The notes: generated by a model from the sequence alone, not told the origin. A stretch of 58,501 nt of DNA from Candidatus Poribacteria bacterium (GCA_022822085.1 JAJECK010000147.1:1-58501), one strand, 5' to 3'. Shown: positions 1 to 58,501, numbered from the stretch's first letter. Numbers and translations are program-made.

Positions 1-1
1 C

Positions 2-1204
2 CTGGCAAGTCACAGTAGGAATGGGAATATTGACACTACGATCCATTTATGGGATGTTGAAACAGGGAGGCACCTTGGCACCTATGAAGAGCATGAGGAT
101 GGGATTATTTGCCTATCTTTTAGTCCGGATGGCACAACGCTGGCAAGTGCAGACGGCGACGGCACCATACATCTATCGGATATACGATCAGGCAGGTGCC
201 TCCGAAGGTTTGAAGAACATACGGATGAGATTATTAGCCTATCTTTTAGTCCTGACGGTACAACGCTTGTCGGTGGAAGTGGGGGTGGTACAATCCATCT
301 CTGGAATGTGGGGACAGACAATCTTCGCCACACACTTGACGGATATTCAGGTGGAGTTAGTAGTGCCTCTTTTAGTCCGGATGGCACGATGCTTGTCGGT
401 GGAGGTAGGAGTGGTCCAATCCGTCTATGGGATGTCGAGACAAACAATCTTATCCGCACACTTGACGGACATAAAGCGTGGTGCAGTAGCGTTGTGTTCA
501 GTCCCGATGGTAAACTAATCGCCGGTACGAGTATCAAAACCATCTATTTGTGGGATGCGGGAACGGGTAAACAGGTTAGTAGATTACAAGGACATAGTGG
601 GTCTCCTATTAGCCTATCTTTTAGTCCTGATGGCAAACGCCTCGCAAGTGGGAGTCATGACAATACTATACGATTATGGGATACAAAAACAGGTAGACAC
701 TTAACCACATTACAAGGACACACAGGTGGGGTTTACAGCGTTTCTTTTAGTCCGGATGGCAAACGCCTCGCAAGCGGGGATCATGACAATACTATACGAT
801 TATGGAATATAGAAACAAGTAAACACGTAACCACACTACAAGGGCATACAGATGGGGTTCACAGCGTTTCTTTTAGTCCGGATGGCAAACGCCTTGCAAG
901 CGGGGGTCATGACAATACTATACGCTTGTGGGATATAGAAACAAGTAAACACGTAACCACACTACAAGGGCATACAGATGGGGTTAATAGCGTTTCTTTT
1001 AGTCCTAATGGAGAAATAATCGCAAGCGGAAGTGATGACAATACTATACGATTATGGGATGTTGAAACAGCCAAATATCTCCGCACACTTGAGGGGCATA
1101 CTTGGTCTGTCAATAGTGTCTCATTTAATCGTGATGGTACTACGCTGGCAAGTGGAAGTGCTGATGGCACAGTGCTATTGTGGGACGTACCAATCAAAAA
1201 ATGA
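2..1204 (+). CDS. WD40 repeat protein, 5' end outside window
   Basis: The open frame runs from base 2 without a stop, so the gene starts upstream; the internal ATG at 308 is not its start because WD40 repeats continue in frame before it. About 400 residues are visible, with nine complete repeats of about 42 residues carrying FSPDG and TIRLWD signatures plus part of a tenth. WD40 repeats fold as beta-propellers that serve as protein-binding platforms; the partner cannot be told. No catalytic domain is visible in the part shown. Two central repeats are almost identical at DNA level, showing recent unit duplication. The gene ends about 220 bases before hisB and a palindromic repeat lies between them. 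Confidence 0.93.
   Translation: MASHSRNGNIDTTIHLWDVETGRHLGTYEEHEDGIICLSFSPDGTTLASADGDGTIHLSDIRSGRCLRRFEEHTDEIISLSFSPDGTTLVGGSGGGTIHLWNVGTDNLRHTLDGYSGGVSSASFSPDGTMLVGGGRSGPIRLWDVETNNLIRTLDGHKAWCSSVVFSPDGKLIAGTSIKTIYLWDAGTGKQVSRLQGHSGSPISLSFSPDGKRLASGSHDNTIRLWDTKTGRHLTTLQGHTGGVYSVSFSPDGKRLASGDHDNTIRLWNIETSKHVTTLQGHTDGVHSVSFSPDGKRLASGGHDNTIRLWDIETSKHVTTLQGHTDGVNSVSFSPNGEIIASGSDDNTIRLWDVETAKYLRTLEGHTWSVNSVSFNRDGTTLASGSADGTVLLWDVPIKK
754..1005 (+). repeat. 126-bp tandem duplication inside WD40 gene
   Basis: Two adjacent 126-base units, each one blade of 42 codons, are nearly identical at the nucleotide level, differing at a handful of positions. Flanking blades share the protein motif but diverge more in DNA. 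This points to recent duplication or conversion of a propeller blade. Confidence 0.8.
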
Positions 1205-1321
1205 ACCCGTTTTGAAGTCCAATGTAATAACCGTTGAAGGTGACGTTTTACCTGACTGTTTCCTTTCACTGCGACCATAAAGGAAGTTACACGATTTTTA
1301 TGTAACGAAATAGCATTATTT

Positions 1322-1356
1322 CGTAGGTCGGGTTTCGTGCCTCTACCCGACCTACG
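1322..1356. repeat. REP-like palindrome, GTAGGTCGGGT family
   Basis: The arms CGTAGGTCGGGT and ACCCGACCTACG form a perfect stem around a short loop. It lies between the WD40 gene and hisB, and the same arm sequence recurs near 14.0, 23.7, 50.7 and 58.4 kb. It may also work as a transcript-end hairpin here. Confidence 0.85.
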
Positions 1357-1427
1357 GAAGAATGGTCCAAAAATAATTAGAATTGGTATTAGACTGATTT
1401 AATCAGAAAATAAAGATACGGAACATT

Positions 1428-2015
1428 ATGGACAGAACAGCAGAAATTACGCGCGAAACCAGAGAAACCCAAATCCGTCTTACTCTCAATCTTGATGGAA
1501 ATGGGACATCTAATATAAACACCGGCGTTGGATTTCTGGATCACATGTTAGAACTCTTTGCAAAACACGGGTTCTTCGATCTGGAGGTTGAAGCAAAGGG
1601 TGATTTGCACGTTGATGCACATCACACCACAGAAGATGTCGGTATCTGTTTGGGACAAGCCATCAAAAAAGCAGTTGGAGATAAAGAAGGTATGCGGCGT
1701 TTCGGCAGCTTCACTGTTCCAATGTATGAATCCCTTGCCAGAGTCGATTTAGATATCTGTGGACGCCCCTATCTCCATTATGAGACACCGCTTGATTTCG
1801 GTAAAATCGGTGAATTTGATATAGAGTTGTCGGAAGAATTCTTCCACGGATTCGTCAATAACAGTGGCACAACACTACACATCAATGTTCCGTACGGTAC
1901 AAATCAACATCACATTATTGAAGCGATTTTTAAGGCAGTTGCAAAAGCATTAGATATTGCAACCCAGATAGATGATCGTATTACAGGTGTGCATTCTACC
2001 AAAGGGAGTTTGTAA
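1428..2015 (+). CDS. hisB: Imidazoleglycerol-phosphate dehydratase
   Basis: HisB dehydrates imidazole-glycerol phosphate to imidazole-acetol phosphate in histidine synthesis, in the cytoplasm. The 195 residues match the monofunctional dehydratase length, with no phosphatase domain. [16 protein letters not shown] (near residue 33) and the Mn-binding DAHHTTED (63-70) are visible, as is the second metal motif [12 protein letters not shown] near residue 160. The gene sits 18 bases before glgC, so the two are probably co-transcribed. No other his genes are in the window. Confidence 0.97.
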
Positions 2016-2033
2016 GAAAACACAGGAGAACTT

Positions 2034-3326
2034 ATGAGTAATGGGAATGTTATTGCCGTAATACTTGGCGGCGGGCGCGGTACACGGTTATTTCCACTCA
2101 CACGCGACCGCGCAAAACCGAGTGTCCCGATTGCAGGCAAATTCAGGTTGGTTGATATACCGATTAGCAACTGCCTCCATTCGGGCTTGGAACGGATATA
2201 TGTTTTGACACAGTTTAATTCTGTATCTCTTAACAGACACATTGCACAGGCATATCGGTTTGATAGTTATCGGCGCGGGTTCGTTCAAATTTTGGCAGCA
2301 CAACAAACACTTCAGGGAGATGAATGGTATCAGGGAACAGCAGATGCAATTAAGCACAATCAACCCTACATTCTCAACCCACGTTTTGCAGATGAACATG
2401 TGCTGATCCTTGCAGGTGATCATCTCTATCGGATGGATTATCGGAAGATGCTGACAGTTCACAATGAAACAGACGCAGACATTACAGTTTCTGTTATCCC
2501 CGTGAACAAAGAGGTTACAAGCGGCTTGGGTATTCTCCAAGCGGATACAAGTGGACGTATTACTGATTTTGTGGAAAAACCGCAAACCGATGAAGAACTG
2601 CTAAAGTTAAGAGTTGAACCTGATGTATTTACTTCGCGTGGTATTGAACCGAAAGGTAGAGAATACATAGCATCAATGGGTATTTATATCTTTAACCGGA
2701 ATGTGCTACAAGAGGTCCTACAAGATGATTCCAATGTGGATTTTGGTAAGGACATAATACCAAAAAGCATAAAGACACGTACAGTTTCTGCTTACTTTTT
2801 TGACGGATATTGGGAGGATATAGGGACTATCCGCTCCTTTTATTCCGCAAATATCGCGCTAACGGATGTTTCTCCTGAATTCAATTTCTACGATGAACAG
2901 GCACCCATCTATACAAACAGAAGGCATTTACCAAGCACAAAAGTAAACAGCAGTAGTATTCGGTCATCTATTCTCGCTGAAGGCTCTATTATTGATGATT
3001 CGGAACTGGATAGAACAATCGTTGGCATACGGAGTATCATCTCAAATGGCAGTCGGATATATCAATCAGTGCTGATGGGGGCTGATTTCTATGAGTCGGA
3101 TGCCCTTCGGTCAGAAAACGAACAAGCGGGGATTCCAAATGTTGGTATTGGTGAAAAATGCCTGATACAGAATGCAATTATTGACAAAAATGCGAGAATT
3201 GGTGATAATGCTGTCATAGCAAATACAAAAAACCTTGACAATTACGATTCGGATAACTATTATATTCGTGATGGAATTGTAATTGTACCGAAGGATGCAA
3301 CAATTCCACCGGATACGGTTATTTAA
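2034..3326 (+). CDS. glgC: Glucose-1-phosphate adenylyltransferase
   Basis: GlgC makes ADP-glucose from glucose-1-phosphate and ATP, the committed step of bacterial glycogen synthesis. The 430 residues match the plant/cyanobacterial-type length. The nucleotide-binding loop GGGRGTRLFPLTRDRAKP lies near residue 12, followed by PISNCLHSG, the WYQGTADAI segment, and the EKPQ region near 180. A C-terminal left-handed beta-helix follows from about residue 290. The start is set by AGGAG a few bases upstream of the ATG at 2034. It follows hisB in a likely two-gene operon; glgA and glgB are not nearby. Confidence 0.96.
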   Translation: MSNGNVIAVILGGGRGTRLFPLTRDRAKPSVPIAGKFRLVDIPISNCLHSGLERIYVLTQFNSVSLNRHIAQAYRFDSYRRGFVQILAAQQTLQGDEWYQGTADAIKHNQPYILNPRFADEHVLILAGDHLYRMDYRKMLTVHNETDADITVSVIPVNKEVTSGLGILQADTSGRITDFVEKPQTDEELLKLRVEPDVFTSRGIEPKGREYIASMGIYIFNRNVLQEVLQDDSNVDFGKDIIPKSIKTRTVSAYFFDGYWEDIGTIRSFYSANIALTDVSPEFNFYDEQAPIYTNRRHLPSTKVNSSSIRSSILAEGSIIDDSELDRTIVGIRSIISNGSRIYQSVLMGADFYESDALRSENEQAGIPNVGIGEKCLIQNAIIDKNARIGDNAVIANTKNLDNYDSDNYYIRDGIVIVPKDATIPPDTVI

Positions 3327-3426
3327 AATAATATAATCAGATTACAAACTCTAACAACTTGCCTTAGTTGGTATATTTAGAATAATGTGTACATAGACAA
3401 CATTATATGGAAGGCGTACCTATTAT

Positions 3427-3702
3427 ATGGCTGAATTAAGACAGCAGCTTCTGGTTTTACATTTACACACCCCAGACCTAAACAGCCACGTTGTTGCATG
3501 GGCAATGTACGATGGCACTGGTCAAAAACGCTACACCACTGGTGATAGCGAGACTCCTCCCTACAGCTCAGTTGTTGAAGCAATGCAAGATGGTTGGCGG
3601 GTTATTCAGTTTCCACAACAATTTCCCGCATACCCAGGGATGGAGTATAACACTTCGTATCTAAGATTTGAATATATCTTAGAGAAGTTGGAGGAAATCT
3701 AA
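3427..3702 (+). CDS. Small protein of unknown function
   Basis: This 91-residue protein is not recognised. It has no signal peptide or membrane segment and looks like a compact alpha/beta domain (LLVLHLHTPDLNSHVVAWAMYD, then a variable middle, then a helical end LRFEYILEKLEEI). It is probably real: its stop TAA overlaps the ATG of the next gene (TAATG), implying translational coupling with the dioxygenase. A role tied to that enzyme is inference only. Confidence 0.7.
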   Translation: MAELRQQLLVLHLHTPDLNSHVVAWAMYDGTGQKRYTTGDSETPPYSSVVEAMQDGWRVIQFPQQFPAYPGMEYNTSYLRFEYILEKLEEI

Positions 3703-4520
3703 TGGTTGATAAGCAGCATCTCCTAACCACAGAACAGATGGCGAATTTCGTAGCCGATGGCTACCTTCGTTTTGATGATTTTATTCCCGATGAATTAAAT
3801 AAAGCCGCTCATGAAGAAATGGCATCAGGTATGTCAGTTCGCGGTGGCGGTGGCACGGTCTTAGACGATGTCTGGCATGATGATTCCGCTGTTGGTAAGG
3901 TCTTCCGTTTACCCAAAGTTCAAGGCATAATCGAAAGCCTCGTCGGTGAGAATCCGTTGTATGACCATCATGCGGTTCATATTGTGCGTCCACAAAGTCA
4001 ACATGGGCAGATTTGGCACGCAGATGCGATCATTGACATACGGATGCATTTTGACATACAGTTCTTCTATTTCTCACACGATACACCGCGTGAAATGGGT
4101 GGCACCATGATTCTACCCGGGAGCCACTTCCGACGTGTCTGTGAAACCGACGTAGCGCGTTATCAAAACTTCCTTGGACAACATCCGATAGTTTGTAACG
4201 CTGGCACACTTGTCGTCGTACATCACGGCATTTGGCATTGCGCACAACCGAACTTGACCGAAGACACACGTTATATGTTCAAGTTGCGGCTCAATCCGAC
4301 TGTCCGTCAACTTAAACTATGGAACACGGATGATATTGATACGGGAGGTATCCGAGGTATTCTTAGCCGAAACCATAGATGGTATGGAAACGATGTCCGC
4401 CTTGAAATTGTCAATCGGATTAAGCTGTGGCGTTTCCTCATCGGAGATGAATCCTACGATGTAGGTTATTGGCTATCTCGTCTTGAAAATATGCCAGAGA
4501 ATGTGCCGCATGTTGCATAG
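3702..4520 (+). CDS. Phytanoyl-CoA dioxygenase (PhyH) family protein
   Basis: This is a 272-residue Fe(II)/2-oxoglutarate-dependent oxygenase-like protein. The metal dyad HxD is visible in QIWHADAIID (residues about 106-108), and the distal region HHGIWHCAQPNLTEDTRYMFK supplies the third His and the Arg for 2-oxoglutarate. GGTMILPGSH is the family's typical mid-domain turn. The substrate is unknown; such enzymes are highly expanded in Poribacteria and Planctomycetes. It is translationally coupled to the small upstream gene and ends just before a strong hairpin. Confidence 0.88.
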   Translation: MVDKQHLLTTEQMANFVADGYLRFDDFIPDELNKAAHEEMASGMSVRGGGGTVLDDVWHDDSAVGKVFRLPKVQGIIESLVGENPLYDHHAVHIVRPQSQHGQIWHADAIIDIRMHFDIQFFYFSHDTPREMGGTMILPGSHFRRVCETDVARYQNFLGQHPIVCNAGTLVVVHHGIWHCAQPNLTEDTRYMFKLRLNPTVRQLKLWNTDDIDTGGIRGILSRNHRWYGNDVRLEIVNRIKLWRFLIGDESYDVGYWLSRLENMPENVPHVA

Positions 4521-4554
4521 ACATAGTGAGATTATTTCGTAAATCACTCTCAAA

Positions 4555-4601
4555 CAACACAAACCTCTAAAGATTTCTTAAATCTTTAGAGGTTTGTGTT
4601 G
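4555..4601. terminator. Perfect 22-bp hairpin between convergent genes
   Basis: Bases 4555-4576 and 4580-4601 are exact reverse complements with a 3-base loop. It lies between the ends of two convergent genes (PhyH on +, GspC-like on -), so it probably acts as a bidirectional terminator, although no long T tract follows. The stem is AT-rich. Confidence 0.75.
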
Positions 4602-4647
4602 TAAAGTAACTATAAAATATGGTTTGATAATCTAACTTACGATCTTC

Positions 4648-5403
4648 TTAGCGACGTCCTCTGTAACCACCGCGTGAACGGAATTCACGCATCATCCTTT
4701 CACGGTCACCTTCAAATCTCCTACGCATTTCCATAGCTCTTTCCATTGCTTCTTTCATTTTTGCTTCTTGGGCAGCCTTTGCTTTCGCTTCAGCATTTCT
4801 ACTCGACGATCTGGAAGAGGAACGATTGTCAGCACTTTCGTTGCGGTCATCTGACCTTGGTGCACTCCGGCTTGAACCGCCAGCTTTGAGGTACTGCATA
4901 TTTCCCCCTCGGAGCGTAATGGGTTCACCATCTTTGTCCAAGATTATCTCTTTCTCACTAATCTCCTTCACGACGGCATCACCAACTTTATCCCCGATGG
5001 TAACCATATAAAATTTATTTGAACGTCGTTCATGCACGTACGCTTCTGCTTTGACACCATTTTCCTCAACAAAGGTTCCAATAAAAGTATATTCAGGTTC
5101 CTTATTTGGTGGTCTCCACCCTAATGGCCGGAAGATGTTGTTGTCAATAATTGCCCGATAAAAATCCGTGTTCTCTTTAGATTCTTCCTTATTTGAAGGG
5201 TTTTGAGAACGCCAATTAGAACCTTGTTGTCGATTACGGAATTGTGCCATCTGAGATGATATGTCCGGGTTCATCTCACCCATTTTCGCCATGATAGCAT
5301 CTCTATTAGGGCGATTCTGTGCTTGCAGCTTCACCCCAAATACGAGTAGTAAACCAGCAGCACAACCTATTCCTATAATAATGAGGATTTTTGAAAACTT
5401 CAC
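4648..5403 (-). CDS. GspC/PilP-like membrane-anchored protein with RG-rich tail
   Basis: The start is GTG at 5403, preceded by AAGGAG at good spacing. An N-terminal membrane segment (residues 5-27) anchors 251 residues. Residues about 80-170 resemble the type II secretion GspC / type IV pilus PilP homology region: YRAIIDNNIFRPLGWRPP, then a small beta domain with FIGTFVEENG, YMVTIGDKVGDAVV and EKEIILDKDGEPI. The tail is a low-complexity Ser/Arg stretch, an Ala/Lys/Glu-rich helix and a basic RGGYRGRR end. No other secretion genes adjoin it, so its machine is unknown. Homology is inferred from pattern, not alignment. Confidence 0.62.
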   Translation of the reverse strand: MKFSKILIIIGIGCAAGLLLVFGVKLQAQNRPNRDAIMAKMGEMNPDISSQMAQFRNRQQGSNWRSQNPSNKEESKENTDFYRAIIDNNIFRPLGWRPPNKEPEYTFIGTFVEENGVKAEAYVHERRSNKFYMVTIGDKVGDAVVKEISEKEIILDKDGEPITLRGGNMQYLKAGGSSRSAPRSDDRNESADNRSSSRSSSRNAEAKAKAAQEAKMKEAMERAMEMRRRFEGDRERMMREFRSRGGYRGRR

Positions 5404-5566
5404 TTTCTTCTCCTTATTCCATGGTGCAAGAGACGCATTGTATCAAGTTAAAACTATTCTATGTAATATGTTTGACTGATTAAGTGAAAAAAGGTTCAAT
5501 ATTTTAATTTCATGCGTTCTATCACATGTAATTTTATCATGCTTTTTGTCCAATGTCAAGTGCATA

Positions 5567-7267
5567 TTATTTTTCTATTAAGAGAAGGACTTGATTGGCA
5601 GTTACACTTTCAACGACTTGTATATTACCGCCACCCCAACGCACCTCAATCCTGTCGATTTTTTGATGTTTTCCAATACCGAAATGGAGTTTCAGTTCTC
5701 TTTGTGAAAGGTATCCATCCCCACTCTGTACTTCACGAATTTGTGTTAATTCCCTTGTTGTCACTTTTACACGTGCTCCGATTGCATCCGATGAGCTGTT
5801 CGTAGCTTTCAATCGTACCTGTAACCAGTTGTTGCGGTTTCCACCATCGTTTCTTAATAGCCTCGGCGGAGTGTTGGAATTGGTGACAAGAATATCAATG
5901 TCTCCATCTAAATCGTAGTCAGCGAAAGTTGCCCCGCGGCTTACATCTTCGAGTTTCATGCCAGCTCCCAGGTATTGTGATACTTCAGTAAAGGTGCCAT
6001 TATGCAGATTGTGAAAAAGTAGATTGCGTTGTCCGTAGGTGCCTTCTTGTCCAAGTTCTCTGAGATTGTCATGCAAGTGACCGTTTGCCACGAAAACATC
6101 GCCATACCCGTCATTATCTATGTCAACAAATGCAGTTGCCCAACCAACATATTGATATGTGATTTTCGCTGTTTTTGTTATAGATGTTGCATCCGTAAAG
6201 AAACCGTCTTTGTCGTTATGATAGAACGTGTTTGTTTGGTCAGTGTAGTTGGTTACGGTCAGGTCAAGCCACCCATCGTTGTCCCAATCGCCAAAAGCTG
6301 TACCCATACCGTTTTCCACAATGCCGTTTTCACTTAGGGCTACACCAATCATAAACCCGATTTCAGTGAACTTGCCGTTTCCTAAATTCTGAAAGAAGAA
6401 GTTTTCTGTTGAATCGTTTGCTACATAGATGTCAACATTTCCATCATTGTTGTAGTCTCCCCATGCAACCCCCAAACCCTTTCCGTTCGGATTATGGATT
6501 CCTGTCAACTTCGTAACGTCGGTGAATGTTCCATCACCGTTGTTTCGGAATAGTGTGTCGGATTGTGCTATGAAGTTGTCAGGTTTACAATATGCACGTA
6601 TTCCTTTCTCTTTTAGTCCACACCACGGATTTTCTTCATCAAGGGAGAAAATGATATAGTTGACAACATAGAGGTCAAGGTTGCCATCTTGATCGTAATC
6701 AGCGAATGCACAACCGGTGCTCCATCTCGGTTCGGGAACACCTGCTTCTTCTGTGACATCGGAAAAAGTAGTGTCCCCATTATTTCGATATAAGCGATTT
6801 TTTCCGTAGTTGGTAACATAAATGTCCAGGTTCCCATCGTTATTGTAGTCTCCCACTGCACATCCATGTCCGTAACCAGCATCTCCTATCTTTGCTTTCT
6901 GTGTTACATCGGTAAAAGTGCCATCTCCATTGTTCTGATAGAGACAGTTAGTTGGAATATCTGATGTATTGTACCCTGGAAGTGGTGCCCCATTGACCAA
7001 ATATAGATCCGGATCACCATCATTGTCGTAATCAAAGAATGCTGCCCCTGAACCGAGTATCTCCATAGGATATTTCTTACCGCTTCGTCCATCCACGTGT
7101 GTCCAATGAATTCCAGCTGCGTGTGTAACGTCAACGAATTGAACTTGGGTGTTTGAATAAGCAGGGAACAACACCGAGCAGAACGCAATAAACAGAGATA
7201 TATACCAATGAACCGTAAACATCGTCCGGGATAGACTACGAATTTTCTTGTTATTTTGTGTTTTCAT
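5567..7267 (-). CDS. Secreted FG-GAP/VCBS repeat protein with ASPIC/UnbV domain
   Basis: This CRTAC1-like protein begins FVDVTHAAGIHWTH, continues with about seven Ca-binding FDYDNDGDPDLYLVNG-type beta-propeller repeats, and ends with the ASPIC/UnbV domain (NNWLQVRLKA ... LHFGIGKHQKIDRIEVRWG). I chose the ATG at 7267 (MKTQNNKK), which overlaps the TPR gene stop by 17 bases; a longer frame to 7333 is possible but less likely. A signal peptide lies near residues 16-40. It is probably extracellular. It is the last gene of a run that includes the TPR and FGE-like genes; TPR plus UnbV is a recurrent pairing and is fused in one protein at 41-45 kb. Confidence 0.9.
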   Translation of the reverse strand: MKTQNNKKIRSLSRTMFTVHWYISLFIAFCSVLFPAYSNTQVQFVDVTHAAGIHWTHVDGRSGKKYPMEILGSGAAFFDYDNDGDPDLYLVNGAPLPGYNTSDIPTNCLYQNNGDGTFTDVTQKAKIGDAGYGHGCAVGDYNNDGNLDIYVTNYGKNRLYRNNGDTTFSDVTEEAGVPEPRWSTGCAFADYDQDGNLDLYVVNYIIFSLDEENPWCGLKEKGIRAYCKPDNFIAQSDTLFRNNGDGTFTDVTKLTGIHNPNGKGLGVAWGDYNNDGNVDIYVANDSTENFFFQNLGNGKFTEIGFMIGVALSENGIVENGMGTAFGDWDNDGWLDLTVTNYTDQTNTFYHNDKDGFFTDATSITKTAKITYQYVGWATAFVDIDNDGYGDVFVANGHLHDNLRELGQEGTYGQRNLLFHNLHNGTFTEVSQYLGAGMKLEDVSRGATFADYDLDGDIDILVTNSNTPPRLLRNDGGNRNNWLQVRLKATNSSSDAIGARVKVTTRELTQIREVQSGDGYLSQRELKLHFGIGKHQKIDRIEVRWGGGNIQVVESVTANQVLLLIEK

Positions 7268-8885
7268 CTGTCTTAATTGTTGATAAAGTTTGACGCAATG
7301 TGCTGTCATTGGGTGCCATTTTGATGGCGGCATTTATTGCATTCAACGCTTTCTGTTGTTCCCCCGCGTGCTGGTATGCTAACGCAAGTGTATGCAGATA
7401 TCGTGAGATAGGAACTAATCGGACTGCATTTTCTGCTAAGGTAATAATGTTTTGTGGGTTAACATCGTTTGGCAACTGTGATTTCCGACTAATATCAAGG
7501 TAGAGGTTCGCTAACCCATTTAATGCGTAATGTGCTTCACTATCTAAGGTTAAAGTTGCTTGATATGTATCAATTGCCTTACCGAATTCACCGCGCCGAT
7601 GATAGATAGACGCAATACCTCCTTTTGCTATTGCCAATGTAGGATCGTGGGTAAGGGCTATAGAGTATTCAGAAAACGCTTCATCAAACCGTCTTTGACG
7701 ATAGTAGACTGCTCCTAATCCTGCATGTAGTGCTGCTTGTTTTGGTTCAATGGCAATTCCGTTGAGATATGCCTGTTCCGATTTTGTCAGTTTGTTGGTA
7801 TGGAAATACAAGAGTCCAAGTTTATAATGTGCTGCAGTGTATGTGTGATTTATTCGGACCACTTCTGAGAATGCGTCAATTGCTTCTTGAAATTTCCTAT
7901 ATTTTTCATAAGTAAGCCCGAGTTGATAGTGTTTCAGTGGGTTGTTTGGTTCAATAATTATAGCCTGTTCACGGTTGTCAATTTCTTGTGCGATTCTGTT
8001 TAAATGCCTATATGTTTCCATCGCCTTATTACCGGCATCAACCTGTTTTAGTCTAAACAGTGCTTGAGCAAGATTGTAATATGCACCGATATGATCTGAT
8101 TGTTGGTCAATGACAGTCTGGTATGTTTCTGCAGCGCGTTGAAATTGTCGTTTTTTGGTGAGGATTAAACCGAGACTATAACGAGCTGCAGTAAAATTGG
8201 GATCATTCTTTACGGCATTTTCTAAATATGGTAGTGCTTTATCAAGCTCACCTTGTTGTTGATATATTGCCCCTAAATTACCGTTCGCCATTGCGAGTTT
8301 AGGTTTTAGGGTTAAAGCTTGTTTGTAATATTTTATTGCTTCGTCCATTTGTTGTATCGCTTCATAGCAGGAAGCGAGATTCGTAATTGCTTCAGCAAGG
8401 TCAGGAGATAATTTGAGACTAATATGATATGTATCAATTGCTTGCTGAAACTGATTATCATGTTGATAGGCATAGGCAAGTCCAAGCCAAACACCAACAT
8501 CATTAGGATGTTTTGCAGTTAAGGTTTGATAGAGTTTTATAGCCTTGTCAAGTCGGGAAGATTTTGTATAGAGAAGTGCAAGATTTGTTTCAGCCTGCAT
8601 CATTCCTGGAGCCAATTGCAATGCTTGTTTTAATGAAGTTTCAGCTTTGTTATAGTCGCCAAGATGTAAATATGTTGTTCCTAATGCGGTATGTGCTTTA
8701 GCAAAATTAGGATTGTGTTCAATGGATTTTTGAAAAATTGGGATTGCTTGTGCATATCTTCCCCGTCGTGCTTCCTGCATGCCGCGCGTATAGTAATCTA
8801 TTGAAACTTGCGATGCCCGGACACAAACATTGCCAGAAATAATAAGACAGAGAAACACAGCTAACAGCGTTCGTTTTGGCAACAT
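7251..8885 (-). CDS. Exported TPR repeat protein
   Basis: A signal peptide (MLPKRTLLAVFLCLIISG) precedes roughly thirteen tetratricopeptide repeats such as AKAHTALGTTYLHLGDYNKA. I chose the ATG at 8885 because GAGGA lies about nine bases upstream; a TTG at 8894 would overlap the previous stop but is too close to that site. TPR arrays bind partner proteins; a periplasmic scaffold for the downstream UnbV protein is plausible inference. No enzymatic domain is seen. Confidence 0.9.
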   Translation of the reverse strand: MLPKRTLLAVFLCLIISGNVCVRASQVSIDYYTRGMQEARRGRYAQAIPIFQKSIEHNPNFAKAHTALGTTYLHLGDYNKAETSLKQALQLAPGMMQAETNLALLYTKSSRLDKAIKLYQTLTAKHPNDVGVWLGLAYAYQHDNQFQQAIDTYHISLKLSPDLAEAITNLASCYEAIQQMDEAIKYYKQALTLKPKLAMANGNLGAIYQQQGELDKALPYLENAVKNDPNFTAARYSLGLILTKKRQFQRAAETYQTVIDQQSDHIGAYYNLAQALFRLKQVDAGNKAMETYRHLNRIAQEIDNREQAIIIEPNNPLKHYQLGLTYEKYRKFQEAIDAFSEVVRINHTYTAAHYKLGLLYFHTNKLTKSEQAYLNGIAIEPKQAALHAGLGAVYYRQRRFDEAFSEYSIALTHDPTLAIAKGGIASIYHRRGEFGKAIDTYQATLTLDSEAHYALNGLANLYLDISRKSQLPNDVNPQNIITLAENAVRLVPISRYLHTLALAYQHAGEQQKALNAINAAIKMAPNDSTLRQTLSTIKTDENTK

Positions 8886-8890
8886 GGTTA

Positions 8891-9760
8891 TCAATCCTCA
8901 GCTGGAGCGTCCATAGCACATCGGAAACCGATTATCAGTGATCCTGGATTACCACCGAACCGGTTTGCACATCGTGTGAAATCTAAATTTTCTGCCCACC
9001 CACCACCTTTAAGTACATGTCCATCACCTGTTTCTGGACCTTTAGGGTTAACATTTGGTGCGTAATCATAGTAGTCAGGATCATACCAGTCGGAAACCCA
9101 TTCCCATAGGTTCCCAGCCATATCATAAACACCATAGGGACTTACGCCTTGTGGGAACTGCCCGATAGGTGCGGTCAACTCATAACCGTCAATTAACCCC
9201 GTACCATCATTTCCGCTGAGTTTTGTAGCATCCCATTCATTACCCCAGGGCCAAATGCGTCCATCAGTTCCGCGTGCGGCTTTTTCCCATTCAGCCTCAG
9301 TTGGTAATCTTTTGCCTGCCCAATGAGCGTAAGCCACAGCATCTTCCCATTCTAATACCACCGCTGGCAAATTATCAGCATTATGAGGTGGGTAATCTAA
9401 ATATTTTTCAGGTATGTACCCGGTCTTGGTAAGGAACTGTTTGAATTGCTTATTGGTGACCTCAAATTGGTCAATGTAGAATGCATCTAAATATACTGTG
9501 CGTTGAGGCCGTTCATTGTCAAATCGGGAGATATCTCTGAGGGGAAAAATTTCTGTATATAGTTCTATGTCAGCATCACTGGTACCCATTAAAAAATCAC
9601 CAGTTGGCACAAAAACCATTACGGCTCCATCTTTTTGTGTCGTAATGGTTTTGATAGGTGTAGGTTTAACGGTTTTTGAATCCATTCCCTCACCACATGC
9701 CAAGGCAAGCAGCAAGGGGATGGAAAGTATAACAATGAAACAAAATTGCTTATGTTTCAT
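8891..9760 (-). CDS. FGE-sulfatase (SUMF1) domain lipoprotein, probably non-catalytic
   Basis: The N-terminus is a lipoprotein signal with lipobox LALAC (Cys 22). Residues about 45-285 form a formylglycine-generating-enzyme-like domain: MVFVPTGDFLMGT, LDAFYIDQFEVTNKQF, RLPTEAEWEKAARG, GNLWEWVSDWYDP and the closing GFRCAMDA. Genuine FGE carries two catalytic Cys in the GGS-x2-C ... C stretch; here that stretch reads GGGWAENLDFTRCANRF and the pair is absent. It therefore probably binds a ligand rather than oxidising sulfatase Cys. It starts five bases after the upstream tagged protein ends, so it is in the same operon. Confidence 0.88.
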   Translation of the reverse strand: MKHKQFCFIVILSIPLLLALACGEGMDSKTVKPTPIKTITTQKDGAVMVFVPTGDFLMGTSDADIELYTEIFPLRDISRFDNERPQRTVYLDAFYIDQFEVTNKQFKQFLTKTGYIPEKYLDYPPHNADNLPAVVLEWEDAVAYAHWAGKRLPTEAEWEKAARGTDGRIWPWGNEWDATKLSGNDGTGLIDGYELTAPIGQFPQGVSPYGVYDMAGNLWEWVSDWYDPDYYDYAPNVNPKGPETGDGHVLKGGGWAENLDFTRCANRFGGNPGSLIIGFRCAMDAPAED

Positions 9761-9765
9761 TAGCC

Positions 9766-10572
9766 TTATCTAACTGTTTTCAAGTTGCCCCATGTTGTAG
9801 ATAATTTACCTTCTGGTTCAACAGAGGTAGCATTTGCCATGAGCCAGATGATGATTTCAGCGGCGACTGCACCTTTCGGTTCATTGCCGTTAGCTGTTTG
9901 TATGACCGGGATTAATCTACCAAGTTCTCCATCTCGCACAATTATTGGATCGGCCCGTGTGCCAGCCTCATTTTGTGCGAGGGACACCTCTACCTCCCAA
10001 TCACCATCAAGTTGATCAATATGAAATGGACGATCAGATTGTATCTCTGGCAAGCTGGGAGCAATTTCTTTTCCTTTATCGGTAACTATCATGGGTGTGT
10101 TGTCATCCCACATGACGATACCGGGTATATCCATCATATTTTGGAGTCCACCCTCCGCATTACGATTACCGAGTCCCCAAAACATATAATCGGCGTGGTT
10201 GAGGATAGCATCACCGTCTGTGGTTTCTATGTACATCTCAGCAACGGAACCATCGGGTTGCGCGTTCCCTTGTGGATAAAGCGTTGGCGGTATATCACCA
10301 TATAACACACAGATATCCAATCCATCGTCTCCAGTGGCATTTTCCATCCAGGTTGCCAATGCGTCCATATCACCATCACTTGTAAGCAAAGTATTTTTTA
10401 TACCTGCCGCATCGAGCATTTCAACACAAATATTTGCTTGTTCGTCTGCGGGGGCTTTATCAATCCACTGTGTAGTTCCGGTGTAGATAACCACTTCACC
10501 TGCAGCGAATACTTGTGAACTGGATAGTGTTAATAAAGTAATTAGCGTTGCAAAAATAACGACATTTCTCAT
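9766..10572 (-). CDS. Secreted protein of unknown family with C-terminal WGxLK tag (copy B)
   Basis: The start is ATG 10572, with AAGGAG eight bases upstream; a longer frame to 10632 would overlap the upstream gene. A clear signal peptide (MRNVVIFATLITLLTLSSSQVFA) precedes 245 residues I cannot assign. It is a tandem paralog of the gene at 10577-11404: both share YTxTTQWID near the mature N-terminus, GDIPPxxYPQGNAxPDGS, FWGxGNRNAEGGLQNMMDIP and SDRPFHIDQL/TDRPFHVDQL. It ends KLSTTWGNLKTVR, the motif also found on five other exported proteins here. An alpha/beta flavodoxin- or ThuA-like fold is conceivable (VLYGDIPP after a central strand) but unproven. Confidence 0.85.
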   Translation of the reverse strand: MRNVVIFATLITLLTLSSSQVFAAGEVVIYTGTTQWIDKAPADEQANICVEMLDAAGIKNTLLTSDGDMDALATWMENATGDDGLDICVLYGDIPPTLYPQGNAQPDGSVAEMYIETTDGDAILNHADYMFWGLGNRNAEGGLQNMMDIPGIVMWDDNTPMIVTDKGKEIAPSLPEIQSDRPFHIDQLDGDWEVEVSLAQNEAGTRADPIIVRDGELGRLIPVIQTANGNEPKGAVAAEIIIWLMANATSVEPEGKLSTTWGNLKTVR

Positions 10573-10576
10573 TAAT

Positions 10577-11404
10577 TTATCTCCTTGTTTTAATGTCTCC
10601 CCATAGTATGGGAAGTTTCTTTGCGGGATCAACCGCTTGAGCGTCTACTGCTTCCAAATAGTAATTCAGAATAATTTCGGCGATCACTTCACCTTTTGGA
10701 TCATCTTGATTGGCAGTCTGATACGCTTGGATGAGCCGAGCGTCTGTTTTTGTATTGCGAACGATGCAGGGATCACAACGTGTAGCTCCTTCTGCTTCGC
10801 CGGTATTCGTTGCGAAAGCAATTTCCAGTTCCCAGTCGTTTGCTAATTGGTCAACGTGGAAAGGCCGATCAGTCTGATATTCTTTAAGCGTTGGTGTAAG
10901 GTCTTTCCCTTCAGGTGTAACTTTCATAGGTGTGTCGTCATCCCATTGCAAGATTCCAGGAATATCCATCATATTCTGGAGTCCACCTTCCGCATTACGA
11001 TTACCTTTACCCCAGAAAAAATAATCAGCAGTATTAGCAAAAGTGTTTCCAGCATCAAGGTATTCCTCTGCAATAGAACCGTCGGGTTTTGCATTTCCCT
11101 GCGGGTAAATTTCAGGTGGGATATCACCGAATAGGACAATTATATGATGTCCCATTTTCTTAGTATGCTCTTTCGTCCAATTTTCTAATGCATCAGCGGG
11201 TTCATTAACGACCTTTCCGATACCGTTCTTACCCTTAATCATACCAATGAGTATATCAGCCTCTTCTTGTGCCGGCATCTGATCAATCCACTGTGTAGTC
11301 TCTGTATATACAAAGACATCTATTTGGGCATTGGCTTGATGTGCCAAGAAAAGAAAAATTGTGAAGCACAAAATGCCTGTAATAACAAATAACTTTCTCA
11401 TCAT
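10577..11404 (-). CDS. Secreted protein of unknown family with C-terminal WGxLK tag (copy A)
   Basis: A signal peptide (to about residue 26, HQANA) precedes the same unknown domain as the next gene, with conserved VLFGDIPPEIYPQGNAKPD, FFWGKGNRNAEGGLQN and WELEIAFA. It ends KLPILWGDIKTRR, a divergent form of the shared C-terminal tag. AGGAGG lies about 12 bases before the first of two ATGs. The stop is 4 bases from the start of copy B. It is the first gene of a run of five on the minus strand, so a promoter is expected between 11405 and about 11500. Confidence 0.84.
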   Translation of the reverse strand: MMRKLFVITGILCFTIFLFLAHQANAQIDVFVYTETTQWIDQMPAQEEADILIGMIKGKNGIGKVVNEPADALENWTKEHTKKMGHHIIVLFGDIPPEIYPQGNAKPDGSIAEEYLDAGNTFANTADYFFWGKGNRNAEGGLQNMMDIPGILQWDDDTPMKVTPEGKDLTPTLKEYQTDRPFHVDQLANDWELEIAFATNTGEAEGATRCDPCIVRNTKTDARLIQAYQTANQDDPKGEVIAEIILNYYLEAVDAQAVDPAKKLPILWGDIKTRR

Positions 11405-11935
11405 AAACTAATCTTTCCTCCTATTGAATTTTGAATATTATTTTATGAATGCTGTCGTATTGACAGTATACTGAATTAATTAAATTAACCAGTAAATCTT
11501 AACAGTAAATCCTACATTCCGCAGTTCTTTTTTCGTATTTTGACATTTATTGAGAAGCTATGGCCCCTTGTAGATATTGAATTCCTCAATTTTTTGTGAT
11601 CTGATTGAACCCTGGAAATTAATTCAATAGAAGTCAAAAAACAGGGTAATTTGGGCATCAAAATTGCCATAAACAGTGTATTCATGCCCTACGGAATATT
11701 GGTAAGTATACATAAATATACATATTAAGTCAATATAAAAATATATAAAATTTAAAATAATATGTTGTATATGTTTATCCTACACTCCGCAGTTATGGAT
11801 CTGGAAAATATACATTTTTGACTTCATTCCCTACAGCGTATCTCATAAATAGTAAACAATTGAAAATAAAACTTTTAAAAAATTATCATCTCTGTTAAAC
11901 TTTTGAAAAAATCTGAAAGCTATGAGATGATTTGA
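11405..11935. other. AT-rich gene-free tract with decayed repeat ends
   Basis: No convincing gene is seen. Two direct repeats, ATCCTACATTCCGCAGTT (11509-11526) and ATCCTACACTCCGCAGTT (11777-11794), differ at one base and may be ends of lost insertion elements. The string GCGTATCTCATAAA near 11837 recurs in inverted form near 23842. The promoter of the minus-strand operon starting at 11404 probably lies at the left edge. Confidence 0.5.
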
Positions 11936-12036
11936 ATGGAACTCAGCGATAAAGAATGGGAAATCATTGAACCGCTGTTACCTAAACTTCCATCAGGTAA
12001 ACAAGGCAGACCTTGGCGTGGTAATAGAGAAGTGTT
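11936..12036 (+). pseudogene. IS5-family transposase N-terminal remnant
   Basis: Translation from ATG 11936 gives MELSDKEWEIIEPLLPKLPS followed by GKQGRPWRGNREV, the standard start of IS5-type transposases (DUF4096 region). After about 34 codons it runs into an inverted-repeat element and stops at TAG. No catalytic DDE region follows, so it is a dead fragment. Confidence 0.85.
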
Positions 12037-12151
12037 ATACCATTTCTATTAGTTTTTCTCTCATTACCGGCTGTTTAGAAATGAAGCGTGGAACGGCACA
12101 ATCTGGAAGAATGTGGGACAATAAAGAGACATTTTCAATTAGAAATGGTAT
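12037..12151. mobile_element. MITE-like element, TIR ATACCATTTCTA
   Basis: The 115-base element has terminal inverted repeats ATACCATTTCTA (12037-12048) and TAGAAATGGTAT (12140-12151). It interrupts the transposase remnant. The same termini bound a second element at 13985-14131, and a solo end occurs near 55017. It is too short to encode a transposase. Confidence 0.75.
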
Positions 12152-12315
12152 TAGTAAAATCCTGGTTCAGACAAGATGGGCACCAAATCAACGGGACCAA
12201 TACCTTGGCCGAATACGCGAAATTAACGGGACCAATGCCTTTTGACATTCCTCAGGTATTCGACATGATTCCTTGTCTACTATTGATAAGATAGACTGTT
12301 GAAAAAGGGAGAAGA

Positions 12316-13299
12316 TTAACCGTCTGATTCTAAGGTTTCTGCGGTTAAGGATAGGAATAATTCTTCTAAACTCATTTCATCAGAACGTATCTCAAGCAGA
12401 TTCCAACCGTGATCAACGATTGTTTTCGCGACTTCTGCTCGGACATCATCTGCTGAAGTGTAATGAATATGGAAGGATATATTATTTTCAGTTTCTATAG
12501 GTGCTTGTTCCACTGCAATAATCTCTGGAATATTTCCGATAGTTTGCTTTATTGTATCTGGTTGCCCATTGGACACCGTAATCGTAAGAGATTTTTTTTG
12601 TGTATCACTGTCGTCTTTCATCGGAGTCAGGTTTGAAACTGCGCGTCCATTGGATAATTCAACATCACCTGTAATTTTACCTTTGCTAATAATCAACAGT
12701 CGTTCACAAGTCATGCTTGCTTCGGGGAGGATGTGTGTGCTGAAAAGAATGGTGCGTTCTTTACCCAATTCTTTGATCATATCCCGTATTTCTACGATTT
12801 GGCGTGGGTCTAAGCCGGATGTGGGTTCGTCGAGTATCAGGACTTCAGGGTCATGAACGAGTGCTTGTGCTAATCCGACTCGTTGTCGGAAACCGCGTGA
12901 GAGTTGCCCTATTATCTGATGTCGTCGTTCTGCCAAACCGCACGCTTCTATTGCAATATACAATCTTTCATTTATACTTTTACGCGGAACGTTTCGTATT
13001 TTCGCCATATAGGATAGATACTTGGTGACCGTCATCTCAGTGTAGAGTGGTATATTTTCGGGTAGATATCCAATACGTTTGCGTACCTCACGCGATTCTT
13101 TGAAAACGTCATATCCTCCCACTGAGACCTTACCTTTGCTTGCTGGCATAAAGCAGGTCAAGATCCGCATTGTCGTAGTTTTTCCTGCACCGTTAGGACC
13201 AAGAAATCCAACGATTTGTCCTTTGTCTACACTGAAGGATATATCTTTCAGTGCCTGAAATGGACCGTAGTTTTTTGAGAGATTTTGTACTTCAATCAT
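12316..13299 (-). CDS. ABC transporter ATP-binding protein (ABC-2/GldA type)
   Basis: This 327-residue ATPase would energise an ABC-2-type export permease at the inner membrane. Walker A GPNGAGKTTT (near residue 34), signature LSRGFRQRVGLAQ, Walker B VLILDEPTSGLDP and the switch His in STHILPEA are all intact. A C-terminal 100-residue extension (after about residue 220) is typical of GldA/NatA-like subunits. No permease gene adjoins it: downstream is IS debris and upstream an HNH protein, so its partner lies elsewhere or was lost. Confidence 0.93.
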   Translation of the reverse strand: MIEVQNLSKNYGPFQALKDISFSVDKGQIVGFLGPNGAGKTTTMRILTCFMPASKGKVSVGGYDVFKESREVRKRIGYLPENIPLYTEMTVTKYLSYMAKIRNVPRKSINERLYIAIEACGLAERRHQIIGQLSRGFRQRVGLAQALVHDPEVLILDEPTSGLDPRQIVEIRDMIKELGKERTILFSTHILPEASMTCERLLIISKGKITGDVELSNGRAVSNLTPMKDDSDTQKKSLTITVSNGQPDTIKQTIGNIPEIIAVEQAPIETENNISFHIHYTSADDVRAEVAKTIVDHGWNLLEIRSDEMSLEELFLSLTAETLESDG

Positions 13300-13441
13300 A
13301 TTTGGTTATCAGCAATCAGACGTCGGCTATAGTGGTAGATTTTAGAATTAAATATACATTCAACATTGATGAGATTAGGAAACCTCGTCTACCGTATACA
13401 CAAGAACATACTTAGTTTTTAAATACACCATTCCCTTCACA

Positions 13442-13951
13442 TTATCTCCTTTTTCTATAAGTTCTGACAAATTTCCTATATCTCTTATCATTTTTCATGA
13501 AACTATGGTCCCTCGGTGTTTTTTGTTCTGCGTGACATCCAACACAAAGTGCTTTCAAATGTTCGGGACTGTTATAACCTCTTCCAAATATGTGATGCGT
13601 ATCAAGGAATTGCTTATCCTTCTTCAAATTGAGATTACAGTTTTCACATGTCCAACCACGTTGCTTACGATACCAGTTTGAGAGTTCTGTCCAATATTCG
13701 TTATTCTGTGACAAGGTAGGTGGATCAGTTTTAGGAGTTTCTTTCTTTTTCGTAGTTTTATCTGTGATAAAGCGTTTTGCTAATTCGTCAAGTTGTTCAT
13801 CTAAATGCAAAGACTTCTCGGATTGCGATGTCTTACTTGAACTTTTCCCTGGTTTCCGTTTTTTTACAGGAGGGTTCACAAGGTGATTGGTAAGTTCACC
13901 TGCAAGTTTATTAACAAGTCCACCAAGGAGAATTTGTGCGATTTTCTTCAT
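13442..13951 (-). CDS. HNH endonuclease domain protein
   Basis: Of 169 residues, the first 85 are a lysine-rich, poorly conserved region with an N-terminal hydrophobic helix (IAQILLGGLVNKLAGEL). Residues 100-141 form an HNH zinc nuclease: CENC (102-105), DTHHIFGRG (117-125) and CVGCH (136-140). The partner and target are unknown. It is probably a single-gene unit; a 214-base gap with a MITE-like element lies upstream. It could be a mobile or defence-type nuclease. Confidence 0.83.
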   Translation of the reverse strand: MKKIAQILLGGLVNKLAGELTNHLVNPPVKKRKPGKSSSKTSQSEKSLHLDEQLDELAKRFITDKTTKKKETPKTDPPTLSQNNEYWTELSNWYRKQRGWTCENCNLNLKKDKQFLDTHHIFGRGYNSPEHLKALCVGCHAEQKTPRDHSFMKNDKRYRKFVRTYRKRR

Positions 13952-13984
13952 TCTCTTCTGAACACCTTTCCTTTGTAGTATGTA

Positions 13985-14131
13985 ATACCATTTCTAATTG
14001 ACAAATTGTCATAATATATTGTAGGGCGGGTTGAGGAACGAAACCCGACATGACGCTATAAGAAGTCGGGTTTCGCTACCGCTTCTACCCGACCTACGAA
14101 ATAATGTCATGCTATCATATAGAAATGGTAT
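13985..14131. mobile_element. MITE-like element carrying REP palindromes
   Basis: The terminal inverted repeats ATACCATTTCTA (13985-13996) and TAGAAATGGTAT (14120-14131) match those of the element at 12037. The interior holds two GGTCGGGT-family arms around 14021-14098 in inverted orientation. It thus looks like a REP palindrome nested in, or captured by, the MITE. Confidence 0.75.
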
Positions 14132-14165
14132 AAGATCGCTTATTGATTGGCTGAACGTGTATCCT

Positions 14166-15059
14166 TTAACTATTGACTCCTTCATTATGCCGTTGGATAG
14201 TCAATTCTTGATCTCTGGGACGTCCGAACAGATATAGGTTGTTGTCTGGATTAACTGCCTCAGATGCAGCGAGGACTTCTGGTAGGTCAACAGGAACGGA
14301 CTTTACCTCAACTCTGTCGGGGTAAACATAAACTTGCCGCCACATCATTGGGTAGCATATAATACCCGATGTGACGATACACAACAACCCTCGTTCTCTA
14401 AAGACGCGGTTAAGATGTAGGTGTCCACAAAAGAAACCTAAAATCTGATGTTCAAATGGTGCAACGACTTCAAGGATCTCTGCAGAATTTGCTATTCTTG
14501 AGCCAAGTCCTTGAAATTCTACATTTGGAAAAGGAAGTTGGTGTGTAAAAAAGATTATATCCTCTCCATAGTCCGCAGCTTTTTTCATCTCACGTTCCAC
14601 CCATGCGAGTTGATTCGTGCTGACATATCCATGGGTCATATCTTCAGGAACTTCCTGTGCATCCATCAAAATAAATCGGACATTTTCCTTGACGAAGCTC
14701 ACGGATCCCATTCCGTTAATACCGAATCGTTCTATATACATGTCTTTTGAACCGGTTTCAGGGTTCAGATCATGGTTGCCTGGGATGTAATAACACGGCA
14801 TATTTAGACGTTCACCAAGCGATTTTGCGATATTTAAGGCTACAACATATTCCTCAACAGACATATCAAAACTTTGCCCCCCGCAAACAATATCTCCACC
14901 ATGAACTACAAATGCGGGGTCAAAAGCATTGAGTTGTTCAATCAACTTTTCGTATAACGCGAAACTCTTTTCTTGCCGCTGCAAACCACCAGCAAAATTT
15001 TGCGGTGCATCCGGATAAAGATGTGTGTCTGTGATAAAAGCAAATTTGAAAGGTGTCAT
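14166..15059 (-). CDS. Calcineurin-like metallophosphoesterase
   Basis: This 297-residue cytoplasmic protein has the full two-metal motif set: FITDTHLYP (DxH, residues about 9-11), VVHGGDIVCGG (GD), YYIPGNHDLNP (GNHD), FFTHQLPFPN and FFCGHLHLNR (GHxH). The class covers cyclic-nucleotide and other phosphodiesterases; the substrate cannot be told. It follows a sulfatase by about 50 bases on the same strand and may be co-transcribed with it, with both acting on a shared breakdown product as a guess. Confidence 0.92.
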   Translation of the reverse strand: MTPFKFAFITDTHLYPDAPQNFAGGLQRQEKSFALYEKLIEQLNAFDPAFVVHGGDIVCGGQSFDMSVEEYVVALNIAKSLGERLNMPCYYIPGNHDLNPETGSKDMYIERFGINGMGSVSFVKENVRFILMDAQEVPEDMTHGYVSTNQLAWVEREMKKAADYGEDIIFFTHQLPFPNVEFQGLGSRIANSAEILEVVAPFEHQILGFFCGHLHLNRVFRERGLLCIVTSGIICYPMMWRQVYVYPDRVEVKSVPVDLPEVLAASEAVNPDNNLYLFGRPRDQELTIQRHNEGVNS

Positions 15060-15110
15060 TGATTAACTTCTTATTCAAAATTCGGATATTAACTGTCTTT
15101 CATAGTCCTA

Positions 15111-16457
15111 CTATTTGACATACCCAGTTGTGCCGTTGCGTTCTTCCTTATGCGCTTCCCAGTAGTCTTCAATACCTTGCCGCCACGTTTGTGCTGCTTC
15201 AGTCAACTCAGCAGTGATTTCAGGATGTTCGTCTTTTAGATTAGTTGTTTCACCCATATCAGTTTCAAGGTTAGCAAGGTGAACATCATCCTCTGGCGGT
15301 GCGCCTTCCACCAATTGACCGTTGAGTACTAATTTCCAATTGTCCCGTCGCATAGCAGTCTGTTTCCCCATTTCCCAAAAGATATCGGTATGAGGTGAAA
15401 ACCATCCATCACACACCACCCCTATTTGGCTTAATCCGTCAAGTTGATATTTTGATAAATCTCCATCAGCAGCGGATAGAAAAGTTGGGAAAACGTCCAT
15501 TGCCGCACCAACAAGATTGATGACATTTCCAGGTGGAATTTCTTGGGGCCAATGCATAATGCCTGGAGAACGAATTCCTCCTTCATATAAACTGAATTTA
15601 TGCCCTTTGAGTTTACCTGCGCTGCCACCGTAGTATGGGTCTTGTGTGCCATCCAACCAGTTTCTTGTTTCCCGCGATGGTCCGTTGTCACTCTGAAAAT
15701 ATGAGAAGGTATTTTCAGCGATTCCTTGGCGTTCCAATTCAGCAAAAATTGCACCGACACTATCGTCAACGGCACTTAGCATCGCAGCCATAATTTGTCT
15801 GTCCCAAGGAAGATTTGGGAATCTATCTACATATTCCTGCGGTGCATGCATCGGATAGTGGGGTGCATTGTACGGCACATATAGGAAAAATGGTTTGCCG
15901 AGGTCAATAGATTTTCGGATATATCTGATAGCGTATTCCGTAATCAACTCCGTAAAGTATTCGCCGTTTCGGTAGATTTCCTCACCGTTTTCCCATAGGT
16001 CATGTGTTTGGTCAAAGTCGGGTCGTCCCAATGCCCAATAAAAGATATGTGAATAGAAGTCAATGCATCCCGCCATAAATCCGAACCAATCATCAAATCC
16101 GTGATCTTCGGGTCTTGAACCTTCTGCGAGTCCTAAATGCCATTTCCCCGACATTGCGGTGTAATAGCCGAGTTCCTTGAGAGCAGTTGCAATCGTAGGC
16201 ACGGAAGGTGGCAATCCTGTAGCAGTGCGATGTCCGGCTAAAATTGATCGCACACCAGCATGGCACGGATACCGTCCTGTTAATAACGCAGCCCGTGAAG
16301 GTGAGCATACAGGTGAGTTGGAGTACCAATCAGTGAATCGGATACCTTCATCTGCCATTCTATCCAGATGCGGTGTTTTGAAATCTGTGGCACCCATACA
16401 GGAAAGGTCACCGTAACCTTGATCGTCGGTTAAGAAGATGATAAAATTGGGTTGCAT
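15111..16457 (-). CDS. Type I arylsulfatase family protein
   Basis: This 448-residue enzyme hydrolyses sulfate esters. The metal site NFIIFLTDDQGYGD begins at residue 4, and the formylglycine motif CSPSRAALLTG has its Cys at residue 51. The downstream GKWHLG and a central FFLYVPYNAPHYP segment are also family hallmarks. No signal peptide is visible, so it may act in the cytoplasm or an N-terminus is missing. It needs Cys-to-formylglycine conversion, yet the two FGE-like proteins in this window lack the catalytic Cys pair, so the activating enzyme must be elsewhere. It lies 36 bases downstream of the ComM gene. Confidence 0.95.
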   Translation of the reverse strand: MQPNFIIFLTDDQGYGDLSCMGATDFKTPHLDRMADEGIRFTDWYSNSPVCSPSRAALLTGRYPCHAGVRSILAGHRTATGLPPSVPTIATALKELGYYTAMSGKWHLGLAEGSRPEDHGFDDWFGFMAGCIDFYSHIFYWALGRPDFDQTHDLWENGEEIYRNGEYFTELITEYAIRYIRKSIDLGKPFFLYVPYNAPHYPMHAPQEYVDRFPNLPWDRQIMAAMLSAVDDSVGAIFAELERQGIAENTFSYFQSDNGPSRETRNWLDGTQDPYYGGSAGKLKGHKFSLYEGGIRSPGIMHWPQEIPPGNVINLVGAAMDVFPTFLSAADGDLSKYQLDGLSQIGVVCDGWFSPHTDIFWEMGKQTAMRRDNWKLVLNGQLVEGAPPEDDVHLANLETDMGETTNLKDEHPEITAELTEAAQTWRQGIEDYWEAHKEERNGTTGYVK

Positions 16458-16493
16458 TACTTCTCCTTATTCAGATATTGTTTAACTATAGAT

Positions 16494-18032
16494 TTATTTC
16501 TTCCAGAAACTTCTATCCAAGCTCCGATATTGTATTGCCTCAGAGACGTGTACCGGTTCAATACTCGAGCTATTATCAAGGTCGGCGATGGTACGGGATA
16601 CTTTCAAAATGCGGTCATAAGCTCGGGCACTCAATCCTAACTGATTGATGGCAACGCGAAGTAGGTCTTGTGCTTGCGATTCAATCGGACAATATTCTCT
16701 TATCTGTTTAGATTCCATATTTGCATTTGCATGTATCGTAGTGCCTTCAAAACGTTGATGTTGAATGCGGCGTGCAGCTTCAACACGTTCGCGCACTACA
16801 GTCGACTGTTCTCCAGTGACTTCTGCGGAAAGTTCGGCATACTTCACTGCGGGGACTTCAACTTGTATGTCAATTCTATCTAACAGCGGTCCAGAAATAC
16901 GAGAGACATACGTTTGAATCTGATTAGGAGAGCATTTACATTCTCTATTCGGGTCGCTGAAGAAACCGCACGGACAAGGATTCATCGCTGCCACCAACAT
17001 AAAATTCGCAGGATAGGTGAGTGATGCAGCAGCTCGCGATATTGTCACATTACCGTCTTCTAATGGTTGCCGCATGACTTCTAAGACGTTCCTGCGGAAT
17101 TCGGGGAGTTCGTCAAGGAACAAGACACCGTTATGGGAGAGGCTTACCTCTCCTGGACGTGGGACATTTCCACCGCCAATTAAACCAGCATCTGAAATCG
17201 TGTGATGCGGGGAGCGAAACGGACGGATGGTTACCAATGGCGTATCACTCGGTAAGATTCCGATGATGCTTTGTATCTTTGTTGTTTCCAGCGATTCCTC
17301 TATAGACAACTCTGGTAAGATAGACGGTATTCGTTTAGCAATCATCGTTTTACCGGAGCCTGGTGGTCCGATCATAATAAGATTGTGACTGCCAGCAGCA
17401 GCCACTTCAACTGCACGTTTTACATGTTCTTGTCCTTTAACATCAATTAAGTCAAGGTAGGATTCTGTGTCTGTTTTTTCTGCTGTAGTGTTTAGTGTGG
17501 GAGGGACTGGTGCGATATCTTGGGCAGCGTTCAGGAAGGTCACGGCTTCTGTAAGACTTTCCACGGGATAAACTTTTAGTCCTTCAACAATTGCTGCCTC
17601 TTTGGCATTTTCAGCAGGTAGGACAAGATTCTCCACTCCATTGTGTTTTGCTGCGATGGCGATAGGGAGTCCACCTTGTATAGTCCGAATGTTTCCATCC
17701 AGGGCAAGTTCCCCCAATATCATTGTGCTTTCAAGGCTGCTTAAATCTACCTGATTCGTGGCAGCCATCAAACCGATGGCAATGGGGAGATCGAAAGCGG
17801 AGCCGGTTTTACGGATATGTGCAGGTGCTAAGTTGGCGGTGATACGACTCGGTGGGAAGTAAAAGCCGGAGTTTTTTATGGCTGCTGTAACACGGTCACG
17901 ACTCTCTTTGATCGCACTATCCGGTAAACCGACTGTGTTGAATGCTGGGAGACCATCAGCGACATCGACCTCTACTTTCACGATATATGCATCGATTCCA
18001 AGGACTGCACTGCTTAGGACAGTTGCGAGCAT
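16494..18032 (-). CDS. comM: YifB/ComM family Mg-chelatase-like AAA+ ATPase
   Basis: The 512 residues match the family. The N-terminal Lon-like domain ([39 protein letters not shown]) precedes the AAA+ core with Walker [19 protein letters not shown] and Walker [19 protein letters not shown] and [17 protein letters not shown] are typical C-terminal signatures. ComM homologs are helicases that aid branch migration during integration of foreign DNA in naturally competent bacteria; whether that holds here is inference. Confidence 0.94.
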
Positions 18033-18068
18033 ACGATTTTTCCTTTTCTGTTTATTCTTTTACATTGT

Positions 18069-18200
18069 CAGGACTTACGCATTTTCTCTTAAAGTCCCCT
18101 TGATAATGGGGATTTAGGGGGTTAAAAAGACTAAAAACACTGAAATATCGCCCCATTTAACCCCCTACCCCCCTTATCAAGGGGGAATGCGTAAGTCCTG
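18069..18200. mobile_element. MITE-like element, TIR CAGGACTTACGCATT
   Basis: Perfect 15-base terminal inverted repeats CAGGACTTACGCATT (18069-18083) and AATGCGTAAGTCCTG (18186-18200) bound 132 bases whose subterminal parts (CCCCTTGATAA, TTATCAAGGGG) also pair. There is no ORF. A solo end occurs at 55037-55050. It lies just upstream of the comM start. Confidence 0.85.
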
Positions 18201-18272
18201 ATTGTATACTGTATTTCGGTTGGGTACATCTGTAACATGCAGAGCAGACATAATCTGCATTGTCAATTATGG

Positions 18273-19298
18273 CTATTCCCAACGAGCATCTTCGGTGAGT
18301 TTATGGAGTATCTGTAGCTGCCTTGGGTCTGATATGACAAATAGCGCGTCTCCTGCTTCAATTTGCAAATCTCCCGATGGGTTATAGATATATGTACCAT
18401 CTTTACTGCGTATAGCGATGACGACTAATCCTGTCTCTTCTTTGATTTCTGCTTCTTCAATGGTAATCCCATCTAATTTAGAGTCTGGTTGGATGATTGA
18501 TTCTGCGAATCGCGTCGTTTGCCTGCTTACCTGCATCTTCGCGAAAAAATCAATCAGATGTGGTTCAAGTATACCGGAAGCGAGCCGAATTCCCCCGATA
18601 TGGTCTGGCAAAACGACTTCATCTGCGCCAGCCGTCATCATTTTCTCAGGAGAATTATTTTCAACTGCCTTGGAAACAACTCGCAAACTGGGATTGAGTT
18701 TTTTGGCAGAGATAACAGCAAACAGATTATCTTGATCTCGGCTGAGACATGCGACGAGTCCTTTCGCCCGTTCAACACCTGCTCGGCTGAGAATTTCATC
18801 GTCAGTGGCATCACCGTGCACGTATAGAAAATCGTGTGTTTCCGCAAGGTGTTCGAGACGTTCCTCATCCATTTCAATACAAACAAAACTTGCATCCGCC
18901 TTTTCCATTTCTTCGAGCACATGCACACCGGTGTCGCCGATTCCGCAGATAATATAATGGTTTGATAATTTTTCTACAGTTCTTATCATTTTTCTATGTT
19001 TAAAAAAACTTACTAATTGTCCTTCAATAAGGAAGGCAGTTGTAATGGTAATGCAATAGACGAACATTCCAAAACCACCGATAATTAGAAATAGTGTAAA
19101 AATGCGTCCAGCATTACTTACTTGCATATCGTCATAACCCACTCCTGTTACCGTTATTACGGTCATCCAAATTGCGTCAAGTAGATTCCACTCGCCATGT
19201 GGATTGCTCTTTTCCAACAATGAGTACCCGACCGTTCCAATAATTAACAGGCTTAATAATAGTGAGAAAGCGATAAATATCCTGCGTTGATAACTCAT
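18273..19298 (-). CDS. Potassium channel-like protein with RCK (TrkA-N/TrkA-C) domains
   Basis: Of 341 residues, TM1 is at about 7-28, a pore helix and filter at about 40-57 and TM2 at about 66-92. An RCK nucleotide-binding domain follows (HYIICGIGDTGVHVLEEME, then D/E of VCIEMDEERL, VHGDATDDEIL) and a TrkA-C domain from about 260. This is the architecture of MthK/Kch-type gated K+ channels. The filter reads TGVGYDD instead of the usual TTVGYGD, so ion selectivity may differ. It is preceded by a 132-bp MITE-like element downstream and a DUF1844 gene upstream. Confidence 0.9.
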   Translation of the reverse strand: MSYQRRIFIAFSLLLSLLIIGTVGYSLLEKSNPHGEWNLLDAIWMTVITVTGVGYDDMQVSNAGRIFTLFLIIGGFGMFVYCITITTAFLIEGQLVSFFKHRKMIRTVEKLSNHYIICGIGDTGVHVLEEMEKADASFVCIEMDEERLEHLAETHDFLYVHGDATDDEILSRAGVERAKGLVACLSRDQDNLFAVISAKKLNPSLRVVSKAVENNSPEKMMTAGADEVVLPDHIGGIRLASGILEPHLIDFFAKMQVSRQTTRFAESIIQPDSKLDGITIEEAEIKEETGLVVIAIRSKDGTYIYNPSGDLQIEAGDALFVISDPRQLQILHKLTEDARWE

Positions 19299-19372
19299 TG
19301 TCCTCCGTTGTAATATAACCTGTGTCGTAGATTATACAAGGCTTCGGTTTAAGGTCGGATGGAACCGATTGA

Positions 19373-19774
19373 TCAGGAATTACTGGTTACTTCTTCGTTG
19401 TGTGTTTGCGCTGTTTCGGTTTGATTGGCATCCTCGTTCTGTGTATCCTGTTCAGGTGGGTCTTCTGTTTCTTCCCGTTCTGATGTGTCCTTTTGGGCAG
19501 CTACTGCCCGGACATACCCCATCCGCAATTCATAGAGAGAATTTGTCAAAAAATTGGATTCAGGGGCAGTCAAGTTGCCTTTTGTTTTTTCTTGAAGCAT
19601 CTCAACTGTATCAATCATCCGTTTTGCCAATCCGAGGTTGATAATCACATCATCGGTTTCTGGGTCTTTAAATCCGTGCAGGTAGAGATGTGCAGTGGTA
19701 ATTAAGTCCGTAATAAAAGCGATAAAATCAATAGGTGGTAGTTGAACTTCTTCCTGATTTGTGTTTTCTTCCAT
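19373..19774 (-). CDS. DUF1844 family protein
   Basis: The central 80 residues match the DUF1844 pattern: an N-terminal helix with DFIAFITDLITTAHLYLHG, then DPETDD, LAKRMIDTVEMLQEKTKGNL and LTNSLYELRMGYV. The C-terminal 40 residues are acidic and disordered (Glu/Thr/Gln-rich). Function is unknown; members are common in Deltaproteobacteria, Planctomycetes and relatives. Confidence 0.85.
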   Translation of the reverse strand: MEENTNQEEVQLPPIDFIAFITDLITTAHLYLHGFKDPETDDVIINLGLAKRMIDTVEMLQEKTKGNLTAPESNFLTNSLYELRMGYVRAVAAQKDTSEREETEDPPEQDTQNEDANQTETAQTHNEEVTSNS

Positions 19775-19852
19775 TTAACCCTCCTAATCATACACAGGTA
19801 TTCCAATCAAGTCGGTATCGGTGGTTGTGGATTTTTCTGTGTTTCAACAGAA

Positions 19853-20221
19853 TTATTCGTCAAAGATTATGATTTGTGCCAGTAGACTTCCCGCTTGATT
19901 GTTATTGTTAGGATTTTCGTTCATAGCAAGGAAAATAACACCGTCTGCGGGGGCAGGATTATCATAGCGTGACCCGACTGCAAAGACGGTGCTCCCAATT
20001 CTCGCGATGAGGGAACCGATATTGGTACCGGGTAGGAGATAACCATTTCCAGCGGGTGTTTTAGGGACACCGTCTGCCCCACACCAACCCGTTCTATTTT
20101 GCAAATCAGGGGACCACGCACCGTCAGCATCAATTACAAGCCGTTGCCCCTTTTTTACATTTACATAACTTTCCTGCCAAACTGGACTCGGACGCGCTGT
20201 CCGAATAACCGTTAATGCCAT
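19853..20221 (-). CDS. PA-IL (LecA)-like galactose-binding fold protein
   Basis: The 122 residues resemble the Pseudomonas PA-IL lectin-like jelly roll: VWQESYVNVKKGQRLVIDAD, GAWSPDL, GTNIGSLIARIG, FAVGSRYDNPAPADGVIFLA, MNENPNNNNQAGSLLAQI. The Asn-rich loop near residues 102-107 corresponds to the Ca/sugar site of LecA-type folds, though which ligands remain is not clear. No signal peptide, so it is cytoplasmic or exported by another route. It lies between the cyclophilin genes and DUF1844. Confidence 0.7.
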   Translation of the reverse strand: MALTVIRTARPSPVWQESYVNVKKGQRLVIDADGAWSPDLQNRTGWCGADGVPKTPAGNGYLLPGTNIGSLIARIGSTVFAVGSRYDNPAPADGVIFLAMNENPNNNNQAGSLLAQIIIFDE

Positions 20222-20249
20222 TAATATTTCCTTTCAAACAGTGGGATCA

Positions 20250-20275
20250 GGCGGTCTATATGAGTGTAGACCGCC
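20250..20275. terminator. Intercistronic hairpin, 9-bp stem
   Basis: GGCGGTCTA (20250-20258) pairs with TAGACCGCC (20267-20275). It lies between the end of the cyclophilin-like gene (20282) and the start of the PA-IL-like gene. A clear T tract is lacking, so it may be an attenuator or RNA-stability element as well as a terminator. Confidence 0.5.
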
Positions 20276-20281
20276 ATTGTT

Positions 20282-20914
20282 CTATTCTGTGTTGCGTTCA
20301 CGAATTGTGATATTTACTATCTTATCATTTTTTGCGATACTGTCTAATACCTCTAAACCTTTGGTTACTTTTCCAAGCGTAGTGTAATCTTCATCTAATG
20401 CAATAGCATCCTTACAGATGAAGAATTCATCTCCATCGGAAACACTGGCCCCCGGTTCTTTTGCCATTAATACAGTGCCTTTTACAAGAGGATGATCACT
20501 CTTTTCAATGGGTAGCGTGTCAGCTATAATACTTGACCCAGCTTGGATAAAAAGTTCATCCACCTCATGAAATTTTTCACTACTATAATACCCTAAACTC
20601 GCGTTTAAGATGAAATTTTTGGAAGTTTTTGGCGCATCGTTTGCATAAAATTCAAACTCAATATTACCTTTAGCCGTTTCAATGACAGCGATTGCGTTTG
20701 CAGGATCTATAACCGGTTTAGCTTCTGCTTTTGGTTCCGGTTTCTCAGTCTCTTGAACAGGTTTGATAACCGTTTGTTCATTCTCAGATTGCTCTGTGCT
20801 GGGTTCGGCTGCCTTTTTGTCCTGCTGTGAACAACCAGATAGAATGATAACAGATAAACAAGTAATAAGTACGAGTGCGATCGGAAATTGGTTAACTCTC
20901 TTTTGCTTTAACAT
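20282..20914 (-). CDS. Cyclophilin-like lipoprotein, catalytic Arg missing
   Basis: The lipoprotein signal ends at lipobox LSGC (Cys 28) and a Glu/Pro/Lys-rich linker runs to residue 70. The C-terminal domain is cyclophilin-like: IETAKGNIEFEFYANDAPKT, SEKFHEVDELFIQAG, GTVLMAKEP, DYTTLGKVTKGLEVLD. Active enzymes have FHRV; here it is FHEV, so the catalytic Arg is replaced by Glu and prolyl isomerase activity is doubtful. The gene overlaps the upstream, intact cyclophilin gene by 23 bases, indicating tight translational coupling and a divergent duplicate. Confidence 0.85.
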   Translation of the reverse strand: MLKQKRVNQFPIALVLITCLSVIILSGCSQQDKKAAEPSTEQSENEQTVIKPVQETEKPEPKAEAKPVIDPANAIAVIETAKGNIEFEFYANDAPKTSKNFILNASLGYYSSEKFHEVDELFIQAGSSIIADTLPIEKSDHPLVKGTVLMAKEPGASVSDGDEFFICKDAIALDEDYTTLGKVTKGLEVLDSIAKNDKIVNITIRERNTE

Positions 20915-21455
20915 ATTTTGACTTAGCCTCCAATCGTATTGTTTTCATGACATCGCCGACAACTAAAGTATCAACGATTTCCATACCTTGAATAACACCA
21001 CCGAATGTGGTATAACTACCGTCAAGGTGAGGTTGTGGGCTCAAACAGATGTAAAACTGGCTACCCGATGAATCGGGAATATCTGCCCGTGCCATTGCTA
21101 CGGTGCCTCTAACATGTTTGCGCTGGTTAGGATTCGTGTATTCGTCCACAATAGTCCACCCAGGTCCACCATAACCCGTTCCTTTCGGACAGCCTCCTTG
21201 AACGATATTCAATCCTGGGGTTTTCTCTATTCTATGAAATGTTATTCCATCGTAAAATTTTTGGTTAATCAACTTTTTGAAGTTTTCTACCGCTACGGGG
21301 GCAGACTCGGGGTAAAACTCAATTACGAATGTGCCTTTATTCGTTTTTACAACAGCCACTTCCTCTTTTGACTTTTTGCCAAAAGGCAGGATAGCACACC
21401 CCGTAATGATTTGTAACACAGTAATTATTGTTATATAATAAACTAATCTCTTCAT
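20892..21455 (-). CDS. Cyclophilin-type peptidyl-prolyl isomerase, lipoprotein
   Basis: The 187-residue protein has lipobox ITGC (Cys 20) and a full cyclophilin domain: VVKTNKGTFVIEFYPESAP, GITFHRIEKTPGLNIVQGG with catalytic Arg present, RGTVAMARADIPDSSGSQFY and YTTFGGVIQGMEIVD. It catalyses cis-trans isomerisation of Xaa-Pro bonds, probably on the periplasmic face of a membrane. It lies upstream of a degenerate paralog with which it overlaps. Confidence 0.92.
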   Translation of the reverse strand: MKRLVYYITIITVLQIITGCAILPFGKKSKEEVAVVKTNKGTFVIEFYPESAPVAVENFKKLINQKFYDGITFHRIEKTPGLNIVQGGCPKGTGYGGPGWTIVDEYTNPNQRKHVRGTVAMARADIPDSSGSQFYICLSPQPHLDGSYTTFGGVIQGMEIVDTLVVGDVMKTIRLEAKSKYVKAKES

Positions 21456-21474
21456 TACTAACCTTTTGTGTGAA

Positions 21475-22248
21475 TTATCTTGATTTGATGCGTGCCCATG
21501 TTGTTGTTAATTTATCTTGAGGTAGAACATCTGCAGTCTGTGGGTTCTCCATATCTGCTTTGAGTTCATCTTGGGTTAACGCATAGTTGTACATCTTTAT
21601 TTCATCAAGGGCACCGTTGACAAAACGTTGCGTTCCGCCACGTGACCCGATAAAAACTGGATCATCATTCGGAATTAGTTTTCCTTTGCATTCAGATTCC
21701 TTACTAATCTCCCCATCAATATACAACTTAATTGTTGTCCCGTCCCATGTGCCTGCCATAAAATGCCAAGTATCATCTTGTATATTTCCACCTATATTCT
21801 CATCATCACAATTGTCTGGCAAATCAAAGAATTGGAGGATAGACCCATTTCGGTAGTATGGTGCAAGTGTATACAAACCCGCCTTCCAAGTAGTGCCTTT
21901 TTCAACACCTGTTTGCTCAGCACCGGCTGCTCGGAGTTTTGCCCACATTTCAATTGTTATACCATCAACAATATCAAGACTATTATCGTCAGGAATTTCT
22001 CCCCAAGATTTTCCATCAAGATCAATTGCCATTCCAAACTTCCCATCAACTAATTTAACATTTCCATTAAAGGTAGCATCATTACCGAATTCGGATAAGT
22101 CTTCAGCAACGTCTCCTTTTAACTCATCAAAAGTGAGGTGTAGGACGAGTTCCTCCGCAGAATGGACATTCGTTGAAAGAAAAACAATCATTAGAACCAA
22201 CCCAACAATTTTAGTTATATCACTAAAGTTTTTTACTAAGTATTTCAT
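21475..22248 (-). CDS. Secreted LamG/concanavalin-like protein with C-terminal WGxLK-type tag
   Basis: I chose ATG 22248 because AGAGGAATGAA precedes it and a signal peptide (VGLVLMIVFLSTNVHSA) follows; a frame to 22395 lacks this logic. Residues about 30-225 form a LamG-like jelly roll: LVLHLTFDELKGDVAEDLS, DGITIEMWAKL, WHFMAGTWDGTTIKLYIDG, GALDEIKMYNYALTQDE. LamG folds bind carbohydrate or other surface ligands. It ends KLTTTWARIKSR, the shared C-terminal motif. It is the first gene of a minus-strand run down to 19853 or further. Confidence 0.9.
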   Translation of the reverse strand: MKYLVKNFSDITKIVGLVLMIVFLSTNVHSAEELVLHLTFDELKGDVAEDLSEFGNDATFNGNVKLVDGKFGMAIDLDGKSWGEIPDDNSLDIVDGITIEMWAKLRAAGAEQTGVEKGTTWKAGLYTLAPYYRNGSILQFFDLPDNCDDENIGGNIQDDTWHFMAGTWDGTTIKLYIDGEISKESECKGKLIPNDDPVFIGSRGGTQRFVNGALDEIKMYNYALTQDELKADMENPQTADVLPQDKLTTTWARIKSR

Positions 22249-22398
22249 TTCATTCCTCTTTCTGTATGTTAAGCAATTACTATCCAAAATAAACTGGTGA
22301 GATACCGAACAATTCAATATCAATCTTATACAATTAAGAATACCAAACGGTAGAGAAAAAGTCAAGGATTTTCTCAAGTGCTCCACATCATTCAATAT

Positions 22399-22427
22399 TT
22401 GACTTTAATAAATAGAGTTTGTATAAT
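22399..22427 (+). promoter_or_regulatory. Sigma70-type promoter before AAA ATPase
   Basis: TTGACT (22399-22404), a 17-base spacer, then a perfect TATAAT (22422-22427). Transcription would begin near 22434, about 32 bases before the GTG start at 22466. Confidence 0.75.
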
Positions 22428-22465
22428 GATAGTACGCCATTTACATAAAAATTTCGGAGCAAAAT

Positions 22466-23581
22466 GTGAGATGTTTTGGGACATTCGGTCCCGTCTATCC
22501 AGATATAAACTATATCGTTTCCCGTAGTGAGGAACTTGCAGATTACATCAATCGCGTGCAACAGGGACGTTATGTTGTTCTGTTTGCACCACGACAGACA
22601 GGAAAAACCACCTTTTTCCGCAACGCGCTTGATGTACTTGAAGCAGATTCTGACTTATATCTACCAATCCATCTTAATTTTGAAGGGTATGTAGATACTG
22701 ATGCGGATACATTTTATCCTTCTTTATGCCGAGAAATATGTAGCCATATTACAGACACACTGCAGAAACGCAAGAAGAATCCATCTGATGAATTGTTACA
22801 TTTTATGGAAAATGCACGGGTTATAAATTCTGTTTCAATGCGTGAGTTCTTTGAGAATTTAGGTGCTTTACTTCAAAATCAACGGTTTACCATTATCATA
22901 GACGAATTCGATGGGATTCCTTCTGATGCACTTCGTGGATTTCTACACACCCTCCGTCAAATATATCTATCAAATATAAGAATTAAATGTCCATATAGTG
23001 TTGGTATTGTCGGAGTAAAAAACATCATACAGCTCAATTATGATCGGTCTATCTCACCATTTAATATACAAGATGAGTTTAAGTTATTTAATTTTACACT
23101 TGCCCAAGTAGACGAACTCTATTCACAATACACAGAAGAAACTGGACAAATCTTAATTCCAGATGTTATTAACGCAATTCACAAACAGACTGCCGGACAA
23201 CCTTTTCTCGTCAACAGATTCGGGCAAATCCTCACTGATGAACTTGAAATTCCGAAATCCGAGACTATTCAGATGCATCACTTCAATAAAGCACATAAAC
23301 AAATTCTCAAAGAACGGAACACCAATATCTCACACCTCATAACCAATATCCGTAGAGATCCAAGATTTGAAAAACTACTGATGCGTATTACATTTTATGA
23401 GGGACGAAGACGTTTTAATCTTGACGATGAGATAATCAGTGAACTTGCGACTTACGGAATTATCAAAGAAGATGAATTGGGAATGTGTCAAATCCATAAT
23501 CCAATCTATCTTCAACGTATTTTACAGTTATTACAACCATCAATTAAAGGACATAAGGAGCAGCAGAGTCATTTTAAATAA
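22466..23581 (+). CDS. AAA-like ATPase (AAA_35-type)
   Basis: The start is GTG 22466 with GGAG seven bases upstream; the overlapping ATG at 22464 is immediately followed by TGA. The 371 residues carry Walker A FAPRQTGKTTF (near residue 38) and Walker B FTIIIDEFDGIP (near 137), with a helical lid and winged-helix-like end (LATYGIIKEDELGMCQIHNP). The family is of the Orc1/STAND-related AAA-like domain type often seen in cyanobacteria and Poribacteria; role unknown. It is monocistronic with its own strong promoter and is followed by palindromic repeats. Confidence 0.84.
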   Translation: MRCFGTFGPVYPDINYIVSRSEELADYINRVQQGRYVVLFAPRQTGKTTFFRNALDVLEADSDLYLPIHLNFEGYVDTDADTFYPSLCREICSHITDTLQKRKKNPSDELLHFMENARVINSVSMREFFENLGALLQNQRFTIIIDEFDGIPSDALRGFLHTLRQIYLSNIRIKCPYSVGIVGVKNIIQLNYDRSISPFNIQDEFKLFNFTLAQVDELYSQYTEETGQILIPDVINAIHKQTAGQPFLVNRFGQILTDELEIPKSETIQMHHFNKAHKQILKERNTNISHLITNIRRDPRFEKLLMRITFYEGRRRFNLDDEIISELATYGIIKEDELGMCQIHNPIYLQRILQLLQPSIKGHKEQQSHFK

Positions 23582-23674
23582 TGTTTGATTTTAGCGAATT
23601 ATCCAGTCCAAAAGTTGCAACTGCTTCTCTTGATTAGGAACATCTATTAATAGTGCTTTGTCCATCCAAATATT

Positions 23675-23831
23675 GTAGGTCGGGTAGAGCGTTGGCGGAA
23701 ACCCCCAAATTTTTTAGGTCGGGTAGAGCGTGAGCGAAACCCGACACTGTTTGTCTATAAGCACATCCGTGTCGGGTTTCGCTCACGCTCTACCCGACCT
23801 ACAAACTAAACGGGCGGGAGACCCCGCCCGG
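23675..23831. repeat. Cluster of REP-like palindromes, GTAGGTCGGGT family
   Basis: A truncated arm (23675-23692) is followed by a perfect 33-base inverted repeat, 23715-23747 against 23769-23801, with a 21-base loop. A GC hairpin, GGGCGGG/CCCGCCC, follows at about 23812-23830. The cluster fills most of the 359-base gap between the AAA and FGE-sialidase genes. Confidence 0.9.
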
Positions 23832-23940
23832 ACAAGTGATTTATGAGATACGCTCTACTATCTTATTTTTGTGTTGTAGACACATCTTTTGAAATGTACT
23901 AATTAGCAAAAAGGAACAATTTTACAATAAAAAGTATATT

Positions 23941-25971
23941 ATGATTAAACATATCACTACAGAAAAGTCTTTTACAAACTCAATCGGGATGCAGTTCGTA
24001 AGAATAGAACCTGGTACCTTTATGATGGGTTCTGCAAACGCAAATCTTTCAGATGAAATAACAGCAGGTAAAGAATATCTGAAAGACGGTGATTGGGACG
24101 AACAACCTGTACATCAGGTAAGTCTCAGCACTCCCTTTCACATCGGTATCTATCAGGTGACGAATGCACAGTACGAAGAATTCGATCCTGACCATCGCGA
24201 ACAACGGGGAAAAATCGGTTTCTCACAGGACGATGATGAGGCGGTTGTTTTTGTTGATTGGCACGAGGCGACACGTTTTTGCGAATGGCTCTCTGAAAAG
24301 GAAGGCCTCCCGTATCGTTTGCCGACCGAAGCGGAATGGGAATATGCATGCCGTGCAGGAACAACTACACATTACCACACAGGTGATACTTTACCGGGTG
24401 AGTTTCAGAAAAACGTAGGAGAGAGTTGGTATCCGGATGAGGGACGCAGTCGTGGTGCTGAGGAAATTGTGCCTTTACACGTTGGCAAAACACCACCGAA
24501 TGCATGGGGTTTATACGACATGCATGGGAACGTTGAGGAGTGGTGCCAAGACTGGTACGGTCCCTATGAAGCGCATCCACAGACTGATCCGTGTGGACGT
24601 GAATCAGGTTTGTATCGTGTTACGCGGGGTGGTAGCCACTCAACTTTACTTTGTTATCTGCGTTCAGCAAATAGACTGGGAGCTGTGCCTGAAGATAAAC
24701 ATTGGTACATCGGTTTCCGAGTTGTTTGTGGGGAGATACCTGAAAAACCAGAGATATTGCCAGTAACAAAGGTTGCTTTATGGGAACGCGATGTCAAACA
24801 GGTTGCAGCACAGCAGAGCGTGGCTACTGCTGTCCCTTATTTTGCTGAACCAATCCCATTTGTCCGTATCCCCGATGGTTCTAACGGCCCGCTCTTTTCA
24901 AAACATAACCATGTTCCTGCGATAGTAGAATGCCCGAACGGAGATATGTTTGCTGCGTGGTATTCGTGTGTAACAGAACGTGGAAGGGAATTGACAGTCG
25001 CTGCAAGTCGGTTGCGTTTGGGGGAATCGGAATGGGATGTGGCTGAACCGTTTTGGGGTCCTCCTGATCGCAACAACCACGCAACCTCACTCTGGTGCAA
25101 TGAAGATGGCAGGATTTATCACTTCAACGGACTATCAGCAGCTGCAACGTGGGGACCTTTAGCATTAGTATTACGGCATTCAGATGACAATGGAGCGACC
25201 TGGTCAAAACCCCGGTTGATCTCACCTGAACATCGTCTACGGCACATGCCTATTGCATCGGTTTTCCGAAGACAGGACGGTTCAATCCTCTTTGCTTGTG
25301 ATGCTGTGAGCGGCGGAAACGGCGGCACAGTCGTTTGGATAAGCGAGGATGATGGAGAGACGTGGGACGAGCCTGGTGCGGGTCAACCTATCCCCGAATT
25401 TGCAGCGGGTAATAGTGGTGGATGGATTGCCGGTATTCACGGGGCTGTTGTGGAGTTATCTGATGGTCGGTTGATGGGTTTTGGTCGGGGTGATACCATT
25501 GATGGACGCATGCCGAAAAGTATATCTGACGATGGTGGGAAAACATGGCATTACAGTGCAAGTCCGTTTCCACCTGTTTCTGGTGGGCAACGGTGTGTCC
25601 TTTTACGACTTCAGGAAGGTCCGATTTTTCTCGCTTCCTTTACAGGAAGCCGTAAAACCCCCGAAACAATGCCTATCGTAGACGCATCTGGGAATGAACG
25701 TCCCGTAACCGGTCTATTTGGTGCGCTTTCATACAATGATGGTGAAACGTGGACAAACATTAGACTGATTTCAGATGATGGTACTGATAGAGAAATAGAA
25801 ACAATGGATGGACGCCCGTTCGTCATGGGATTGAACAGCGCAGAACCGGGTGGGTATCTCGCTGTGACACAAGGAGAGAACGGTATCATTCATCTCATTA
25901 GCAGTAAACAGCACTATCGTTTTAACTATGCCTGGTTGAAAGAACAACCACCATCGGAAGTGAGGAAATAG
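23941..25971 (+). CDS. FGE-like domain fused to BNR-repeat sialidase-like domain
   Basis: Residues about 10-265 are an FGE-sulfatase (SUMF1) domain: MQFVRIEPGTFMMGS, YRLPTEAEWEYACRAGT, NAWGLYDMHGNVEEWCQDWY, RGGSHSTLLCYLRSANR, GFRVVC. Residues about 300-670 are a six-bladed sialidase-like fold with Asp-box sequences SDDNGATW, SEDDGETW, SDDGGKTW and NDGETWTN, and KHNHVPAIVECPNGD near the start. The FGE part lacks the catalytic Cys pair (only one Cys in the GGS stretch), so it is probably a binding domain. No signal peptide. It is followed two bases later by a PhyH-type oxygenase gene. Confidence 0.9.
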   Translation: MIKHITTEKSFTNSIGMQFVRIEPGTFMMGSANANLSDEITAGKEYLKDGDWDEQPVHQVSLSTPFHIGIYQVTNAQYEEFDPDHREQRGKIGFSQDDDEAVVFVDWHEATRFCEWLSEKEGLPYRLPTEAEWEYACRAGTTTHYHTGDTLPGEFQKNVGESWYPDEGRSRGAEEIVPLHVGKTPPNAWGLYDMHGNVEEWCQDWYGPYEAHPQTDPCGRESGLYRVTRGGSHSTLLCYLRSANRLGAVPEDKHWYIGFRVVCGEIPEKPEILPVTKVALWERDVKQVAAQQSVATAVPYFAEPIPFVRIPDGSNGPLFSKHNHVPAIVECPNGDMFAAWYSCVTERGRELTVAASRLRLGESEWDVAEPFWGPPDRNNHATSLWCNEDGRIYHFNGLSAAATWGPLALVLRHSDDNGATWSKPRLISPEHRLRHMPIASVFRRQDGSILFACDAVSGGNGGTVVWISEDDGETWDEPGAGQPIPEFAAGNSGGWIAGIHGAVVELSDGRLMGFGRGDTIDGRMPKSISDDGGKTWHYSASPFPPVSGGQRCVLLRLQEGPIFLASFTGSRKTPETMPIVDASGNERPVTGLFGALSYNDGETWTNIRLISDDGTDREIETMDGRPFVMGLNSAEPGGYLAVTQGENGIIHLISSKQHYRFNYAWLKEQPPSEVRK

Positions 25972-25972
25972 T

Positions 25973-26863
25973 ATGAAACTACCTTTTTTACATCAAGAAG
26001 TAGATGTGAGTCCTGATTTGCGCGAGAGCAATGATATCCTTGACAAGCCAAGTGCGTTACAGAAACGGATTGCTGAAGATGGATATCTACTGATTCGCAA
26101 GTTGCATGATAACGAAACTGTACTATCGGCACGTCGTAAAATTCTTGAGAAATTGGCAGAAAAAGATATGCTCGCTTCTGGTACATCACTAATGGATGGT
26201 GTCTTCAATCCAAATTATTCTGAACCTACAACAACGGGTTCAATGGGAAATATAGAGTTGACACAACTACCGGAATTTAAAGCGGTTGTTGAAGGTGCGC
26301 CGATAATGAACTTTTTCAAGCATTTTCTCGGTGGTGAAGCGCGGACGTTTGATTTCAAGTGGTTACGCACTGCAGGTCCAGGTTCAGGTTCACCGATTCA
26401 TTACGATATTGTTTTTATGGGTCGAGGAACGCAAAACCTATATTCCTGTTGGACTCCTTTTGGAGATGTCTCATTGGATATGGGGCCCATCGTTTTCTGC
26501 ATCGGTTCAAACAGATTTGATAGAGTCCGTGAAACCTACGGACAGTCGGATGTGGATCGTGATCTGATACAAGGGCATTTTAGTGATAAGCCGCTTGAAG
26601 TCGTTGAAAAATTCGGGGGACACTGGGCAACAACAACGTTTTCAGCAGGGGATGTCATCATATTCAGCATGTTTCTGATGCATGCCTCCCTTGTCAACAC
26701 CTCCGATAAAATCCGTATCACAGCAGATACACGTTACCAACTTGCATCAGAAGCGATTGATGATCGATGGATTGGCGAAAAACCGAAGGGGCATTACGCT
26801 TGGAAGCAGAAGGACGCGGAAATTGAGTCTTTGGAAGAGTCAAGACGCAGGTGGGGAGTCTAA
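25973..26863 (+). CDS. Phytanoyl-CoA dioxygenase (PhyH) family protein
   Basis: Of 296 residues, the metal dyad lies in SPIHYDIVFMG (HxD, near residues 143-145) and the distal His in IIFSMFLMHASLVN, with the 2-oxoglutarate Arg in ITADTRYQ. MGPIVFCIGSNR is the usual mid-domain turn. It is a predicted Fe(II)/2-oxoglutarate oxygenase of unknown substrate. Its start is two bases after the sialidase fusion stop and the next gene begins four bases after its own stop, so it is the middle of a three-gene operon. Confidence 0.88.
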   Translation: MKLPFLHQEVDVSPDLRESNDILDKPSALQKRIAEDGYLLIRKLHDNETVLSARRKILEKLAEKDMLASGTSLMDGVFNPNYSEPTTTGSMGNIELTQLPEFKAVVEGAPIMNFFKHFLGGEARTFDFKWLRTAGPGSGSPIHYDIVFMGRGTQNLYSCWTPFGDVSLDMGPIVFCIGSNRFDRVRETYGQSDVDRDLIQGHFSDKPLEVVEKFGGHWATTTFSAGDVIIFSMFLMHASLVNTSDKIRITADTRYQLASEAIDDRWIGEKPKGHYAWKQKDAEIESLEESRRRWGV

Positions 26864-26867
26864 TTTT

Positions 26868-27935
26868 ATGAATGACGATTCAGCAGTAACTCACCCCAAG
26901 AGTAGAAACGCGCGTTTTATCCCGTTTTTTCTCATTGTCGTAATTGCAATTGCAATCGGTTTTGCCATCAGGCATTTCATAAATTTCAAAGAAATAATAC
27001 CAGAGCAAGGACATTTAGCGGTATATTTCAGTGAAGTAAACGGGGCAGTCAGTGGACCTACCTTGGAGGAGCGACTTGTTGATAAACTCGCTTCTGCTAC
27101 ATCTGTAGTGGATGCTGCACTCTACCATTTAGACTCTAAATCAATAGCAACAGCATTAATCAATGCACATAATAGGAACGTGGAAGTAAGAGTATTCACA
27201 GAAAATAGAAATGTGGAAGAGGAAGAAATTCAACGGTTGCTAAGGGAAGGTATCCCTGTCCGTGATGATGGTGATAATGATGGATATATGCATCACAAAT
27301 TTGTCGTGATAGACAAGCGGTATGTCTGGACAGGTTCGTATAACACGACTTACAGAGGTGCTCATACTAACGATAATAATGTTGTCTGGATTGATTCTGT
27401 GTCACTTGCAGAAAACTTCACAAAGGAATTTCAGACAATCTATACTTCACGCGGGGAAGCGGAACTCCCTCAAAAGAGTATTCCTAATCCACAAGTAATG
27501 CTGAGTGACGGCACACATATATCTACCTATTTCTCTCCAGGATCTAACAGTATTTCTCCTTTATTACAAGAGATTAATTCTGCACAAGAATCCATCAATT
27601 TCATGGCATTTTCATTTACCCACGATAAAATCGGGCAGGCGATGCGTGATCAATTTCAGAATGGCGTAAAAGTGGGTGGGGTGTTTGATAAGAATCAGAT
27701 TTCTAAATATTCCGAATATGATCCGATGAAAAAGTTAGGAATGTCAGTAAAGATCGATAAAACATCGGGAACGATGCATCACAAGGTGATCATAATTGAT
27801 GAGGAGACGGTGATAACCGGTTCGTACAATTTCTCAAGAAATGCTGAGGTATGGAACAGTGAAAACCTACTGATAATTAAAGCAAATAAGGGGGTTGCTC
27901 GTGCTTATATTGATGAATATAACCGATTAAAATAG
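26868..27935 (+). CDS. Membrane-anchored phospholipase D-like protein
   Basis: I chose ATG 26868, four bases after the preceding stop and with GGGGAG upstream, giving 355 residues; a frame to 26682 overlaps the oxygenase gene and is not credible. A single membrane helix spans about 17-37. Two HxKxxxxD motifs are complete: H142, K144, D149 (HHKFVVID) and H304, K306, D311 (HHKVIIID), each followed by TGSYN. PLD-fold enzymes hydrolyse phosphodiesters, in lipids or DNA; the anchored, single-domain layout resembles Nuc-like nucleases or cardiolipin-type hydrolases. Substrate unknown. Confidence 0.92.
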   Translation: MNDDSAVTHPKSRNARFIPFFLIVVIAIAIGFAIRHFINFKEIIPEQGHLAVYFSEVNGAVSGPTLEERLVDKLASATSVVDAALYHLDSKSIATALINAHNRNVEVRVFTENRNVEEEEIQRLLREGIPVRDDGDNDGYMHHKFVVIDKRYVWTGSYNTTYRGAHTNDNNVVWIDSVSLAENFTKEFQTIYTSRGEAELPQKSIPNPQVMLSDGTHISTYFSPGSNSISPLLQEINSAQESINFMAFSFTHDKIGQAMRDQFQNGVKVGGVFDKNQISKYSEYDPMKKLGMSVKIDKTSGTMHHKVIIIDEETVITGSYNFSRNAEVWNSENLLIIKANKGVARAYIDEYNRLK

Positions 27936-27949
27936 AGGACAGACTTATA

Positions 27950-29011
27950 TTACCGTTCACCAAGTTTTATAGTATAGTTCTGTTCATTCCCGTTTCTATT
28001 GATTTTAAGTTTGATTTCAGTGTTGGGTCGTTTAGTGCCAACGCACCTTAACAGTTGAGTATAGACGCTTATTGGTTCATCTTCAAATTCAAGTATAACA
28101 TCTCTCGGTAAAATTCCCCCTTTGTGTGCGGGACTATTTTCATATACACGTGTAACAAAGACCCCGAAATCTTTTGTTTCAATTTCAACCCCGAGCCAAC
28201 CTCGCCGCACTTTACCATGTTTTATTATTTCTGTTGCAACAGATTTTACTGTTTCTATCGGGACAGCAAAAGCAATTCCCGGTCTATTCAATGTCGGCAA
28301 AGGAAATTGAGACAGGAAAGGATCTTGTACATAAGGTTCGGTTAGCGCAGCGAGAAGCATGCCGACAATCTCGCCTGAAGTATTTACGACTGCACCGCCA
28401 CTATTACCCGGAGAAATAGGTGTATTGATTTTAATCAGTTCATCACAAGGACGATCTGGTAATAATTCCATTCCGCTAACGATACCGAATGAGATGATAG
28501 GATGACTGCCACGAGAATTCGCTAAGGTGATGACCCAGGAACCCGTATCTATCTGTTTGGTATTCCCTCGTTTTAATTGAACTGGTAATTTTTTTTCTGT
28601 CTTAAGCACAACAATATCAGTAAGATCGTCCATCCCGATTAACTTAGCAGGGAGGCGTTTTTTGTTATTCAAGATTACCTCAACTTTGGTAGGCAGCAAA
28701 TCAAAAGTTGTGGTTACAATGTGTCCGTCCTTATCAAATATAATACCAGAACTGATGCTTTGCTGAGAAACGTTCATTTTGCGTATGTTGTTTGGAAATT
28801 GTGTTGTCGTGTGTTGTGTTGCTATTACTTTGACAACTACCGGACGGGAAGTGTTTACAACTTTCTTCATTTCTTTTTCAAGCTGCTGCATCACACTTTC
28901 TTTAGCAAAACTCGGTGTCAGGACAAGAAAGTAAAACAGAAAGAGAACTATTCCAAACACTTTGCCTAAATTTATCATATCTATATTTCGTTGAGATTTC
29001 TTGATAAACAT
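27950..29011 (-). CDS. HtrA/Deg-like protease with PDZ domain, catalytic His missing
   Basis: A signal peptide or anchor (IVLFLFYFLVLTPSFA) is followed by a trypsin-like domain and a C-terminal PDZ domain (GWLGVEIETKDFGVFVTRVYENSPAHKGG, near residues 260-350). The Asp (D132, DDLTDIVVLK) and Ser (S204, PGNSGGAVV) are present. The position that normally reads TNNHV reads TTTFD, with F103 where His is expected. It is therefore probably a pseudo-protease or chaperone-like sensor. GAGG lies nine bases before ATG 29011. It lies beside, but not within, the anti-sigma operon. Confidence 0.9.
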   Translation of the reverse strand: MFIKKSQRNIDMINLGKVFGIVLFLFYFLVLTPSFAKESVMQQLEKEMKKVVNTSRPVVVKVIATQHTTTQFPNNIRKMNVSQQSISSGIIFDKDGHIVTTTFDLLPTKVEVILNNKKRLPAKLIGMDDLTDIVVLKTEKKLPVQLKRGNTKQIDTGSWVITLANSRGSHPIISFGIVSGMELLPDRPCDELIKINTPISPGNSGGAVVNTSGEIVGMLLAALTEPYVQDPFLSQFPLPTLNRPGIAFAVPIETVKSVATEIIKHGKVRRGWLGVEIETKDFGVFVTRVYENSPAHKGGILPRDVILEFEDEPISVYTQLLRCVGTKRPNTEIKLKINRNGNEQNYTIKLGER

Positions 29012-29064
29012 GTATTCATCCTCATACAGTATAACTTTGTCTAATTGGACTCTATCACGAAGAA

Positions 29065-29628
29065 TTATAACCCGCCGGCGGTTGATGTAGTGGTGTAACT
29101 CACGCGCTTTAAAACATAATTACGCTGCATTGGTCGTGATGAAGTGGTAAATGCAGAACCAACACTGCCGAAACTACGCGGTAGAAATCTATCATCAATT
29201 TCTGAAGGGAGTTGCGTTGGTGCATCAGAACCTTGCGTACTGATGAATTCACCTTCTACATCAGATTGGGAACTGCCCTGGAATAAATCGTCGTAGTATA
29301 GGAATGAAGCAGAGGATGCCAATACCAGAATAATGGCAAAACCATACACCCATTTTGGCAGGATAAAAAAGTTTTGCAACCGTTGCCAAAGGGAGAGCGT
29401 CTCGAGTTCTTCTTCAGTGAGACGTTGCTGTAGTGTTGCGGTAAATGAGGGTGAAGGTTCTATCTGCGGTAATTGCTGTGATGCTTGGACAGCTTCGCGG
29501 AATAACGAATACTCTCGTTCACATCCTTGGCATTCATCTATGTGCGACTCAAAACGTTGTAACGTTTGGTAGTCAAGCGTATCTTCATAATGTGCAGAAA
29601 AGTGTTCCTCAGCCTGTAAGCAGTTCAT
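29065..29628 (-). CDS. Zinc-finger anti-sigma factor
   Basis: The N-terminal ZAS-type zinc finger reads Cys3 ... ESHIDECQGCEREY (HxxxCxxC, near residues 29-36), which binds an ECF sigma factor. A membrane helix at about 94-113 (WVYGFAIILVLASSASFLYY) and a periplasmic tail rich in Ser and Thr follow. The gene overlaps the sigma factor by four bases (ATGA), a standard co-regulated pair. It should hold the sigma factor at the membrane until a signal releases it; the signal is unknown. Confidence 0.92.
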   Translation of the reverse strand: MNCLQAEEHFSAHYEDTLDYQTLQRFESHIDECQGCEREYSLFREAVQASQQLPQIEPSPSFTATLQQRLTEEELETLSLWQRLQNFFILPKWVYGFAIILVLASSASFLYYDDLFQGSSQSDVEGEFISTQGSDAPTQLPSEIDDRFLPRSFGSVGSAFTTSSRPMQRNYVLKRVSYTTTSTAGGL

Positions 29629-30233
29629 ATTAACTCCATATAAGATTTTAGTTTATCCTTTAACATTAATCGTGCTCTATTAATACGTGATTTAGTTGTT
29701 CCGCTTCGCAGTTCAAGTATATTGCCGATTTCATCATAACTCAGTCCTTGTATGTCCCGAAGAACCAATGGAAGTCTATACTGATCTGGTAATTCTGCGA
29801 TTGCTTTTTGGACAGTGTTGCGAAGTTCCTTGCGTTCCAGTGCGATTTCTGGTTGGAAGGCAGCATCGGCAGGAGCACTCGCAATAAGATCAATGTCCTC
29901 ATCATTTCCATCAATAGAATTGTCGTTGCAAACGATATTATCAACGTGATACCGTTCTCTGCGTCCTCGGTTTCGAATTTCATTCTTGCAAAGATTTTTA
30001 GCGATGAAATACATCCATGTCTTAAACTGCGCGCGCCCCGGTTTGTATCGATTGGCTGCTTTAAACATCCGGATGAAAGTCTCCTGTGCCAAATCTTCCG
30101 CATTATCTTTATCTCCGGTGAACCTTGCAATGAAATTGATCAACGGCTTTTGATGTCGACGTACTAATAGATTAAAGGCATCCTCATCGCCTTTCTGAAA
30201 GCGTTGCATTAATTCATCGTCTAATTCTGGCAT
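29625..30233 (-). CDS. ECF-family RNA polymerase sigma factor
   Basis: Of 202 residues, region 2 is AFNLLVRRHQKPLINFIARF with DLAQETFIRMF, and region 4 is LPDQYRLPLVLRDIQGLSYDEIGNIL with a helix-turn-helix. An acidic linker of about 40 residues lies between them. GGAGG is six bases before ATG. It is encoded first, with its anti-sigma factor overlapping. The pair is divergent from an O-methyltransferase operon, whose promoter lies in the shared 270-base gap. Confidence 0.95.
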   Translation of the reverse strand: MPELDDELMQRFQKGDEDAFNLLVRRHQKPLINFIARFTGDKDNAEDLAQETFIRMFKAANRYKPGRAQFKTWMYFIAKNLCKNEIRNRGRRERYHVDNIVCNDNSIDGNDEDIDLIASAPADAAFQPEIALERKELRNTVQKAIAELPDQYRLPLVLRDIQGLSYDEIGNILELRSGTTKSRINRARLMLKDKLKSYMELI

Positions 30234-30341
30234 TCGACACCTCCGGAGATGCTTGCAATCTAATATACACCTGACAGCAAATTCAGTTTCAATTTTTTAT
30301 ATTTAAGTTATAAGTCATAATATAGATTCAGACTTGATTAC

Positions 30342-30370
30342 TTGACCCTAACATGAAATTCGTGTAAGAT
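30342..30370 (+). promoter_or_regulatory. Candidate sigma70 promoter for methyltransferase operon
   Basis: TTGACC (30342-30347), a 17-base spacer, then TAAGAT (30365-30370). Transcription would start about 125 bases before ATG 30502. Confidence 0.4.
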
Positions 30371-30501
30371 TATCTCATCATCTATCGTTGTTTAGGTGAT
30401 TTCACAATCAAATGCAACTATACAATCTAAAAATGTTACCATACTGATTTTATCAGTGTCAAATTCAAATGGAAGTGATGCTGCTATATAAGGAGAACTA
30501 T

Positions 30502-31071
30502 ATGTTTGAACAAGTACTACAAAAAGTTGAGGAACAGTGTAGAGAAGAGAGGATTCCGATGTTGGGACCTGAAAAAGCGAAGTTTATTGCAGGATGGGTG
30601 GAAAAGGTGAAACCGTCGGTCATCGTTGAATGTGGCACTGCAATCGGATATTCTGGTCTCTGGATGTTACGCGTTTTGAAAGAAATAGGTTCTGGACGAT
30701 TGATAACAATTGAAATAGATTCGAACCGGGCAAAACAAGCACAAGCTAATTTTGAGAGTGCTGGCGTTGCGGATCTCGTAGACTCTCGAATCGGTGATGC
30801 GCAAGAGGCACTGAAAGATATAAATGAACCAGTGGATTTTCTGCTTCTTGATAATAACTTTGATAACTATTATCCATGTTTTAAAGCAATTGAACCACAA
30901 TTGACCAATCCTGCAACTGTACTTGCAGACAATGTTGGTATCGGAGCAGACTCCATGGCGGATTACCTTGAACATGTCCGTGAAAACTACGAATCTGAGA
31001 CACATTGGTTTGACATTGACCTGCCATGGGTTAAAAAAGATGCTATCGAGGTGAGTATCTATCGTAGATAG
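30502..31071 (+). CDS. O-methyltransferase, catechol-OMT-like
   Basis: I chose ATG 30502 because AAGGAG sits a few bases upstream; an ATG at 30469 lacks one. The 189-residue protein has the SAM-binding loop VIVECGTAIGYSGLWML (near residues 41-57), acidic ITIEIDSNRA, and DFLLLDNNFDNYYPCF. It transfers methyl from SAM to an oxygen of an unknown small substrate. It is nine bases upstream of the UxaA-family gene, so both are probably co-transcribed. Confidence 0.85.
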   Translation: MFEQVLQKVEEQCREERIPMLGPEKAKFIAGWVEKVKPSVIVECGTAIGYSGLWMLRVLKEIGSGRLITIEIDSNRAKQAQANFESAGVADLVDSRIGDAQEALKDINEPVDFLLLDNNFDNYYPCFKAIEPQLTNPATVLADNVGIGADSMADYLEHVRENYESETHWFDIDLPWVKKDAIEVSIYRR

Positions 31072-31080
31072 GGAGGTACT

Positions 31081-33741
31081 ATGACACATCATTTTCTAAG
31101 TGTTGCGAGGTTACCTGCACCAGATGACAACGTTGCAATTGCTACTCAGAGATTAGATGCGGACGTACAGATTCAGTGCGGTGATGATCAGTTTTCATTA
31201 TCACATTCCGTGTTAGAAGGGCATCGCTTTGCCATAGAACCAATAGCAGAAGATAAGCCATTGCTATCTTGGGGGTTGCCCTTCGGTTATGCTTCCCGTT
31301 CAATTGCCCCAGGCGATTATGTATGCAATCAGAAGATGATAGATTCGTTGTCAATTAGAAATCTAAATTTTGATTTGCCGAACACCCCAAACTTCATTGA
31401 TACGATTAAACCTTTTGTGCTTGATGAAAAAGCGTTTCGCCCGGGCAGACAAGTAGAACGTCATTCAGCAGATCGTTATTTTCTTGGATATAGGCGTTCA
31501 TCTCGTCGCGGTGTTGGAACACGAAACTACATTGTCGTTATGGGAACGACTTCAAGAACCTCCGGTTTTGCGAGGAAACTTGCTGACCAGTGTTCATCAA
31601 GTGCGGATAGATATGCGAACATAGATGGTATTGTCTCAGTGACGCATACTGAAGGTGGAGAAGGTAAAACGCCAAATAATATTGACCTGTTACTTCGGAC
31701 ACTGGCAGGTTTTACTGAGCATCCAAATATCGGTGCGATCATGCTCGTTGACTACGGCACTGAAGCAGTCACTAACGATATGCTTACAGAATATATGATG
31801 CGCGAAGGGTACGATTTGGGGGATGTTGTCCACAATTTCTTTCGATTACAAGGTAGTTTTGATACGAACATAGCAAGAGGATCTGAAATAATCCGAGGAT
31901 GGTTAGATACTGTAAACGGTGATGCACGGACAAAAGAGTCATTGGAACATCTCAAAATAGCATTACAGTGTGGGGGGTCAGACGCATTTTCGGGTGTATC
32001 CGGCAATCCATTGGCAGCTTATGTTGCGAAAGAGGTAATCCGTTACGGTGGATGTGCCAATCTGGCAGAAACGGATGAACTTATTGGAGCAGAAGCTTAT
32101 CTACTTCAGAACGTCCACGATCTACAGACAGCACAGAAGTTTCTCAATACCGTTGAACGATTTAAGGAGCGTGTCGGATGGCATGGGCATTCCGCCGAAG
32201 GGAATCCGTCGGGTGGGAACAACTACCGAGGACTTTACAACATCGCTATTAAATCAATTGGGGCAGCGATGAAACGAAATCCTGATGTCTGTCTTGATTA
32301 CGTTATTGAGTACAGCGAGTTGATGGACAAATCGGGATACTATTTTATGGACAGTCCTGGTAACGATTTGGAAAGCATTGCTGGACAGGTAGCTTCCGGT
32401 TCCAACATGATATTCTTTGTCACAGGCAACGGTTCCATTACCAATTTCCCTTTTGTGCCAACAATAAAGATTGTAACGACGACTACCCGGTATGAAATGC
32501 TTGAGAAGGATATGGATGTCAACGCCGGTGCCTATCTTGATGGTACACCGATGGAGCAACTCGGTGAACAGATGCTTAATCATACTGTCGGTGTTGCATC
32601 GGGTGAGTTGTCGGTAGGTGAAAAAGCAGGACATTCACAAGTTTCACTCTGGCGTGATTGGAAACAGACAGCTCCTACTGATCTGGCACCATACCTTGAG
32701 GCATCCGAGATGAAATCCGGTGAACCTATATCGATCTCCCCAGCAGAGGGATCAACAGATGAATACACATTCCGTGCGTTTCAGACAGTAGATGGATACC
32801 GCAGTGATCAACTCGGTTTAATCTTACCGACAAGTCTCTGTTCTGGTCAGATTGCACAGATGATTGTACACGGATGTAACGAACAAGGGATCGGAAGTGA
32901 GCAAGGTATCTCACGGTTTGTAACACTTGCACATACAGAAGGATGCGGTGTTTCAAGTGGCCGTTCAGAAGAGATATATACACGCACGATGCTCGGTCAT
33001 CTTACGCATCCTACGGTTGCACTCGGTTTGCTCCTTGAACACGGTTGTGAAAAAACACATAATGACCATGTTCGGCATGAGATTCAGAAATTGGGTATAT
33101 CACCAGAAAGTTATGGATGGGCAAGTGTGCAATTGGACGGTGGTATTGATGCCGTTATTGAAAAGGTGCACAATTGGTTCGCTGATGAACTTGCTGATAA
33201 ACCTTCTGTCCCCATCGTTGATGCTGGATTGGAACATTTATGTATAGCAGTAACATCTGTCGGTGAGGTGACTGCATCTGTTTCACAGTCGCTTATGCAA
33301 TTGGCAAAGGAAATTGTTAGTGCAGACGGAACAGTCGTTGTGCCTGCTAACGCGACATTCTTGACAGAACCCTTATCTGCATCACCATCGTTAGCTTATG
33401 GACAGAAGGTAGAAAAGAAAGGGTTTCACATCATGGAGACTCCTACAGATCAACCTACAGAGACACTCACAGGTTTAGGAGCAACAGGTGTTGAACTGGC
33501 GTTAACACATATTGCCGGAGCGACCTTACAATCACATGTGATGGTTCCCTTGATTCAAGTTACGACCGATTGGACAACGCAAAATCGGTTTGGAGAAGAT
33601 ATAGATTTAACATCTGTTGATGTCAATGGAATGTTGAAATTGATTATAGAGGTGGCTTCGCGGCGTTATACCCCAAAATTACACGGTAAAGGGAATACAG
33701 ATTTTCAGTTGACGCGGGGTCTGTTAGGCGTTTCTATGTAA
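31081..33741 (+). CDS. UxaA-family (altronate/galactarate dehydratase-like) protein with duplicated domain
   Basis: The start has GGGAGG upstream. The 886 residues exceed the about 500 of altronate dehydratase. An N-terminal SAF-like part is followed by a first catalytic-type domain (RRGVGTRNYIVVMG, VSVTHTEGGEGK, near residues 140-240), then the C-terminal GD_AH domain (LQCGGSDAFSGVSGNP, NPSGGNNYRG, ATG-type turns, 290-530). From about residue 560 a second catalytic-type domain follows (PTSLCSGQIAQM, LAHTEGCGVSSG, LLEHGCEKTHND). The Cys of HTEGCG and HGCE occur only in the second copy. These enzymes dehydrate sugar acids; the substrate is unknown. Confidence 0.88.
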   Translation: MTHHFLSVARLPAPDDNVAIATQRLDADVQIQCGDDQFSLSHSVLEGHRFAIEPIAEDKPLLSWGLPFGYASRSIAPGDYVCNQKMIDSLSIRNLNFDLPNTPNFIDTIKPFVLDEKAFRPGRQVERHSADRYFLGYRRSSRRGVGTRNYIVVMGTTSRTSGFARKLADQCSSSADRYANIDGIVSVTHTEGGEGKTPNNIDLLLRTLAGFTEHPNIGAIMLVDYGTEAVTNDMLTEYMMREGYDLGDVVHNFFRLQGSFDTNIARGSEIIRGWLDTVNGDARTKESLEHLKIALQCGGSDAFSGVSGNPLAAYVAKEVIRYGGCANLAETDELIGAEAYLLQNVHDLQTAQKFLNTVERFKERVGWHGHSAEGNPSGGNNYRGLYNIAIKSIGAAMKRNPDVCLDYVIEYSELMDKSGYYFMDSPGNDLESIAGQVASGSNMIFFVTGNGSITNFPFVPTIKIVTTTTRYEMLEKDMDVNAGAYLDGTPMEQLGEQMLNHTVGVASGELSVGEKAGHSQVSLWRDWKQTAPTDLAPYLEASEMKSGEPISISPAEGSTDEYTFRAFQTVDGYRSDQLGLILPTSLCSGQIAQMIVHGCNEQGIGSEQGISRFVTLAHTEGCGVSSGRSEEIYTRTMLGHLTHPTVALGLLLEHGCEKTHNDHVRHEIQKLGISPESYGWASVQLDGGIDAVIEKVHNWFADELADKPSVPIVDAGLEHLCIAVTSVGEVTASVSQSLMQLAKEIVSADGTVVVPANATFLTEPLSASPSLAYGQKVEKKGFHIMETPTDQPTETLTGLGATGVELALTHIAGATLQSHVMVPLIQVTTDWTTQNRFGEDIDLTSVDVNGMLKLIIEVASRRYTPKLHGKGNTDFQLTRGLLGVSM

Positions 33742-33754
33742 TAAATAGGATTAA

Positions 33755-33913
33755 TTACATATCTACTTTCAAATTTGGCACCTTCTTTTGAAGTCTATAA
33801 ACTGGAGTCTTGTCTTTAATAGGATTACCTTTGATCCCTAAATCCTTCAGGCTTGATAGTTTTTCAACAATACTGATATCTTGTATCTGATTAAATGACA
33901 ACAGATAAGCCAC
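33755..33913 (-). pseudogene. Leucine-rich-repeat protein remnant
   Basis: The minus strand translates in one frame to a repeat end with FNQIQDIS, LSSLKDLGIKGNPIKDK and LQKKVPNLKVDM before a TAA at 33755-33757. This is the C-terminal part of an LRR protein of the NQI-x2-IS type. An in-frame TAG precedes it, so the rest is lost. Confidence 0.7.
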
Positions 33914-34090
33914 CTAAATATCAATATTGTTTCATTCAATATCTAATCTCATGCTTTTGTTGATATAGTGATCTTGAATTTTTACATAAGAATTTCAAAT
34001 TATGGAAGAAAAACAGTCCTGTTGACAACATAATAGTAAAACAGAGTTGATTTACGTATATCTAATCATACTTCTATAGGAGATTACTCA
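33914..34090. other. AT-rich gap upstream of lipoprotein gene
   Basis: No gene is seen. A TTGACA occurs near 34022 but no matching -10 box at the usual distance is visible. The AGGAGA before ATG 34091 is the ribosome binding site of the next gene. The left part may be further decayed LRR sequence. Confidence 0.4.
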
Positions 34091-35020
34091 ATGGTAAGAA
34101 ATAATAAGCTTATTGTGTTATCAACAGTGATGCTTTGTCTGTGTGTAGTTGTCGCTTGTGTAGAGACTGAAAGAACACCGCCGATAATTTATAAGGGACC
34201 ACAACCACAAACACCTATAGCAATTCTTGAAGCATTTGATTCTAATTTGATAAAGAGGGCAACAAATACCAATAATGAACGGATTGAATGGGTTCGGATG
34301 CTCCTTGATAAGGGTTTTGTGATTGAAGATTCACATGATTTTAAAGCATATATGTCAATTCGTAAGTCTTTAGAGGCAATTGAAGATTCACATGATTCTC
34401 AAGGGTATAAGTCAATTCGTCAACCTATAGATGAAAGAGAACTTCAGAACGAGATATGGAGGTTCTATAATGAAGAGTACGATAATTGGGAAACTTTTAA
34501 AGATGCTTTCATTAAAAGAAAAATTTGGGAACACAAACAGTTCAAAGCCGCTCAGCAGAAGAACTCTAATGTGTGGTGGGTTGACTTTTTAGGTGCAGAT
34601 GGAAGAACTGTGATTCCAATTACGAATTCAAGTAGATATGTTAAAGTCACAATTACTAAGCGCAAGGGGATGGGGGTTGGCGTTGGCATGACAGGTGGCG
34701 GTGTATCAAAACTCTCTGAACAACAAAAATTTGATCTCGTATATAAAGGTAAACATCCGAGGGGTTTGGGTGGATGGAAATGGGGTTGGGGATGGAAGAT
34801 TCTATATCTTGATGAAGAAAATAACGTCCTCCCTAAAAAACCAGAGCCTATCAGGCGTGAAGATTTAGGATTACCTCCTGATGTGCCATGGCCTCCCAAA
34901 AACCGAGAACACTTAGACAGGATCATTGATGAAGCTAAACGGCGTGATATGAAGAACCGAGGAATGATAGACAAGATCATTGATGAAGCTAAACGGCGTG
35001 ACGTGATAGAAGATCAATAA
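34091..35020 (+). CDS. Lipoprotein of unknown function with internal repeats
   Basis: The N-terminus is a lipoprotein signal ending VVVAC (Cys 23). The remaining 285 residues are not recognised. Two internal repeats are visible: EDSHDFKAYMSIR with EDSHDSQGYKSIR (residues about 78-112) and, at the C-terminus, RIIDEAKRRD with KIIDEAKRRD. The middle has a Gly/Trp-rich stretch (GWKWGWGWKI) after TGGGVSKLSEQQKFDLVYKG, perhaps a small beta domain. It ends next to the sodA promoter. Confidence 0.78.
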   Translation: MVRNNKLIVLSTVMLCLCVVVACVETERTPPIIYKGPQPQTPIAILEAFDSNLIKRATNTNNERIEWVRMLLDKGFVIEDSHDFKAYMSIRKSLEAIEDSHDSQGYKSIRQPIDERELQNEIWRFYNEEYDNWETFKDAFIKRKIWEHKQFKAAQQKNSNVWWVDFLGADGRTVIPITNSSRYVKVTITKRKGMGVGVGMTGGGVSKLSEQQKFDLVYKGKHPRGLGGWKWGWGWKILYLDEENNVLPKKPEPIRREDLGLPPDVPWPPKNREHLDRIIDEAKRRDMKNRGMIDKIIDEAKRRDVIEDQ

Positions 35021-35060
35021 ATGCAAAAAACTTGCATACTTTATGCAATTTTGTTATACT
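35021..35060 (+). promoter_or_regulatory. sodA promoter with three-half-site operator
   Basis: TTGCAT (35032-35037), a 17-base spacer and TATACT (35055-35060) form a sigma70 promoter. ATGCAA (35021), TTGCAT (35032) and ATGCAA (35043) occur at exact 11-base steps in alternating orientation, making two overlapping inverted repeats, the second a perfect TTGCATA-ctt-TATGCAA. The middle half-site is the -35 box itself, so a bound regulator would block it. Confidence 0.65.
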
Positions 35061-35099
35061 CTCCTATAATCAAAATACTTAAGGAGGCTATTATTATAA

Positions 35100-35711
35100 A
35101 TGGCACACACATTACCAGAACTGCCTTATGCACACGATGCTTTAGAACCTATTATTGACACACAAACGATGGAAATTCATCACGGAAAACACCATCAAGG
35201 GTATGTCAACAATCTAAACGCTGCATTAGAAGGTCATGACGACCTTGCAAAGTTAAGTGTTGAAGAACTACTGAGTAATATTGAACAAGTACCAGAGGAC
35301 ATCCGTCAAGCCGTCATCAACAACGGTGGTGGACATGCAAACCATTCTCTCTTCTGGTCCATCATGTGTCCCGAGGGAGATGGTGGCGACCCGGGTGGAG
35401 CACTTGCTGATGCGATAAAATCTGCATTCGGTTCACTTGCTGATGCGAATGAAGCATTCACGACTGCTGCAACAAAACGATTCGGATCTGGTTGGGCATG
35501 GTTGGTTATTGGTGACAGTGGGTTGGAGATTTATTCCACAGCAAATCAAGATAGTCCAATTATGCAGGGCCATACCCCGCTTCTCGGCATTGATGTCTGG
35601 GAGCATGCCTATTATCTGAACTATCAAAATCGTCGTCCAGATTATGTTGAGGCGTGGAAAAATGTCGTCAACTGGTCAAAGGTCAACGAGATTTACGCAG
35701 CGAACGCATAG
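35100..35711 (+). CDS. sodA: Superoxide dismutase, Mn type
   Basis: SodA dismutes superoxide to oxygen and hydrogen peroxide. The 203 residues carry metal ligands H27 ([12 protein letters not shown]), H82 ([10 protein letters not shown]), D165 and H169 ([12 protein letters not shown]). [10 protein letters not shown] and ANQDSPIM mark the Mn rather than the Fe form. AGGAGG is upstream of the ATG. No signal peptide, so cytoplasmic. It is a single-gene unit with its own promoter, operator and hairpin. Confidence 0.97.
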
Positions 35712-35727
35712 CCACGAACCTACCTCT

Positions 35728-35751
35728 TAGGGGTAGTCTTAACTACCCCTA
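35728..35751 (+). terminator. Hairpin after sodA
   Basis: TAGGGGTAG (35728-35736) and CTACCCCTA (35743-35751) pair with a six-base loop and are followed by TTTAC. It is a plausible weak terminator for sodA. Confidence 0.6.
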
Positions 35752-35864
35752 TTTACTAATCAATAAAAACACAATTCCAAATTTCCCATCCTTCCTCACA
35801 GTAATTGTCAAAGAAAACATAGGGTAACATTCAGCATTTTGGAACATCATATTGTGAGGTAAAA

Positions 35865-36890
35865 ATGCCGAGACGTAGTCCGTATACAAAAGTCGTAAAA
35901 ACGAACCAAATTCGGGCAGAACATGTTTCCGGAATGGGTGATGTAGTCTTTAAAGGCTTTCAATGTTTGAACAGTGAATGTCTTGAATTTATTTTCATTC
36001 GTAAGGTTGAAATTGGCAATGATTTTGAGATCGTCTGTCCGAGTTGTGAGGCAGTTATATTATCAGGCGATGAAACCCAGTTCTATGAGTACAAACTGGA
36101 AGATAAGAGAGACAGTTCCATAATTGAGGAAGGGACATTTACAATTCTGCATGATGATTATATAGAGGAAGCACAAGAGTATAAATTTTGCATTATCTGC
36201 AATACGATAAAACCGCTTTATTTGTTTGACCGACATAAGTCACGAAAGTCAGGTCGTCAAGGCGAGTGTAAACTGTGCAAAAGAGTTTATAACTCAATTA
36301 AGAATAAGACACGGTTGGCAGATCAGCACCGTGAAGCGGCACAAAAGCGTAGGATGTATTTGGGACTCTCTGGAAGTGTTAAAATCGAGAGTGCGGAAAT
36401 TTACAACCGTTTTGGATATTGTTGTTTTAAGTGCAAAAAAGATCTACGTAATGTTGACGTTAAAGAACGTCCCCTTGATCATACACTTCCTGCGGTCTTT
36501 TTATGGCCTTTGACAACTGAAAATGCAACGCTATTATGCAGAGAACATAACAGTGAAAAATCGGATAAATGGCCCTCAGCGTATTACTCAGATGACGAAT
36601 TAAAAGAACTTGCTGTTCTGACTGGTGTTCAATACGAAACACTGTCTGGACTACCACACTATAATCCTGAGGCAATTGAACGCCTTAAGTCTCCGGAACA
36701 AGTAGATGACCTTTTGACAAAATATGCAGCGTATCTACAAGAGATAATAAAGTTACGAAACCGCATTTTGCAGTACGAAAATATTGATTTCTTTAAGTAT
36801 TCTACAACTATTTCGTCCGCGTGGGTACGCCAAGCAGATCAAGAGTACCAACAAGTAATTCATCAAGAACAGGATGTTAATACAGGATAA
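35865..36890 (+). CDS. HNH restriction endonuclease-like protein
   Basis: Of 341 residues, cysteines are arranged in an N-terminal zinc ribbon (C34, C39, C58, C61), a second one (C109, C112, C135, C138) and an HNH core: C187 and C190, then DHTLPAVFLWPL (D205, H206), ENATLLCREHN (C225, H228, N229). The C-terminus is helical. The layout resembles type II HNH restriction enzymes, and the gene converges with, and overlaps by 14 bases, a two-domain DNA methyltransferase, making a restriction-modification pair. The recognition sequence cannot be told. Confidence 0.78.
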   Translation: MPRRSPYTKVVKTNQIRAEHVSGMGDVVFKGFQCLNSECLEFIFIRKVEIGNDFEIVCPSCEAVILSGDETQFYEYKLEDKRDSSIIEEGTFTILHDDYIEEAQEYKFCIICNTIKPLYLFDRHKSRKSGRQGECKLCKRVYNSIKNKTRLADQHREAAQKRRMYLGLSGSVKIESAEIYNRFGYCCFKCKKDLRNVDVKERPLDHTLPAVFLWPLTTENATLLCREHNSEKSDKWPSAYYSDDELKELAVLTGVQYETLSGLPHYNPEAIERLKSPEQVDDLLTKYAAYLQEIIKLRNRILQYENIDFFKYSTTISSAWVRQADQEYQQVIHQEQDVNTG

Positions 36891-39558
36891 GGTATTGATG
36901 AGAAGTAACTGTTCCTTTGTCCCGAATACCGTGAGATTCACAATGAGTTACGCTTTCATCGAAGATATCTACTGAGCGAAACCACCGTCTACCAAGTTTT
37001 TGCAAATGCTCTGCCATATCACACTTAGCACTTTTCCCTAAGTGCAAAACAACTACACCATCAGATTTAAGACGTTCTTTCGCTTGACGGAAAACTGGAA
37101 TATACACATCAAAACTCCGTTTCTGTTTTTCGTCAACAAAAACAGATGGACACTTTTTGAAATCCTGACCAGACCAACCCGCAAACCATAACCGTAGCCA
37201 GTTTGCGGAATAAAAACGAGTACTATCAAAGAATGGTGGTGATGTAATAATAGCATCGAGTTGATCTACTTCTCTGGGCCACCAAGTTACGGCATCTTGT
37301 AAAAAGACCTTCCCAGGTTTAAAATTTTCAGGTAAGACTTCAGTCAGACTCCGAAATACTTTCGCGCGTAGTTGACAGATCAACGAACGATATTCATAGA
37401 CACCAGTAGGTTTGTAAGGAGTGAGAGGGTGTGACCGTCGGCTGAGCGCATACGGACGATTACCATGCAAAATATGAAGCAGTGAGGAAAAGACAAACTG
37501 CTCATCAGGTTTATCGGGATGATGCAACTGAAAGTAACGACGTGCTAATAGAATTTCGCTTAGGGTTTGTTGTTCATAATATTCCGAGATTTTCCCATTG
37601 AATCCCAAATGATTTGCTTCAGTAAGCTCTTCGTTTGAAATTGAATGGAAGTCAATAAATTCTGCTAATGTTTCAATGACTGCGGTGCAACCATCTCTTG
37701 TGGGTTGTTGAACTTTTGCGTTAGCAATAACGAATGCAGCAGGACTTATCTCAAAACCGTAGCCTTGTTTGCCATCAAGGGCTGCTTCAAATGGAATTGT
37801 ACCAACACCGGCAAAGGGGTCTAAAGTTCTTCCACTTTCAGGAACAAATGTTCTTACCAAATGGTGTGCAATTGCTGGTTTGAGTTTACCGGGATAAGAA
37901 CATAAAGAGTGTCGAGAATGTCCCCAATTCCTTTTCGTAAAAGGTGTTTTCTGATGAGGTAGATTTCGTTTGAAGATATTCCATTCAGTATGCCAGCGTG
38001 GACAAGGTTGTCTAATGGTTCCCTTTTTCTGCTGCAAATTCTGTTTAAAAACAAGTAATGATTGTTCTAGTAACATACCGCCTCTGGATTTACGTTTTCG
38101 GAGTAAAACTTGATCAATTTGCTCTAAGCCAAGGTCGTGCAAACACGATGCCAACAACTTATCCACTGGAACATGAACCCCTGCATAGCAAGAATCACCG
38201 ATATCAATTGCAATTGTAGCCTCTGGCGTTAGATGAGGGACAATGGCATCAAATATACTTGCTATCTCACTAAAATAACAAGCAACCATCTGTGGTATAC
38301 GGGAATCATACGCGTGTTTTTCCAGTTTTGAAACAATTTTTTGGACATCAGGATGTGAGTGAGTAGGTGTTTTTGAGACAGTAACATCGTTAATGCCTGC
38401 AGTTAATGAAGCAGCCCGAAATCTCGTCAAGTCTTTCTTTTCTCTTAAACATTTTAAAAACCATAGTTCTATCTTTGTATTTCGAAAATAGTTAGTTCCG
38501 TTTACATAAGGTGGACTTGTAATTACGGTATCAATTCCGATAGGTGTTATGTCGCGCAAAGAATGGGCGTTTTCACAAATTAGCAGAGGTTCAGTTTTTA
38601 AGCCATCAACATCATTCTGGATATCCTGAATTATCTGATTGATATTATGACAGATGCCTTCAATGAACGGAACTGTTTGACGATCAAGCTCACTTTCCGA
38701 CTTGTACCTCAAATCACCTGAGCGTTTCATCCGGGAGGAAGGGACAAGAGTAGATAAGACAGAAACTGTGATAAGGTCCGCTAAAACTGGGTTTTCAAGA
38801 GTAACTTCATCAATCCAAGTGCGTGCTCGTAAAACCGTGTCATAAACTGATGCATCAAAGAACATACTATCCCCAAAAGTCTTAGTATAGGTTTGGTGTA
38901 GAACATCGTTTCTTGAATACTTATCAAGTTCTTTTGCTGTTTCTTTTGCTGCCTGAAGGCCTTGAACTAACGCATTACGTTGAGACGATTTTAATCTTCT
39001 AACCTCTATTTTCGTTAAACATAAAAACTGTAGTAATGGGTTGATTTCACAGAAATACGTTGTCTTGCCAAGTTGTGCTGCGGCGAAAGCGGTCGTTCCT
39101 GTACCAGCGAATGGATCTAAAATCCTCTGTGCATTCGGGGTGAATTTTTCTATTATTGATTCCACAAATTGCGGGGAATATCCTTCTAAATATTTGTACC
39201 ATCGAGCATAAGGTTCTTTACTACCCGCTTTAAAAGTTACTGTGAGTGGATCAAACAAATCTGTTTGATCCTCCATTCCCGGTAATTTAAGCTGTACCGC
39301 AGACTCATGAATGACATTCACAGATTGTCTCAATTGACGAAGACAATATGTATTTAAAGGTAAGTCCGCTGCTTCAGCATTATCTACAAGTGTTTGATAG
39401 TTAGCTCCCAATAGCTGGCGAAGTTCAGCACTCGAAAGTCCCTTAACCCTCTCATATATTTCATCTGTCTTCTTACCAAATGCTAAAGTCACAGATTTCT
39501 TTTGAGAAGTTTCCCCAGGGTGCTCTGGAAAGTAAACTGATTTGTATTTTTGTTTCAT
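36877..39558 (-). CDS. Fused double DNA methyltransferase of restriction-modification system
   Basis: The 893-residue protein holds two amino-methyltransferase domains. The first has SAM motif DPFAGTGTT (148-156) and catalytic TSPPY (347-351); the second has DPFAGVGT (580-587) and TSPPF (772-776). The TSPPY type is typical of N4-cytosine (or N6-adenine) methyltransferases. Two fused domains suggest each strand of an asymmetric site is methylated separately, as in type IIS systems. It converges on the HNH nuclease gene with a 14-base 3' overlap. No controller gene is seen. The N-terminal 110 residues may help DNA recognition. Confidence 0.9.
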   Translation of the reverse strand: MKQKYKSVYFPEHPGETSQKKSVTLAFGKKTDEIYERVKGLSSAELRQLLGANYQTLVDNAEAADLPLNTYCLRQLRQSVNVIHESAVQLKLPGMEDQTDLFDPLTVTFKAGSKEPYARWYKYLEGYSPQFVESIIEKFTPNAQRILDPFAGTGTTAFAAAQLGKTTYFCEINPLLQFLCLTKIEVRRLKSSQRNALVQGLQAAKETAKELDKYSRNDVLHQTYTKTFGDSMFFDASVYDTVLRARTWIDEVTLENPVLADLITVSVLSTLVPSSRMKRSGDLRYKSESELDRQTVPFIEGICHNINQIIQDIQNDVDGLKTEPLLICENAHSLRDITPIGIDTVITSPPYVNGTNYFRNTKIELWFLKCLREKKDLTRFRAASLTAGINDVTVSKTPTHSHPDVQKIVSKLEKHAYDSRIPQMVACYFSEIASIFDAIVPHLTPEATIAIDIGDSCYAGVHVPVDKLLASCLHDLGLEQIDQVLLRKRKSRGGMLLEQSLLVFKQNLQQKKGTIRQPCPRWHTEWNIFKRNLPHQKTPFTKRNWGHSRHSLCSYPGKLKPAIAHHLVRTFVPESGRTLDPFAGVGTIPFEAALDGKQGYGFEISPAAFVIANAKVQQPTRDGCTAVIETLAEFIDFHSISNEELTEANHLGFNGKISEYYEQQTLSEILLARRYFQLHHPDKPDEQFVFSSLLHILHGNRPYALSRRSHPLTPYKPTGVYEYRSLICQLRAKVFRSLTEVLPENFKPGKVFLQDAVTWWPREVDQLDAIITSPPFFDSTRFYSANWLRLWFAGWSGQDFKKCPSVFVDEKQKRSFDVYIPVFRQAKERLKSDGVVVLHLGKSAKCDMAEHLQKLGRRWFRSVDIFDESVTHCESHGIRDKGTVTSHQYLILY

Positions 39559-39700
39559 TTATTATTTCCGAATTCTGAATTATAGGTTTATCATTATTAA
39601 TATACATGTATATACTATCATATTATGGTAGTTATGTCAAAATATTTTTGTTGATATTCTTTTTCGGAATAAGTCGTTTTGGACTTGAGAAATTTTCAAT

Positions 39701-39832
39701 TTACCCGGACTCCATATTCTCTGTGAGAAACTTGGCAAAGATGTTCGTTCCTCTGTAGTTGTCCTTGTAGCACGCCTCTGCGAGATACAGTGGCATGTAT
39801 CCTGTTGTATAGTGGTGATGGGATCCATACAT
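39701..39832 (-). pseudogene. Probable transposase C-terminal remnant
   Basis: The minus strand translates to 43 residues with GYMPLYLAEACYKDN and NIFAKFLTENMESG, resembling the helical end of IS1595-type transposases. It is too short for a gene and abuts TTGACGCTTAT, the same end sequence seen in elements at 53984 and 54139. The family call is tentative. Confidence 0.4.
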
Positions 39833-39986
39833 ATAAGCGTCAATTTAAGGATTTTTGATTTTGAGTGTCCCTCTTCAATCCTGTCCGGACGGGACTAAAG
39901 ACATGGACATGAGGCTGCTATAAAACATTAACACAATAGAAAAAACTGTTTGAAAATATTGCAAACTAAATAACCCTGGTTTTATG
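39833..39986. other. Intergenic repeat debris
   Basis: No gene is seen. GCGTCAATTTAAGG (about 39837-39850) matches the end sequence of the nested element near 53.98 kb. TCTTCAATCCTGTCCGGACG (39872-39891) is a diverged solo copy of the triplicate repeat at 45207. Confidence 0.6.
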
Positions 39987-40015
39987 TTGACACACCTCTT
40001 AACTGCATGTATAAT
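39987..40015 (+). promoter_or_regulatory. Perfect sigma70 promoter before MFS gene
   Basis: TTGACA (39987-39992), a 17-base spacer and TATAAT (40010-40015) match the consensus at every position. Transcription would begin near 40022, about 56 bases before ATG 40078. The ribosome binding site is weak. Confidence 0.85.
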
Positions 40016-40077
40016 AGTTGATACTGCACAATTTTCGGTTATCCTAAATGTGCAGAATCTACCTATAGAACCTACGA

Positions 40078-41304
40078 ATGCAAAAATCCAGACTCCTTCT
40101 TTTGTTCCTAACCCTATTTTTTGTGATGCTTGGGTTTGGCATTATCATTCCAAACCTCGCTTATTACGCAAAAGATATCGGGGCAACTCCCACCCAAATT
40201 GCATTATTATTGTCTATCTACTCTGGCATGCAACTGATATTTGCCCCAATCTGGGGTAGGTTATCAGACATACACGGCAGGAAACCGGCAATTATGTTCG
40301 GATTGCTCGGTAACGCTGTTGCTTTAGCTGCTTTTGGATTAGCAAGAGATTACGTCTGGCTTTTCGTTGCACGCAGTGCAGCAGGCATTGCTTCGGCTGC
40401 TGTGTTGCCCAGCGTCATGGCGTATGTCGCAGATGTCACAACATCCGAGGAACGCGGTAAAGGCATGGGATTAATGGGCGCAGCAATGGGGCTCGGCTTC
40501 ATTCTCGGACCAGCAATAGGCGGAATCATGGGACGGAATGATCTCCCCTTCTTTGTTGCTGGGGGATTATCGTTCTTGACATTCGTCTTTGTTCTTGCAA
40601 CATTGCCTGAATCGCTACACCAAAGGGGTAAGGAAACAGAGCATGACTGGGTATCTCCCCGGGCATTATTTCAACAGGCTACACTCAAATCACCGCTTAT
40701 TCCTCTCTTCCTCGTAGCTTTTTTCTCAACCTTCAGTTTTGCTGGATTAGAGGCGACTTTTCCACTCTACATTAAAGAAGGATGGAATTATGAGCAAAGA
40801 GAGATGGGGTGGATGTTTATGGTTATGGGGGTGATTGTTGTTCCTTTACAAGGCGGATTACTCGGTAGGTTAATTAACTGGATAGGAGAACGTCGGATAA
40901 TCTTAGTCGGTCTATTGCTAAACATACTCGGCATGACACTATTTCTCTACGCATTCAATTTTGTAACGCTAACTATCTATCTTACAATTACCGGTATAGG
41001 TAATCAATTGATCCGGCCAACAAATACATCGTGGATTTCAAAACAGACACAGATTGGTCAGGGGGCGGCTATCGGTATTATGGATGCCTTTTTAAGTTTT
41101 GGACGTATTTTGGGGCCACTCCTCGGCGGTTGGTTATATGATAAATCTATACATCCTTCAGTTGTCAAATCGAGTTTTAATTGGTTTTTCAACGGGTGGT
41201 TATACGGTAATAATGCCTATTCTTATGCCGTTTTGGCGATTATTTTGGTCCTAGCGACTATCTGTTTATATATTCCGTTGCTGCGAGTAGAAAGAAAAAC
41301 CTAA
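40078..41304 (+). CDS. Major facilitator superfamily transporter, drug-efflux-like
   Basis: The 408-residue protein has about twelve membrane helices and the MFS motif A between helices 2 and 3, GRLSDIHGRKPAIM, with LMGAAMGLGFILGPAIGG in helix 5, the motif C typical of drug/H+ antiporters such as TetA. Substrate unknown. It sits under a perfect consensus promoter and its stop is six bases from the stop of the convergent TPR/VCBS gene. The ATG at 40078 has no strong ribosome binding site. Confidence 0.92.
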   Translation: MQKSRLLLLFLTLFFVMLGFGIIIPNLAYYAKDIGATPTQIALLLSIYSGMQLIFAPIWGRLSDIHGRKPAIMFGLLGNAVALAAFGLARDYVWLFVARSAAGIASAAVLPSVMAYVADVTTSEERGKGMGLMGAAMGLGFILGPAIGGIMGRNDLPFFVAGGLSFLTFVFVLATLPESLHQRGKETEHDWVSPRALFQQATLKSPLIPLFLVAFFSTFSFAGLEATFPLYIKEGWNYEQREMGWMFMVMGVIVVPLQGGLLGRLINWIGERRIILVGLLLNILGMTLFLYAFNFVTLTIYLTITGIGNQLIRPTNTSWISKQTQIGQGAAIGIMDAFLSFGRILGPLLGGWLYDKSIHPSVVKSSFNWFFNGWLYGNNAYSYAVLAIILVLATICLYIPLLRVERKT

Positions 41305-41310
41305 AACCCT

Positions 41311-44300
41311 TTACTTTTGCTGCAACTCAGGCAATTTGTGCGTCACACGACGCGTATTATATTCCAGACGATACCGTTGGTGGGTTTCGTCATCAGGATA
41401 GTGTTCAGTTTCTGGATATGGATACTTGGACATGCCGTGAAACGGCAGAGGTTCAACCGTCTGAGATGTGAGTGTATTGATATCGCCATCTTTGTCCCAT
41501 CCATCACTGTATAAAATGAAATCTCGTGTCCACCCCGCATTTAGAGGCGGTAGACGTGACGCGTCAAATTCCACCGTGATTTCATCGCCCGCGTTGAGGA
41601 TAACATACATATCGTCAACTTCTTGCAAGAGTGGATTCACATCACCGTAGCGGGTATAAAATCCCTCAAGATCGCGCCACTGTCCAGCTTTCGTCACCTT
41701 TTCATAATCAAATAGGTGCGGTGCATGCGGATTCGGACGGAACATTTCTGAAAAACCTCTGTAGTGTAGATCGGCACTATCAGGATTCATCTCTGTGATT
41801 TCCATAGGAACGTCCTGTGCGCCTACTGTGAAAAACGCTGCATCCCAGTAAATCTGCATATCAGTTTCAATCCGAACATGTGGATCATCCGATAAAAACT
41901 TACCTGTCAGATCAATTGTGATGGTCTTATTTTTCCCTGCGGGTATACCGATCATCTCAATTGCGGTTTTCCACTGACCGGTTTCATCCTTAACAGCAAC
42001 CGAAGGAAATCGGGGATTAATTGCAGGATTTTGAGACAAGGCTACATTGATGCTGGTATCCGTTGGGAATATCCATCCGTGAAGGTAAAGCGTAACTGGC
42101 TTGTCATTTGGAATATCACCGAGATCAAGGATGATGGCATGCGGTTCTACAATCCCTTGATAAGGCCCTGGCTCGTGTTCAACTGCATAACGATAATCCG
42201 ACTTTTTTAGAGCAGCAGAAACATCATTCCCGTGATGATCTATTGCAGATTTTGGATGTAATTTCTTCTGGACACCGTAAACCTTGAATTCAGCAAATGG
42301 AGGAGGGGTGTACTGTTCGTTGACATAAATGTCCGCCTCTGCGGGATGGTCAACTGCTATCAACTTGACCATATCAAAATAGGCTGTTTCCCACAATTCC
42401 TCTGTTATCTGAATAGAATACTTGCCGGATTTCGGTTGGATTTGAGATGCCGAAATTTTAATGAAATCTCTTGTCTCATCAGGTGCAACAAATCCCATAG
42501 CAGTAACTAAACCCAATGGAGCACGCCAGAGTAGATCGGTAACAAATTCGTATTTTTCTCCATCGTACACATACAGAAATGGACATGACCCCTTCAAGAT
42601 CTGTTTTTCCTGAATCCGTTGCTTCGCCTTCGGTTCAATGACGTTCTGTGGAACTCCATTTGTCCACACAACACGAACAACATCTGCTATGTCATAAGCA
42701 CCCAACCCGAAATGTGCTATCTGCTGCGATACATATTGTAGTTGATATAAATCACGGACCTTCACCTCAAGTTTTGAACCGAATCCATCTCTATTTACCT
42801 TGTTATTCCCAGTTGTGATGCCTTCCAATCGCACCTGGATCCAGTTATTCCGGTTTCCACCGTTGTTTTGAAGCGCGCGGAGTTGCCCTTTTTCATTGAT
42901 GTAGAATAGGTCTAAGTCTCCATCATTGTCATAATCCCCGACAGCACCTGCAATTCCTTTTTCCATCGGTGTTGTAGGTTTAATGATAGAACTTGTTTCG
43001 GTGAACATGCACGTTCCGTCGTTCCGATACAGAAATAACCCCTGTTTGCTAATTATCCATAAATCAAGAAATCCATCATTATCGTAATCAAGACTTATTA
43101 GTTCAGTTGATGCGTCGTTATGTTTTTCAAATGTCTGTTTTGAACGCACATCAGCAACAAAAGTCGCATCACCTCTATTGCGGTAAAGGCGGACACCTGT
43201 CGTAGATGCCAAAAAGATGTCAATATCACCATCATTGTCATAGTCACCCGCAGCAGCTGATGTATAATGCCCCTCTTGCGAAATTCCCGTTTTGTTAGTA
43301 ACGGTCCGGAGTTTCCCTTGACGAAGGTTATCATATAGTGTGCACCCAGTATCGGAATGTCCAACAAATATATCAATATCCCCATCGTTATCAAAATCTG
43401 CGGCGATAGCATCTGATGCGGATTGCTGTGTCTTCAATGCGTTCTCTTTTTTTTCAGTTACAAAGGTCTGATCACTCACGTCTATAAAAGTCTCATTTCC
43501 ATTGTCCCGATACATTTTAACACCGGATTTTCCAGAAAAGAGGTCAAGGTCTCCATCGTGATCATAGTCAACGGGGAGCAGGACACCAGTATTGTCCGGT
43601 GTCTTCTGATGCTGAATAATGTGAGCTGCCTCCCATTTCCCTTCTGAATCTCTACGCAGCAATGTTATCCCACTTTGTGTTTGCAATAGGAGTTCCTGTG
43701 TTCCATCTTTATCCAGATCAGCGTACGTGTGAATTGGCAGATTTAATGGGGGAAGCACTACGAAGTCTTGAAAGTATGGGGCGAGAAGGAACTTTCCATC
43801 ATTATTACGGAGTAACCCTGTTGATGTTGAATAGATATCCAACTTTCCATCGTTGTCGTAATCAAATAGTGAGACGGATGCGTGTTCTATCTTTTCTCTT
43901 TGAAGACTGACAAGTTCAAGGTGTTGAGTGGTATCTATAAATTCTATATTTATAGGCGGGCTCTTTTTGGCAGTGAGTCGTGCCTTAAAACCTGGACTGA
44001 ACGTTTCTATCGGATGTCCAAGGATATCTGTCACCAATTCGCCAATTCCCTGCTGATAGCGGGGACTCGCACGATGCAAATTATCAAAGATCCGAATATT
44101 ACGTGAGGCTAAATTTTGATCTTTACCCTTGATTGCCTCTATTCCTTGTGTGAGATACGCTAACTTTTCTGCATCTGTATCGCCTAATAAAATCAACAAC
44201 TCCTGGCAATGTTTTTCAGCATCTTCAAGGCGTTCCTGTCCGATCAATGATTGTGCCAACTTCAATAAGACAACGACATTTACTGGTGTCCGAGTATATA

Positions 44301-44817
44301 GTTCTTGTAAGTGAATAACTGCCTCATGCTGTGCCTCGGAATTGTTCCGCTGCCCTAAATAATGTCTGACAAGTTTGTAGCGAAATTCCAATTCGTCCGG
44401 TGATAAACGCACAGCCTCTTTTAACGCTTCTATTGCCTTGGCACTTTCCCCTTTGACTTGATAGACTTCGGACAAAATGAAATGTAATTGACTCGCCATT
44501 GGTACGGCATCAATTCCGCGCTTAACCCATTCTTCAGCCAGGTCATTTTGTCGTAGTCTCAGATGCGCAACAGCAAGGTTACCGTAGCCTATTGCTTCAT
44601 CAGGTAGTAATTCAACAAGTGCGGAAAACGCTGCGATCGCTTTTGAGGGCTGTGATTCTTCAAGATATGCTAATCCCAAATTCTGGTGATGAATAGCATC
44701 CTTGATAGTCCTGTCAATATCGTTTTCTTGCGAAATTGCACTAAGGACAGCAACCTGAAAAAATAGGACTATGATACATGTTATATGTATTTTTGAATAT
44801 GATAAACGGAATAGCAT
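41311..44817 (-). CDS. Exported TPR / FG-GAP (VCBS) / ASPIC-UnbV protein with extra C-terminal domain
   Basis: The 1168 residues begin with a signal peptide (residues about 8-28), then four to five TPR units to about 250. Ca-binding FDYDNDGKLDIY and DYDNDGDIDIF propeller repeats run from about 310 to 630, then the ASPIC/UnbV domain (NNWIQVRLEG, HFGLGAYDIADVVRVVW) to about 730. A 430-residue C-terminal region follows (LYVYDGEKYEFVTDLL, PLGLVTAMGFVAPDETRDF, ITEELWETAYFDMV), recurrent after UnbV domains in large surface proteins but unnamed to my knowledge. The separate TPR and UnbV genes at 5.6-8.9 kb are its split counterpart. It is preceded six bases upstream by a small coiled-coil gene. Confidence 0.9.
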   Translation of the reverse strand: MLFRLSYSKIHITCIIVLFFQVAVLSAISQENDIDRTIKDAIHHQNLGLAYLEESQPSKAIAAFSALVELLPDEAIGYGNLAVAHLRLRQNDLAEEWVKRGIDAVPMASQLHFILSEVYQVKGESAKAIEALKEAVRLSPDELEFRYKLVRHYLGQRNNSEAQHEAVIHLQELYTRTPVNVVVLLKLAQSLIGQERLEDAEKHCQELLILLGDTDAEKLAYLTQGIEAIKGKDQNLASRNIRIFDNLHRASPRYQQGIGELVTDILGHPIETFSPGFKARLTAKKSPPINIEFIDTTQHLELVSLQREKIEHASVSLFDYDNDGKLDIYSTSTGLLRNNDGKFLLAPYFQDFVVLPPLNLPIHTYADLDKDGTQELLLQTQSGITLLRRDSEGKWEAAHIIQHQKTPDNTGVLLPVDYDHDGDLDLFSGKSGVKMYRDNGNETFIDVSDQTFVTEKKENALKTQQSASDAIAADFDNDGDIDIFVGHSDTGCTLYDNLRQGKLRTVTNKTGISQEGHYTSAAAGDYDNDGDIDIFLASTTGVRLYRNRGDATFVADVRSKQTFEKHNDASTELISLDYDNDGFLDLWIISKQGLFLYRNDGTCMFTETSSIIKPTTPMEKGIAGAVGDYDNDGDLDLFYINEKGQLRALQNNGGNRNNWIQVRLEGITTGNNKVNRDGFGSKLEVKVRDLYQLQYVSQQIAHFGLGAYDIADVVRVVWTNGVPQNVIEPKAKQRIQEKQILKGSCPFLYVYDGEKYEFVTDLLWRAPLGLVTAMGFVAPDETRDFIKISASQIQPKSGKYSIQITEELWETAYFDMVKLIAVDHPAEADIYVNEQYTPPPFAEFKVYGVQKKLHPKSAIDHHGNDVSAALKKSDYRYAVEHEPGPYQGIVEPHAIILDLGDIPNDKPVTLYLHGWIFPTDTSINVALSQNPAINPRFPSVAVKDETGQWKTAIEMIGIPAGKNKTITIDLTGKFLSDDPHVRIETDMQIYWDAAFFTVGAQDVPMEITEMNPDSADLHYRGFSEMFRPNPHAPHLFDYEKVTKAGQWRDLEGFYTRYGDVNPLLQEVDDMYVILNAGDEITVEFDASRLPPLNAGWTRDFILYSDGWDKDGDINTLTSQTVEPLPFHGMSKYPYPETEHYPDDETHQRYRLEYNTRRVTHKLPELQQK

Positions 44818-44823
44818 TGTTGA

Positions 44824-45105
44824 TTATTTCTTTTCTTCTGGTTTCCCTGCTTCTGGTTGTTGGAAAGACAAAGCGGAATCTACGATCGCTTGCTTGAGTA
44901 CTCTGCGTCGAAGTGCTAATGAGTCTTCAAGCTGTTTTAGATGTAATAACCAAGAATCTTTGGAATCACCGTCTTCTCCTCCGAATCCGTCTGTCATTGA
45001 AAGACGGATATATTTTAGTCGTTCTGACTGCAAGATTTTCAACTGATCATCGTATTCAGCAATCCCTGATTCTAATAAAGTTGCAAGTTCTCGTATCTCT
45101 TCCAC
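44824..45105 (-). CDS. Small coiled-coil protein of unknown function
   Basis: This 93-residue protein is not recognised. It is mostly helical with heptad-like Leu/Ile (LATLLESGIAEYDDQLKILQ, LHLKQLEDSLALRRRVLKQA), separated by an acidic Gly-rich loop. No signal peptide. Its stop lies six bases from the start of the large TPR/VCBS gene, so the two are likely co-transcribed. Confidence 0.65.
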   Translation of the reverse strand: MEEIRELATLLESGIAEYDDQLKILQSERLKYIRLSMTDGFGGEDGDSKDSWLLHLKQLEDSLALRRRVLKQAIVDSALSFQQPEAGKPEEKK

Positions 45106-45206
45106 TGTTTCGCTCCTATAATATGTAGTGTTTAGTTTATTTTCTCATATATAACACCTGGAGGCAAGGGAATTATACAATAGGCTGGGTTATTTAGGCG
45201 GGATTA

Positions 45207-45344
45207 TCTTCAGTCCCGTAGGGACGATATGTTTATAGAAAAACGTTAGTCAAACCCTCTTCAGTCCCGTCCGGACGATATGTTTATAGAAAAACGCTGT
45301 CTCAACCCTCTTTAGTCCTGTCCGGACGATATGTTTATAGATCG
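45207..45344. repeat. Three-copy tandem repeat, 51-bp period
   Basis: Units start at 45207, 45258 and 45309. Each has TCTTCAGTCCCGTCCGGACG, or a near match, followed by ATATGTTTATAGA, with 12-13 bases of less conserved linker. A diverged solo copy is near 39872. Units are near-palindromic around TCCGGA. Confidence 0.85.
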
Positions 45345-45372
45345 TGCATCAACACAAGGCAATGTACTATAA

Positions 45373-45404
45373 ATAGGGACAACGTATAACAACATTGTCC
45401 CTAT
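45373..45404. terminator. Hairpin downstream of lamin-tail gene
   Basis: ATAGGGACAA (45373-45382) and TTGTCCCTAT (45395-45404) pair with a 12-base loop. On the minus strand it is followed by TTTATAG, 40 bases after the stop at 45446. It is a plausible terminator of the lamin-tail gene. Confidence 0.6.
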
Positions 45405-45445
45405 CTATTGGATTAGGTTAGTTAACTATCCCTGAAAGTGTAACC

Positions 45446-48400
45446 TCATCGTGAACTTTTCAATTCGCTCCACGTCGTTGTCAGTCTATTTCTCGCAGAA
45501 ACAAAACCTTTCAGATGTGTGGTGGTAAGTACTTGACGCTCACCCGCGAAAGATACATCTTCAATCTGGTAATAGTAGATGACACCCTGTTTCGCAGTCG
45601 TATCAATCCATTTATAGGTTTGACGTTCACCGGTGGTGCCAGCCCCTTGAATCAGATTGGCATTTATCTGTTTGAATTCACCGTTGCGCGTCCGGCTACG
45701 ATAGATATTAAAGCCAGCGTTGTCTAACTCGGATTCTGTTGTCCATCGAATAACGACTGCACCGTTTTCAAGTGCCGGACGGAAAAAAGATAAGTTGACA
45801 GGGAGCGGTGTACCTTTGACAAATCCGGGTGTTCCGATGTCCTTACTGTCTCCATACCAAAGTTCTTCTCTTGGGACCCTCTTGAATGCGGTATCCACAG
45901 CGTGCACCCACGCATACTTGGCAGGGCGGCTTTTCATTCCCATCGGCAGCACAGCACCAGTCAAATCACCTTCAATATTGCGATTCGGCACCCCGATACG
46001 CGGACGTCCATTCGCGTCTTTAAGGCGAAGCAAAGACGTGCGGTGCTCATCTTCGGTCAGCTCTGTCGGCCAGTTCCAACTGTACGGATCATCAAGGCCA
46101 ATACCTTGACGCAGATTAGGTGCTTGACCATCAAGATTACCGATCTCATCGGATACAGTGCCATCACCATCAACGATTCTGATGTAGAAACCGCCTTCCG
46201 CATTTAGAATGGCGTCTTTCTTGTTTGCCATGCTAAACGCCGCTTTTGCCTTCTCAAAGATACCAGCGACCCGTGTATCCGGAAAATAATCCCTTTCTGA
46301 ATTTTTCCCTTTTGTAGAAACAATCAGTACTGTTTGATTGGGTGGAATGTAGGTAAACAGGTCTTTTAAGTTTATCGCAATATTCAGGTTACGCTTAAAC
46401 TCTTTCCAGGAACCAGATTCATGATTTTCAATAATGAGCTGCCATCCTGTTTGATCTTCGATCTCTTCGCTACTATCTGCAGCAAGGTCAATCGCTCGTG
46501 TTTTAGAGGTATTGTGGAGTTCAATCCATTGCGGTAGACTTTTGTTACCGGTAGCAAGCATCAGTTCGGTGATAATTAGGCTGCCCCCATCAAGCTGCGA
46601 TAGTTTACCTTTGGCGACACTGTTGTCGTACCCTGGCGTTCCGCCGTGTCGATCGTTTGCTCGAACGCTACGGTCATAACCGATCCCTGTGAATGCAGCT
46701 TGACTCCAAGCGTCTTTAAGGTATCCTTGTTTAGCACCATCACGTACCCACACTTTACCGGCACTGTTCAAACGATCACTTTGGAGGAAATCAGCGTCTG
46801 CTTGAAGATTACCGTTCAGCGGAAAAATCTTTGTGTGCCAAATATCACCACCAGACTTGCCATCCGGTTTCTTTTCATAGTTAGGTGAACCGGACCTTAG
46901 ATCCCGCTTGACGAACTCATTGTGAAGGGCACCGGGACCCACAGCATCCTCAACACGATGCCCGGTTTGGTAGACATCCCTACCATCTCCAACATCCCAA
47001 GGTTTACCGCTGCGCAGAATCAGCAACCACTGATTATTATTCGGAATTGCAAGTTTGTTATCTTCAACCGCGAGAAATTGGTGCGTACCGGCACCAAACT
47101 CTTGATCAGCAGCATCCATCTCAACATCAAATCCCATAGATAGAGGTGTTGACGATGGGTTTTTATTGACTAATAACAAGACACTACGCGCTGGAATGGA
47201 TATGGCCGGGAACTGGACGATCTCGGTTTCATTACCGAATCCCGTTGTTTTGGTAAGGGCCCAATCTTTAAGCGATTGATCGGAACCTGTTACATTCCGG
47301 AGTTCTATCCAATCTAATGCGTCATCCGATAAGTTCCCAATTTCATTGATAATAATCTTGTCTTTTGCCGGGGTATCTTGGCTCGGTCTTGTACGTGCAG
47401 TTGGCACTGTGGCGGCCCGGTTTGGCTTGCCAGGTGTGCCCCGGTAGTTACGAAGAAAAGCAATGGTAGCAATACTCCAATGTGCAGCCTCCCAGCCATT
47501 CGCGTAATTAACACGCTGCATAGATTTAAATTCTCGCCTCGGTGTTGCGCTACTCCCATGCTGTCCTTTACTATCAATATCCCAAGTTATATCATACTCC
47601 GGAACATTACTTAGTCTATCGGTCTCAGCAGGGGGACCGGGGAAATCTTTTGATGTGATTAATTTGATATCAGAATACGCAATCGGTGAAGTCGTTCTAT
47701 TGTAAATTTCAATCCACTGTTCCTGGGCGATGCTCGCAGCATCTCCGATATGACTTTCATCTTGCGCCCACATCACTTCATTGATAACGACCTGGCGTTG
47801 GTTACGATTGTGATTATCGTCAGCTGTAGTCGGATCACTCGCATCCGTTAGGCTGCCGAGCCTGTGAGTGGTACTAGGTATATTCACCCGCAGATTAAGT
47901 GTGCCACCACCTTGGAAAAGTGTCCAGAGATTCGGTACACTCTCATCTGAAACATCACTCCACGCAACTTTGACGATGGCGTAAGGTGGACTATTCGTTG
48001 GCAGTGTTGGCAGAGCCGCCGTTGTATCTGCAACGATAATCGCGTAACCTGAACCAGGAAGGTGAGTGTCAGGATTCCCTGTGATCTTAGATATGTCTAC
48101 TACCAACTCCTCTACAAAAACAGGGACGTTAGGGGGGTTAGGGGGTTGAGAGGGGTCGAAGTTAGGGTTATCGGTCTCCCGACGGTCCACCCGAAAAAAG
48201 GTAACGGGCGGAGCGTCATGAGCCCGAATAAATACCGTGTTATAACCTGCCAAGGTGAAGTTAACGAAGGCGTCGGCTGTCAGGACTGGCAAATTTGACC
48301 AAGTTATGAAGTATGTCTTTGAATCACCATCAGTGCCTTCACTAAAGGTGACAGAAGTATTCGGGTCTAGAGTTAGATCAGTTATTGTCGGTTTAGGATC

Positions 48401-48589
48401 AGGCTCGACACTATATGTAAGTGTGACAACAAGCTGACGTTCATTTTCGGGAGAATTTGTATCATCATCTGTAAACGTACCAGATAATGATATTTCAATA
48501 GTAGCCATTGCGGGCATTGCAATAAAGACGAACGCCGTAATAAGTAACCAAAAATGGAAATTATGGAAATTAAAGACTAATTTTCTCAT
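45446..48589 (-). CDS. Large exported lamin-tail-domain protein with C-terminal WGxLK-type tag
   Basis: The 1047 residues begin with a signal peptide (MRKLVFNFHNFHFWLLITAF, cleaved near MA). Three lamin-tail (LTD) domains are seen by their start strands: VVINEVMWAQ (near residue 268), IIINEIGNLS (near 410) and LIITELMLAT (near 668), each with a WIELHN-like motif. From about residue 928 a fibronectin-like domain (LPVNLSFFRPALENGAV, TTESELDNAGFNIYRSRT) resembles those before type IX secretion signals in Bacteroidetes. The protein ends RLTTTWSELKSSR. LTD domains in bacteria are surface or cell-envelope modules. An inverted-repeat element lies upstream. Confidence 0.9.
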   Translation of the reverse strand: MRKLVFNFHNFHFWLLITAFVFIAMPAMATIEISLSGTFTDDDTNSPENERQLVVTLTYSVEPDPKPTITDLTLDPNTSVTFSEGTDGDSKTYFITWSNLPVLTADAFVNFTLAGYNTVFIRAHDAPPVTFFRVDRRETDNPNFDPSQPPNPPNVPVFVEELVVDISKITGNPDTHLPGSGYAIIVADTTAALPTLPTNSPPYAIVKVAWSDVSDESVPNLWTLFQGGGTLNLRVNIPSTTHRLGSLTDASDPTTADDNHNRNQRQVVINEVMWAQDESHIGDAASIAQEQWIEIYNRTTSPIAYSDIKLITSKDFPGPPAETDRLSNVPEYDITWDIDSKGQHGSSATPRREFKSMQRVNYANGWEAAHWSIATIAFLRNYRGTPGKPNRAATVPTARTRPSQDTPAKDKIIINEIGNLSDDALDWIELRNVTGSDQSLKDWALTKTTGFGNETEIVQFPAISIPARSVLLLVNKNPSSTPLSMGFDVEMDAADQEFGAGTHQFLAVEDNKLAIPNNNQWLLILRSGKPWDVGDGRDVYQTGHRVEDAVGPGALHNEFVKRDLRSGSPNYEKKPDGKSGGDIWHTKIFPLNGNLQADADFLQSDRLNSAGKVWVRDGAKQGYLKDAWSQAAFTGIGYDRSVRANDRHGGTPGYDNSVAKGKLSQLDGGSLIITELMLATGNKSLPQWIELHNTSKTRAIDLAADSSEEIEDQTGWQLIIENHESGSWKEFKRNLNIAINLKDLFTYIPPNQTVLIVSTKGKNSERDYFPDTRVAGIFEKAKAAFSMANKKDAILNAEGGFYIRIVDGDGTVSDEIGNLDGQAPNLRQGIGLDDPYSWNWPTELTEDEHRTSLLRLKDANGRPRIGVPNRNIEGDLTGAVLPMGMKSRPAKYAWVHAVDTAFKRVPREELWYGDSKDIGTPGFVKGTPLPVNLSFFRPALENGAVVIRWTTESELDNAGFNIYRSRTRNGEFKQINANLIQGAGTTGERQTYKWIDTTAKQGVIYYYQIEDVSFAGERQVLTTTHLKGFVSARNRLTTTWSELKSSR

Positions 48590-48609
48590 TTAAAACTCCT
48601 CCAAAAGAG

Positions 48610-48769
48610 TTATAGTAAAATCCAAAAATATATGCCCGATTTTGATCCGTGGGATCTAAACAGACAGATTGGACTTTGCTGTACCACCCACTTTTAGTTT
48701 GTGCTGTATATGCGCAAACTAAAAGTGGGCAGTCCTACAGTGTGCAAGTAATTATAGATTTGACTATAA
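48610..48769. mobile_element. MITE-like element, TIR TTATAGTAAAATCC (copy 1)
   Basis: The ends TTATAGTAAAATCC (48610) and the inverted AGATTTGACTATAA (to 48769) bound 160 bases. The interior has a 15-bp hairpin, CCCACTTTTAGTTTG with CAAACTAAAAGTGGG (48687-48729). It lies between two lamin-tail genes. Confidence 0.75.
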
Positions 48770-48857
48770 ATTTGCGTAGGGGTAAGAGAGAACTCCGATT
48801 CTATTTAAAATTGGCACTATCCAGATATCACTCTTACAACCACATATTTTAATTATA

Positions 48858-50687
48858 TTAGTTATCGTATTTAAGTTTTCCCCATGTTGTAATGTGTTTG
48901 CCGGTCGGTGCGATAACACCCCGTAGCCGGTACGTTGTCCGTATGCCCCGTGTGCCTGATAGGTCTACGTCCTCAATGCGATAGTAGTACGAGACATTAG
49001 GCTTAGCGGTTTTGTCAACAAATTCATATTTAGTACGTTTGCCGGTGGTACCAGCACCTTGGATCAACTCTGCGTTAATGCGGTGGAAGTTCTTTGTTGG
49101 AGAGGTGCTACGGAATATATTGAACCCGGCATTATTCAACTCAGATTCCGTTGTCCAGTTGATAACCACTGCATCCTTAACAAACTTTGCTGAGAATTGC
49201 GAAAGTTCCACAGGTAAGGGTTTGCCACGCCGATACCCTGGCGTGCCGAGATCAGTAGAATGTCCATAATAAATACCGCGGGTGAGACGGACCGCATCAA
49301 TAGCGCGATGCCAGCCACGGCGTTCTATGCCTGAACGCGGCACACCCTCGTCAAAACGGCGTATCAACGAACTGCGAACACCTTCAATCAAGCTGTCATG
49401 TAGTTGCCATGTTTGTTTGTTTTCATTCAGGGTGCCGATCTGGTCTATGAGTTCATCTTTCGGATTTAGCAGTTTCAGCGAGAACCCGCCACGCGTAATC
49501 AGGCGATTGCGATTCGCTACATCGTCTTGTGCCAACTCCGCCGTATGCAAAACATGTAGTTGATAGACATCATCATCTGAAAGTTTGCCACCCTCTGAAT
49601 GTCTACCTAAACTGGTAACAAGCAATCTCGACTGTTGTGCGGGAATGATAAAGTCCTCTTTAAACGTAGTTGTCACTTCTAAAAGCGAAGGCTGCAGACG
49701 TTTCCACTGCAGTTTCCATCCTCGAAGGTTTACTGTTGAGATGCTATAGTTATAGACTTCAAGCCATTGTGGGAGCGAGTCTTCTCCACCCTCAGACTCA
49801 AACATAAATTCACTAAGGATAACTTTTTGAGTTACCTGTTCGGGTGGCGTTGGGTTTGTTGGGTTTGTCGGGTTTGTTGGGTCTGTTGGGTCTGCTGGGT
49901 CTGTTGGGTCTGTTGGGTTTGTACTAGGATCAATTGCTATAACAGTCGTAGTGGTGAGGGTATCGGTTGCCGTAGCATCATTTTGGGAAGTTGCTGTGAT
50001 GGAAACAAGATACGTACCGGCATCCAAAAGTGCTTCGCGGGGGATCGTCAATCTCACAGGGTCAGAAGCTCCTGACTGAAGCTGGACGAGATCGTTATCT
50101 AAAAACGCTGAGTCAGCATCGCCTGCTATTGTCAAAGATACCTGATCTAATTCGCCACCGTAATTTATTACACGAAAGTTATAAGTTATATCATGAGTTT
50201 CAGCTGTTGTGCTAACCTGCCTCAAATCATCAACACTGGTTAACGTCACATGATAAGCACCTTCTTCTATGGCTACAGCACTAAAACTTATTGTATCGCT
50301 AAACTGACCAGATTTCAGAATAACTTCTACTTTATTGACCCCCACAGTATCCCCAAGTGTTAAGTTCATGCTTATCTCACCAGTCGTTCTATTTGGGGAT
50401 GCCCAATAACCGGTACCATACTCATCATGCTCATGGTCTTCTAAGTTTGCTCCACTTAATTGCCCGCCTCCCGAAACAACTCTGATAAATACTGGAGCAG
50501 GTAACACAACTCCATTAGGACCGAGAACCTTAAAAACCAACGGTGCTTTTAATGCTCCACCAATCGTAGTGACCTGATTGTCGCCTGAAGTAATATGTAA
50601 AAGATGGTGTGCAAGGACATCCGTGGTGTAATTCCAACTACATAACGTAATTAGAATTGCAATCAGTGTCCAGACTTTTTTTCTCAT
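48858..50687 (-). CDS. Exported lamin-tail-domain protein with C-terminal WGxLK-type tag
   Basis: The 609-residue protein has a signal peptide (residues about 6-26), two beta-rich Ig-like regions to about 255, a Pro/Thr/Asp linker of (N/D)PT triplets encoded by a 9-bp minisatellite, then one LTD domain (VILSEFMFESEGGEDSLPQW, near 287). From about 487 there is the same domain as in its neighbours (LPVELSQFSAKF, TTESELNNAGFNIFRST), ending HITTWGKLKYDN. It is paralogous to the gene at 51587 over its last 320 residues, with near-identical DNA, indicating recent duplication or gene conversion. Confidence 0.9.
   Translation of the reverse strand: MRKKVWTLIAILITLCSWNYTTDVLAHHLLHITSGDNQVTTIGGALKAPLVFKVLGPNGVVLPAPVFIRVVSGGGQLSGANLEDHEHDEYGTGYWASPNRTTGEISMNLTLGDTVGVNKVEVILKSGQFSDTISFSAVAIEEGAYHVTLTSVDDLRQVSTTAETHDITYNFRVINYGGELDQVSLTIAGDADSAFLDNDLVQLQSGASDPVRLTIPREALLDAGTYLVSITATSQNDATATDTLTTTTVIAIDPSTNPTDPTDPADPTDPTNPTNPTNPTPPEQVTQKVILSEFMFESEGGEDSLPQWLEVYNYSISTVNLRGWKLQWKRLQPSLLEVTTTFKEDFIIPAQQSRLLVTSLGRHSEGGKLSDDDVYQLHVLHTAELAQDDVANRNRLITRGGFSLKLLNPKDELIDQIGTLNENKQTWQLHDSLIEGVRSSLIRRFDEGVPRSGIERRGWHRAIDAVRLTRGIYYGHSTDLGTPGYRRGKPLPVELSQFSAKFVKDAVVINWTTESELNNAGFNIFRSTSPTKNFHRINAELIQGAGTTGKRTKYEFVDKTAKPNVSYYYRIEDVDLSGTRGIRTTYRLRGVIAPTGKHITTWGKLKYDN
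49852..49923 (-). repeat. 9-bp minisatellite coding (N/D)PT linker
   Basis: Eight 9-base units (GGGTTTGTT/GGGTCTGTT and variants on + strand) encode the Pro/Thr/Asp linker of the 609-residue lamin-tail protein. The unit is a whole number of codons, so slippage would change linker length without breaking the frame. Confidence 0.9.
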
Positions 50688-50714
50688 TTGCTAAAATCTC
50701 CTTTGTTATGTTGT

Positions 50715-50747
50715 TAGGTCGGGTTTCGCTTCGCTCTACCCGACCTA
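50715..50747. repeat. REP-like palindrome, GTAGGTCGGGT family
   Basis: TAGGTCGGGT and ACCCGACCTA arms surround TTCGCTTCGCTCT. It lies between the lamin-tail gene start and the 3' end of the F5/8C-like lipoprotein gene. Confidence 0.85.
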
Positions 50748-50751
50748 CGCG

Positions 50752-51420
50752 TTAATACAACAGTAGTGCATCAAGTTGATCAGTATCTATTTTCTCAATT
50801 GGATCATCTTCGATGTTTTCATCAACTTTGTAACCGAAAATCTCTATTTCCCTGATCTTCGCAGCAGCACGAATACGTGTGGGACCACCGGTCCCAGTCA
50901 TAGTTGTGCCAGTTCATGTACTTGTTGCACTGGCAAGTCTATGTGAGCCTTGTTGACGGGTCAATGCCCCATCGTCGGTAGTGCCTAAAACAACGAGCCT
51001 GACTTTGTCTGTTGGAAATGAGTATAAAACGGGAACAACAATTGTTCCTGTTTTGACACTTTGCAATCCTTTAATCAACTGCCAATCCGAATCTGATAAA
51101 GCACTTTCGCCTTTGTATATGTAAAGATTAAATTTTTTGATGTTATCTGAATGGATAACAACCTTTCGTATAACTTTTTTTACAGGTAAAGTGATAACAA
51201 CTTCGGGGGAGCTTGTTATACTTTTACCTGCTCCCTTTCTTACTTGTGCCTGACCGACAGTTTCTATATCACCGTCAATCACTTCCCAGCTGGTTGCGTT
51301 TGTTCCATCAAGCAGCGCATAGTTATCACTCCATTCCTGTTCAGAAAACAGCGCACTACACCCAGCCATAAGGACGCAAATACATAAAAGTAAAAATGGA
51401 CGGATAAATTTATTAAACAT
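50752..51420 (-). CDS. F5/8C (discoidin)-like lipoprotein with in-frame UGA
   Basis: A lipoprotein signal with lipobox LMAGC (Cys 21) precedes a jelly-roll domain of the discoidin type: YALLDGTNATSWEV, VVITLPVKKVIRKVVIHS, WQLIKGLQSVKTG, YSFPTDKVRLVVLG. Reading ends at TGA (50914-50916) after residue 168. The same frame continues to TAA 50752 and completes the domain with RIRAAAKIREIEIFGYK, the usual last strand, so the two parts are one gene. The TGA may be a recent nonsense mutation, readthrough or, less likely, selenocysteine. It is flanked by MITE copies. Confidence 0.75.
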
Positions 51421-51446
51421 TGTAGTCTCCTTTTGTTAAATTTGAG

Positions 51447-51574
51447 TTATAGCGGAATCTATAATTACTTGCACACCTATGTAGCGTCCACTTCCCAGTT
51501 TGCCCTACAGCACAGTCCGGCAGTTTAGGTTTAACGTACCAAAAGTGTGCATATATTTTTGGATTTTACTATAA
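51447..51574. mobile_element. MITE-like element, TIR TTATAGTAAAATCC (copy 2)
   Basis: The ends TTATAGCGGAATCTATAA (51447) and GGATTTTACTATAA (51561-51574) form the terminal inverted repeat; orientation is reversed relative to copy 1. Length is 128 bases. It lies between the F5/8C-like lipoprotein and the next lamin-tail gene. Confidence 0.7.
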
Positions 51575-51586
51575 GAATTGATTTAA

Positions 51587-53860
51587 TTATCGGGCATCTT
51601 TGAGTGTTCCCCAAGTTGTTACGCGTTTACCAGTCGGTGTAATAACACCTCGTACCTGCTGCGTTGCGATAATTTCACGCGTGCCAGCTAAGTCTATGTC
51701 CTCAAGCCGGTAGTAATACGCGACGTTAGGTTTAGCGGTTTTGTCAATGAATTGATATTTGTTTCGATCACCAGTAGTCCCGGCCCCTTGAATCAATTTT
51801 GCGTTGATCGGACGGAAGTTCTTAGTTGGAGAGGTGCTGCGGTATATATTGAACCCGGCATTATTCAGTTCAGATTCCGTTGTCCAGTTGATAACCACAT
51901 CATCCTTAACAAATTTTGCGGAGAAATGTGAAAGTTCCACAGGTAAAGGTTTGCCACGCCGATACCCTGGCGTGCCGAGATCAGTTGAATGTCCATAATA
52001 AATACCGCGGGTGAGACGAGCTGCGTCAACAGCACGACGCCAACCCCGGCGTGCTATGCCTGAACGCGGCACACCCCCATCAAAACGGCGTATCAACGAA
52101 CTGCGAACACCTTCAATCAAGCTGTCATGTAGTTGCCATGTTTGTTTGTTTTCATTCAGGGTGCCGATCTGGTCAATGAGGACACCGTTCACATTCAACA
52201 GTTTGAGAGAGAACCCACCCTGGGCAATGAGACGGCTGTGGTTCTGTATACCTGCTTGCGCGGCTGGCGCACTTTCTTCATCCTCCGATGCCGCTTCTTC
52301 ATCCTCTGACACAAGGCTTGCAAGCAAAGTGGCAAGCAGATAAACACTGTCATCTGAAAGATTACCTCCACCTGAATGTCTGCCTAAATCACTAACAATG
52401 ACTCGGCACTGTTGGCTCGGAATGATGAAGTCGTCTTGGAATGTTGCTGTCACATCCATAGTAGAAGGCTTCAGCTGCTTCCACTGGAGTTTCCAACCCC
52501 GAAGGTTTACTGCTGAGTTGCTATTGTTATAGACTTCAATCCATTGTGGAAGCGAGTCTTCTCCCCCCTCCGACTCGAACATAAATTCGCTAAAGATAAC
52601 TTTGTGGGTTGACCGATCAGGCGGCGTTGGTACTACTGGTGTCGTTGGGTCGCCCGTTTGTTTGGATGCACCATCCGTGATAATTGTTTTAGTCGTCACG
52701 GCAGCAGTTACCGTCGGATCGTTTGTAGAAGTTGCTTTGACGGTAACATTATAAGTGCCAGCCTTTGAAAGTGCTATGCGGGGGATCGTCAATGTAATAT
52801 CCTCATAACTATCTGGGAAAAGTAGGACTTTGTTTGGACTTACTCGCGCAGCCCCAATATCGCCGGACATTGTGAAGGATATCTCGTCTGAACCGGAACC
52901 GGTATTTGTTACACGCAAGGTCCAAGTTATATCTTCAGCATCGCTTGTTGTAGAAGTACGCGTCAAATCACCGAAACTGTCTAACAAAAGATCATCTACT
53001 CTCTGGAGTACATTGACTCTGAAAGTAACGGTTCTGTCAACACTTCCCGTGCCCGCGGGAGTAGCATGGATTGTGAAAGAAGAAAAACCAGTTTTGATAA
53101 ATACATCGCCATTAATGGTTACTGTCACTTCCTCGCTACTATTTGGTGCAACTATTACTGAAGCTCGTGAAAAACTTATTGCACTCGTATCGATGAGTGC
53201 CCCTTTAATAGCTCCCACTGAAAAATCAACACTAACAGGATTGGAAGTATCATTATTCTCAACCAGTAGGGTAAAAGTTATATCTCTAATTTTCTCTTCT
53301 TGTAACTCCTGAATATCCTGAGGAGTGCTAAAACGTAAGTCGGTAACTGTATCACCAGGATTTCTCCAATAAAGAGTCCATATTACATCAGTTGTAAAGA
53401 ATGGATACCATGTCGATTCATCATCAGGATCATATACAACATTAGGATCCAATAACTCAAAGTAGAATACAACATTGTCACGAACGTCTGGGATTTTGCT
53501 CCGAGGAATCGTAAATGTTACATCATGTGTCCCTGTCCCATTTAGAGTAAGTTGAGTTGGACTAGCTGTAAAGTCGTCCGGTTCAAAACCAATAAATGTT
53601 TGCTCGTGCACTAAAAGATTGGTAATAGGATCTATGTAAGATCTATCTTGTCCCTCTCCAAAAATCGCCGTATTGTATGTGCCGCTGTCTCCGGCTACAC
53701 TTGTCACACGTACGGTAAATGTTAAATCGTCAGTATCAATGTCGTATATAATTTTATTTTTATCACCTACAATTTCTGCACTTAAAGCAGCGGCTCTCTG
53801 TAACGGAATTAAAGCACACATTAGCAATAGAATAGATAAAACGAAATATCTTTTTTTCAC
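51587..53860 (-). CDS. Exported lamin-tail-domain protein with C-terminal WGxLK-type tag
   Basis: The 757-residue protein has a signal peptide (residues about 5-25, ending ALS) and three Ig-like or CARDB-like beta domains to about 400 (IIYDIDTDDLTFTVRVTS, ITFTLLVENNDTSNPVSV, ITWTLRVTNTGSGSDEIS). An LTD domain follows near 420 (VIFSEFMFESEGG) and from about 638 the shared C-terminal domain (LPVELSHFSAKF, NNAGFNIYRST), ending RVTTWGTLKDAR. An acidic insert of about 20 residues (EDEEAASEDEESAP) lies in the LTD region and is absent from its paralog. A MITE copy sits upstream. Confidence 0.9.
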   Translation of the reverse strand: MKKRYFVLSILLLMCALIPLQRAAALSAEIVGDKNKIIYDIDTDDLTFTVRVTSVAGDSGTYNTAIFGEGQDRSYIDPITNLLVHEQTFIGFEPDDFTASPTQLTLNGTGTHDVTFTIPRSKIPDVRDNVVFYFELLDPNVVYDPDDESTWYPFFTTDVIWTLYWRNPGDTVTDLRFSTPQDIQELQEEKIRDITFTLLVENNDTSNPVSVDFSVGAIKGALIDTSAISFSRASVIVAPNSSEEVTVTINGDVFIKTGFSSFTIHATPAGTGSVDRTVTFRVNVLQRVDDLLLDSFGDLTRTSTTSDAEDITWTLRVTNTGSGSDEISFTMSGDIGAARVSPNKVLLFPDSYEDITLTIPRIALSKAGTYNVTVKATSTNDPTVTAAVTTKTIITDGASKQTGDPTTPVVPTPPDRSTHKVIFSEFMFESEGGEDSLPQWIEVYNNSNSAVNLRGWKLQWKQLKPSTMDVTATFQDDFIIPSQQCRVIVSDLGRHSGGGNLSDDSVYLLATLLASLVSEDEEAASEDEESAPAAQAGIQNHSRLIAQGGFSLKLLNVNGVLIDQIGTLNENKQTWQLHDSLIEGVRSSLIRRFDGGVPRSGIARRGWRRAVDAARLTRGIYYGHSTDLGTPGYRRGKPLPVELSHFSAKFVKDDVVINWTTESELNNAGFNIYRSTSPTKNFRPINAKLIQGAGTTGDRNKYQFIDKTAKPNVAYYYRLEDIDLAGTREIIATQQVRGVITPTGKRVTTWGTLKDAR

Positions 53861-53900
53861 GAGTTTGATCCTCCATTTATGGCTAAAGTTTTGAACAATT

Positions 53901-54220
53901 TTATAGTAAAATCCAAAAATATGTTTACACGCCGCGATGGGATCTCACAAGACACCTTTGTAGGGGCTGGGTTACCCAGCCCTATAGGCGTCAATTTAGT
54001 GATTTTCCCAGGCCGGTAGGTTCGGTTTCCTAACCGAACCGGATCCTTCGCGAATACCTCTTTGAACGCAATTGGCACAAAACCGGTTCGGTTAGGAAAC
54101 CGAACCTACCGAGCTGAAATTTATAGCGTAATTCACCTTAAATTGACGCTTATGGGGCTGGGTTACCCAGCCCCTACGTTCCCTTGCCGCGTGTGCAAAT
54201 AATTACGGATTTTACTAAAA
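53901..54220. mobile_element. Nested inverted-repeat element (MITE copy 3)
   Basis: The outer ends TTATAGTAAAATCC (53901) and GGATTTTACTAAAA (to 54220) match the MITEs at 48610 and 51447. Inside are GGGGCTGGGTTACCCAGCCC copies (53963-53982 and 54154-54174), then ATAGGCGTCAATTTA (53984-53998) with TAAATTGACGCTTAT (54139-54153), then an innermost perfect 29-base inverted repeat, 54014-54042 with 54083-54111. It holds no ORF and directly precedes the 757-residue lamin-tail gene. Confidence 0.85.
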
Positions 54221-54379
54221 AATTATCTTTATTTTTTATTTGTCGTGCGCGACTTGTATAGTCCGCGTAGCTGATATTTCTCAAAAATTCAATAGACATT
54301 ATATTGATTTAATTCTGGTATTCTGTTACGAACAACACACATCACGCAAAGCCGCGCAAAACCGAATGTAACAACAAAA

Positions 54380-54438
54380 GCCCGCGATGCAATATATCGT
54401 GCGGGCACAAAAAAATCGCAGCATAGAATTCCTGCGAT
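54380..54438 (-). terminator. Two tandem intrinsic terminators, minus strand
   Basis: First, ATCGCAG (54415-54421) pairs with CTGCGAT (54432-54438) and on the minus strand runs into seven T. Then GCCCGC (54380-54385) pairs with GCGGGC (54401-54406), followed on the minus strand by TTTTGTTGTT. They would end a minus-strand transcript coming from about 54.4-54.8 kb, for which no confident gene is seen. Confidence 0.7.
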
Positions 54439-54476
54439 AAGACCTTGTAATATGTCCAGATTCACGAATGTTAATC

Positions 54477-54493
54477 GGGGGGGGGGGGGGGGG
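54477..54493. repeat. G17 homopolymer tract
   Basis: Seventeen consecutive G occur in an AT-rich setting. On the minus strand the tract lies in a possible small frame starting MKKRDVHTTIQIWKMYASGV (about 54590), which would shift frame with tract length. It could be phase-variable or an assembly error. Confidence 0.9.
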
Positions 54494-55336
54494 TATTAAC
54501 TTATAGTTAAAATGGGGCATAGAAACGTCATGAACACCTGACGCGTACATTTTCCAAATCTGAATTGTAGTGTGGACATCTCGCTTCTTCATCTCAAATC
54601 TCCACATTCGAAATTTACAATTTTGAGGACTATAACGACTTGTGCTAAATAACTATATGAGCACGTTAGTGAGTCTCTGTTTTATTTGGACTTTATTCCA
54701 CCCACACCCAGATAAACCTTAACATTCTAATACCTAATATTAACATCATTTACAATTATAAGTCAATACAAATACGTATAATATAACATGTCTTAAAATG
54801 ATATTTTTATGTATTATATGATAATAGTACGTATTTGGTCAAGTAAAATCATACAAAAAAATGCAAAATTCTGCCCTTTTTTTCATGTGAAAGGGAATTT
54901 CTCTTGTGAGAGGAGTTTACAACCCCGATTTTACAGGTGTTGGCTACTTTTGTGGGAGGCACGGAATGATTTTGTGCCACAATTTCTGTTAGATTGTGGC
55001 GCATATAATAAAACTTATACCATTTCTATAATTATACAGGACTTACGCATCCCCCCTTGAATGAAGATTAAGAATTTAATCGGGTAATGAATGTGGCGAG
55101 GTTAGGAAACCTCGCCAGCAGCAGCGAAAAGATCACGGCACACGGCGTATCCGGCCTACTTTCTGAATACTATTATCGTGAACGGCACACGGAGTGTGCG
55201 GACTACTTTGCGGACATATTCTTAAATTGACGCTTATGGTTTCGCTCCCCAACCCAATGCACAGCGGTTCTTGAATTTAATTATCAAACTCACGTTATTC
55301 TGGACAAACCTGCAGTTTGTACCCAACTATACCTTT
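54494..55336. other. Gene-poor tract with repeat ends
   Basis: No confident gene is seen. A short minus-strand frame (start about 54592) has no recognised domain. TATACCATTTCTA (about 55016-55028) and CAGGACTTACGCAT (55037-55050) are solo ends of elements at 12037 and 18069. GGCGAGGTT/AACCTCGCC (55095-55116) is a hairpin. AAATTGACGCTTAT (about 55226) matches an arm of the nested element. Confidence 0.6.
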
Positions 55337-55366
55337 TTGACGTTAAAATTGCAGAGGAAATATACC
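55337..55366 (+). promoter_or_regulatory. Candidate promoter for PorV-like gene
   Basis: TTGACG (55337-55342), an 18-base spacer, then TATACC (55361-55366). It lies about 38 bases before ATG 55405. Confidence 0.4.
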
Positions 55367-55404
55367 TTCAAAATGTACATAAGAAAAATAGATGGAGTAA
55401 AATA

Positions 55405-57348
55405 ATGAAGCTGAAAATTCTCGTTTTTATCAGTTTTGTAGTGTTAATGTTAGGAAATGTGATGATCGCCGAAGGCTCTTCTGGCATAGACCATCGCGAT
55501 ATCTTTGTCGGAGCAAGTGCGCGTGCGATTGGCATGGGAAGTGCATTCACCGCAGGCCCATCTGCCAATAATGGATTTCTTTGGAATCCCTCTTCACTCG
55601 GATTTATGAATGGATTAGAAGTGAACCTGGGGGGAATTCCGTTTTCTGGCGAGCCGTCGGGCCCTGATCAAGCGTTCTCATTAGCGGCAAGTCCGTACAC
55701 ATTGGGTTTAACGAATAAAAATGTTGGGAATCTATCGCTTGCGTCTTGGTTCAACGGGTGGAACAATCGCAACAACGAATCCACGCAGATTGTGCTTTTA
55801 GGGTACGGGTTAGCCTTGGGACCGCAGGCATCCGCAGGGGCGAACTTACGCTATTATCAGAATAACGTTCAAGATATAAACAAGTATCTCTGGAGTGTTG
55901 ATGTAGGGATGCAGTTCACTTATCCACTGAAAAAGTTAGGGGATTCTATTACGGTCGGTATGAACCTGTCTGAGTTAAGCAACGGTATACGGAACGGCAA
56001 TGGTGAGTTGATTGAGCCATTAGCGGAAAGTTTGCCATTAACAGTGCGTTTTGGTACCACATATCGTCTAAATACTGCAACACTTTTATCTGCAGATTTT
56101 GCTATCCGTGGGCAGAATAATGTGAATTGGGGTGAACGTCTACGTTTACACTTCGGCGCAGAACAGTGGCTATTCAACAATCATTTCGGACTACGGATAG
56201 GATACACAGCATTAACAGCATCCGACAGATTCAGTGATGGGGAATGGACACAAGGGGTTAGTTTTCGCAACGCATCTGGACAGTTGGATTATGCACATGT
56301 TAGTGGTGGTGAGTTAGATCAAAGTTTGCATTGGATTACGGCAACATTACGATGGGGTGGGAAAAAACGTTATTATACACCTAAACTTAAACCTAAATCT
56401 ACCGTAGATGTAGAAACCCAAAATATATCTAACACAGACACAGTGTCAACGATTTTGATGCCGAAAACTCTCAATCCGGATGTAAAAAATGATGTGTCTG
56501 CTGCTGAGTTAGAACTTTCAGAGGCAGCGATTTCTCCAAATAATGATGGTACCAAGGATAGCACTAAGTTCCGTTTTAAAGTGAAAGCGAACACAAAATG
56601 GAAATTGACGTTACGTGATGCATATACGGAAGCTGTTTGGGAAAAATCAGGCACCGGGCCACCACCAGAAGATATAGTTTGGGACGGCATGGGAAATGAT
56701 GGTAAATTAGTTCCCGATGGAGATTATGTCCTTCAGTTGCAAATTATTGATGCACAAGGAAAATTACATCTCAGAAACAGCAAAAAACTCACGGTTGACC
56801 TAATCCCAACGTCCGTTGAACTTACTAAGGCTGGCAACAAAAGCGTTAGCGTGAAGGTCTGGGAAATCAATCAAATTACCGATTGGAAGCTTGAGATATT
56901 TGATGCAAACAACAAACTGATTGAAAACAGTGAAGGCAAAGGGGCTCCCCCTGAAACGATTGTTTTAACTAAGGTACCACAATTGACGACGACAACTTAT
57001 AAGTTTACAATAAGCGTTCAAGATGTTGCTGGCAATCAGAGCAATCATCAGGCAGAATTGCAATTCGGAAGTGGAAACACAATAACCGATACACAGACCG
57101 TCAATGAAACGCCGACGTTGACATTGATGGTGGGTTCTTTTGCTGAGCGGCGCAATGCAGATATGTTGTCTGAAAATCTGAAACGGTTATATCCTGATGA
57201 GACAGTAAGGATTTACATAGCTACCGTGAATGGACAAACGCTGCATCGTGTCACTATTGGCGTATTTACAGAACGCGCTGAAGCCTCTGCACTGAAGCAG
57301 CAAATTCAGGAATCACAAGGGGTTGAACCCATATTGATTACACCGTAA
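55405..57348 (+). CDS. PorV/PorQ-like outer-membrane protein with FlgD-like and SPOR domains
   Basis: The 647 residues begin with a signal peptide (residues about 4-24). Residues 30-325 resemble the PorV/PorQ/UPF0164 beta-barrel family: GASARAIGMGSAFTAGPSAN, FLWNPSSLGFMNGLEV, and alternating strands with GMNLSEL and RIGYTAL. A linker leads to a FlgD-like Ig domain (SPNNDGTKDSTKF, IVWDGMGNDGKLVPDGDYVL, about 375-470), a second related domain, and from about 572 a SPOR peptidoglycan-binding domain (LMVGSFAERRNADMLSENL). PorV-type proteins in Bacteroidetes ferry type IX cargo; the role here is inference. Confidence 0.82.
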   Translation: MKLKILVFISFVVLMLGNVMIAEGSSGIDHRDIFVGASARAIGMGSAFTAGPSANNGFLWNPSSLGFMNGLEVNLGGIPFSGEPSGPDQAFSLAASPYTLGLTNKNVGNLSLASWFNGWNNRNNESTQIVLLGYGLALGPQASAGANLRYYQNNVQDINKYLWSVDVGMQFTYPLKKLGDSITVGMNLSELSNGIRNGNGELIEPLAESLPLTVRFGTTYRLNTATLLSADFAIRGQNNVNWGERLRLHFGAEQWLFNNHFGLRIGYTALTASDRFSDGEWTQGVSFRNASGQLDYAHVSGGELDQSLHWITATLRWGGKKRYYTPKLKPKSTVDVETQNISNTDTVSTILMPKTLNPDVKNDVSAAELELSEAAISPNNDGTKDSTKFRFKVKANTKWKLTLRDAYTEAVWEKSGTGPPPEDIVWDGMGNDGKLVPDGDYVLQLQIIDAQGKLHLRNSKKLTVDLIPTSVELTKAGNKSVSVKVWEINQITDWKLEIFDANNKLIENSEGKGAPPETIVLTKVPQLTTTTYKFTISVQDVAGNQSNHQAELQFGSGNTITDTQTVNETPTLTLMVGSFAERRNADMLSENLKRLYPDETVRIYIATVNGQTLHRVTIGVFTERAEASALKQQIQESQGVEPILITP

Positions 57349-57357
57349 AGTGTTCCC

Positions 57358-58197
57358 TTAAATTCTGTAAAACTCTAATGCGTTTTGGTAGAAGAATAGG
57401 TTTTTCTCTGAAGCGGAGGCATCGTCAATAGTCGAGAGCAGCACCTCAAACCACTTTTGATATTCTGCCGCTAAGGTGCATACAGGCCAATCGCTACCGA
57501 ACATCAGGCGGTTATAGCCAAATACTTCTACGAGATGTCTAATGTAAGGTTTAAGTTCATCGGGTGTCCAGTTTTCACTTGCAGTGGTCACAATACCGGA
57601 CATTTTGCAGTGGACATTTTCGAAGTCGGCGAGTTTGCGCATGTGGGTTGCCCACGGTTCAAACTCGTCGTCTTTTATATTAGGACCACCGCAGTGATTT
57701 ACAGCATGCCTGACTTCTGGAGTCGCTTTTACCAATTCTATGGCAGCGGGGAGTTGATCGTGTTTCGCACAGAGTTCAAAAGAGAGATCGTATTTCGCCA
57801 ATAATTTCACGCCATGTATCAGGTCCGAACTGGCATAGAATTGATTATCAGGGTTGTGCCAAGCCATACGCCTAATACCTACGACAAGCTCAAACGTGGC
57901 GAGTTGTTCAAGGGTAGCTTCAACATCCGGTTTTTCAAGTGAGGCAGCTGCAGCAATTGCACCTATCATCCCGTCTGTTTCTGCAACCTGCGTTAGCCAT
58001 TCCACTTCTTGAACGACATGGGTTTCGGCAGGATCCCCTTCAACATGAACTGATTTGACAACGTTAATGTCACCTATTGCGTCCCGATAATCTTGTGGTG
58101 TGTATCGTTGTTTCAGTAGGTCAAACCCGTCTAACCACGGATATGGTAAGTTCGCAGTGTCCCATAGGTGTTGGTGCGTGTCAATTATTTTTTGCAT
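57358..58197 (-). CDS. Amidohydrolase family protein (COG3618, lactonase-like)
   Basis: The 279-residue TIM-barrel protein begins IIDTHQHLWD (metal-binding HxH, residues 7-9), has VNHCGGP with a further His and ends with LMFGSDWPV supplying the catalytic Asp. This pattern matches COG3618 amidohydrolases such as L-fuconolactonase and rhamnonolactonase, which open sugar lactones. Substrate unknown. It converges with the PorV-like gene, 9 bases apart. No other sugar pathway gene is adjacent. Confidence 0.92.
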   Translation of the reverse strand: MQKIIDTHQHLWDTANLPYPWLDGFDLLKQRYTPQDYRDAIGDINVVKSVHVEGDPAETHVVQEVEWLTQVAETDGMIGAIAAAASLEKPDVEATLEQLATFELVVGIRRMAWHNPDNQFYASSDLIHGVKLLAKYDLSFELCAKHDQLPAAIELVKATPEVRHAVNHCGGPNIKDDEFEPWATHMRKLADFENVHCKMSGIVTTASENWTPDELKPYIRHLVEVFGYNRLMFGSDWPVCTLAAEYQKWFEVLLSTIDDASASEKNLFFYQNALEFYRI

Positions 58198-58441
58198 GTG
58201 AATCCTTTTATTTAATCGTATTAGTTGCTGTGGTATTATATCAAATATACTATTCCTGTCAAAGATATTCTCTAATTCACATCTATTTCCGTAGAGCGTT
58301 GGAGGAGGAGACCTAACCGATTTATCTTATCATATTGCTAAATTCCAGGACTAACAATTGAACGCTTCTACACAGGGTTATTTAGTTTTCGGTTTTTCTC
58401 ATCGAATTTATCACAAATATTAATGAAAAACGAAAGGGGCG

Positions 58442-58501
58442 TAGGTCGGGTAGAGCGTGAGCGAAACCCGACATTCACGGCACGTGTCGGGTTTCGCTCA
58501 C
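58442..58501. repeat. REP-like palindrome cut by window end
   Basis: A left arm of the GTAGGTCGGGT family (58442-58473) and the start of its right arm (GTGTCGGGTTTCGCTCAC, 58484-58501) are present. The right arm continues beyond the window. The rest of the 304-base gap after the amidohydrolase start shows no gene. Confidence 0.85.

What the first reader, a model, noticed from the sequence alone, without database searches (positions are those of the whole stretch)
35865..39558. Restriction-modification locus with tail-to-tail overlapping genes
An HNH nuclease with two extra zinc ribbons and a fused methyltransferase with two catalytic motifs (TSPPY, TSPPF) converge and overlap by 14 bases. Fused twin methylase domains suggest an asymmetric target with each strand methylated separately. 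Convergent overlap could let each transcript restrain the other, as no controller gene is present.
Basis: partly seen in the sequence, partly recalled or inferred. Interest (0 to 1): 0.6.

Follow-up and report, generated by a model that had tools for sequence, protein, structure and literature searches.

The report
Restriction-modification cassette with built-in methyltransferase operator
A sponge-symbiont bacterium carries a mobile two-gene DNA-defence cassette, a zinc-bearing HNH nuclease facing a double-headed DNA methyltransferase, and the methyltransferase promoter holds a conserved palindrome through which the enzyme probably represses its own gene, in place of a separate controller gene.

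Summary
A 341-aa HNH-type nuclease (35865-36890, +) and an 893-aa methyltransferase with two catalytic domains (36877-39558, -) converge and overlap by 14 bp. They form a Type II restriction-modification cassette. Sixteen distinct loci in Candidatus Poribacteria and Latescibacterota carry it, tail-to-tail wherever both genes are held; both genes are under strong purifying selection, and empty-site comparisons show a clean insertion of about 4.08 kb containing these two genes only. A distant relative on a Psychrobacter plasmid has separate M1 and M2 genes, the same convergent nuclease, and a C-protein gene.

The regulation idea needs changing. Overlap length varies (4, 14 or 32 bp; a 7-bp gap in Psychrobacter). 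The conserved element is a 17-bp palindrome, CTAYCATAATATGRTAG, between the -35 and -10 of the methyltransferase promoter. It is present in 14/14 testable loci; in 60 genomes it occurs only in the 7 carrying this promoter, once each. The methyltransferase also has a ~100-aa N-terminal domain, absent from Psychrobacter M1, whose predicted fold (low confidence) most resembles a single-chain Arc-type ribbon-helix-helix repressor. Best reading: the methyltransferase represses its own gene. The operator is shown by conservation; its binder is inferred.

The parts
35865..36890 (+). HNH-type zinc-rich nuclease, predicted Type II restriction endonuclease, 341 aa
   Evidence: adjacent to the methyltransferase in every locus where the far side of the gene was held
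35964..36047 (+). first zinc ribbon (C34, C39, C58, C61)
   Evidence: ligands invariant in 11 homologues
36189..36278 (+). second zinc ribbon (C109, C112, C135, C138)
   Evidence: ligands invariant in 11 homologues; C135 and C138 also kept in the Psychrobacter homologue
36423..36551 (+). HNH core with its own zinc pairs: C187/C190, D205-H206, N220, C225/H228, N229
   Evidence: weak matches to Cas9 HNH
36877..36890 (.). 14-bp tail-to-tail overlap of the two genes
   Evidence: length 4, 14 or 32 bp in homologues and a 7-bp gap in Psychrobacter
36877..39558 (-). two-domain DNA methyltransferase (N4-cytosine/N6-adenine type), 893 aa
   Evidence: Pfam N6_N4_Mtase, two stretches, E 1e-21; PADLOC MTase_II E 2.9e-66
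39250..39558 (-). N-terminal extension (residues 1-103), predicted beta-beta-alpha x4, putative ribbon-helix-helix-like DNA-binding domain
   Evidence: found only in this methyltransferase; absent from Psychrobacter M1; model and fold match
38029..39246 (-). methyltransferase domain 1: DPFAGTGTT at 39091-39117, TSPPY at 38506-38520
   Evidence: 38% identical to Psychrobacter M1
36880..37995 (-). methyltransferase domain 2: DPFAGVGTI at 37795-37821, TSPPF at 37231-37245
   Evidence: 51% identical to Psychrobacter M2
39615..39631 (-). 17-bp palindromic operator CTACCATAATATGATAG (family consensus CTAYCATAATATGRTAG)
   Evidence: 14/14 distinct loci, mean 1.80 bits per column against 0.31 and 0.42 in flanks; specific to genomes with the cassette
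39612..39640 (-). methyltransferase promoter: -35 TTGACA (39635-39640), 17-bp spacer, -10 TAGTAT (39612-39617); the operator fills most of the spacer and overlaps the -10
   Evidence: 10 of 12 consensus match; conserved

Best explanation
This is a two-gene Type II restriction-modification cassette. The two-domain methyltransferase protects host DNA, probably one domain per strand of an asymmetric site (methylating N4 of cytosine or N6 of adenine). The convergent HNH nuclease cuts unprotected DNA. Expression is balanced without a C gene. The methyltransferase promoter carries a dedicated palindromic operator between -35 and -10, and the methyltransferase most likely binds it through its N-terminal domain (predicted ribbon-helix-helix-like), switching off its own gene once enough enzyme has accumulated. 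On entering a new cell the operator would be free, so methylation would run ahead of restriction; later, repression would cap methylation so that incoming phage DNA is not protected. Shown: gene pair, conservation, cassette borders, operator and its specificity. Inferred: the binder, the sign of regulation, the DNA target and the cleavage activity.
For: Pair conserved and convergent. Catalytic and zinc residues invariant. Purifying selection on both genes. Clean ~4.08-kb insertion between the superoxide dismutase gene and its usual neighbour, with no room for another regulator gene. Operator in 14/14 loci of two phyla inside unconserved flanks. It occurs once in each of the 7 of 60 genomes that carry this promoter and nowhere else, with zero reversed-pattern control hits, and as a single exact site in each of two Latescibacterota genomes. 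It overlaps a good sigma-70 promoter. The N-terminal domain is found only in this enzyme. The Psychrobacter relative lacks that domain but has a C gene (PADLOC Control_protein E 4.1e-23) preceded by GACTCATAGTC, a C-box-like sequence. N-terminal domain predicted as two strands plus four helices; top PDB fold match is the permuted single-chain Arc repressor 1u9p. Methyltransferase autorepression through an N-terminal helix-turn-helix domain at an operator overlapping the promoter is documented for other Type II systems (PMC3874152).
Against: No sequence profile identifies the N-terminal domain as DNA-binding. The fold match is weak (E 0.6, probability 0.75, TM 0.47/0.50) and rests on a shallow alignment (mean pLDDT 65). 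The contrast with Psychrobacter is a single case. One MAG (L038/G026) has an intact nuclease gene with an internally deleted methyltransferase, which an active restriction enzyme should not allow unless this is an assembly error.
Confidence: 0.6

Rival explanations
1. One reading: expression is balanced by convergent transcription, each transcript acting as antisense to the other across the overlapping 3' ends.
For: Convergent orientation kept in all loci where both genes are held and in Psychrobacter; no convincing terminator between the genes; antisense control is known in the EcoRI and Eco29kI systems, although from internal reverse promoters (PMC3874152).
Against: Overlap length is 4, 14 or 32 bp, and a 7-bp gap in Psychrobacter. 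A conserved operator exists elsewhere, so control does not have to come from the overlap.
Confidence: 0.12
2. Methylation-sensitive promoter: the operator arms contain the enzyme's own target site and methylation of that site, not binding by a separate domain, tunes the promoter.
For: Regulation by methylation of target sites in a methyltransferase promoter is known (PMC3874152). The arms are inverted copies, as two copies of an asymmetric site could be.
Against: The whole 17-bp element is conserved, not just a 4-7 bp target, together with the TRTAC beside it. It does not explain the N-terminal domain.
Confidence: 0.15
3. A host-encoded or nuclease-encoded protein binds the operator.
For: The binder has not been identified directly. 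The nuclease has two zinc ribbons beyond its HNH core.
Against: The operator follows the cassette across two phyla and is absent from related genomes without it, so a host factor is unlikely. The distant Psychrobacter system also encodes a nuclease, but no such operator was found on its plasmid.
Confidence: 0.12
4. Not restriction-modification but a homing-type HNH element or a decayed defence island with a solitary methylase.
For: L038/G026 has an intact nuclease gene beside a deleted methyltransferase; the cassette is mobile.
Against: Strict pairing, purifying selection on both genes, joint decay of both genes in G007, and a Psychrobacter relative with a C protein.
Confidence: 0.05

Closest known systems
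Psychrobacter sp. ANT_P39B plasmid pA39BP3 (NZ_MN657077.1) M1/M2/HNH/C locus, annotated but not found described in the paper library
   Same: Both methyltransferase domains (38% and 51% identity), HNH nuclease core (35% over 161 aa), convergent order
   Different: M1 and M2 are separate genes, no N-terminal extension, an unrelated longer N-terminus in the nuclease, and a separate C-protein gene with a C-box-like sequence
Type II systems whose methyltransferase autorepresses through an N-terminal helix-turn-helix domain (reviewed in PMC3874152)
   Same: Operator overlapping the methyltransferase promoter, N-terminal extension on the enzyme, no C gene
   Different: Predicted N-terminal fold is ribbon-helix-helix-like rather than helix-turn-helix; enzyme has two methyltransferase domains; nuclease gene converges rather than diverging as in Ecl18kI
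HNH Type IIS enzymes of the MnlI and HpyAV kind (PMC4081073, PMC2816704)
   Same: HNH-class nuclease with a methyltransferase, asymmetric target likely
   Different: Membership as Type IIS and the recognition site cannot be tested here; no direct sequence comparison with them was made
Pseudanabaena plasmid NZ_AP017561.1 M1-M2-HNH operon
   Same: Two related methyltransferases beside an HNH nuclease
   Different: All genes in one direction; nuclease unrelated in sequence

Membership tests
Type II restriction-modification system | Endonuclease and methyltransferase genes adjacent and inherited together | tested here: met
Type II restriction-modification system | No ATP-dependent translocase or specificity subunit in the cassette | tested here: met
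   Two-gene cassette with no other gene
Type II restriction-modification system | Methylation and cleavage of the same specific site | not testable with these tools
   No methylome or biochemistry available
Type IIS (asymmetric site, two methyltransferase activities) | Two methyltransferase domains with intact motifs | tested here: met
   separate M1 and M2 in Psychrobacter
Type IIS (asymmetric site, two methyltransferase activities) | Asymmetric recognition site | not testable with these tools
   Target unknown
HNH (beta-beta-alpha-metal) nuclease superfamily | Conserved D-H ... N core framed by a zinc CxxC/CxxC pair | tested here: met
   D205, H206, N229, C187, C190 and C225 invariant including Psychrobacter; H228 is Cys there and N220 is not kept
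HNH (beta-beta-alpha-metal) nuclease superfamily | Significant match to a curated HNH profile or structure | tested here: inconclusive
   No Pfam HNH hit; PADLOC Cas9 E 4e-4, PDB Cas9 HNH E 0.03
C-protein-controlled restriction-modification | C gene in the system | tested here: not met
   None in the cassette; present in the Psychrobacter relative
Autorepressing methyltransferase | Operator overlapping the methyltransferase promoter | tested here: met
   a conserved operator-like palindrome; that it is bound by a protein is inferred
Autorepressing methyltransferase | Extra N-terminal domain on the methyltransferase | tested here: met
   absent in Psychrobacter M1
Autorepressing methyltransferase | That domain is helix-turn-helix and binds the operator | tested here: inconclusive
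   Model is ribbon-helix-helix-like, not clearly helix-turn-helix; binding not testable
Ribbon-helix-helix superfamily | Match to any ribbon-helix-helix family profile in Pfam | tested here: not met
Ribbon-helix-helix superfamily | Two-strand ribbon with four helices, as in a ribbon-helix-helix dimer | tested here: inconclusive
   Model gives two strands plus four helices; top PDB match 1u9p but E 0.6

The most novel reading that the evidence does not exclude
The methyltransferase carries a natural single-chain ribbon-helix-helix repressor with both strands first and then four helices, like the engineered permuted Arc. This domain replaces the C protein, so one polypeptide is protector of both DNA strands and regulator of its own gene.
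Probability: 0.35. Interest if true: 0.6.

Novelty: new variant of a known kind. Interest (0 to 1): 0.45.

Why it matters
It offers a testable answer to how a restriction system without a controller gene balances cutting and protection: a dedicated operator that travels with the cassette between phyla. The Psychrobacter relative, with split methyltransferases and a C protein, gives a natural comparison between two control strategies for related enzymes. The nuclease belongs to a family that the curated profile libraries used here do not recognise.

Tried and rejected
Viral contigs and phage records: no relatives. Pfam, PHROGs and PDB sequence searches with the N-terminal domain: nothing meaningful. 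Full-length AlphaFold model: mean pLDDT 50, too poor except for the N-terminal domain; its PDB fold search mainly recovers methyltransferases. The viral fold library gave nothing for the N-terminal domain. A first operator pattern with a 3-base centre was mis-specified and found nothing; the correct centre is one base. The Pseudanabaena HNH protein was tested as a nuclease homologue and rejected. Target-site avoidance could not be tested because whole genomes were not available for scripts.

Full report
What is there. The window is contig C139 of a Candidatus Poribacteria genome (the named relatives are Poribacteria and Latescibacterota). ORF 35865-36890 (+, 341 aa) and ORF 36877-39558 (-, 893 aa) converge and share 14 bp. 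The nuclease matches no curated family, only weakly Cas9-type HNH domains, but all twelve zinc-ligand positions and the D205-H206...N229 core are invariant among 11 homologues, and D205, H206 and N229 extend to the Psychrobacter homologue. The methyltransferase has two N6/N4-type domains, homologous to each other, with invariant motifs TSPPY and TSPPF.

Distribution. The nuclease occurs in 12 of 85 genomes of the phylum and in three Latescibacterota genomes. Including G003, whose methyltransferase contig ends where the nuclease should begin, there are 16 distinct loci. In all loci where both genes are held they are convergent. Two loci are damaged. G007 has frameshifts in both genes. G026/L038 has an in-frame deletion of about methyltransferase residues 70-851 with the nuclease gene intact, and its contig ends 60 bp beyond the methyltransferase start; this could be real or an assembly fault. 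Both genes evolve under strong purifying selection. The nuclease is 72-79% identical between the two phyla while most synonymous sites have changed, consistent with horizontal transfer followed by selection; no tree was built.

Cassette borders. In several genomes the pair lies directly downstream of a superoxide dismutase gene. Related genomes without it have the dismutase directly followed by the gene that otherwise lies beyond the methyltransferase. G031 against L042: homology stops 83 bp after the dismutase and resumes at +108 (empty) or +4163 (occupied). G006 against G010: positions 63|64 correspond to 58 and 4154. So about 4.08 kb, containing just the two genes and short non-coding stretches, is gained or lost as a unit. 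No controller gene is part of it. In the window the left neighbour is the same, but the right flank is a transporter gene that in related genomes sits away from the dismutase.

A distant relative. A 6.5-kb Psychrobacter plasmid carries M1 (38% identity to domain 1), M2 (51% to domain 2), a convergent HNH nuclease (35% over 161 aa) and, upstream of the nuclease, a small helix-turn-helix gene that matches the control-protein family (E 4.1e-23). A C-box-like GACTCATAGTC precedes that gene. M1 and M2 as separate genes support the idea that each domain of the fused protein is a complete enzyme. There the two convergent genes do not overlap; they lie 7 bp apart.

The overlap. Its length is 4, 14 or 32 bp among the homologues and absent in Psychrobacter. 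Orientation is conserved; overlap length is not. This argues against the overlap being the regulatory device, although transcriptional interference is not excluded.

The operator. Upstream of every methyltransferase start with sequence available (14 of 14 distinct loci) lies TTGACA-N3-CTAYCATAATATGRTAG-NNTRTAC, with a few departures: -35 TTGATT in decayed G007 and TTGAAA in L097, single-base changes at the palindrome centre in L043 and L100, and a two-base variant palindrome in L044. Column information averages 1.80 bits in the palindrome against 0.31 upstream and 0.42 downstream. The palindrome fills most of the 17-bp spacer of a sigma-70 promoter and overlaps the -10 hexamer (window 39612-39640, 10 of 12 consensus). 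In 60 genomes it occurs seven times, once in each genome that carries the methyltransferase with its promoter, and never elsewhere, with no reversed-pattern control hits. Two Latescibacterota genomes each have a single exact site; the third, L044, carries the two-base variant. The site is therefore specific to this cassette.

Who binds it. The cassette encodes two proteins only. Residues 1-103 of the methyltransferase form a conserved extra domain found in no other protein of the genomes and plasmids searched and missing from Psychrobacter M1. A ribbon-helix-helix character was proposed from the sequence (note written) before the fold search. The model (two strands, four helices, pLDDT about 75 over most of residues 1-82) has the permuted single-chain Arc repressor, 1u9p, as its top PDB match, but with E 0.6 this is suggestive only, and profile searches give no support. 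Autorepression by a methyltransferase with an N-terminal DNA-binding domain at an operator overlapping its promoter is an established mode of Type II control (PMC3874152), there with helix-turn-helix domains. In the library searched no restriction methyltransferase with a ribbon-helix-helix domain was found; that is absence from one library, not proof of novelty.

Verdict. The locus looks like a genuine Type II restriction-modification cassette with a two-domain methyltransferase: a known kind. The new points are the cassette-specific operator, the likely built-in regulator, and a nuclease family that curated profiles miss. Shown: genes, residues, selection, cassette borders, operator and its specificity. 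Inferred: restriction activity, target, methylated base, binder and direction of regulation.

Noticed in passing
L038 8998-9396 (G026:C349): Methyltransferase reduced to a 109-codon in-frame remnant (about residues 70-851 deleted) beside an intact nuclease gene; the contig ends 60 bp beyond the methyltransferase start.
   Followed up: partly
L039 3938-7637 (G007:C276): Both genes of the pair are frameshifted together and the methyltransferase -35 has become TTGATT: joint decay of a whole cassette.
   Followed up: partly
L013 (G003:C44) and L084 (G003:C54): One contig ends 212 bp after the dismutase and another ends at the methyltransferase 3' end, so the nuclease appears to fall in an assembly gap.
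   Followed up: partly
window 39650-41304: The right flank of the cassette is an MFS transporter gene that, with the following TPR/FG-GAP gene, forms a conserved pair elsewhere in related genomes: a rearrangement breakpoint next to the cassette.
   Followed up: partly
L054 1500-1545: Psychrobacter M1 is preceded by its own inverted repeat ACTCATAA-TGTTT-TTATGAGT, possibly the C-protein site for the methyltransferase genes.
   Followed up: no
L112 2158-6083: Pseudanabaena plasmid operon M1-M2-HNH with related methyltransferases but an unrelated nuclease.
   Followed up: partly
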